From assembly GCA_029938045.1 (NCBI GenBank), contig JAPYOT010000011.1, positions 1-37,279 of the forward strand: DNA of 37,279 nucleotides. Reading direction: 5' to 3'. Each line of letters starts with the position of its first letter. The stretch's first letter is position 1. Of this stretch, positions 1-37,279 are shown piece by piece. Below the pieces are notes generated by a model. It made no database searches. It had not been told where the DNA came from and worked only from the letters and a program-made list of their open reading frames with translations. The position numbers and the translations under genes are program-made. The stretch is from Fidelibacterota bacterium (GTDB lineage Bacteria; Fidelibacterota; Marinisomatia; Marinisomatales; TCS55).

Positions 1-145
1 CACTACCCTGTATATGGCAATTTGCACATTCAGGTGTCAATATTTCTTTCTGAATTACTTCCCAAGTTTCTGAGGTATCACCTGCTTTTTCTGAGCAGGC
101 AACCAAAAGGAGAAGTGGGGAGATTAATTTAGTCAGGTATTTCAT
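1..145 (-). CDS. Putative c-type heme-binding lipoprotein, partial (C-terminus outside window)
   Basis: The minus-strand frame opens at an ATG at 145-143 and is still open at the window edge after 48 codons, so only the N-terminus is seen. It begins with a short basic stretch, a hydrophobic leucine-rich segment and a lipobox-like LVAC with the candidate lipidated cysteine at residue 17. A C-A-N-C-H sequence follows at residues 40-44, matching the CxxCH covalent heme attachment motif of c-type cytochromes. The likely product is an exported lipoprotein with a cytochrome c-like domain. Its partner and role cannot be judged from 48 residues, and a chance CxxCH in a non-heme protein is possible. 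It lies downstream of glnA in the same direction but beyond a terminator, so it is probably transcribed separately. Confidence 0.6.
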   Translation of the reverse strand, partial: MKYLTKLISPLLLLVACSEKAGDTSETWEVIQKEILTPECANCHIQGS

Positions 146-188
146 CTTTTGGAGGATATCTATCCGGTGGGAGTTTACGGAATTACTC

Positions 189-221
189 AAAAAAAAGAAG
201 GCCCCAAATTGAAGCCTTCTT
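189..221 (-). terminator. Rho-independent terminator of glnA
   Basis: On the minus strand, 26 bases after the glnA stop codon, an 8-bp perfect stem (AAGAAGGC pairing with GCCTTCTT; plus-strand arms 195-202 and 214-221) is followed by an eight-base T run (plus-strand A at 189-196). The placement and U-tract fit an intrinsic terminator that separates glnA from the lipoprotein gene beyond it. Confidence 0.85.
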
Positions 222-247
222 AATCGTTCATTTATCAGGATCTTACA

Positions 248-1258
248 TCAGGAACAACAGGTAACAATCATAGCAGCGCATACTTTATAAGGATCCATAT
301 TAGCCGAGGGTCGCCGGTCTTCTAAATATCCATAACCATCATTTGCCGTAGCCATGGGGATGCGAATAGATGCACCTCGATCGCTCACACCAAATCGAAA
401 ATCATGAATCGAGCATGTTTCATGCAATCCTGTCAGTCGCTCTTCATTGTGCGCGCCATAAACAGCAATATGATCTTCGTGTTTTTTACCCAATTCCTCA
501 CATGCCTTTTCAATGATTTTTAATCCACCATTTGAACGCATTGATTTCGTACTGAAATTGGTGTGTGCTCCGGCCCCGTTCCAATCACCGGAAACAGGTT
601 TGGGGTGAAGTGTTGCATTCACACCATATTCTTCCGCAATCCGGTATAAAATCCATCGTGAGAGCCAAAGCTGATCAGATACGTCTAAGGGACCTAAGGG
701 TCCAACTTGAAATTCCCATTGCCCCGGCATAACCTCTGCATTAATACCAGAAAAGCCAATCCCAGCTTGCACACATGCATCCATGTGATCTTCAACAATA
801 TCCCGACCAAATACTTCATCGGCACCAACGCCACAATAAAATGGACCTTGGGGTGCCGGATAGCCACCCTCTGGCCAACCCAGGGGAGAACGACCCTGAA
901 AAAATGTATATTCCTGCTCGATACCAAACCAGGCTTCTTCCTCTTTATATTTTTCTGAAATTTCTACCAATTGGGCTCTCGTATTGGATACATGAACGGA
1001 ACCATCCGCATTTCGAACTTCATTCATGACTAAAATATTGTCACCCCCACGAATCGGATCCGGAACAAAATAGATCGGTTTCAACATGCAGTCGCTATTT
1101 TTCCCTTCTGCCTGCATCGTGCTGGACCCGTCAAACCCCCATTCAGGAATTTCATTTAAATTGTTAACCGGCCCATCAAATACTTTTGTTTTAGATCGCA
1201 GTTTAGCCGTCGGTTTGTGTCCATCAATCCAAATGTACTCAGCTTTAATTAATCCCAT
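248..1258 (-). CDS. glnA: Glutamine synthetase, type II (eukaryote-like GSII)
   Basis: This enzyme catalyses ATP-dependent glutamine formation from glutamate and ammonia in the cytoplasm. The 336-residue length and motifs match the short GSII family rather than the roughly 450-residue bacterial GSI. Visible are the beta-grasp domain with EWGFDGSST near residues 39-47, the metal-site motif GIEQEYTF (Glu114, Glu116), NAEVMPGQWEFQVGP at 173-187, NGAGAHTNFS at 228-237 and the C-terminal RRPSAN at 315-320. GSII enzymes lack the adenylylation tyrosine of GSI, so control is likely transcriptional. The start is supported by a GAGG nine bases upstream of the ATG. The gene is flanked by its own terminator and by a 148-bp AT-rich promoter region with a perfect inverted repeat, and the next gene upstream is an Lrp/AsnC regulator. 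Confidence 0.96.
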   Translation of the reverse strand: MGLIKAEYIWIDGHKPTAKLRSKTKVFDGPVNNLNEIPEWGFDGSSTMQAEGKNSDCMLKPIYFVPDPIRGGDNILVMNEVRNADGSVHVSNTRAQLVEISEKYKEEEAWFGIEQEYTFFQGRSPLGWPEGGYPAPQGPFYCGVGADEVFGRDIVEDHMDACVQAGIGFSGINAEVMPGQWEFQVGPLGPLDVSDQLWLSRWILYRIAEEYGVNATLHPKPVSGDWNGAGAHTNFSTKSMRSNGGLKIIEKACEELGKKHEDHIAVYGAHNEERLTGLHETCSIHDFRFGVSDRGASIRIPMATANDGYGYLEDRRPSANMDPYKVCAAMIVTCCS

Positions 1259-1322
1259 TTTTACCTCAATGTAAATTTATTATTGTTAATTGTCTATTTT
1301 TCTTATAATTATTAAGCATTGT

Positions 1323-1344
1323 TGATAATATTCAGATATTATCA
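1323..1344. promoter_or_regulatory. Perfect 9-bp inverted repeat upstream of glnA (candidate Lrp-type operator)
   Basis: The arms TGATAATAT (1323-1331) and ATATTATCA (1336-1344) are exact reverse complements separated by TCAG. The site lies 65-86 bp upstream of the glnA start in the only AT-rich gap between glnA and the Lrp/AsnC gene. Lrp-family proteins bind AT-rich palindromes of this general size, so this is a plausible operator. Which protein binds it is inference. No convincing -35/-10 pair could be assigned; a TATTAT-like box overlaps 1349-1354 on the minus strand. Confidence 0.55.
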
Positions 1345-1406
1345 TTGTATAATATACATTATTACTAAATACATGCCATAGCTATTTCTTCTGTAAATAT
1401 TAATAT

Positions 1407-1880
1407 TTATAAATTATGCATTTCTGAAAGTGGTTTTAAATCGATATCAGTTGATTCTTTATAAGAGGAGAGAACAACGCTTGATTGTGTTCGAGAAACA
1501 CCTGGCCAATTTTGAATTTCATATAGCAAATCTTCTAATGCTTGGGAATTTTTAACCCTGATTTTTAATATATGGGAACCACTACCCGTAATTGAATGAC
1601 ATTCCATAACTCCAACGCATCCTTTAGCTTTTTGAATAAAATCCTTATAATGATCTGAATGTTCACTCACAATAAACACATATGCCGTCACATCCAATCC
1701 TACATTTTTATGGTTTAAAATAGCTGAAAATCGTTTAATTAGCCCTTTTTCTATAAGTTTTTTTATTCTTTCTCCTACGGCGGGAATAGATAAATCAACT
1801 TCTTTTGCAATATCGCTTGCTGTAGAACGTCCATTTTTTTGTAGAATTTCCATAATTTTTATATCTCGAATGTCAACCAT
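1407..1880 (-). CDS. Lrp/AsnC family transcriptional regulator
   Basis: This 157-residue protein has the usual family length. Residues 3-60 form a winged helix-turn-helix (DIRDIKIMEILQKNGR, then SIPAVGERIKKLIEKGLIKRF), and residues 63-145 form the RAM effector-binding alpha/beta domain, including a glycine-rich SITGSGSHILKIRV segment typical of the ligand pocket. Such proteins assemble as dimers to octamers and respond to amino acids. It lies between glnA and an outer-membrane protein gene, all on the minus strand but with gaps of 148 and 124 bp, so it probably has its own promoter. Control of glnA by this regulator is a reasonable inference from position and from the inverted repeats at 1323-1344 and 1957-1986, but is not shown. 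An AGGG nine bases before the ATG supports the start. Confidence 0.93.
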   Translation of the reverse strand: MVDIRDIKIMEILQKNGRSTASDIAKEVDLSIPAVGERIKKLIEKGLIKRFSAILNHKNVGLDVTAYVFIVSEHSDHYKDFIQKAKGCVGVMECHSITGSGSHILKIRVKNSQALEDLLYEIQNWPGVSRTQSSVVLSSYKESTDIDLKPLSEMHNL

Positions 1881-1956
1881 AGTCTTTTCCCTATATTTTT
1901 ATTAATATTAAAGTTAAAACATAAATAATTTCTTAAAAAGTGTGGAATTACTTATT

Positions 1957-1986
1957 TAATTATTGATTTTACAAAATCAATAATTA
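1957..1986. promoter_or_regulatory. Perfect 14-bp inverted repeat between the OM protein gene and the Lrp gene
   Basis: The arms TAATTATTGATTTT (1957-1970) and AAAATCAATAATTA (1973-1986) are exact reverse complements separated by AC. The site begins 18 bp past the stop of the outer-membrane protein gene and lies 77-106 bp upstream of the Lrp start. No T run follows it on the minus strand, which argues against a standard intrinsic terminator. An operator, possibly autoregulatory, or an mRNA 3'-end hairpin are the alternatives. Confidence 0.5.
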
Positions 1987-2004
1987 TAATAGTTTAGTCT
2001 ATAA

Positions 2005-2898
2005 TTAATATCTAACAGAAATCCCGAACGCAAATACTAAGCCTCCGGGACCATAGGTGTATGAATTTATATCAATTAAAATATCATCAATTTCATAAGA
2101 TAAGCCTATTCCCATATCCGCGAATAAGTTATTAACAAATGATACATCCGTCATTTGGCCTGATTTTTTTGTTGAAGTACCGCCTTTTATCATTAATCCA
2201 TTTCTTAAATGAAAAAGGCCAGAAAGCGTCATGGTTGATGTTTTATTATAGATAGGGTATATGTAATCCATTTCAAGCTCAAGAGGGGTTTTTGGTATTT
2301 TACTTTTAAAAGATGCTACAATTAACGATGGTAATTCCTCATTGGTTTCTGCATATGAATTAAAAACCACGCCTGTGTTTTCTAACGTGAGGCCCATGGT
2401 ACCTATCTGAGATTTAAAAACAATCCCAGGAGAGAATGTAAACGCTTTGGCATTTTTATGTTCAACCTGACTCAAAAAAAGACCGGAGTTAATCCCCACA
2501 ATGAATCGACCAGAATTTGATGGTTTTGCAACCATAACCTGAACATGAATATCTCCTGCAGAATAATCGCCTGTGGTTTGATTGTTCACATCCCTACCTT
2601 CAAAAATGCCATAATTAAGCCTGCTGATTTTTAATCCAACGCGATGTCCGTTTATTTTCCCATTGGTCAAAAGAGATTGGCCGTTGATTCCGGCGGGGTA
2701 TTTAACCAAATTAATTTTAAAATATCGAGTTGAATCGGGTAGCATGGCACCATTGCGAAATCCATTATTAGTTGAAATTAAATATCCGCCGCCGGCAAAA
2801 CCAACCGTTTGTCCAAAAGTCCAGCTATTCAAACCTGGAAATGATGATTGCCCAAACACACCGCTCACAAATAAAACAATACTTAGAATTCGAATCAT
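2005..2898 (-). CDS. PorV/PorQ-like outer-membrane beta-barrel protein
   Basis: The 297-residue product starts with a Sec signal peptide (MIRILSIVLFVSGVFGQ, likely cleaved near residue 16). It continues with alternating hydrophobic/polar strands rich in Gly, Asn, Ser and aromatic residues, and ends in FAFGISVRY, a strand with a terminal aromatic as expected for an outer-membrane barrel. The early WTFGQTVGFAGGGY segment resembles the PorV/PorQ family of Bacteroidetes and relatives, whose members support type IX secretion or act as porin-like proteins. I assign fold and location with fair confidence and function with little. It follows priA with a 4-bp ATGA overlap, so the two are probably co-transcribed despite unrelated roles. 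Confidence 0.7.
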   Translation of the reverse strand: MIRILSIVLFVSGVFGQSSFPGLNSWTFGQTVGFAGGGYLISTNNGFRNGAMLPDSTRYFKINLVKYPAGINGQSLLTNGKINGHRVGLKISRLNYGIFEGRDVNNQTTGDYSAGDIHVQVMVAKPSNSGRFIVGINSGLFLSQVEHKNAKAFTFSPGIVFKSQIGTMGLTLENTGVVFNSYAETNEELPSLIVASFKSKIPKTPLELEMDYIYPIYNKTSTMTLSGLFHLRNGLMIKGGTSTKKSGQMTDVSFVNNLFADMGIGLSYEIDDILIDINSYTYGPGGLVFAFGISVRY

Positions 2899-5123
2899 AA
2901 TAGAGAAACTGGGTTTACATCCACAATAAGACGAACATTTCCGGGTAGTTTGAACGTATCTTTATGATTAACTATCTTTTTAAAATGCAGGTGGAGTTTG
3001 GTGCCATTGGGATCCATTTCTTTTTTGGACTTAATCACAATTTGCATACGGAATTGATTCCGCAGTCGTTCCCGATAGCAAAAGGCCGGCCCCAACAGAA
3101 TCATACCTTTGGGTAATTGCTTAAACTTTCTTCCTAAAATCACGCTTGCTTTTTCAACGGATTTTCTATTTTTCCCTGATATTTCCAATCGAACCATCCA
3201 GCTAAACGGGGGATAGTCCAAGGCCTGTCGCTCATCCAGGCAAATATTATAATATTTTTTTAAATCCAGTTGTGTGGCACATTTAATAACTGCATTCTCC
3301 GGGCTATACGTTTGAACAACAACTTCTCCCGGGATTCTCCCTCTACCGGACCGGCCTGCGGCTTGGTATATCAATTGAAAAACACGCTCACCAGCTCTAA
3401 AATCAGGCAGGTGTAATCCTGTATCTCCATTTATAATACCCACCAATGTCGCGTTAGCAAAATCCAACCCTTTCGCTATCATTTGGGTCCCCAATAAAAC
3501 ATTGATTTCTCCATCAGAAAATCTTTGCAATATTTCTGCAATATTTTTTCCCGATTTCGTTGTATCAGCATCAAGCCGTTCTATGATTGCCTCTGGAAAT
3601 TGATTCGTTAATTCTTCTTCAACTTTTTGTGTCCCAACACCTGATAGTTGTAAAGAAAAGCTTTGACAATCCTTACACTGTGTGGGCAGTTGTTTTTTTA
3701 TATGATTACAAAAATGACATTGAAGAAATTCCCCTGATTTATGATAGGTTAGAGCCACCTGACAATGGGGGCATGTTTCAACTTCGCCACAATCTTTACA
3801 TCGCAAAACAGGGGAAAACCCTCGACGGTTGTGGAGTAAAATCACTTGTTCTTTTTTTTTGATTCGATCTAAAATTTTTTCTAATAAAATCCGTGAAAAA
3901 ACAGCGCCGTACACATTTGTTTCTTCCGATTCTTTTATCATATCCACTACATGAACATGGGGATATTTTGCGCCACCAAACCGCTCTGGGAGATGAATAT
4001 ATTTAAATTTGCCGTGGATATAGTTATAATAAGATTCAAGGCTTGGAGTGGCGCTGGCTAATACAACGGTGGCATTATGGATTTTTCCCCGCATAAGGGA
4101 TACGTCTCTTGCATGATATCGTGGGGCAGGCGATTCTTGTTTGTAGGAATTTTCCTGTTCCTCGTCCACCACAATTAATCCCAAATTTTTTAGGGGCGAA
4201 AACACAGCCGAACGAGCTCCTATCACAACCTTATAATCTCCTGCGCAAATCCGTTTCCAAGTCCAAGCCCGGGCAGATTGATTTAATTTTGAATGCCACA
4301 TAGCTACTTTGTCACCAAATACCGATTTGAATCGACCAGAAATTTGGGGTGTTAAAGCAATTTCCGGGAGAAGCATAATAACTGTTTTCCCCTGATTGAT
4401 GGCATGTCGTGCTGCCTCAATATATATTTCTGTTTTCCCGCTTCCGGTTACACCGTGAAGCAGAAATGGGTTAAATTCATCTTTATTCATAGAAGTACAG
4501 ATTTTATCCACTGCGGAATTTTGATAATCTGTAAATCGGATTTTTTTATGCATTGGCTTAAAAGAAAAACCTGTCAAATCTGGAATGATGGGTTCGCGTT
4601 TTATTACGACTAGATTTTTTTCAGATAGTTTCTTACACACATCAGTTGGGTTAGAAGCCAAATCATTCAAAGTTTGAATAGCCACAAAATCATCCATGGC
4701 CTTTAAATGGTTTAAAATAGAGATTTGTGCTTTTGCATTCTTTGGTAGATCAGATTCCTCTTTTGTTGATTTTACCAAAATTTGTGTTTGAGGTTTATAT
4801 CGTGTTGATAAATTTGCTGGTAGCGTTGTCTTTGCAGCAATTCCAACCGGTGTATTGTAATAATCTGCGAGCCAGTTAATCAGTTTCCATAAATGGCGAT
4901 CCAAAACTGTCTGATCATCAACCAGAGATTCAATTGGACGAATGCGCCCTTTAAACCCAGACACCTTTTTTAAACCAATCACAATCCCTTGGGCTTTTCG
5001 CCGGCCAAGGGTGACATTTACCCGAACGCCCACTTGCACTTTCCCCAATATTGATTCAGGAATTTCATAGGAAAAAGTTTGGTAACTGGAGATCGGAAAT
5101 GAAACGTCAGCAAACATAGACAA
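2895..5123 (-). CDS. priA: Primosomal protein N' (PriA replication-restart helicase)
   Basis: PriA reloads the replicative helicase at stalled forks and is a 3'-to-5' superfamily 2 helicase. The 742 residues match the family length. Seen in order are the N-terminal 3'-DNA-binding domain (residues 1-100, FADVSFPISSYQTFSYEIP), Walker A GVTGSGKT (224-231), the Walker B region VVDEEQ (318-323), the SATPS motif near 357, and a zinc module with eight cysteines at 442, 445, 451, 454, 469, 472, 483 and 486. The helicase C domain holds GTQMIAKGLDFANATLVGI and the conserved AGRSGRGRIPGEVVVQT. The family's DEEH box reads DEEQ here. The gene lies 44 bp after the LTA-synthase-like gene and overlaps the next gene by 4 bp. 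Confidence 0.95.
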   Translation of the reverse strand: MSMFADVSFPISSYQTFSYEIPESILGKVQVGVRVNVTLGRRKAQGIVIGLKKVSGFKGRIRPIESLVDDQTVLDRHLWKLINWLADYYNTPVGIAAKTTLPANLSTRYKPQTQILVKSTKEESDLPKNAKAQISILNHLKAMDDFVAIQTLNDLASNPTDVCKKLSEKNLVVIKREPIIPDLTGFSFKPMHKKIRFTDYQNSAVDKICTSMNKDEFNPFLLHGVTGSGKTEIYIEAARHAINQGKTVIMLLPEIALTPQISGRFKSVFGDKVAMWHSKLNQSARAWTWKRICAGDYKVVIGARSAVFSPLKNLGLIVVDEEQENSYKQESPAPRYHARDVSLMRGKIHNATVVLASATPSLESYYNYIHGKFKYIHLPERFGGAKYPHVHVVDMIKESEETNVYGAVFSRILLEKILDRIKKKEQVILLHNRRGFSPVLRCKDCGEVETCPHCQVALTYHKSGEFLQCHFCNHIKKQLPTQCKDCQSFSLQLSGVGTQKVEEELTNQFPEAIIERLDADTTKSGKNIAEILQRFSDGEINVLLGTQMIAKGLDFANATLVGIINGDTGLHLPDFRAGERVFQLIYQAAGRSGRGRIPGEVVVQTYSPENAVIKCATQLDLKKYYNICLDERQALDYPPFSWMVRLEISGKNRKSVEKASVILGRKFKQLPKGMILLGPAFCYRERLRNQFRMQIVIKSKKEMDPNGTKLHLHFKKIVNHKDTFKLPGNVRLIVDVNPVSLL

Positions 5124-5167
5124 TGAAAATACCGGCAGGATTTATCTCCCGGCAACCAATAGTTTGC

Positions 5168-7027
5168 TTATCGGTCAATAAAATCCTGGTAGGCATTTTG
5201 AAGATATGCACGCCCTTTATTCAACAGATGATTGTTTGTTGAATCAGAAATGTCATCATTAAAATAAGTGACTGTTTTTAATTCGTGATCATAAACAAGT
5301 GATTGCTGTTCTTCGATCCACCCGAAACCATGATTAAATGTGTAAAATGCTGACCCGGAAGATCCCGCCAATAAATTCCGCGAAAATCCAAATCCGGCCG
5401 TATCCAGGTTAAATTGGTCCAAAATTGTTTTGGCCAGATCGGTTTGGCTTCCAACATCTGAAAAAACTTTACCCCGCCATTCTTTTTTCAATGGTTTGCC
5501 ATAAATGAATAGAGGAATCCCATGCCTTCTTGGATACCAATTGATTGCATCTCCTACACGAAAACCATGATCAGCAATAAAAATAAATATGGTATTATTA
5601 TAGTAGGGTTCTTTTGAAATATCAGACATAAAGTCTCCCAATGAGCGATCCAAATAAATAACGGAATTTTTATATAACGTCTGCCGATCATTTCCTTTAA
5701 AGACAGGTGCCATGGGGACATCAAATGGTTCATGGCTGGACAAAGTGAGAATGGTTGAAAAGAATGGTTCCCTCATCTGTTTTATTTCACTTAAAGCGCG
5801 ATTAAAAACCACATGATCGTGAGCGCCCCATTTCGAGTTCATATTTTTTTGTTCAAAATTGTTTTTATCAATAATATGGTTAAATCCCGCATTTAAAAGA
5901 TATGATTTCATATTCGCAAATTCCGATTCGCCGCCATAAATAAATGATGTTTCATAGCCGATTTGTTTAAATCTCTTGGGTAAAAAGGAAAGGGTTCTAG
6001 ATTTGTCTGGCTGCTTGACCACCGAAAGCAGGGGTAAGGATGGATAACCGCTTAATATAGATACGATACCCCGGTCCGTCCGTTTTTCAGATCCATAAAT
6101 ATTATTGAACAAAAGCCCATTTGAAATAAGACCATCCATATTGACTGTAAATTGATTTTTGCTACCCATTTTTTTAAACATTTCTGAGGCCATACTTTCA
6201 AGGATGAGCAAAACAATATTATGATTATTACCTGTGAATATTTTGGGAAATGAATTTTTATTTTCTACTGTTTTTACCAATACTTCTATTTCATCTTTGG
6301 TAAAAAATTTATATGGATTTTTATGTACTTCCCGAGAATAACTGTAAATTAGATTCCAGACTGTATTCACCGCTGCTGCATTCAATGTTGGATTCGTAGA
6401 ATAATGTGCAAAACTTTGATTGATGGGCGCTTGTTGAAATCCGCCCCTAAGACAAACTCCAAACAAAAATATACTTAAAATTGCTCCACTACTATTTCTG
6501 ACTATCCATTTATTATCCAACTCAGAAGTTGCATCTACTATATTTTGGCATCTATTCGCAATTCGCAAACCCCACTTCAAAAATACTAAAGTATAAATAG
6601 AATAAATTCCAAATAATAACCACAGGGGAGAATTCAAAGATGAGGCCCATGACTCTTTTGGAAATTGTATATAACTCACAACATTCCGATTCATTTTGTA
6701 ACCCCATTCATGATATATTTCCAGACCAACAACCAACCCAAATGCTAAAATTGGAATGAAGGATAAAAAATATATTTTATGGAATAATTTAAATTGTCTG
6801 ATGGGAATGAATAAGTGAATAATCCACAATAAAAACAGGGGAGATATGAGATAACATACGGTTGAAATATCTAACCTAATTGCCCGAAAAAAAGGTTCCA
6901 GTAATTGGGAAAAAGAAAGGCCTGAGTTATCCATATTATAAAATAAAAACAATAGACGCTCTATTGCAAAAAAGCTCATCCAAAATAGAAAGAGGGGGGC
7001 GAAGTATTTTAATGCACGTTTAAACAT
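5168..7027 (-). CDS. LTA synthase family phosphoglycerol transferase/sulfatase-fold membrane enzyme
   Basis: The 619-residue protein has about five N-terminal transmembrane segments (roughly residues 10-30, 58-76, 86-104, 136-150, 180-197) and then an extracytoplasmic sulfatase-like domain from about 268. Metal and catalytic candidates match lipoteichoic acid synthase: Glu277 in LILESMASE, the nucleophile Thr317 in SEKRTDRG, His432 in SSHEPF, and Asp486-His487 in IADHG. In Gram-positives LtaS polymerises glycerol phosphate; in Gram-negatives relatives modify periplasmic glucans (OpgB) or lipid A and other glycolipids. The acceptor here is unknown. The ATG has no clear Shine-Dalgarno sequence and lies only 17 bp after the rplI terminator T-run, so its promoter is not obvious. 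Confidence 0.87.
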   Translation of the reverse strand: MFKRALKYFAPLFLFWMSFFAIERLLFLFYNMDNSGLSFSQLLEPFFRAIRLDISTVCYLISPLFLLWIIHLFIPIRQFKLFHKIYFLSFIPILAFGLVVGLEIYHEWGYKMNRNVVSYIQFPKESWASSLNSPLWLLFGIYSIYTLVFLKWGLRIANRCQNIVDATSELDNKWIVRNSSGAILSIFLFGVCLRGGFQQAPINQSFAHYSTNPTLNAAAVNTVWNLIYSYSREVHKNPYKFFTKDEIEVLVKTVENKNSFPKIFTGNNHNIVLLILESMASEMFKKMGSKNQFTVNMDGLISNGLLFNNIYGSEKRTDRGIVSILSGYPSLPLLSVVKQPDKSRTLSFLPKRFKQIGYETSFIYGGESEFANMKSYLLNAGFNHIIDKNNFEQKNMNSKWGAHDHVVFNRALSEIKQMREPFFSTILTLSSHEPFDVPMAPVFKGNDRQTLYKNSVIYLDRSLGDFMSDISKEPYYNNTIFIFIADHGFRVGDAINWYPRRHGIPLFIYGKPLKKEWRGKVFSDVGSQTDLAKTILDQFNLDTAGFGFSRNLLAGSSGSAFYTFNHGFGWIEEQQSLVYDHELKTVTYFNDDISDSTNNHLLNKGRAYLQNAYQDFIDR

Positions 7028-7044
7028 ATAGATGGAATCTACTC

Positions 7045-7083
7045 AAAAAAAAGCCCCAACCGAATAGTAACCGGCAGGGGCTT
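7045..7083 (-). terminator. Intrinsic terminator after rplI
   Basis: On the minus strand, 23 bases past the rplI stop, a perfect AAGCCCC / GGGGCTT stem (plus arms 7051-7057 and 7077-7083) is followed by eight T residues including the end of the stem (plus-strand A at 7045-7052). Its loop contains a smaller CCGG-rich inner pairing. It closes the long ribosomal/isoprenoid cluster. Because T-rich sequence also follows on the plus strand (7085-7092), it could act in both directions. Confidence 0.88.
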
Positions 7084-7106
7084 CATTTTTTATTTGTGAC
7101 TTAAGC

Positions 7107-7550
7107 CTATGCTTGGATGACGTAAACTTTAACTTCCTGATTTAATCCTTTTGTGATCTTCACTGGAATGTCATAAATCCCTAGTGCTTTAATTGGTTCT
7201 TCCAAAAGAATTGCATGACGATCAATTTCAATTCCTTTTTCAATCAAGGCTTCATGAATATTCTGACTGGTAACAGAACCAAATAAACGATCTTCTCCAC
7301 CTACTTCAACTTCGATTGTAATTTCGATTTTTTTCAGATTGTTCATCAAATCTTCATACGCTTTTGCTTCTCGCATAGCACGCGCTTTTGCAACTTTTTT
7401 CTTTTCATCTGCTAAAGAACGGTTACGCTTTGACGAGCGGACTGCCAGGCCACGGGGAAATAAGTAATTCCGCGCATAACCAGGTTTCACAATTAAAATA
7501 TCACCGGAGGCACCAAGGGTATCAACGTCTTTTAATAGAATGATTTCCAT
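7107..7550 (-). CDS. rplI: 50S ribosomal protein L9 (bL9)
   Basis: bL9 binds 23S rRNA domain V near the L1 stalk with its N-terminal domain and reaches across the ribosome through a long helix. The 147 residues match the family. The N-terminal signature MEIILLKDVDTLGASGDILIVKPGYARNYLFPRG is intact (first 34 residues), followed by the connecting helix (about 40-75, rich in Lys/Ala/Glu) and the C-terminal domain (80-146). It is the last gene of the cluster. It starts two bases after the rpsR stop and ends just before a strong terminator. The rpsF-rpsR-rplI order is the standard bacterial arrangement. Confidence 0.98.
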   Translation of the reverse strand: MEIILLKDVDTLGASGDILIVKPGYARNYLFPRGLAVRSSKRNRSLADEKKKVAKARAMREAKAYEDLMNNLKKIEITIEVEVGGEDRLFGSVTSQNIHEALIEKGIEIDRHAILLEEPIKALGIYDIPVKITKGLNQEVKVYVIQA

Positions 7551-7552
7551 GA

Positions 7553-7783
7553 TTAACTCTCAGTACTAATATTGGTGTAAGGCATTAATGCAATATTGCG
7601 CGCCTGTTTTATGGCGCGGACAAGTTTCCTGTGCATTTTTGAACTGGTACCAGTCACACGTCTGGGCATGATTTTCCCCTGATCATTGACAAACCGTCTC
7701 AACAATTTTACATCTTTATAATCAACTTCTTTAATGCTATTTTCTTTAAAATAACAGAATTTTCTTCTACTTTGAAATGCCAT
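7553..7783 (-). CDS. rpsR: 30S ribosomal protein S18 (bS18)
   Basis: bS18 forms a heterodimer with S6 on the platform of the 30S subunit. The 76-residue product has the conserved core: basic N-terminus [10 protein letters not shown], the segment [28 protein letters not shown] and the final [11 protein letters not shown]. It lies between rpsF and rplI. Its Shine-Dalgarno AGGAG (six bases before the ATG) is formed by the last codons and stop of rpsF, which suggests translational coupling and matches the 1:1 partnership with S6. Confidence 0.98.
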
Positions 7784-7786
7784 AAT

Positions 7787-8347
7787 TTACTCCTGAACTT
7801 CTTCTTTTTCTTCAACTTCAACCGTTTCTTCGACTTTTTCCTCGACTGTCTCTGAAATTTCTTCTTCTACAGATTCCTTTTCAATAGACGCCTCCTCTTT
7901 AACAACCTCATCCCCTGTCTCCCCTGATTCTTCAGCGACTACTTCCTTGGTTTCTTCTTCTGGTTTTTGTTCTTCCAGTTTTTCAGAACCACTATCGGAG
8001 GATGCAACTGCTTCCTTTGATTCATCAACAATTTCATCTTCTTTTTGCACTTCCGGTCGTGTGTCTAACACAACGGTTTGATTCCGAAGAATTGGTTTTT
8101 CTAGAATCATAAATCTCTGGAATTGGTTTAAGTTTTCAACAGTTTCAGTTTCAAAATGCAATAGAATAAACGAACCGTATTTATGTTTTTGAATGGCATA
8201 AGCCAATCGTTTCTTTCCCCATAATCGGTGATTTATTATTGAAAAACCGTATTCCCCCATTTTATCCGTTACCGTCTTCATTACTTCATCAAGACGATCT
8301 TGTTCAAAGTTTGGGTTTACGATATAGAGGCTTTCGTAATATCTCAT
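7787..8347 (-). CDS. rpsF: 30S ribosomal protein S6 with long acidic C-terminal tail (bS6)
   Basis: Residues 1 to about 98 form the S6 ferredoxin-like core ([20 protein letters not shown], then [24 protein letters not shown]), which binds 16S rRNA and S18. The remaining 88 or so residues are almost purely Glu, Val, Lys, Ser and Thr and appear disordered. Total length 186 exceeds the 95-135 usual for bS6. In E. coli S6 the shorter acidic tail is extended by RimK with glutamates; whether that applies here is unknown. A good AGGAG lies six bases before the ATG. The gene follows hppA by 14 bp, and no ssb lies between rpsF and rpsR, unlike many bacteria. Confidence 0.95.
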
Positions 8348-8361
8348 AAAATACTCCTATT

Positions 8362-10509
8362 TTATTGTGCAATCAATGGTGCAATCACCAGTGAAACCAC
8401 AGACATAAGTTTAATTAAAATATTCAAGGATGGGCCAGATGTATCTTTAAATGGATCGCCGACGGTATCTCCTACAACAGCTGCTTTATGAGCATCGGAT
8501 CCTTTTCCAACCGATTGTCCATTTATTTCAACTCCTTCTTCAATCATTTTTTTCGCATTATCCCATGCGCCACCGGCATTTGATTGGAAAATAGCCATCA
8601 GCACACCTGAGACCGTCACGCCAGCCAAAAGACCGCCTAGCGTTTCAGCGCCAAAAATGAAACCAACAGCTACGGGAGAAGTAATGGCAAGAATGCCAGG
8701 AAGTACCATTTCCTTAATAGCAGATTGGGTCGAAATTTCTATACATCGTTCATGATCGGCTTTGGTTAATCCCAATTCATATATGCTTCTATCATCATCT
8801 GACCATGTGGACGCATCCCCTTTGCCCAGTACGACAAGCGCGGCTTTTAACTCCGGGATATCTCTAAATTGACGTCGGACTTCTTCAATCATAGACATGG
8901 CCGCACGACCCACAGCACCCATTGCCATGGATGAAAAAAGGAAGGGCAACATTCCACCAACAAATAATCCGGCCATAACCTGTGGATTAGAAATATCAAT
9001 ACTTTTGATTCCTGTTTGAACCATGAAAGCCGCGAATAAGGCTAAGGCCGTTAAGGCCGCAGATCCAATGGCAAATCCTTTTCCGATTGCGGCAGTCGTA
9101 TTTCCAACTGCATCAAGTTTATCGGTTCTTTCGCGAACCTCAGAAGGAAGTTCTGCCATTTCAGCAATTCCACCAGCATTATCAGAAATGGGGCCATAAG
9201 CATCTACCGCCAATTGAATACCCGTATTTGCCAGCATACCAAGTGCAGCCATTGCAATTCCATAAAGTCCTGCAAAATGATGGGCGCCCATTATAGCCGC
9301 AGCTAATATTAAAATCGGAATAGCAGTAGATTGCATCCCCACACCTAATCCGGCGATAATATTCGTAGCGGCTCCTGTGGCTGATTGATCAGTTATAGAT
9401 TTAACCGGAGACGTTCCTGTGCCTGTGTAATGTTCAGTAATCAAACCAATCCCTAAACCGGAAACAAGACCGATAACGGTGGCATAAAAAACACCCATAC
9501 TCGTAAAGGTTACACCGCCTTGAACAAAATCTGCAGGCAAAAATTCCTGAATTAAGAAGTAAATGGCTGCCACCATAATCACTGAACTGCCAAACTCCCC
9601 ACGGTTAAGGGCTTTTTGTGGATCACCGCCTTCTTTCACAGAAACCATAAAAGTGCCAATAATCGAAACGACAATGCCCGCTGCTGCTATTAATAATGGA
9701 AGCAGAACGAAGTTGAAGTCAAATCCACCCATGACTAAAACACTTGCACCGAGAACCATCGATCCAACAATAGAGCCAACATAGGATTCAAAAAGGTCCG
9801 CGCCCATACCAGCCACATCTCCCACGTTATCACCTACATTATCAGCGATTGTTGCGGGGTTTAATGGGTGATCTTCCGGTATTCCAGCTTCAACTTTCCC
9901 TACAAGATCTGCGCCAACATCCGCTGCTTTTGTATAAATACCACCACCAACACGGGCAAAAAGTGCAATAGATGATGCTCCCAGAGAAAACCCTGAGATT
10001 ACATTCAAAACTGTTTTCATGGAATCATAATCACTCCCATAATAACCCGTATAAAAAATAAATAATCCACCCAGCCCTAAAACGCCAAGGCCAACGACAC
10101 TCATTCCCATAACAGATCCGCCCGTAAAAGCCACATTCAATGCAGAAGCCAAGCTCGTTCTGGCCGCATTTGTTGTACGATTATTCGCTTTAGTGGCTAC
10201 CTTCATTCCAAGGAATCCTGCTAAACCAGAAGTAACAGCACCCACAACAAATGAGAGTGAAATTAAAGCGCTTGAATCTGCTCTGCCTGAATTTGCCAAT
10301 CCAAGAAGAACGGCAACTGCAACAACAAAAATAGCAAGAACGCGATATTCCGCTTTTAAAAAAGCCATGGCGCCATCGGCAATACTTGCACCAATAGATT
10401 TCATACGGTCGGTGCCTTCATCCTGACTGGAAATCCAGCTTGTTTTCCAGAATGAATAGATCATGGCTAATACAGCCGCACCAATTATAAAAATATAGTT
10501 AGAATTCAT
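8362..10509 (-). CDS. hppA: Membrane-bound pyrophosphatase, ion-pumping (predicted K+-dependent)
   Basis: This integral membrane enzyme couples PPi hydrolysis to H+ and/or Na+ export. The 715 residues carry about 16 transmembrane helices and the family motifs: the PPi/Mg site [15 protein letters not shown] (residues 193-207; Lys194, Asp197, Asp201, Lys205, Glu207), [11 protein letters not shown] (221-231) and [21 protein letters not shown] near the C-terminus. In [10 protein letters not shown], Ala473 and Gly476 take the positions that are usually Ala/Gly in K+-dependent and Lys/Thr in K+-independent enzymes. Whether it pumps Na+, H+ or both is not decided by what I can see, though Glu241 (LFESYVG) is the gate-region glutamate. 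The usual EDDPRNPA reads EDHPLNPA here. The gene lies between pth and rpsF. Confidence 0.95.
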
Positions 10510-10528
10510 GAATTTAATGTCTCCTCAA

Positions 10529-11083
10529 TTATGAATTAAAATGATTCATGGTACGATTTAAACCATGCACTAACAGATTTTCCAAAGCATCCGCACCACG
10601 GTTAACCATGGCCTCCGCATTTGCTTTATCTTTTGATCGAAATGGTTTCAAAACAAATTTTTCCGCCGGACGCATATTTTCATCAGTCCCTATTCCCAAA
10701 CGAATCCTCGGAAACTGATCTGAGCTCAGTTGATAAATGATATTTTCCATTCCACGATGGCACCCATCTCCGCCCTTGGGTCGAATGCGAATAGTCCCCA
10801 ATGGTAAATCTACATCGTCTACTACAACATGAATATCCGATGACAAAAGATCCCAGCGATTCGCCACATCCTTTACCGCAATACCACTGAGATTCATGCC
10901 TGTGGTTGGTTTGATCATTAACACTTCCCGTCTTTGATGTTGTGCAAATACAAAGGGGCCTTTCCCCGGTTTGTAGGACAATTTTTGTCGACTGACCAAT
11001 TCATCCACCACCCAAAAGCCTGCATTATGTTTTGTATTTGCATATTGATCACCGGGATTCCCTAAGCCAATAATGGCAATCAT
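10529..11083 (-). CDS. pth: Peptidyl-tRNA hydrolase
   Basis: Pth releases tRNA from peptidyl-tRNA that has dropped off the ribosome. The 184-residue length is close to the E. coli enzyme. Key residues are present: Asn9 and His19 (IIGLGNPGDQYANTKHNAG), Asn64 (TGMNLSG) and Asp89-Asp90 (VVVDDVDLPLG). At the position of E. coli Asn114 (GHNG) this protein has Arg110 (CHRG); Lys or Arg occurs there in other bacterial Pth proteins. It overlaps the rplY stop by 4 bp (ATGA) and is followed by hppA after 19 bp. The prs-rplY-pth order is conserved in many bacteria. Confidence 0.96.
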   Translation of the reverse strand: MIAIIGLGNPGDQYANTKHNAGFWVVDELVSRQKLSYKPGKGPFVFAQHQRREVLMIKPTTGMNLSGIAVKDVANRWDLLSSDIHVVVDDVDLPLGTIRIRPKGGDGCHRGMENIIYQLSSDQFPRIRLGIGTDENMRPAEKFVLKPFRSKDKANAEAMVNRGADALENLLVHGLNRTMNHFNS

Positions 11084-11784
11084 GATTCCTTGGAGGTTTC
11101 CCCCTGATCTGCATCATCACTGGAATCTTTTTTGCTATCAGTATCTCCGTCTGCTGCTTCACCTTCAGCCTGTTCACTGTCTTCGCCCTCAACGCCTTCT
11201 TCACCCTCAACTAATTCAGGTTCGGGTTCAACTTCAGCTTTTGGCGGATTACAGGTAACAATGGTTGTATCCTCTGGGGATACTAAAGAAACATCCGCCG
11301 GCAAAACAAGATCTGCAGCTGTCATTGCACTATTTAATTCTAATGTGGATATATCTGCCATAAGATTTTCAGGTACATCCGTAGGTAAACATTCAATTTC
11401 AATGGTGCTGGTTGCTTGGGTTATAAGCCCACCTTCACTAGCGCCTATCGATTCTCCTTCCAATACAATTGGAATTGAAACAGTCATCTTTTCATCTCGA
11501 CGGACACGCATTAAATCAACATGTATCACTTCTTCGGTTACTGGATGATATTGCGCATGTTTAATCATGGTAAAAACAGTTTCTCCATTGATATCGCATT
11601 CAAACACACGCTGACCCGATTTCACTGCATGAAGGAAATCTTTTTTATCAATAGCCAGATTTTGGTTCGGTTCACCATGATAATAATAATTTGCAGGGAT
11701 TTTCCCATTTCTTCTTATTTTACGCACTGAACCTGTTCCGATTTCAGATCGTTCCTCAGTTGGGAGTTTATAGTAGGAAGCCAT
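11080..11784 (-). CDS. rplY: 50S ribosomal protein L25/general stress protein Ctc, with acidic tail (bL25)
   Basis: bL25 binds 5S rRNA. The 234-residue protein is the long CTC/TL5 form: an N-terminal L25 domain (about 5-95, GSVRKIRRNGKIPANYYYHGE), a C-terminal TL5-type beta domain (about 100-185, VLEGESIGASEGGLITQ), and then an extra acidic tail (about 187-234) rich in Glu, Asp, Gly and Ser. The tail is longer than usual and resembles the one on S6 in the same cluster. The gene lies between prs (15 bp gap) and pth (4 bp overlap), a conserved neighbourhood. Confidence 0.95.
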   Translation of the reverse strand: MASYYKLPTEERSEIGTGSVRKIRRNGKIPANYYYHGEPNQNLAIDKKDFLHAVKSGQRVFECDINGETVFTMIKHAQYHPVTEEVIHVDLMRVRRDEKMTVSIPIVLEGESIGASEGGLITQATSTIEIECLPTDVPENLMADISTLELNSAMTAADLVLPADVSLVSPEDTTIVTCNPPKAEVEPEPELVEGEEGVEGEDSEQAEGEAADGDTDSKKDSSDDADQGETSKES

Positions 11785-11799
11785 TTTTCTTACCTCTAA

Positions 11800-12744
11800 T
11801 TAAAATTCGAAAAGGGCGCTAACCGACTCACCTTCATATACTCGACGAATCGCTTCTCCAAAAACCTGCGCCACACTTACAATTTCCATATTATCTAATT
11901 TTTTATTTTCTGGGATAGATACAGTATCTGTCACAATTAATTTCTTTATTGCCGATTCTTTAATCCGTTCAATTGCCGGACCAGATAAAAGTGCATGTGT
12001 TGCGACAGCCGTCACGCTCTTTGCCCCATTATCTTTTGCCGCATTTGCTGCATTTACTGTCGTACCCGCTGTATCAATCATATCATCAATGATGAGAACA
12101 TCTTTATCTTTTAAATCTCCAATCAAGTGCATGACTTCAGCCTTATTCGGTGCATAACGGCGTTTATCAATTAATGCAAAATACATCCCTAATCTTTTTG
12201 CATATGCTTGGCTCATTCGCGCTGAACCTACATCCGGAGCCAATACAGTTGATTTTTTAGGATCAAGCCCTAAATTGTTAATTGCGTCCATTAAAACCAT
12301 TCGACTGTATAAGTGATCAAATGGTATGGTAGCAAACCCTTGAATCTGGGTCGAATGTAAATCCATGGTTATGATTCGATTGGCGCCCGTTGCAGTCATA
12401 AGATCAACCATCACCCTTGATGAAATTGGCACCCGAGGATTGTCTTTTCGATCCTGCCGGCCATACCCAAAATATGGGACTACCGCCGTCACCGTATTGG
12501 CAGATGCACGGACGGCTGCATCAATGATCAAAACCAACTCCAGTATGTTTTCTGCAGGACTATTCGTTGGTTGAATGATGAATACATCACGACCGCGGAT
12601 GTTTTCTTCAAACTTAATCCATAGCTCACCATCAGAAAAAGTTTTGATGGATAATATGCCCAGTTCTATCCCCAAAGAATCGGCAATTTTTTGAGCCAAA
12701 ACCGGATTACTCCGACCCGAAAATATTTTTAGATTTTTATCCAT
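11800..12744 (-). CDS. prs: Ribose-phosphate pyrophosphokinase (PRPP synthetase)
   Basis: Prs makes PRPP from ribose 5-phosphate and ATP for purine, pyrimidine, histidine, tryptophan and NAD synthesis. The 314 residues match class I enzymes. Motifs include FSGRSNPVLAQKIADSLG at the N-terminus, the flexible-loop region YGRQDRKD, MDLHSTQIQGF, and the PRPP-binding DVLIIDDMIDTAGTT. The start is fixed by family alignment, and it lies just 10 nt after the 3' end of tRNA-Gln with no Shine-Dalgarno sequence in that gap. Translation therefore begins either on the unprocessed tRNA-mRNA or on a very short leader. Confidence 0.97.
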   Translation of the reverse strand: MDKNLKIFSGRSNPVLAQKIADSLGIELGILSIKTFSDGELWIKFEENIRGRDVFIIQPTNSPAENILELVLIIDAAVRASANTVTAVVPYFGYGRQDRKDNPRVPISSRVMVDLMTATGANRIITMDLHSTQIQGFATIPFDHLYSRMVLMDAINNLGLDPKKSTVLAPDVGSARMSQAYAKRLGMYFALIDKRRYAPNKAEVMHLIGDLKDKDVLIIDDMIDTAGTTVNAANAAKDNGAKSVTAVATHALLSGPAIERIKESAIKKLIVTDTVSIPENKKLDNMEIVSVAQVFGEAIRRVYEGESVSALFEF

Positions 12745-12754
12745 AATGTTTCTG

Positions 12755-12825
12755 CTGGGGCGCAGGGACTCGAACCCCGACTGCCTGGACCAAAACCAGG
12801 TGTCCTACCGTTAGACGACGCCCCA
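12755..12825 (-). tRNA. tRNA-Gln (anticodon TTG)
   Basis: A complete cloverleaf folds on the minus strand: acceptor TGGGGCG/CGCCCCA, D stem GTCT/GGAC, anticodon stem CCTGG/CCAGG around the loop TTTTGGT (anticodon TTG, reading CAA and CAG), and T stem CGGGG/CCCTG with loop TTCGAGT. The length is 71 nt, the discriminator is G, and CCA is not encoded. It lies inside the cluster between ispE and prs, the same place where a tRNA-Gln is found in Pseudomonas-type genomes as I recall. Confidence 0.97.
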
Positions 12826-12866
12826 ATACTTATTTTGCATTGAGTGGTGTGATCCAAAAAGGAGGG

Positions 12867-13703
12867 TTATGTGGGGTTAGCCAGAATGGTCTGATGTGCT
12901 GGGTGGAAAAATAACTCAGCTTCTTTTGCAGAAGCGTCTTCGTCAAAAATCCCATACACAGTCGAGCCACTGCCCGACAGACTGGCAAACCGGGCGCCCA
13001 ATTCAAGCAACTTCTGCTTTATGGCACCAATCTCCGGATATGCTGGAATCACGATCCGTTCAAAATCATTCTCAAAGATCTCAAGTGAGGAATTATCCCC
13101 ACTAAAAAAGCTTGTAAAATTAGGTAAAATATTCCCTGATTTCAATTTATTTTTTATTTCTGCATATGCCCATGCTGTGTTGATAGAAATATGAGGAAGA
13201 ACCAAAAGATAAGTGCCCTTAATATGGCTTGTCAGTGACGTTAGATTATCCCCGATTCCTTCACCCAGCTGTGTACCACCTTTTATAAAAAAGGGCACAT
13301 CTGCGCCAATCGAGGTGCCAATTTTTTCTAATTCATCCACAGATAACTCAAGGTTGTATATTTTGTTTAACCCTTTTAAAACAGCGGCGCCATTGGCTGA
13401 TCCACCTCCGAGACCGGTCCCCACAGGTATGCGTTTTTCAATATAGATTGATACACCACCTAACTCAGAATATTTTATTTTTAATGCTGTGTAGGCTTTG
13501 TGACAAATATTGGATTCATCTGTTGGAACCCAATCCACATTTGACGTGAGTGTACAACCGGAGTCCGCTTTTTTAATGGTGATTGAATCCCCAAAATCCA
13601 GTTCCTGAAAAACCGTATATATATTATGGTATCCATCATTCCGTTGGGACAATATTTTAAGGCCGATATTGACTTTAGAAAATGTGGGGCAATCCAAGCC
13701 CAT
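12867..13703 (-). CDS. ispE: 4-diphosphocytidyl-2-C-methyl-D-erythritol kinase
   Basis: IspE is the ATP-dependent fourth step of the MEP isoprenoid pathway and a GHMP-superfamily kinase. The 278 residues fit the family. It has the N-terminal substrate site FSKVNIGLKILSQRNDGYHN, the GHMP ATP loop PVGTGLGGGSANGAAVLKGLN (about residues 90-110), GADVPFFI with the expected catalytic Asp, and the C-terminal SLSGSGSTVYGIF. It starts two bases after the ispF stop, so ispD, ispF and ispE form one translation-coupled unit. It is followed by tRNA-Gln and prs. Confidence 0.95.
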   Translation of the reverse strand: MGLDCPTFSKVNIGLKILSQRNDGYHNIYTVFQELDFGDSITIKKADSGCTLTSNVDWVPTDESNICHKAYTALKIKYSELGGVSIYIEKRIPVGTGLGGGSANGAAVLKGLNKIYNLELSVDELEKIGTSIGADVPFFIKGGTQLGEGIGDNLTSLTSHIKGTYLLVLPHISINTAWAYAEIKNKLKSGNILPNFTSFFSGDNSSLEIFENDFERIVIPAYPEIGAIKQKLLELGARFASLSGSGSTVYGIFDEDASAKEAELFFHPAHQTILANPT

Positions 13704-13705
13704 TT

Positions 13706-14182
13706 TTAACCTGTTGTTATTGTGGCAATGGCCTGGGCGGCGATGCCTTTGCCTTCACCAATATATCCCAGATGATCTGTTGTGGTTGCTTTTACCGAAA
13801 CAGATGATTCATCTATTTGCAGGGTATAGGCGATTTTATATTTTATTTCCGGTATAAATCCCGACAGTTTTGGTTTCTGAAGTACAATGATCGAATCAAT
13901 ATGCTTAATCTCAAATTCCGCTCCTCGTACTTTTTCTCCAGCTATATTTAAAAAGTGTAAGCTGTCCGCATCTTTCCATTGGTCATCTTCGCTGGGAAAA
14001 AGTTGACCGATATCGCCAAGATTCGCTGCTCCTAATAACGCATCCACAATGGAATGGATTAATGCATCACCATCAGAATGACCAACAGCACCTACTTCGC
14101 TAGGAATTACCACACCACCAAGAATGAGTTTTTCACCCTCGGACAATTGATGTACATCGTATCCTATGCCTGTTTTAATCAT
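13706..14182 (-). CDS. ispF: 2-C-methyl-D-erythritol 2,4-cyclodiphosphate synthase
   Basis: IspF cyclises CDP-ME 2-phosphate to MEcPP with release of CMP. The 158-residue product has the expected zinc-binding GYDVHQL (Asp9, His11 type ligands), LGGVVIPSEVGAVGHSDGDALIHSIVDALLGA with the third ligand, and the C-terminal VKATTTDHLGYIGEGKGIAAQAI. It functions as a trimer. It overlaps ispD by 8 bp. Having IspD, IspF and IspE together indicates that this organism makes isoprenoids by the MEP route; ispC, ispG and ispH are not in the window. Confidence 0.97.
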   Translation of the reverse strand: MIKTGIGYDVHQLSEGEKLILGGVVIPSEVGAVGHSDGDALIHSIVDALLGAANLGDIGQLFPSEDDQWKDADSLHFLNIAGEKVRGAEFEIKHIDSIIVLQKPKLSGFIPEIKYKIAYTLQIDESSVSVKATTTDHLGYIGEGKGIAAQAIATITTG

Positions 14183-14861
14183 GTTGTAGGTGATTATAAA
14201 TTGCTTCTGCGAACACCCAATCCTCTTTGGTGGTTATTTTAATATTCAAGGACGATCCTTCTACAAAACCCACCTGATAGCCAATTCTTTCTAATAATGA
14301 CGCTTCATCCGTCCCTTGGATATTTTCCTCCTCCGCCATTTTTAATGCTTCCTGCAATACGGATTTAGAAAAAACCTGTGGTGTTTGGGCCCGCCAGATT
14401 ATTTCTCGCTGAAGTGTTTCTAAAATTTGATTATCCATGACTTTTTTAATTGTATCCGTGGAGGGTTGTGCCACGATTACACCATCGTGTTCACTGCAGG
14501 CATTCACTGTTTTTTCAATTAATTCTTTTGTTACAAAGGGACGCACTGCATCATGAACACAAATAAGTTCCGATGAATCACTCGCTGCTTTCAGTCCGTT
14601 AAAGACTGATTTTTGTCGTGTATTCCCACCGGATACAACCGTTACCGGCTTTACTGAAATCATGGACTTGAGTTCCCGGCTCAATTGCTGTACATCATTT
14701 TTAGGCGCCACAACTACAATTTCAAAAATTAAATCAGAATCAATAAACGGCTTCAGCGTATGAAACAGTAGTGGGCGGCCACCCATAATTTTAAGCTGTT
14801 TTTTTCCGCCAAACCGTTCTCCGCTCCCTGCAGCCGGAATGACAGCTGTAATTTTCGTCAT
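14175..14861 (-). CDS. ispD: 2-C-methyl-D-erythritol 4-phosphate cytidylyltransferase
   Basis: IspD joins MEP to CTP to give CDP-ME. The 228-residue protein has the nucleotidyltransferase loop ITAVIPAAGSGERFGGKKQLK, in place of the usual GxGxRxGxxxPKQ, and then VVSGGNTRQKSVFNGL, CVHDAVRPFVT and WRAQTPQVF, all diagnostic of IspD. The final segment SSLNIKITTKEDWVFAEAIY fits the family C-terminus. It overlaps ispF by 8 bp and follows queA after a 19-bp gap. Confidence 0.96.
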   Translation of the reverse strand: MTKITAVIPAAGSGERFGGKKQLKIMGGRPLLFHTLKPFIDSDLIFEIVVVAPKNDVQQLSRELKSMISVKPVTVVSGGNTRQKSVFNGLKAASDSSELICVHDAVRPFVTKELIEKTVNACSEHDGVIVAQPSTDTIKKVMDNQILETLQREIIWRAQTPQVFSKSVLQEALKMAEEENIQGTDEASLLERIGYQVGFVEGSSLNIKITTKEDWVFAEAIYNHLQHD

Positions 14862-14880
14862 TTGTTACTCTGCTAAATAT

Positions 14881-15933
14881 TTAGATAATCAGCATGGCAT
14901 CACCATAGCTCAAGAATCGATAATCATTTTTCTTGGCTAAACGATATGCTTTCATAATTAAATCACGATTCGCAAATGCGGATGTCATCATCATTAATGT
15001 ACTTTTGGGTTGGTGAAAGTTTGTGATAATACCATCAACCATTTTAAAATCGTAGGGTGGATAAATAAATTTATCCGTCCAGCCACGCTTGGGGGACACT
15101 TGAAATCCGGAAACAGCTACTGTCTCCAACGATCTTACGGTAGATGTTCCCACTGCAATAACCCGTCTGCGCTTTTTCTTTGTTTCATTGATTGCTAACG
15201 CTGTCTTTGGATTCACTTCAAAATATTCCGAATCCATTTGGTGGCGATTTAAGTCTTCCACCTGAACAGGACGAAATGTCCCCAAGCCAATATGTAATGT
15301 AGTAAAGGCAGTTTTAGCACCCTTCTCATGAATCCGATTTATTAATCCTTCGGTGAAGTGAAGACCTGCTGTTGGCGCCGCAACCGCGCCCCGCTCTGAC
15401 GCAAAAACTGTTTGATAGCGAATTTTATCTTTGGGCTCCGATTCCCGTTTGATATAGGGCGGTAAGGGTGAAATTCCCACCCGATCAATGACATCATAAA
15501 TTTCTTCACCTTCATATTCAAATCGAACCACACGCCCACCGGAAATAGTATTGTCAATTACATCACAATATACATTTTTTGTAAACATGAGTTTATTGCC
15601 TATTCGCACTTTCCGTGCCGGGCGAACCATGACTTCCCAAAGGTCATTTTCTAATTCCCGCAACAAAAATACTTCCACTTTTGCTTCGGTTCGATCTTTG
15701 TTTGCGTAAAGTCGTGCTGGAAATACTTTCGTATTATTCAAAATGACTAAATCATTTTTTCGTAAATACTCCGGGAGGTTCGAAAATATTTTATGTTCTA
15801 TTTCACCTGTATCGCGGTGCACTACCATCATCTTGGCTAAGTCCCGGCGTTTTGCGGGGTATTGTGCAATATATTTTTCCGGCAATGGATAGTCAAAATC
15901 CGCCAGTTTCCATTTTTTCTTTTTTGGTATCAT
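14881..15933 (-). CDS. queA: S-adenosylmethionine:tRNA ribosyltransferase-isomerase
   Basis: QueA transfers and isomerises the ribosyl group of SAM onto 7-aminomethyl-7-deazaguanine in tRNA to form epoxyqueuosine. The 350-residue length is typical. Diagnostic stretches are [19 protein letters not shown] near the N-terminus, [41 protein letters not shown] and the C-terminal [17 protein letters not shown] followed by [11 protein letters not shown]. It overlaps ruvB by 4 bp. The pairing of ruvB with queA is common in bacteria. Confidence 0.97.
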
Positions 15934-16952
15934 TCAAATAACCTCTGTTGTTTTTTAGTAATTTTTCGCCCAAGAAGGGCATAGGCCTGTTCCTGAGCTA
16001 TGCGGCCTCTATTAGTCCGCTGGATAAAACCTTCTTTAATTAAATAAGGTTCATAGACATCTTCAATGGTTGAAGCATCTTCACTTACGGCTACGGATAA
16101 GGAATTCACACCCACCGGTCCACCGTTAAATTTATCAATCAACGCTGCCAAAATTGCGCGATCCATATCATCCAGTCCATATTCGTCAATCCCCAGTGAT
16201 TCAAGGGATGCTTTGGCAACTGTTTCATCAATTTTCCCCTGAGCTTTCACTTGGGCATAATCTCTCGTTCTTCTCAAAATTCGGTTGGCAATTCGAGGTG
16301 TTCCTCTGGATCGCCGTGCAATTTCCATGGCACCTTTATCGTCAATTTCTACTTCCAGGATTTCAGAAGAGCGAGTCACGATCTGAAATAAATCCTGGGA
16401 ATCATAATAGTCTACCCGAAGCACAACACCAAATCGATCTCGGAGTGGTGATGTGAGATTTCCCAGACGTGTGGTGGCCCCCACCAGTGTAAAGGGTTCA
16501 ATATTGAGTTGAACACTTCGAGCGCTGGGTCCCTTATCAATCATAATTTCAATCCGGTAATCTTCCATGGCAGAGTAAAGATATTCTTCCACTACGGAAT
16601 TCAAGCGGTGAATTTCATCTACAAAAAATACATCCCGAGACTGGAGGTTTGTAAGCACGCCCGCTAAGTCACCCGCCCGTTCTAAAACCGGGCCCGATGT
16701 CTGTTTAACATTTACACCTAATTCTCTGGCTATAATATTCGAAAGGGTTGTTTTTCCCAATCCGGGTGGACCAAATAAAAGAACATGGTCTAACGCTTCA
16801 TTCCTTTTTACGGCTGCCTCAATATAGAGTTTAAGACTGTCAACCACATCCTTTTGCCCAATGAATTCATCCATGGAACTTGGGCGTAGGGACTTCTCAA
16901 TAACAAGATCATCTTCAAAAGGTTGAGGGTCTGTAATATGAATTTCAGTCAT
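15930..16952 (-). CDS. ruvB: Holliday junction branch-migration ATPase RuvB
   Basis: RuvB is the hexameric AAA+ motor of RuvABC that drives branch migration of Holliday junctions. The 340 residues match the family. Visible are the N-terminal [16 protein letters not shown], Walker [11 protein letters not shown], the [10 protein letters not shown] region that contacts RuvA, Walker B FVDEIHRL, sensor 1 GATTRLG, the arginine-finger region SPLRDRFGV, and the C-terminal winged helix with [16 protein letters not shown]. ruvA and ruvC are not in the window. It is the first gene of the long minus-strand cluster; 85 bp separate it from the transketolase gene, and I see no clear terminator there. Confidence 0.97.
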
Positions 16953-17037
16953 TTATGATCTCAAATAGAAAAAAAGCGTGCACTATCAGGGGTAGAAAGT
17001 ACAAAAATGAAGGGGGGTTCGTCAAATTTTTGCAAAT

Positions 17038-19359
17038 CTATTCAGGTATAGACGCCTGAATAGAGGTCAACCGTTGTTTCCGCTCATTTGCAAACCGAGT
17101 GATTCCTTCCCAAATGCTCTCCGGGTCAAGTTTAGATTCCGCAATAATCTCATCCAGAGAGCCGCCGGTTCGCCACCGATTGTCAAAATCTGGACTCATG
17201 CTGTATTCTTCCACAACACGGTTGGCCATCCACTTATGCATGAGCCTTTTTGCACCATTTGTAATGACCATGGCATCCATCCATTCCTGATTCGAAATAA
17301 TAGACTCGCGATAGTCTTCAGTTTGCTGTTGAAACAATTCCCAGGAAATGGCGGCCACCACTTTTACATTGGGGCCTTCCGATTTCAATTTGGGTAAAAT
17401 ATTGACCAATGAATTAGTTGAACTGGTACCACGGACAATCACGAGTCCTTCCTTTGGTTGATCCATGTCATAATCCTTGATCATATATGCGCCTTTCGCC
17501 GCATCCAAATGGGAAGCCATTCCCAATGCGTCGCGATCAGGAATTTCTATGGGTGGCCGGGTTAAGTGGATAGCAACAATTGGAATATCCGTAGCTAATG
17601 CTGCCGCTAAAGCAGGGGCCACTTCATTGTGTTCCCACGGGTGTATGTTAATTACTTGTCCATCAGGTAACAGTTGAGTCACCCCTGGGGCAAAAATACC
17701 GAAATGGGTTCGGCTGTCTTCCGCCGTTTCTGGGCCTGAATGGCCGGCAACCCAAATAAGTTTTCCCACTTTAAAGTTGGAATCCTGAGCAACTTGACTA
17801 AAGAGCCTGATGGGGCCATACTTTAAATAACTGAAGGAACCATAGGTACTCATGGCACCAAAAAACCCATTGTATTCCTTGTATGGATCTTCATTCAAGT
17901 TCACCGTTGCCAGCCCCGCCAGCATGCCGGCGTTTGTAAATTCTGTAATCCCCTGGGGCATGAGGGGACTATCAGGATTATCTGTTTTATCATACATACC
18001 TAAATCGGGAGAACCATTATATCCTTTTGAAAACCCGGAAATATTTGTTGAATCAGCCAGATCTGCACTCATGGCAATCACCAATGGCCGTCCATATTCC
18101 TCAGTGGATTTTGAATTGATATAACTGGCATATTTAGAAAAGCCAACCCGATTGGGCGCTTTCGTCCCCGGCGCTGCAAATAGATCATCCGGAAGACTCT
18201 TCACATCAAAAAGTTCTTTGTCATTGGCGGGGTTTTTGACGGTGATTTTACAGCCTTCAATATCTTCAGGTACGGAATCACCAACAGAGATTAGTGTGTC
18301 GGTTAAGTAATCCACCAATGGTTGATTCGATTCCAAAACCGAAAAAACATTATTAAATAACGATCGGGCCTGATCTACTTGTCCGTCCCAGGAAGATGGT
18401 GCATCAGAACCAAATTCATCAAAATTAATATTATATGTTTTGGCGAAATCCGCTTTCGTTTTCCAGAATAATTCTGAATTCCGTTTATGGGGAGCACCAT
18501 GACTGGCAGAATCATATTTATAGTATCCCCGTCCTTTACGCAATTTGGCATAGAGCACTTTTGGAATATTGGGGTTCGCTTTTTCAACCAAAAGACGGTG
18601 ATAAGCTTCAGTTAGTTCACTCCAACTTTCACCTTCCGTGGTGCCTTCCACATGCCACCCATGAGAGCCAAACCAATCATTTGGAGTGCCATACATGACT
18701 GAACTGAATGGACGTGCATCAATGCCAAAATCATTCCAATCCATAAAATATACCAGGTTTCCCAACCCCAATCCCCAGGCAGAATTGAGTGTCTCATGGG
18801 ACGCCCCTGCGGTGAACCCGCCTTCACCTTCAAAAGCAAAGACCTTTACTTCCGGAACTTTCGCCAATTTTAATGCCAACGCTTCCCCTGCAGCCACTGG
18901 TGAGCCATGCCCACTGGGGCCCGTGTTAAATTTAAAAAACAGGGTTTTGCCTTCCATTTCTGCATGGCCGGGCAAGCCGCCATTTCTTCGAAGCGTAAGC
19001 AAGTCTTCCCAAACCAATTGAAAGGCTTCCCCTTTATTATGCTGATATTTTGAATCACCCGTCTGTCGGTATTTTATTCGCATTGCTTCATTCAGCACCG
19101 CCAATGTCGCATAAACCATTGGGTTCGCATGGCCTGCCACCAATACATAACGATCAGAAAATCGTTTTCCCGCTTCACGGATATCCCAACGCATGGCACC
19201 AGAAAGAAGGGTCGTTACCATGGCGTGAACTTTTGATCTCGAGCCACCCGGGTGGCCGCTTTGCCGCAGGTTGAGCATAATATCAATACATTGATCGATT
19301 AAATCTTTGGTCACTTCCCAATGAGGATAATATTGTTCGAGTTCTTTGGGTGATTTCAT
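17038..19359 (-). CDS. Divergent transketolase (ThDP-dependent)
   Basis: The 773-residue protein has a transketolase layout: an N-terminal ThDP pyrophosphate domain with GHPGGS (His36), AGHANP (His77), NTGPSGHGSP (about 145-154) and the metal loop EGEGGFTAGASHE (177-189), a pyrimidine domain with MSADLADSTNISGF and PQGITEFTNAG carrying the expected catalytic Glu, and a C-terminal domain. The ThDP signature GDG is GEG here, changing the usual Mg2+ ligand Asp to Glu179. It is about 100 residues longer than E. coli transketolase, partly through an inserted region around 330-400. Ketol transfer in the pentose phosphate pathway is the likeliest activity, but substrate is uncertain. Its ATG shares one base with the uvrA stop (TAATG). 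Confidence 0.8.
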   Translation of the reverse strand: MKSPKELEQYYPHWEVTKDLIDQCIDIMLNLRQSGHPGGSRSKVHAMVTTLLSGAMRWDIREAGKRFSDRYVLVAGHANPMVYATLAVLNEAMRIKYRQTGDSKYQHNKGEAFQLVWEDLLTLRRNGGLPGHAEMEGKTLFFKFNTGPSGHGSPVAAGEALALKLAKVPEVKVFAFEGEGGFTAGASHETLNSAWGLGLGNLVYFMDWNDFGIDARPFSSVMYGTPNDWFGSHGWHVEGTTEGESWSELTEAYHRLLVEKANPNIPKVLYAKLRKGRGYYKYDSASHGAPHKRNSELFWKTKADFAKTYNINFDEFGSDAPSSWDGQVDQARSLFNNVFSVLESNQPLVDYLTDTLISVGDSVPEDIEGCKITVKNPANDKELFDVKSLPDDLFAAPGTKAPNRVGFSKYASYINSKSTEEYGRPLVIAMSADLADSTNISGFSKGYNGSPDLGMYDKTDNPDSPLMPQGITEFTNAGMLAGLATVNLNEDPYKEYNGFFGAMSTYGSFSYLKYGPIRLFSQVAQDSNFKVGKLIWVAGHSGPETAEDSRTHFGIFAPGVTQLLPDGQVINIHPWEHNEVAPALAAALATDIPIVAIHLTRPPIEIPDRDALGMASHLDAAKGAYMIKDYDMDQPKEGLVIVRGTSSTNSLVNILPKLKSEGPNVKVVAAISWELFQQQTEDYRESIISNQEWMDAMVITNGAKRLMHKWMANRVVEEYSMSPDFDNRWRTGGSLDEIIAESKLDPESIWEGITRFANERKQRLTSIQASIPE

Positions 19360-22196
19360 TATTTACGCTTTCCATTTAATGCCGTTTTTAAAAAAGATCC
19401 CGTATAAGAACCAGGATATTTAGACAATGCTTCCGGCGTTCCGGAAAAAATGAGCTGACCACCTTCTTCTCCCCCTTCCGGGCCCAAGTCTATAATCCAG
19501 TCAGCTGTTTTAATCACATCCAGATTGTGCTCAATCACAACAACGGTATTTCCTTGGTCCACCAGCCGTTGGAGTACAGTCAGTAATAATTTTACATCTT
19601 CAAAATGGAGCCCCGTTGTGGGTTCATCCAGGATATAAAAAGTTCGGTCTTTTGACGCGCGAGATAGCTCCGTCGCTAATTTAATCCGTTGTGCTTCTCC
19701 TCCCGATAATGTGGTGGCCTGTTGGCCCAAGCGGATGTACCCCAATCCTACATCGTTGAGTGTAATCAATTTTTTCTTCACCGGAGGAATGTTTTTAAAA
19801 AACCCGAATGCTTCTTCAACGGACATACTCAAAATATCTGCAATGTTTTTTCCCTTATATTTTATTTCCAGCGTTTCTCGATTATAGCGTTTCCCTTTAC
19901 AGACTTCACAAGTAACATAAACATCTGGCAAGAAGTTCATTTCAATTTTGATAATTCCATCCCCTTCGCAGGACTCACATCGTCCTCCTTTTACATTAAA
20001 GGAAAAGCGCCCTGGTTTATATCCCCTAATTTTGGATTCCGGTAGCTGGGAAAATAAATCCCGAATAAAAGTGAACACTCCTGTATATGTGGCCGGATTA
20101 GAGCGCGGCGTCCGCCCAATGGGTTTTTGGTCGATCTCGATAACCTTATCAAGATATTCTAAACCACTCATGGATTCGTGATGCAGGGGATAGGCCCTGG
20201 CGTGATTCAATTCCTTTGATAAAACAGGGAAAATGGTTTCGTTTAACAGGGTGCTTTTCCCTGAACCGCTCACACCGGTGACAACAACCATTTTTCCCAA
20301 TGGAAAAGAAACCTCAATTTCTTTTAGATTGTTTCCCCGTGCGCCAGTAACGGTGAGCAGTTTTCCATTTCCTTTCCGGCGGTTTGATGGTATGGGAATC
20401 GATTTTTTTCCTGTGAGGTATTGGCCTGTAATCGAAGTAGAGGACGTAAGTATTCTTTTAGGTGTACCTGAAAACACAATCTCACCGCCATGCTCTCCTG
20501 CTCCAGGTCCCAAGTCAATAATCTGGTCGGCTGATTCCATAGTCTCTTGGTCATGCTCAACCACCACAATTGAATTCCCCAAATCTCGAAGTTTTTTCAA
20601 AGAATTTAACAGGCGGCCATTATCCCTAGGGTGGAGTCCGATGGATGGTTCATCTAAAATATATAATACGCCCACCAGTTGGCTGCCAATTTGGGTTGCC
20701 AACCGGATGCGCTGCGCTTCTCCGCCGGAAAGGGTAGCGGCGGACCTGTCTAATGTTAAATAATCCAACCCCACATCAATCAAGAAACTTAACCGCTCTT
20801 GAACTTCCTTTAAAATTTGGTGGGCAATAGCCGCGTCTGTTTTACCCAACTTAAGGGATTTGAAAAATGCGCCCGTATTTTTGATAGAATAAGAAGATAA
20901 TTCTCCTAAACTAACATTACCAATCGTTACAGCTCGGGACTCTTCCTTTAGCCGGGAGCCATTGCATTCTGGACAGGGCCGCATACTCATAAATTGCTCG
21001 ATCCAATCACGAATATGGTTGGATTTGGTTTGTTTGTACCGACGCATTAGGTTTGGAATTGTGCCTTCCCAACCACCGGTATATGTGCCACTCCATCGTT
21101 CAGATGAATATTTCATTTTTAATTTCGTTGAACCGGTTCCAATTAATAATATTTCGCGGATGCCTCGATCCAGCTTAAACCATGGAGTAGTGAAGTTAAA
21201 ACCATAGTGACGGGAGAGGCTTTTTAAAATACTGCCATACCAATTCCCCCGAGGCTGTTCACCCAATGGAGCAATTGCACCTTGAATCAGGGATTTGCGT
21301 TTGTCCGGCACCACCATTTCTGGATCAATTTCCATGTGGGAACCCAGACCATCGCAATGGGGACAGGCGCCGTAGGGTGAGTTGAAGGAAAACATCCTGG
21401 GCGATAATTCTTCCATAGATACTTCACAATGAGGACAAGCAAAATGTTCGCTGAATAAATGATCTTTTTTCGGCAATTCATGCACAATGGTCAAACCAGA
21501 ACCAATTTTTAATGATAATTCCACCGACTCCGTTAGGCGATCTTTAAAATCAGCTTCCAAAACAAGACGGTCAACTACCACTTCTATAGAGTGTTTTTTA
21601 TTTTTTTCTAGTGTGAGTTTTCCGTTTACACCATGGATGACGCCATCCACTCGAACGCGTAAAAATCCTTCTTTCCGCACTTCTTCAAAGACTCCCTTAT
21701 GCTGGCCTTTTCGTCCCCGAACCACCGGTGCCAAAATATAAATTCGAGCTCCTTCCCCAAATTTGATAATGGTATCCACAATCTGCTGTACCGTCTGGCG
21801 TTGAATTGGACGGCTGCAAATCCAACAGTGAGGCTTCCCGATATGGGCATAAAGTAGGCGCATATAATCATGAATTTCCGTTACAGTGCCCACGGTAGAT
21901 CTTGGATTCCGTGCGGTGGCTTTCTGTTCAATGGAAATGGCCGGGGACAAACCTTCAATATAATCCATATCCGGTTTTTCCATTAACCCTAAAAATTGAC
22001 GCGCATAAGAAGAAAGAGATTCTACATACCTGCGCTGCCCTTCTGCATAAAGGGTATCAAAGGCCAATGAAGATTTTCCGGATCCAGACAAGCCCGTAAT
22101 CACCACAAGTTTATTGCGCTCAATTTCTACATCAACATTTTTGAGATTATGCTGGCGGGCGCCTTTAATTATAATTTTATCTACTGTTTTTGTCAT
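19359..22196 (-). CDS. uvrA: Excinuclease ABC subunit A
   Basis: UvrA is the damage-sensing ATPase of nucleotide excision repair. I place the start at the ATG at 22196 ([20 protein letters not shown]), giving 945 residues as in E. coli (940). The frame stays open 76 codons further upstream, but that stretch has no UvrA similarity and runs into the divergent YqgE gene. The protein has two ABC ATPase units: Walker A GLSGSGKS with signature [12 protein letters not shown] in the first, and GVSGSGKS with [12 protein letters not shown] in the second. It also has zinc modules (CPHC...CPHC and CESC...CEVC). The Shine-Dalgarno sequence is weak. It overlaps the transketolase gene by one base. Confidence 0.96.
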
Positions 22197-22334
22197 GAAT
22201 ATTTTATGTTCATTTTCATCCAAATTTTGGACGGCCGTGAATTTACAACTTTTTTCCGGGGTGATCAAAAAACGATTTGCTGAATTTTTATATAATTTTA
22301 TGGTATTCAAGCCTACAATTTCATAAGATAGACC

Positions 22335-22892
22335 ATGAATTCGATTATAAATCACATCCTCCTTCCTATGCCCCATATGCAGGATCCTTACTTTAACCGT
22401 TCGGTTGTTTTTATGTGTGAACATAATAAGGACGGTGCCATGGGACTCATCGTGAATAAGCCATTCAGGGATCCTGCTTTGAAAGAGTTATTTGATAGTT
22501 TTTATGATGATGCGGATGAAATTTTAAAATCTGTGGAGCAGGTTTATTTTGGCGGACCGGTTATGGTGGAAAGGGGAATTGTACTCCACAGCAGTCATTA
22601 TCAGTCAGAGGATTCCATTAAAATTTCCAATGATTTTTTTCTGTCCAGTCATAAAAAAATACTGGAGGATTTATCGAAACAAAAGGGCGATGCAGAATGT
22701 CGACTTCTACTCGGTCATGCAGGATGGACATCGGGACAATTGGAACGGGAAATTGAAAATGGAGATTGGCTGGTGCAAGAAACAACTCCAGATTTTATCT
22801 TTAATATGCCGGAAAAACAAATGTGGGAAATGGCCATGCGATCGTTTGGTATAGACATATCAAATTTTTCATCAATTGGGGGACAAGCTTAA
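22335..22892 (+). CDS. YqgE/AlgH family protein (UPF0301)
   Basis: The 185-residue product matches the YqgE/AlgH family along its length: [33 protein letters not shown] near the N-terminus, [16 protein letters not shown] in the middle and [23 protein letters not shown] further on. The family has a known fold but no settled biochemical role; AlgH was named as a regulator of alginate synthesis in Pseudomonas. It is cytoplasmic, with no signal or membrane segment. It is transcribed divergently from uvrA across a 138-bp gap. No close downstream partner exists, as 241 bp of apparently non-coding DNA follow. Confidence 0.93.
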
Positions 22893-23133
22893 TAAATGCG
22901 GTATTGATAGAAACCAAGCGTCGAGCTTCATGCTTTTATAATTCAATCGCTCAATAACCGATTGGTAAAATCCAATGCAATCATTCGGGCATTGATGCGA
23001 TAACGATTTTGCTATTTTAAAAAATAATGTAAGTATGAATTAAACCTATCTAGAATATTTTCTGGCGCTTGACGGACTTAAAATCTATTTTATCGGTTTC
23101 CAATCACCTCTATATAAGCTGTAATTTCGCCGG
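22893..23133. other. Intergenic gap with no assignable gene
   Basis: This 241-bp stretch between the YqgE and EamA genes has no ORF, tRNA or clear terminator that I can support. It does hold a nested inverted repeat: outer arms AAAATC (22967-22972) and GATTTT (23005-23010), inner arms CAATGC (22973-22978) and GCATTG (22989-22994). It must also hold the EamA promoter, but no convincing -35/-10 pair is visible. Confidence 0.4.
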
Positions 23134-24042
23134 ATGAAAAAATACCTTCCTGCCCTTGCTGTCATTTTTGCTGCATTTCTCTGGAGCTTTGATGGATTTA
23201 TCCGCCAAAACTTGTTTGCTTTACCTTCCTTTTTGATTGTTTCGTTAGAACATGTTATTGGCGCAATATTATTTTTCCCATTACTCATCAGGGGGTGGAA
23301 GGAAGTTTCTTCTCTCGGTCAGCGGGGATGGATATCCGTTTTGTGGATAAGTATTTTCGGTGGCGTTCTCGGCACTTTTTTCTATACGAAAGCCCTAAGC
23401 TATGTGAATTATATTGATCTTTCTGTGGTAGTTTTACTTCAAAAGCTTCAGCCCATTTTTGCCATTGCTCTGGCCGGTGTCATCCTGAAAGAAAAAATAA
23501 CCAATCAATTTATCATTTTAGCATTCACTGCGATTGTAGGTGGATATTTGGTTACTTTTGGTTCCAGTTCCATCAAAGATTGGGATGATAAAACAATCAT
23601 TGCGGCACTTCTTGCTCTTCTTGCTGCATTCAGTTGGGGAAGCTCCACTGTGTTAGGGAAACATGCGCTCAACCGTTTGTCCTTCACAACCGTTACTTCC
23701 TTGAGGTTGGCTATCACGGCATCTGTAACCGCATTTGTCCTGCTCTCAACTGGTCAATATGGTGCGGTCCAATCCATGACTATTTCTCATTGGGGGTTTA
23801 TTGTTTTAATCGTTTTAAGCACTGGTTCATTGGCGCTGTTTTTTTACTATTACGGATTAAACAAATTGCCCGCCTCCCATGCAACTCTTTACGAATTATT
23901 CTGGCCCCTCTCCGCAGTAGGGCTAGATTGGTTTATTCGTGGAAATATATTGTCACTTACCCAATGGGTGGGAGCAATTTTGCTTTTGGGATCTATTATT
24001 CTATTAACAAGAGAATCAAATAATGGCCAGACTCAGTCTTAG
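23134..24042 (+). CDS. EamA-family (DMT superfamily) transporter
   Basis: The 302-residue protein is almost entirely membrane, with about ten transmembrane segments arranged as two EamA repeats (about 5-140 and 150-295). Repeat hallmarks are seen at the start (LAVIFAAFLWSFDGFIRQNL) and at the matching point of the second half (ALLALLAAFSWGSSTVLGKHAL). Proteins of this fold export or import small metabolites such as amino acids, nucleotide sugars or drugs; the substrate here cannot be read from sequence. No Shine-Dalgarno sequence is obvious. The last 20 bp overlap the start of the next transporter gene, so the two are probably co-expressed. Confidence 0.88.
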   Translation: MKKYLPALAVIFAAFLWSFDGFIRQNLFALPSFLIVSLEHVIGAILFFPLLIRGWKEVSSLGQRGWISVLWISIFGGVLGTFFYTKALSYVNYIDLSVVVLLQKLQPIFAIALAGVILKEKITNQFIILAFTAIVGGYLVTFGSSSIKDWDDKTIIAALLALLAAFSWGSSTVLGKHALNRLSFTTVTSLRLAITASVTAFVLLSTGQYGAVQSMTISHWGFIVLIVLSTGSLALFFYYYGLNKLPASHATLYELFWPLSAVGLDWFIRGNILSLTQWVGAILLLGSIILLTRESNNGQTQS

Positions 24043-25285
24043 TGATCATCGCCATAACCTAGGGTTGAATATAGTCCACGAATTTTGTTGGGGAATTGGA
24101 TTTGCTTTTAACGATGTGTCCACAATTCTGCCCTTATTTTTAACCTTACTCGGTGCGCCACTCAGTGTTGTGGGCTCCATCGCAGGCGTGTTTGCAATTT
24201 TGATGGCGGCGCCCCAATTGATTTCCGCTCTCATGGCACGAAATATTCGCAATTTAAAAATGGCCACCGTTAAAGTACACCTTACTGTTTTACCCCCCAT
24301 CTTTCTGGCCGGATTTGTATTTGCATTTTTTGCCCCCACTGGCCCAAATGCCTGGATCTTTTATTATGTCTGTTTCATTCTTTATTCACTGGCCATAGGG
24401 CTCATTATTCCTATTTGGTCTAATTTTTTAAAACATGTAACCAAAAGAAATAATCGGGGCACTTTCCTGGGGATATCTTTTATTGGAAATAGTATGGGTG
24501 GATTTATTGGCGGTATTACGGTGAACCAACTGCTGGCCAGCGCAATTCCATTTCCATCCAATTTTGGATGGGGGTTCCTGATTCTGTTTGTGGCTTTATC
24601 TATCGGTATTCTTACCTATTTCGGATTTCGAGTGAAAGAAATTGATCAAACTCAAAAACAGCGGACCATTCATGATTTCATTCTTGAGACCAAGACAATA
24701 CTAAAGAAGAATAGGAATTTCCGAAGGTATATTTACAGTCGAATATTTCTAACAGCACAATTTCCTGCTATCGGTCTATACGCTGTTTATTCCAGGGAAA
24801 TATTTCATTTTGACATTAGTGAAGCGGGACTTTTAACTGCAGCCCGCCTCGTTGCTTTTGGTTTTGGAAGTATTGTTGCAGGACGTATCGGAGATAAAAT
24901 CGGACATAAGGCCGCCATGACATTTTGTTTTACAAGCCATGTGTTTGCCATTGCAACTGCCTTAAGCGTTCAATCTATGGGTTGGGTCTATGGTATTTTT
25001 ATTTTTTTGGGGATGGCCCAGGGTGCCTTTTTCCCTGCTGCAATGTCCATCGTTTTTGATTTTGCTGGTGAAAAGGGAGACAATAAAATGATCATGGCTT
25101 TAATTGATACCATCTTGAGTCCATTTATACTCATGGCAATTATTGCTGGTGGTATCCTGAGTGAATCGGTGGGCTTTGTAATCTTATTTCGTATTTTAGG
25201 CGCTTTGATGTTGGCTGGATTATTTACAATTATTTTCCTGGTTCGCGAACCTCACTATGAAACATATTTATCTAAAAATTTGTAA
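24023..25285 (+). CDS. Major facilitator superfamily transporter
   Basis: The 420-residue protein has about 12 transmembrane segments with the MFS layout: an N-terminal bundle ending near residue 195, a cytoplasmic linker (about 205-240, rich in Lys/Arg/Gln) and a C-terminal bundle. The loop GSIVAGRIGDKIGHKAA in the second half matches the conserved MFS loop 2-3/8-9 motif. An FNDVSTILPLFLTLLGAPLSVVGSIAG start is typical of predicted drug or metabolite permeases. Substrate is unknown. Its ATG lies inside the end of the EamA gene (20-bp overlap), and no Shine-Dalgarno is seen, which suggests translational coupling. Confidence 0.88.
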   Translation: MARLSLSDHRHNLGLNIVHEFCWGIGFAFNDVSTILPLFLTLLGAPLSVVGSIAGVFAILMAAPQLISALMARNIRNLKMATVKVHLTVLPPIFLAGFVFAFFAPTGPNAWIFYYVCFILYSLAIGLIIPIWSNFLKHVTKRNNRGTFLGISFIGNSMGGFIGGITVNQLLASAIPFPSNFGWGFLILFVALSIGILTYFGFRVKEIDQTQKQRTIHDFILETKTILKKNRNFRRYIYSRIFLTAQFPAIGLYAVYSREIFHFDISEAGLLTAARLVAFGFGSIVAGRIGDKIGHKAAMTFCFTSHVFAIATALSVQSMGWVYGIFIFLGMAQGAFFPAAMSIVFDFAGEKGDNKMIMALIDTILSPFILMAIIAGGILSESVGFVILFRILGALMLAGLFTIIFLVREPHYETYLSKNL

Positions 25286-25336
25286 ATGTTTCCCTTGGAA
25301 TTCTGAAGGAACACACCGCAATTTTACGGATACAAT

Positions 25337-25699
25337 ATGAAGTTTAGTCTACCCAAAGCTGTCCTAATCCTGTCAATTGCATTTATTGTAAGTAGTTGCA
25401 AAGAAGATCCACAACGCCATTTAAAACTGGGTAAATGGTATGCCCAAAAGGGATTAGTGGAAGAAGCCATCTTGGAATTCAGGGAAGTCACCCGGCTTTA
25501 TCCCGATTCGTATAAAAAATTAAAACGAGAAGATTTTCAAGCATTGAGTAAAGCGCATTATAATCTATCGTTGATGTATACTAAAAAAGGGTGGTGGAGT
25601 TATGCTCTACAGGAAGCAGAAACCTGTTTTCAAATGCAGCCAACCAAAGAACATTATGAATTGGTCACCCTGATAAAACAAAGAGCCGAACTCGAATAA
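25337..25699 (+). CDS. TPR-repeat lipoprotein, small
   Basis: The 120-residue product starts with a type II signal peptide; the lipobox ends at Cys21 (FIVSSC). The mature part has two helical pairs resembling tetratricopeptide repeats: LKLGKWYAQKGLVEEAILEFREVTRLYPDS (about 30-59) and HYNLSLMYTKKGWWSYALQEAETCFQMQP (about 74-102). A role as an envelope scaffold or assembly factor is plausible, but no specific partner can be named; it is much shorter than BamD. It follows the MFS gene by 51 bp on the same strand and converges on the next gene. Confidence 0.75.
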   Translation: MKFSLPKAVLILSIAFIVSSCKEDPQRHLKLGKWYAQKGLVEEAILEFREVTRLYPDSYKKLKREDFQALSKAHYNLSLMYTKKGWWSYALQEAETCFQMQPTKEHYELVTLIKQRAELE

Positions 25700-25735
25700 T
25701 CCAGCTCATCGTTTTTTCGATTTTAAATAACCAAT

Positions 25736-26521
25736 CTAAATAGTGCCGGAACGATGTTCCCCTCCATCACAATAAATGATGGAGCAATTGATAAAATCTG
25801 CTTCGGATTTTAACAGTATTGAAATGGTTCCAGCTATATCTTCTGGCGTAGTTGTTCGTTTCATTGGATTTCGTTTTTTAGTACTCTCCACCCAATCTTC
25901 CCACCGATCTGTAATTTTGGTGAGGGCCCGCGTCGGGGTAACACCTGCTTGAACGGCATTCGCTGTAATCCCAAACTGACCCAATTCCCAACCAATCTGA
26001 CGGATGATAGATTCCATGGCTAATTTGGCGACACTCACTGGACCATAGCCTTCCATCGCTAAATAATTTCCTTCACTGGTAAGACCCATCACCCGAGATC
26101 CCTTTCCCAATAAATCAGCTGCAAATAATTTTTGCGTCCAATATAAAAGTGAATTTCCCATAACGTGAACGGTCATATCCATTTGTTTTTGCGTGACTGG
26201 TTTTTCACCAAAAAAGTTAGTGGTGGTTCCAAAGGCGATTGAATGAAGCAACAGTTTCACGGGCTGTCCGCCCGTGATTTCCTTTATTTGGGGAATATAT
26301 TTATCCATTGTTTCTACGGATGCCGCATTGGTGTTAAAATAATAGCAATTTCCGCCAGTCGTTTTATTCACCTCAGTAATCGTTTCTTCCGCAATCTTTT
26401 TTGCTTCTCCACGATCAAAGTGAAATGCGATAACGCCATATCCGTCCTTTGCTAATCTTTTTGCAGTAGCAGCTCCGTGTCCGGTAGAGCCACCCAGTAT
26501 TAATACCCATTCAGTCATCAT
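25736..26521 (-). CDS. FabI-like enoyl-ACP reductase/short-chain dehydrogenase
   Basis: The 261-residue protein is a classical-length SDR. The nucleotide-binding start is VLILGGSTGHGAATAKRLA (the TGxxxGIG position reads GGSTGHG). LLLHSIAFG resembles the VHSIGF segment of FabI, and the catalytic pair is YGPVSVAK (Tyr-x6-Lys). ITANAVQAGVTPTRAL and YCDGGEHRSG fill the usual SDR C-terminal positions. The FabI-like segments and the divergent fabA next door suggest NAD(P)H-dependent enoyl-ACP reduction in fatty acid synthesis, but a ketoreductase or other SDR activity is not excluded. GGAG lies upstream of two adjacent ATGs (26521 and 26518); the second has the better spacing. Confidence 0.75.
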   Translation of the reverse strand: MMTEWVLILGGSTGHGAATAKRLAKDGYGVIAFHFDRGEAKKIAEETITEVNKTTGGNCYYFNTNAASVETMDKYIPQIKEITGGQPVKLLLHSIAFGTTTNFFGEKPVTQKQMDMTVHVMGNSLLYWTQKLFAADLLGKGSRVMGLTSEGNYLAMEGYGPVSVAKLAMESIIRQIGWELGQFGITANAVQAGVTPTRALTKITDRWEDWVESTKKRNPMKRTTTPEDIAGTISILLKSEADFINCSIIYCDGGEHRSGTI

Positions 26522-26594
26522 TAATCTCCATAATTAAAGGGTGAATTTAGACAATTAGATTCATCAAAAAAATGGGATAGAAAACTTAGTCCTG

Positions 26595-26618
26595 ATTTAC
26601 CCAAAATTCTGGGTAAAT
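26595..26618. promoter_or_regulatory. Perfect 9-bp inverted repeat directly upstream of fabA
   Basis: The arms ATTTACCCA (26595-26603) and TGGGTAAAT (26610-26618) are exact reverse complements separated by AAATTC. The site ends 24 bp before the fabA ATG, just before its AGGAG, in the 121-bp gap shared by two divergent fatty-acid-type genes. It could be an operator for a lipid-responsive regulator or a hairpin in the fabA leader. No T run follows it. Confidence 0.55.
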
Positions 26619-26642
26619 TTATTGCTTGTATAGGAGCATTAA

Positions 26643-27194
26643 ATGACCCGAAAAAACAGTTACTCTAAAGAAGATTTAATAGATAGTGGCCTTGGCAATT
26701 TATTTGGGGTGGAAATGGGAAAACTTCCCACCCCACCCATGCTGATGATAGATCGAATATTACACATTTCTGATACTGGGGGAAAATATGGGAAAGGAGA
26801 AATAAAAGCTGAACTAGACGTTACCGATGCCTTGTGGTTTTTTGATTGCCATTTTAAAGGCGATCCGGTGATGCCGGGATGCCTCGGTCTAGATGGTATG
26901 TGGCAATTGGTAGGATTCTTTTTAACATGGATTGGCGGGAAAGGCCGTGGCCGTGCCTTGGGTGTTCGTGATTTAAAATTTAAAGGACAGGTTCGCCCCT
27001 ATCATGAAAAAGTAATCTATAAGATTGATATTAAAAAACTTTTAAGTCGCGGTGGAAAACATATGATCTGGGCAGATGGAGAATTAAGCACGGATTTAGA
27101 TCGCATCATTTATTTTGCCAAAAATCTACAAGTTGGGTTGTTTAATAATCTCACCTATGATTTTGGTGGCGACCCGGACTTGGATTCTTTTTAA
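26643..27194 (+). CDS. fabA: 3-hydroxydecanoyl-ACP dehydratase/isomerase (FabA)
   Basis: FabA dehydrates beta-hydroxyacyl-ACP and isomerises trans-2- to cis-3-decenoyl-ACP, the branch point to unsaturated fatty acids. The 183 residues align along nearly the whole of E. coli FabA (172): YSKEDLIDSGLGNLFG, PPMLMIDRI, LWFFDCHFKGDPVMPGCLGLDGMWQL with the catalytic His (about residue 76) and Asp (about 90), and GKGRGRALGVRDLKFKGQV. FabZ is shorter and lacks this pattern. FabA normally needs a FabB-type synthase, which is not in the window. The start is supported by AGGAG six bases upstream. It lies divergent to the FabI-like gene and 43 bp before ychF. Confidence 0.94.
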   Translation: MTRKNSYSKEDLIDSGLGNLFGVEMGKLPTPPMLMIDRILHISDTGGKYGKGEIKAELDVTDALWFFDCHFKGDPVMPGCLGLDGMWQLVGFFLTWIGGKGRGRALGVRDLKFKGQVRPYHEKVIYKIDIKKLLSRGGKHMIWADGELSTDLDRIIYFAKNLQVGLFNNLTYDFGGDPDLDSF

Positions 27195-27237
27195 ACAAAT
27201 TTATTTTAATTAAACTCAAGATTTATCAGGATATTAT

Positions 27238-28335
27238 ATGGCTCTCCGATGTGGTATTGTTGGATTACCCAATGTAGGGAAATCAACCATTTTTAATGCC
27301 CTTACAGCATCTTCCGTTCCAGCGGAGAATTACCCATTTTGTACGATTGAACCCCATATGGGAATTGTGCCGCTTCCCGATGACCGCCTGGAGGTACTTG
27401 CAAAAATATTCAAACCTGAAAAAGTAACACCCGCCACAATTGAATTCACGGATATCGCGGGTTTGGTTCGCGGCGCCAGCAAAGGAGAGGGACTTGGAAA
27501 TCAATTTTTAGGGCAAATCCGTCAAGTGGCTGTTATTATTCATGTGATTCGCTGTTTTGAAGATGATAATATCACCCATGTTGAGGGAAACGTAGATCCA
27601 GTTAGAGATGCAGAGTTAATTGAAACAGAATTGCTGTTGGCCGATATGGAGACGCTTGAAAAAAGTGTATATCGCCTATCAAAACTGGCAAAAAAAGAAA
27701 AAAGTGCCCAGAAAGAATTGGATGTTATTTCTCGTCTTCAGGAGCATTGTAATTCCGGGAATATGGCCCGATCATTTGAAGCAGAAGAGGATGATCTATC
27801 TGCAATCAGACGCTTGTTTTTATTAACCAGAAAACCCATTCTTTATGTGGCCAATGTGGATGAGGATGAAATTACTCATGATAAAAGGAATCCTCATGTT
27901 CAGGCTCTTTTTGAATTTGCACAAAAAGAAAATAATCTGTCAATTCGCTTATGTGGAAAAATAGAACAGGAAATTGCTGCTCTGGATGACGAAGGTAAAG
28001 CCATGTTTCTAGAAGAGTTTAACCTCCCGAAGCCTGGACTGAACAAACTCATCCATGCTGGATTTCGTCTCCTTGAATTAGAAACCTATTTTACCGGCGG
28101 TCCCACAGAAGTTCGGGCCTGGACCATCAAGCAGGGGGCCACCGCGCCAGAAGCAGCGGGTGAAATTCATACAGACTTTCAAAGAGGGTTTATCAAAGCA
28201 GAAATAATTAAATATAATGACCTTGTTCGACTCGGGTCCGAAAGAAGTGTTAAAGATGCAGGACTTGCCCAACTCCAAGGGAAAGAATATATCGTGCAGG
28301 ATGGCGATTGCATTTACTTTCACTTTAATGTGTAG
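27238..28335 (+). CDS. ychF: Ribosome-binding ATPase YchF (Obg-like, OLA1)
   Basis: YchF binds ribosomes and hydrolyses ATP in preference to GTP. The 365-residue protein has G1 GLPNVGKSTIFNALT (about 7-21), the YPFCTIEPHMGIVPLPD switch I region, G3 DIAGLVRGASKGEGLGNQFL, and the NVDE sequence in place of the NKxD guanine motif, which is the family hallmark. A coiled coil (about 130-200) and a C-terminal TGS domain (about 280-363, TYFTGGPTEVRAWTIKQGATAPEAAGEIHTDFQRGFIKAE) complete it. AGGA precedes the ATG by six bases. In many bacteria ychF follows pth; here it lies about 16 kb away, next to fabA. Confidence 0.97.
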   Translation: MALRCGIVGLPNVGKSTIFNALTASSVPAENYPFCTIEPHMGIVPLPDDRLEVLAKIFKPEKVTPATIEFTDIAGLVRGASKGEGLGNQFLGQIRQVAVIIHVIRCFEDDNITHVEGNVDPVRDAELIETELLLADMETLEKSVYRLSKLAKKEKSAQKELDVISRLQEHCNSGNMARSFEAEEDDLSAIRRLFLLTRKPILYVANVDEDEITHDKRNPHVQALFEFAQKENNLSIRLCGKIEQEIAALDDEGKAMFLEEFNLPKPGLNKLIHAGFRLLELETYFTGGPTEVRAWTIKQGATAPEAAGEIHTDFQRGFIKAEIIKYNDLVRLGSERSVKDAGLAQLQGKEYIVQDGDCIYFHFNV

Positions 28336-28396
28336 CAAAATTAATTGGATGATTAGCTATGTATGATCTTGTCATTATTAAACTTGCCTCTTTTTT

Positions 28397-28424
28397 TCAT
28401 TCAATCATTCAATCATTCATTCAA
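28397..28424. repeat. Short TCATTCAA tandem repeat
   Basis: About three and a half imperfect copies of the 8-bp unit TCATTCAA lie between ychF and the likely start of the small membrane protein. The unit could vary in copy number by slippage, but the function, if any, is unknown. Confidence 0.6.
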
Positions 28425-28437
28425 GGGTTTTAATTCT

Positions 28438-28920
28438 ATGTGGTTTTTTATGATTCTTTCATATGTAATGGTGGTGCTTTCCGGCGTCGGTTTGTTTATG
28501 GTCGGAATAAACCATTATTTTGATTTTTGGGCGCGAAATCATATTACATTAGATCTATTAGTTAGTATTATTTTTATTGCGGGACAAACGTTGGTCATGT
28601 TCTTTTTTGTGGGAACAGGTGTAAATATCCGAGAATATCTTGAGGCCCACCCGACTATGGGAAAGGATCTATACCAGCAAATGTTTGCTATCAAAAGAAA
28701 ACTTTATCCTCCTACCATGATGGTAACCATATTATTTATGGCCATGGTGATTATTGATGGTGTTTTTTATATCGGAAAAGTTTCTGAATGGTGGTTTCAC
28801 ATTTTATATATATTGACCCTTTATTATTATTTCAAAGCGACCATTATTCAGCATAATTCATTCAAAGAAAGCACCGAAATTGTGCTGGCTATGACGGGCA
28901 TCGGTCACACCGATTCCTGA
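28438..28920 (+). CDS. Small membrane protein of unknown function
   Basis: I do not recognise this gene. From the ATG at 28438 it encodes 160 residues with about four hydrophobic helices (about 3-22, 36-57, 91-113, 121-140) and a charged loop between the second and third (REYLEAHPTMGKDLYQQMFAIKRKLYP). The frame extends upstream to 28363, but those codons cover a low-complexity TCATTCAA repeat (28397-28424), and an AGGG precedes the 28438 start, so the shorter form is preferred. It follows ychF on the same strand and precedes the FG-GAP lipoprotein gene. Histidines are present in the second helix region and near the C-terminus, but no cofactor motif is certain. Confidence 0.65.
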   Translation: MWFFMILSYVMVVLSGVGLFMVGINHYFDFWARNHITLDLLVSIIFIAGQTLVMFFFVGTGVNIREYLEAHPTMGKDLYQQMFAIKRKLYPPTMMVTILFMAMVIIDGVFYIGKVSEWWFHILYILTLYYYFKATIIQHNSFKESTEIVLAMTGIGHTDS

Positions 28921-28959
28921 GGAAATCATCCCTTATATTGCAGTAACTTTACTTTTACT

Positions 28960-31900
28960 ATGAAAAACTATTTTTTCTTCTTCATACTCATCATTTTATT
29001 TATGGGGTGCACACAAAATACCCCGGGATGGAAAAAGGGTGAAGTGGTTAAATCTGAAAAATTGATTGCATCAATAGGCAATGGTCAATCTGGGTTTACA
29101 GAAATGAACCCAACCCAGACTGGGATCACAGCGGCTAATCAGATTGGTGAAAAAGAAGTTTTGGGAAATCAGCATTTGATGCATGGGTCTGGCATTGCGC
29201 TCGGAGATGTAAATGGTGATGGCTGGGTTGATATTTATATGGCCAGAATTCGGGAGTCCAATGTTTTATATATCAATAAGGGAAATTGGGCATTTGAAGA
29301 TGCCACTGCCTCCGCCGGTGTTGCATGCAAAAATCGTTATTCAACCGGATCTGTTTTCGCTGATGTAGATGGTGATCGCGATTTAGATTTAATTGTGACT
29401 GCTCTCGGCGGTCCTAATAGTTTATTCATCAATAATGGAAGTGGCATATTTATTGAAACGATTTTGCCTTCCCAATTAGATAGCCCTGGAAGTACATCCT
29501 CTGCTTTGGCAGATGTAGATAACGATGGCGATCTGGATTTATACATTACAAATTATAAACGATTGGCCATGCGTGATTCCCTTCCGCCACCTGTATTAAG
29601 TTTTGAAAACACCCTAATGGAACTTACTAACAATCGCTGGATTGTGATGCCGCCATTTAATCAACATTATGAGACGGAGGTTAGAAATAATATTCTTCTT
29701 CGTTTTGAAATGGCAGAAGTAGATCAATTTTATCTAAATAATGGAAAGGGTGAATTTGAATTTGTTGATATCACACAGGGGCGATTCACCGATGAAAATG
29801 GTCAACCCATAAATCATCATTTAAGAGATTGGGGACTTGTGGCCCAGTTTCGGGACATCAATAACGATTCTCATCCTGATATATATATTTGCAATGATTT
29901 TGAGAGCCCGGATCGCGTCTGGATCAACAACGGAGATGGTTCATTTCATGCTATGAACAAACTGGCTATTCGCCATACGAGCAATTCTTCTATGGCGGTG
30001 GATTTTTCTGATTTAAACCATGATGGAAATCAGGATTTTTTCGTGACAGACATGATGAGCCAATCACATATTTTAAAGAAAACACAAATGGGGACCATGG
30101 CACCAACACCTTTATCTATTGGAGAAATTGATAATCGACCCCAGTATATGCACAATACCCTTTTCTTGAATCGCGGAGATCATACCTTCGGTGAAATTTC
30201 CCAATTTAGCCAAGTCCAAGCATCTGAGTGGTCTTGGGCCAGTATGTTTATGGATGTGGATTTGGATGGGTATGAAGACATACTCATTACAACTGGCCAT
30301 ATGTATGATGTTCAGGATTCAGATTCAAATCAAAAACAAAAAGCAGCATTACCAACCGTGACTTCCTTTGATGAATACAAGCGAATGCTTTTTGAATATC
30401 CCACATTAGAATTGAAAAATATCGCCTTCCGTAATAAGGGCAACCTCAAATTTGAAACTGTTTTAGACGGATGGGGCTTGGGTACTGAAAAGGACATTTC
30501 TCACGGAATGGCTTCTGCCGATTTAGATAATGATGGTGATCTCGATATTGTGATAAATCGTCTCAATCAAACACTCGGCCTTTATCAAAATAATTCAGCC
30601 AAACCTCGGTTAGCCATTCGATTGGTGGGTATTAAGAAAAACACACAGGCAATCGGCGCTAAAATTGTTATTAAAGGTGGTCCGGAGATTCAATCTCGGG
30701 AAGTCATCGCCGGTGGTCGATATCTTTCTGGTGGAGATCCTCTCCAGGTATTTGCAGCGGGTGAGCAGTTCATGTCAGCTGAAATCCGATGGCGGGATGG
30801 GACGATCACAACTGTGGATTCATTAAAATCCAATTACCTTTATACAATACGACAGTTAAATGGGGCACAGCCTGAGGCCATCATAAAAAGCGCTGATCCC
30901 ATATTTCAAGACGTAAGCCATCTTTTAGATCATACACATCATGAAGACCCCTTTGATGATTTTAGCAACCAAAGTCTTCTTCCAAACCGATTCAGTCAGC
31001 TCGGCCCCGGCATCATGTGGATGGATGCAGATCAGGATGGAGATGAAGATATTTTTATTTCAGGCGGGCGAGGAGGGTCCATTGATCATTTTGAAAATAT
31101 TGATGGTCACTCTTTTATTCCTTTTTCTGTGGTGAAAAATTTAGAACAGGATGCAACATCCATTCTAAGTCACGTAGACTCCGATGGAAATCAGGGGATT
31201 ATGGTGGCAACAGCTAATTTTGAATCATCTTCTGACGATATGAGTGTTATTGCAACCTATTCAAAAAAAGCCCAAAACACATTTAATAGCTTAAACCATA
31301 TGGCCGGACCCATGTCTCAGGCTGATGTTGACGGGGACGGAGATCTGGATGTATTCATAGGTGGTCGTGTTATCCCAAGCCAATATCCAAAACCCGCTTC
31401 CTCCACTTTATACATTAATCAGGACGGAAAACTCAAACCGGATGGAAACAATTCAATTGTATTTTCAGATATTGGCCTCGTGTCCGGTTCTGTTTTCAGC
31501 GACATAGATAACGATGGTGATCCGGATCTCATATTGGCTTTGGAATGGGGACCCATAACAATCCTTCAAAATAATAATGGACAATTCAAAGATATAACCG
31601 CATCCCTGGGGCTATCCAATTTTAAAGGATGGTGGAATGGGGTCGCCACGGGAGATTTTAACGAAGATGGCCTCTTAGATATTGTGGCCACAAACTGGGG
31701 TGTGAATACAAAATATCATTTTTCGCCAGATCATCCCCTAAGAGTTTATTTCGACGATTTTGATAACAATAATGTTCTCGATATTGTAGAAGCCCATTAT
31801 GATAGTCAATTTCAGGATCTTGTTCCAGAAAGAGGATTCTCTTGTATATCGAATGCCATGCCATTTGTTCGTGAAGAAAAAGAAACTTTCCTGAATTATG

Positions 31901-32607
31901 CCCAATCCAGCTTGGGAGATATTTTTGGCAATACCTTAAATAGCGCTCCCTACCTCGAAGCAAATACGTTGGAGAGTATGGTCTTCCTGAATAACGGAAA
32001 TGGATTTGATTCAGTAGTTCTTCCTTTTGAGGCGCAGATCACGACTGCCATGCATGCGGGTGTTGCTGATATTAATGGGGACGGCCACGAAGATATCTTC
32101 CTTAGCCAAAACTTTTTCGCCGTTCAAAAAGAAACTGACAGGAATGACTCTGGAAGAGGGTTAGTCATCCTTGGAGATGGAAAGGGAAACTTCACATCTC
32201 TGCCAGGACACTTAAGTGGTATTACAGTTTATGGAGAACAAAGGGGTGCCGCATTCGCGGATTTTAATATGGATGGGCGGATTGATTTATTGGTCACCCA
32301 AAATGGCGCCCAAACAAAACTTTTTCAAAATACAAATTCGAAACCGGGGTTGCGGGTCAGGCTCCGGGGAACAAAAAATAACCCTTGGGCATTTGGAGCA
32401 AAAATTCAAATCAGCTATAAAGATGGTTCGATGGGTCCCGTAAGAGAAATTCAATCCGGTTCAGGATACTGGTCTCAAAATTCTCCCGTCCAAATTCTTG
32501 GAATAAAAGGTGATGCAGCGCATCTCAATATCCAATGGCCTGATGGTTCCAAGACTACTGAGTCTATACAGGGTAAAAAATTAACGGTTACATATAATGA
32601 TAATTAA
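28960..32607 (+). CDS. FG-GAP/VCBS repeat lipoprotein with two ASPIC/UnbV domains
   Basis: The 1215-residue protein starts with a type II signal peptide (FFFFILIILFMGC, lipidated Cys17), so it is anchored in the envelope. At least thirteen Asp-rich Ca2+-loop motifs of FG-GAP/VCBS type (DxNxDGxxD) occur, for example near 83, 135, 185, 299, 351, 432, 521, 689, 789, 848, 899, 1038 and 1101. An ASPIC/UnbV domain closes each half (about 550-632 and 1128-1212). The protein is therefore two tandem copies of one propeller-plus-ASPIC unit. Such proteins act in adhesion or surface binding; the ligand is unknown. No Shine-Dalgarno is seen. Its stop codon overlaps that of the convergent propeller gene. 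Confidence 0.85.
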   Translation: MKNYFFFFILIILFMGCTQNTPGWKKGEVVKSEKLIASIGNGQSGFTEMNPTQTGITAANQIGEKEVLGNQHLMHGSGIALGDVNGDGWVDIYMARIRESNVLYINKGNWAFEDATASAGVACKNRYSTGSVFADVDGDRDLDLIVTALGGPNSLFINNGSGIFIETILPSQLDSPGSTSSALADVDNDGDLDLYITNYKRLAMRDSLPPPVLSFENTLMELTNNRWIVMPPFNQHYETEVRNNILLRFEMAEVDQFYLNNGKGEFEFVDITQGRFTDENGQPINHHLRDWGLVAQFRDINNDSHPDIYICNDFESPDRVWINNGDGSFHAMNKLAIRHTSNSSMAVDFSDLNHDGNQDFFVTDMMSQSHILKKTQMGTMAPTPLSIGEIDNRPQYMHNTLFLNRGDHTFGEISQFSQVQASEWSWASMFMDVDLDGYEDILITTGHMYDVQDSDSNQKQKAALPTVTSFDEYKRMLFEYPTLELKNIAFRNKGNLKFETVLDGWGLGTEKDISHGMASADLDNDGDLDIVINRLNQTLGLYQNNSAKPRLAIRLVGIKKNTQAIGAKIVIKGGPEIQSREVIAGGRYLSGGDPLQVFAAGEQFMSAEIRWRDGTITTVDSLKSNYLYTIRQLNGAQPEAIIKSADPIFQDVSHLLDHTHHEDPFDDFSNQSLLPNRFSQLGPGIMWMDADQDGDEDIFISGGRGGSIDHFENIDGHSFIPFSVVKNLEQDATSILSHVDSDGNQGIMVATANFESSSDDMSVIATYSKKAQNTFNSLNHMAGPMSQADVDGDGDLDVFIGGRVIPSQYPKPASSTLYINQDGKLKPDGNNSIVFSDIGLVSGSVFSDIDNDGDPDLILALEWGPITILQNNNGQFKDITASLGLSNFKGWWNGVATGDFNEDGLLDIVATNWGVNTKYHFSPDHPLRVYFDDFDNNNVLDIVEAHYDSQFQDLVPERGFSCISNAMPFVREEKETFLNYAQSSLGDIFGNTLNSAPYLEANTLESMVFLNNGNGFDSVVLPFEAQITTAMHAGVADINGDGHEDIFLSQNFFAVQKETDRNDSGRGLVILGDGKGNFTSLPGHLSGITVYGEQRGAAFADFNMDGRIDLLVTQNGAQTKLFQNTNSKPGLRVRLRGTKNNPWAFGAKIQISYKDGSMGPVREIQSGSGYWSQNSPVQILGIKGDAAHLNIQWPDGSKTTESIQGKKLTVTYNDN

Positions 32608-33743
32608 TCGGTCATTTTCCAAAAGGCAATTCCACCAGCCTGCTTTCCAATCTCAGCCACAGCGACCGGTTTTAATTCCTTCAAATCAAAAATTTCTACC
32701 GAACCCGGCTCTTTACCTATTCCTTCAACTGAAACAAATGCATAACGATTATCTGGAGAAATAACAACGCCATGTGTTACTTTGCGAGTATTTTTAAACT
32801 TTGCTATTTCTTTCCCAGTTTTTAAATCCCATACTCCGGTTTTAGCTGCGCCTTTATAAGTAACAACTAAGTGTTTACCGTCCCGACTTACCTCACAGTT
32901 ATAAGGAGCTTTGTCTGTTTTAAAAGTTCGGACTACTTTCCATTTCTTTACATCAATCTCAACCACATTATCCGTACCATTATTTACAACATATAAAAAT
33001 TTATCATTGGGGTGTGGATAAACCCAGGTTGGCTTTTCTGGGGGCATCTTATGGTCCATCTTAGCCATCTTACTATTCTTCTTCATACCCATATTCATTT
33101 TACTATGGTCCATTTTTTTCATATTATGGGCACTATGATCATTCATTTTGGGTGACGCTGTGGACAGCGTTCGTGAAATTTGCATTGTCATTGCATCCAT
33201 TTCATATAAAGTACCTGACATCATAGCAACAGAATAATGTTTTAGTCCATTATTTAGCAGTCTAGAGCCATGTGGCATAATGCCCGTTTCAACGCGATCA
33301 ATTTCAATCATTTCATCTGGGTCAACAATGGAAACTGTGCTTGGTTCAGTATGGCCTCCATGTAGGTTGAAATTGACAATATATATTAAGCCTGTTGCGT
33401 TCGATATTCCCATGGTTGCTGGAAATAAACCCAGCTCAATTCTGTCAACCATTTCATCAGTGCCAGTTTTGTATTTATACAAATGGCCGTAAGGAAGACC
33501 ATGAGCCATTGATAAGTACCAGTAATCTCCATCAGGAGATACTGTTATTCCGTGCGGGCCTTCAATTTCTACAGGCCAAACGCCTACAGGAATTCGTTTT
33601 TCAACATGTGCTGTTGTACCATCAAACCTGATAAGAGCAACTTCATCTTCAGATTCTGTTGCACAATAGATATAGTAATCCTCAGCACTAAGTGATAAAG
33701 TACTAATTAAAAATATTAATATTAATTGCATAAGTCGTTTCAT
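32604..33743 (-). CDS. Exported YVTN-type beta-propeller protein with Met/His-rich insertion
   Basis: The 379-residue product has a Sec signal peptide (MKRLMQLILIFLISTLSLSA, cut near residue 20) and then repeated blades of cytochrome d1-like/YVTN type: GPHGITVSPDGDYWYLS (about 62-78), GISNATGLIYIVNF, YPHPNDKFLYVVNNGTDNVVEIDV (about 242-265), VSRDGKHLVVTYKG and ISPDNRYAFVSVEG. Between blades, residues 200-233 hold nine Met and four His, including MDHSKMNMGM, a composition typical of periplasmic copper-binding segments. No heme or catalytic motif is visible. It is the last of three co-directional propeller genes, starting 8 bp after the preceding gene. Confidence 0.8.
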   Translation of the reverse strand: MKRLMQLILIFLISTLSLSAEDYYIYCATESEDEVALIRFDGTTAHVEKRIPVGVWPVEIEGPHGITVSPDGDYWYLSMAHGLPYGHLYKYKTGTDEMVDRIELGLFPATMGISNATGLIYIVNFNLHGGHTEPSTVSIVDPDEMIEIDRVETGIMPHGSRLLNNGLKHYSVAMMSGTLYEMDAMTMQISRTLSTASPKMNDHSAHNMKKMDHSKMNMGMKKNSKMAKMDHKMPPEKPTWVYPHPNDKFLYVVNNGTDNVVEIDVKKWKVVRTFKTDKAPYNCEVSRDGKHLVVTYKGAAKTGVWDLKTGKEIAKFKNTRKVTHGVVISPDNRYAFVSVEGIGKEPGSVEIFDLKELKPVAVAEIGKQAGGIAFWKMTD

Positions 33744-33751
33744 TTTAAATC

Positions 33752-35803
33752 CTAATTTGTTCCCATACTTTTCTGGTCTTCTAATTTAATTGCCCATAGG
33801 CCATTATTCATGTCTGAAAAATAAATTAACCCTTTATAAGGCATTGTTCCCCAAACATTTGGGCGATTTACTACAAAACCCTCTGGGTCACTTGACATAA
33901 AAAATGCAATTTCTCTTCCTTGAGCATAAATATCACCCATTAGTTCACCTGAAATATCCACTACTCGGAGACCACCTTGGTAATAGGAGGCAAACAATGT
34001 ATCTCCATGTACCCAGTGATTGTGAGATCCGGCCTCAGGAACTTGATAAACTGCTGTTTCTTTTGGATCTTTTGGATCAGTAAAATCAAGAAAATGATAG
34101 CCGCCAGCCATTCCAAATTGATCTCCATATTCATCACCAGTGATAAGATAAAATTTATCTGAAGATTGACTAATAAAAGGAAAGGCTGCATGATTGTGGC
34201 CATTTGGATCTGCCATCCCACCTAACTTTACTGGATTCCCAGGGCTTCCTTGACCAGCCATTGCAAGGAAAGGGTTATACTGAATTTTAGAACGATTCTT
34301 TTCATTGAATTTTACTCCACCAACATCAACAACATGTACACCATCCGCCCAATTAGATGAGTAAGCAAGGCCATCTATTACCCAAACATCATGGACTCCA
34401 TGACCTGGTGTGCCTAATTCATATCTGCCCACTCTAAATGGATTCGAAGGATCTTCAATATTAATTACATCGTATTTACGACCATTATTTACAGCATAAA
34501 CGTGATTATCATAAATGAAAACATTATGGACTCCACCCGTCATATCATCATTGAACTCCGCTGTGATCTTTACATTAAATGGATCTCTGATATCTAAAAC
34601 AACAAATCCATTTTTTCTATTTGATGCGCCTTCTCTAGTAATAACAGCCACTTCGCCATTCTCGGAAACTTTGACATCGTTTACCGTTCTCGCATCAACT
34701 GTAACAGTATCAATGATATACATATTTTCCGGCTCAGTTACATCCCAAAAATAAGCTTCTCCATTTGCACTCCATGTTCCTGTTGCTGCAAAATCTTTGC
34801 CTTTATGTTTACCAATTCCAGGCCATACCCACAAGTCAGAAGTATTCACATTAGAAACGGTTCCATGTCCTACAACTTTAACTTCTTTCCTTACGTTTCT
34901 TTGAACAACTTTAATTGTCTTTCTTGCAGAAAATCTTCCAGATTGAGCAATTACAGTAAAAACACCTGGTGTTTCTGCTACAAATTTCCCATCTTTATTA
35001 ATTAAAGCTGATGCTGGCAATCCAATGCCATATTCCACACGACCTGAATAAGAAAAGGTAACAGGAACCTCTTTTATAACTTTATTGGCCCTATTCATTG
35101 CTTTGGCGTTGAATTGTAAAACGTCTCCAGTTCTAATTTCATCTTTATCTGCAGACAAGCTAATTTTGCGAACAGGATTTTTCGATACTTTTATATTAAG
35201 GGACTCCTTAATGTCATCAACTGAAGCAATCAGTGTAATCTTACCAGATTTTTTTGCAACTAAGTTTCCATAACTATCAAATTCAGCGACATCTGAGTTG
35301 CTAGATGAAAGCAATACCTTTGATTCTGTTCTTTTCAAATTTGCTTTATCAAAAACTTCCGTTTTATAATTAACAGATGTTCCAACATATACATTTGATA
35401 TCGGATCGTTAAATACAATCCTGTCCAATGGTGGGAAGGGTACCACAATAGGCATATTTCCCATTACTCTATCTTCTCTTTTTTGAGAAATACTTCTAAC
35501 GCTTAAGTTGAGTTTCCCCGGTTTAAATGCTTTAATTGTAACTACAGCAACTCCCGTAGAGTCACTTATCCTTGGTTTTGATTCCAAGGCACGACGTGGG
35601 CGGCCATAAACATAAAAAGGGTTGTTGGCCAGATTACCATCAGTATCAACAAACTTGATAGTTACCGTTCCGGTTTCACCAATGTTTAGGAAAAGAGAGT
35701 CAGGTTCGAAAAGAAATTTCAATTTTTCCTTTTTATCTTCTACATTATCCTGAGCAACTCCAACATTAAGTAACAAACAAATTACTGTAAAGTATTTCTT
35801 CAT
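33752..35803 (-). CDS. LVIVD beta-propeller surface protein with Ig-like N-terminal domains
   Basis: I set the start at 35803 (MKKYFTVICLLLNVGVAQ, signal peptide) because GGAGG lies five bases upstream; a start four codons earlier would contain that Shine-Dalgarno. The mature protein has Ig-like/Big-type domains: an N-terminal one (about 25-110), one around 135-210 (VYVGTSVNYKTEVFD, GKITLIASVDD) and one around 212-303 (ISLSADKDEIRTGDVLQFNAKA). From about 308 it has LVIVD-type propeller blades, such as AYFWDVTEPENMYIIDTVTV, NGFVVLDIRDPFNVKITAEF, YDVINIEDPSNPFRVGRYEL, GVHVVDVGGVKF and GGLRVVDISGELMGDIY. Function is unknown; adhesion or ligand binding is inferred from the fold. It is a paralogue of the next gene. 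Confidence 0.82.
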   Translation of the reverse strand: MKKYFTVICLLLNVGVAQDNVEDKKEKLKFLFEPDSLFLNIGETGTVTIKFVDTDGNLANNPFYVYGRPRRALESKPRISDSTGVAVVTIKAFKPGKLNLSVRSISQKREDRVMGNMPIVVPFPPLDRIVFNDPISNVYVGTSVNYKTEVFDKANLKRTESKVLLSSSNSDVAEFDSYGNLVAKKSGKITLIASVDDIKESLNIKVSKNPVRKISLSADKDEIRTGDVLQFNAKAMNRANKVIKEVPVTFSYSGRVEYGIGLPASALINKDGKFVAETPGVFTVIAQSGRFSARKTIKVVQRNVRKEVKVVGHGTVSNVNTSDLWVWPGIGKHKGKDFAATGTWSANGEAYFWDVTEPENMYIIDTVTVDARTVNDVKVSENGEVAVITREGASNRKNGFVVLDIRDPFNVKITAEFNDDMTGGVHNVFIYDNHVYAVNNGRKYDVINIEDPSNPFRVGRYELGTPGHGVHDVWVIDGLAYSSNWADGVHVVDVGGVKFNEKNRSKIQYNPFLAMAGQGSPGNPVKLGGMADPNGHNHAAFPFISQSSDKFYLITGDEYGDQFGMAGGYHFLDFTDPKDPKETAVYQVPEAGSHNHWVHGDTLFASYYQGGLRVVDISGELMGDIYAQGREIAFFMSSDPEGFVVNRPNVWGTMPYKGLIYFSDMNNGLWAIKLEDQKSMGTN

Positions 35804-35819
35804 AATATCCTCCATATTA

Positions 35820-37279
35820 TTACGGGGTTCCCGAATCTTTCTTTATATCTTCAAGTTTTATACAGTAAAGTCCCGAATTCATATCTGCAAAAAATATATA
35901 ATCTTTATAAGGCTGAGCTCCCCAGACCATTGGTGCGTTGGGGATTTTACCTTTTTTATGATAAGGTAAATAATGACCAATTTCACGGCCTTGTTTGTAA
36001 ATGTCCCCAAGAAGTTCACCGGAAATATCTACAACTCGTAATCCTCCTTGATAGTTTCCAGCGATTAATATATCTCCGAAGACCCACAAGTTATGTGAGC
36101 CAGCTTCTGGAACTTCATAAATAGCCTCTTCTTTGGGATTATCTGGGTCTGTAAAGTTTAAAAAATGAAATCCTCCCCTTGGGTTTGATGGCTGTCCTTT
36201 GGTAGCCATAACGCCCCATGGGAAATTTTCATCACCTGAAATAATATAGAAATTTCCAGTTGATTCACTCAAAAATGGAAATGCTGCGTGATTACGTCCT
36301 GTTGGATCTCCCATTGAAGCTAATTTTACTGGATTTGAAGGACTGCCTTGACCTGCTTTTGCCAACAAAGGGTTAAATTGAGTGTTTGAGCGATCAGCTT
36401 CATCAAATTTCATTCCACCAATGTCTACCGCGACAACGCCATCGCCCCAATTTGAAGAGTAGGCAATTCCATTTTCAATCCATACATCATGAATGCTGTG
36501 GCCTGGAGTATCCATTTCATAAGCACCAACACGAAATGGATTTGAAGGGTCATCAATATTAATGATATCATATTTACGTCCATTATTTACAGCATAAACA
36601 TGATTCTCATATATAAATACATTGTGGACTCCACCTGTCATATCATCATTATACTCAGCTGATATCGTAACATTATATGGGTCACTTACATCTAATATTA
36701 CAAATCCATTTTTTCGATTTGACGCCCCTTCTCTTGTAATTACCCCTACACGACCATCTTCAGATATTTTTACATCATTTACCGTTCGTGCATCAACAGT
36801 TATCGTATCAATAATTATCATACTATCTGGGTTTGTAACATCCCAAAAGTAAGCTTCTCCATTTGAACCCCATGTACCTGTAACAGCAAAATCTTTTCCT
36901 TCATGCTTATCCACTCCAGCCCAGACCCACAGATCACTTGTAAGGACATCTGATATCAATCCATGGCCAACAAGTTTTGCTTTTTTCTGAACATTTCTTG
37001 GGACAACCTTAATTGTCTTCTGAGCTGAGTAACCCCCAGAAGATGCAATAAGAGTATATAAACCTGCTGTTTCAGCCACAAATCTACCATCATCCGTTAC
37101 TAGCCCTGCAGCAGGCAATCCAAACTTGCCATAATCTGCTTGACCAATATAAGTATAAGTAATTGGCGCATCGTCTATAGCACGATCGCTTCTATTCAAA
37201 GCTTTTGCATTCAACGCAAGCACGTCACCGGTACGAATCTCATCCTTTTCAGCAGATAGGGTGACATTGCGCACTGGAT
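35820..37279 (-). CDS. LVIVD beta-propeller protein, paralogue of neighbour, partial (N-terminus outside window)
   Basis: The reading frame is open at the window edge. The apparent start (GTG at 37274) is internal, since PVRNVTLSAEKDEIRTGDV aligns with PVRKISLSADKDEIRTGDV of the neighbouring protein and the codon before it is also shared. About 486 codons are seen: the last Ig-like domain (about the first 95 residues) and then the whole LVIVD propeller. Long stretches match the neighbour almost exactly, for example ITREGASNRKNGFV, DDMTGGVHNVFIY and NHVYAVNNGRKYD, so the two genes arose by tandem duplication. The main difference is a longer loop around FPWGVMATKGQPSNPRGG. The stop is 16 bp before the start of the next gene, so they are probably one operon. 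Confidence 0.82.
   Translation of the reverse strand, partial: PVRNVTLSAEKDEIRTGDVLALNAKALNRSDRAIDDAPITYTYIGQADYGKFGLPAAGLVTDDGRFVAETAGLYTLIASSGGYSAQKTIKVVPRNVQKKAKLVGHGLISDVLTSDLWVWAGVDKHEGKDFAVTGTWGSNGEAYFWDVTNPDSMIIIDTITVDARTVNDVKISEDGRVGVITREGASNRKNGFVILDVSDPYNVTISAEYNDDMTGGVHNVFIYENHVYAVNNGRKYDIINIDDPSNPFRVGAYEMDTPGHSIHDVWIENGIAYSSNWGDGVVAVDIGGMKFDEADRSNTQFNPLLAKAGQGSPSNPVKLASMGDPTGRNHAAFPFLSESTGNFYIISGDENFPWGVMATKGQPSNPRGGFHFLNFTDPDNPKEEAIYEVPEAGSHNLWVFGDILIAGNYQGGLRVVDISGELLGDIYKQGREIGHYLPYHKKGKIPNAPMVWGAQPYKDYIFFADMNSGLYCIKLEDIKKDSGTP

Follow-up and report, generated by a model that had tools for sequence, protein, structure and literature searches.

A tRNA-Gln(UUG) gene lies ten bases ahead of prs, the gene for ribose-phosphate diphosphokinase (PRPP synthetase), in the genome of a marine bacterium of the Fidelibacterota, and the two genes are neighbors in all 59 prs loci read from its order. 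The linkage is fixed in this order sample and the spacing is not. The apparently old pairing, with its lineage-labile, very short and Shine-Dalgarno (SD)-free junction, is a variant of the tRNA embedded in a protein operon. The window, as the term is used below, is the whole 37,279-nucleotide stretch of DNA that was analysed.

The junction between tRNA-Gln and prs

The relevant features of the window are as follows.

14175 to 14861, minus strand: ispD (TIGR00453, 230.1 bits, over the cut-off)
13706 to 14182, minus strand: ispF (TIGR00151, 184.1 bits, over the cut-off)
12867 to 13703, minus strand: ispE, the upstream gene, ending 41 nt before the tRNA (TIGR00154, 217.5 bits, cut-off 138.7)
12755 to 12825, minus strand: tRNA-Gln(UUG), CCA not encoded (Rfam RF00005, 58.6 bits; ARAGORN)
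12745 to 12754, minus strand: ten-base junction CAGAAACATT, from discriminator base to start codon, without SD motif (sequence)
11800 to 12744, minus strand: prs, 314 aa (open reading frame and profile matches)
11080 to 11784, minus strand: rplY/ctc (ribosomal protein bL25), next after prs (TIGR00731, 161.9 bits, over the cut-off)
10529 to 11083, minus strand: pth, aminoacyl-tRNA hydrolase (TIGR00447, 164.9 bits, over the cut-off)

These genes form a same-direction run on the minus strand (ispD, ispF, ispE, tRNA-Gln(UUG), prs, rplY/ctc, pth), with the single strand and the short spacers (41 nt from ispE to the tRNA, 10 nt from the tRNA to prs) that characterize a tRNA embedded in a protein operon. 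On the coding strand, the discriminator base G73 (12755) is followed by the junction bases (12754 to 12745) and then by the prs ATG, which starts at 12744. The separation of ten bases given in a preliminary description of this DNA is borne out by the sequence and by the Rfam end of the tRNA; ARAGORN, which calls a tRNA-Gln with anticodon TTG at 12754-12825 (minus strand), leaves 9 nt. The bases after G73 are CAG, which means that CCA is not encoded. The same description saw no SD sequence before prs, and indeed no SD-like 4-mer is present, no motif lies 5-13 nt before the ATG as in SD-led initiation, and the best pairing with the anti-SD reaches only -0.5 kcal/mol, all as in a leaderless or short-leader message.

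The product is recognized by NF002320 (409.7 bits, cut-off 297) and by Pfam PF13793 and PF14572, and its best named match among those listed is from an uncultured Marinimicrobia genome (83% identity), Marinimicrobia being the phylum labelled Fidelibacterota in the survey of named loci below. From the preceding in-frame stop to codon 10 there is no second ATG, GTG or TTG, which rules out other starts in that range. Because the conserved block KIFSGRSNP already begins at residue 6, a later start is unlikely as well, and with it the downstream initiation that the description had named as fatal to its reading.

The assembly to which the window belongs is 91% complete and has 32 tRNAs, one of them tRNA-Gln. 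When only positive distances are ranked, the few listed ORFs that overlap a tRNA being left aside, this tRNA-Gln is the nearest of the 32 to a following ORF start (9 nt by ARAGORN); the next-closest distances, to predicted ORFs, are 18 and 21 nt. An encoded CCA was found in none of the tRNAs having a readable 3' flank. The CCA-adding family is present in 53 of the 61 genomes sampled from the order, and its absence from this genome was taken as an assembly gap.

Linkage and spacing within the order

The order sample comprised 61 genomes, including that of the window; a prs match was obtained in 59, and the sequence before prs was read in all of these. A tRNA-Gln lies directly upstream of prs in 59 of 59 loci, which is more than chance would give. 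The nearest same-strand upstream tRNA is Gln(UUG) in all 58 loci called by ARAGORN. In the remaining locus, L047, the contig begins within the tRNA gene and contains its 3' half. The upstream gene is also shared, with ispE found there in 58 of the 59 loci.

The distance from the discriminator base to the prs start, which the preliminary description had proposed to compare across related genomes, is not kept. Over the 59 loci it varies between 2 and 282 nt, is at most 10 nt in 16 of them and is below 20 nt in 32. A quickly built prs tree, in which numerous inner branches are weak and 29 rows are partial, requires the gap to have switched between short and long at least 11 times. Even within the genus of the window, the gap is 95 nt in L040, 91 nt in L041 and 149 nt in L035. 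Spacing held by selection, as would be expected of a switch between tRNA and prs, is thus not what this range and this number of changes show.

The most extreme junctions occur in L056 and L060, from one genus, where the sequence GGCAGCCATG consists of the discriminator G, CCA and the ATG, so that the encoded CCA of the tRNA-Gln overlaps the prs start codon by one base, the shared A. Judged from this arrangement, if the encoded CCA stays on the tRNA, a single transcript could not supply that tRNA and also leave the prs start intact; a cut in front of CCA would give prs a leader of 2 nt.

Linkage in other phyla

A wider survey covered the best 80 named bacterial loci among the matches listed, so that the shares below are not frequencies; phylum labels were taken from record titles, some perhaps outdated, and two of the 80 loci had no usable upstream sequence. 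A tRNA-Gln(UUG) on the same strand and within 210 nt of prs was found in 31 of these loci, under ten phylum labels: Fidelibacterota (6/6), Thermodesulfobacteriota (6/7), Myxococcota (3/7), Acidobacteriota (3/5), Nitrospirota (2/7), Balneolota (2/2), Pseudomonadota (2/2), Ignavibacteriota (1/3), Bacteroidota (1/1) and Aminicenantota (1/1), in addition to all four unassigned loci. It was absent, again among the best 80, from Bacillota (0/25), Campylobacterota (0/3), Chlorobiota (0/2), Gemmatimonadota (0/2) and three single loci of other phyla. All 33 upstream tRNAs in the best 80 loci are Gln(UUG), including one on the other strand and one 826 nt away. The gaps in other phyla with the linkage are mostly longer.

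Since the linkage occurs in 59 of 59 loci of the order and in 31 of the best 80 named loci under ten phylum labels, the simplest reading of these gene orders is that it would be ancient and ancestral, and lost in several groups. Titles and abstract openings of the literature searched gave no description of a tRNA-Gln/prs linkage; reports elsewhere may exist.

Shine-Dalgarno use

SD use in this genome is weak but present, and the absence of a motif before prs is ordinary. Of the 28 window genes chosen for comparison, ten are preceded by an SD-like 4-mer. In a sample of 424 kb (20 stretches plus the window), 19 of the 63 ORFs with an unambiguous ATG have an SD motif, versus 14% in shuffles, and 37% of the 63 starts pair with the anti-SD as weakly as that of prs or more weakly. 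Many genes of the genome are without an SD motif, so that no particular cause need be sought for its absence before prs. The window's own assembly returned no 16S match; the anti-SD GGATCACCTCCTTTC is retained in all seven full-length 16S genes read from relatives, which argues against its loss.

Across the 59 loci, an SD motif occurs in none of the 32 gaps under 20 nt versus 15 of the 27 longer gaps, a contrast that is partly mechanical, as short gaps offer few positions; a comparison of SD against gap by independent pairs yielded only 3 starred pairs. Five loci from other phyla with ARAGORN gaps of 15-23 nt (L125, L132, L140, L180 and L183) all carry an SD-like motif. On this small sample, short gaps without an SD seem to be characteristic of the Fidelibacterota.

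Expression of prs

We consider it fairly probable that prs is co-transcribed with the tRNA, freed by tRNA excision with a leader of at most about ten bases and translated without an SD, the linkage being ancestral and the compaction tolerated. The transcript would run from ispD through ispF, ispE, tRNA-Gln, prs and rplY to pth, with prs as a downstream cistron. RNase P would act at the 5' end of the tRNA and an endonuclease on its 3' side, within the ten-base junction, leaving a prs mRNA whose leader, at most about 10 nt, would be CAGAAACAUU or part of it. SD-free translation, as is common in this genome, would follow. The nearly absent leader after tRNA maturation, as the preliminary description proposed, is supported by this anatomy, and near-leaderless translation of prs is likely. 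The very short junction would be a lineage-specific compaction tolerated by selection and not a conserved switch.

Excision probably helps prs translation, since a folded acceptor stem so near the AUG falls within the usual 30S footprint and the uncut RNA would be a poor 30S substrate. A single in-silico fold of the precursor RNA partly retains the acceptor stem. For the message predicted after processing, folding leaves the ten bases of the leader 60-98% unpaired but places the U and G of the AUG, for the most part, in base pairs of a small hairpin that involves early codons. This partly paired start codon is a counter-point to the favored account, although one in-silico fold is not informative on access to the prs start.

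Alternatively, prs could have a promoter of its own, located in ispE or in the tRNA gene, which would provide an mRNA with a normal leader and leave the short gap without consequence. This we regard as unlikely. The gaps of 91-282 nt in some relatives do indicate that prs works with longer leaders, and a promoter-like site lies inside ispE on the minus strand (13235-13206), although it is no better than chance expectation. Promoter-like sites are not in excess in the region 11600-14000 (8, versus 6.8 +/- 2.7 in shuffles), and a sigma-70 scan of the minus strand from 12745 to 13205 returned none; the sigma-70 model may not fit the phylum, and may thus have missed a promoter that lies in ispE or in the tRNA gene. 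In six of the 58 loci that could be compared in the order, moreover, the spacer from ispE to the first tRNA is 2-11 nt, which leaves no room there for a promoter. These spacers, together with the lack of excess promoter-like sites, favor read-through from the isp genes. No terminator is listed between the tRNA and prs, and one weak terminator-like site lies inside ispE (12935-12919). From this layout, prs is predicted to be co-transcribed with the isp genes and tRNA-Gln. Any transcript starting upstream of the tRNA would in any case still contain it and would be cut. The preliminary description had held that a separate promoter would overturn its reading, and nothing in the sequence points to one between ispE and prs.

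The predicted tRNA 3' cut

A tRNA gene without an encoded CCA, such as this one, is what an RNase Z-processed junction would have. The RNase Z model TIGR02651, which exceeds its cut-off in 9 of 14 control genomes, does so in none of the 61 genomes of the order, though the tRNAs of the window's own genome are without encoded CCA. The best TIGR02651 match in that genome scores 32.3 bits, in an assembly 91% complete and with a model that could miss a divergent enzyme; the best RNase Z match there fits PqqB better (110.4 versus 37.6 bits). RNase Z-like proteins that score 80.8-92.7 bits, short of the cut-off, occur in six relatives in the order, and the two of these proteins examined also match a cyclic-nucleotide phosphodiesterase model. 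Since these searches gave no canonical RNase Z, a different enzyme may make the cut, perhaps RNase E/G.

A more specific version, in which an RNase E/G-like enzyme replaces RNase Z and cuts at AC|AUU to leave prs a 3-nt leader, is doubtful. It has in its favor an RNase E/G in the window's own genome (491.6 bits, over the cut-off), the absence of RNase Z scores over the cut-off, the PqqB-like character of the best RNase Z match, and a junction whose last bases, ACATT, fit the RN|WUU core of Salmonella RNase E as given in the accessible part of PMC5222698. Furthermore, ATT stands immediately before the ATG in 32 of 59 prs genes, compared with 4 of 33 ispE genes, 3 of 28 rplY genes and 4 of 63 genome starts, and RNWTT ends at -1 in 22 of 59 prs genes versus 1 of 33 ispE and 3 of 28 rplY genes. 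Against this, ATT is not tied to short gaps: long-gap prs genes carry it too, which rules it out as a mark of short gaps, and independent pairs of ATT against gap length go both ways. ATT before prs is therefore not proof of a cut site and may be a translation signal or an inheritance. The motif derives from Salmonella, and the RNase Z-like proteins of the six relatives, though below the cut-off, also count against this version. In the accessible part of PMC3848588, on P. acnes, an organism likewise described there as having no obvious RNase Z, the authors judged RNase E unlikely for cuts inside CCA.

Possible licensing and control

A stricter form of this proposal, a bacterial tRNA punctuation in which, in this Fidelibacterota family, an RNase E/G-like 3' cut, without canonical RNase Z, is required before prs can be translated, follows from placing the tRNA inside the ribosome footprint; we think it quite improbable. 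Under such licensing, the shared A in L056 and L060 would force a choice on each transcript, between a tRNA that has its encoded CCA and a prs start that is intact.

The least probable reading, and an unlikely one on present evidence, is dedicated control, put forward in the preliminary description, in which the rate of tRNA-Gln processing would set PRPP synthesis and selection would keep the link: the nearest tRNA is always Gln(UUG), both in the order (58/58) and among the best 80 named loci (33/33), and the stem lies within about 11 nt of the ATG in many genomes (gap of at most 10 nt in 16/59), but the gap length shifts readily (between 2 and 282 nt, with 11 or more changes, and 91, 95 and 149 nt in the same genus), gaps in other phyla are mostly longer and all five of 15-23 nt come with an SD-like motif, the linkage is absent from 25 of 25 Bacillota loci among the best 80, and operon inheritance equally explains the conserved gene order. 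A regulatory role for the junction is possible, and conservation gives it no support.

Comparison with known systems

The arrangement recalls the tRNA-tufB operon of E. coli, which we take to be a tRNA gene embedded in a protein operon with a much longer spacer. In both, a same-direction tRNA directly precedes a protein gene and excision would set the 5' end of the downstream message; unlike tRNA-tufB, the window has a gap of ten bases and no SD. In mitochondrial tRNA punctuation, tRNA excision creates message ends at or near start codons. The present, putative case differs in concerning one junction in one operon, not a whole genome. If excision does expose the prs start, one RNA cut would, as in mitochondria, both make a tRNA and activate a central metabolic gene.

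The five loci from other phyla with gaps of 15-23 nt have the same tRNA, gene and strand as the window; unlike them, the window and 31 other loci of the order with gaps below 20 nt have no SD motif. The tRNA-Gln(UUG)/prs series, with gaps of 2-282 nt and with or without an SD, offers a natural test of how proximity of a structured RNA affects a start codon. The accessible part of PMC3848588 counts 88 messages in P. acnes whose 5' end lies no more than 10 nt ahead of the start codon. The predicted prs message resembles these short-leader and leaderless mRNAs in having its start equally close to the 5' end and in lacking an SD; as far as that part of the report goes, the P. acnes ends are transcription starts, whereas the prs end would arise by tRNA processing.

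Inserts, spacer motifs and additional tRNA genes

Four relatives (L035, L050, L051 and L058) have a palindromic insert between tRNA-Gln and prs. Its hairpin shows compensatory changes, and it carries a repeat of the tRNA 3' end GCGCCCCAGC, placed exactly 93 nt downstream. A model of the insert finds diverged copies elsewhere, directly before tRNA-Thr(CGT) in L220 and L222.

L220, 1501 to 1557, minus strand: diverged copy (insert model)
L222, 487 to 543, minus strand: diverged copy (insert model)
L221, 1501 to 1550, minus strand: further site noted for the insert

The L220 copy is flanked by a repeat of the tRNA-Thr(CGT) 5' end. From these sequences, the insert looks like a small mobile element preferring tRNA gene ends.

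The spacer between ispE and the tRNA in the window (12826-12866, minus strand) contains GGATCAC/GAATCAC, which recurs in L031-L041 and in L056 and L060; the stretch CCTCCTTTTTGGATCAC of this spacer also looks similar to a shuffled 16S tail. In nine of the 59 loci (L052, L054, L056, L060, L061 and L083-L086), tRNA-Gln is itself preceded by another tRNA, which is Asn(GTT) in eight and called Ser(GCT) in L054.
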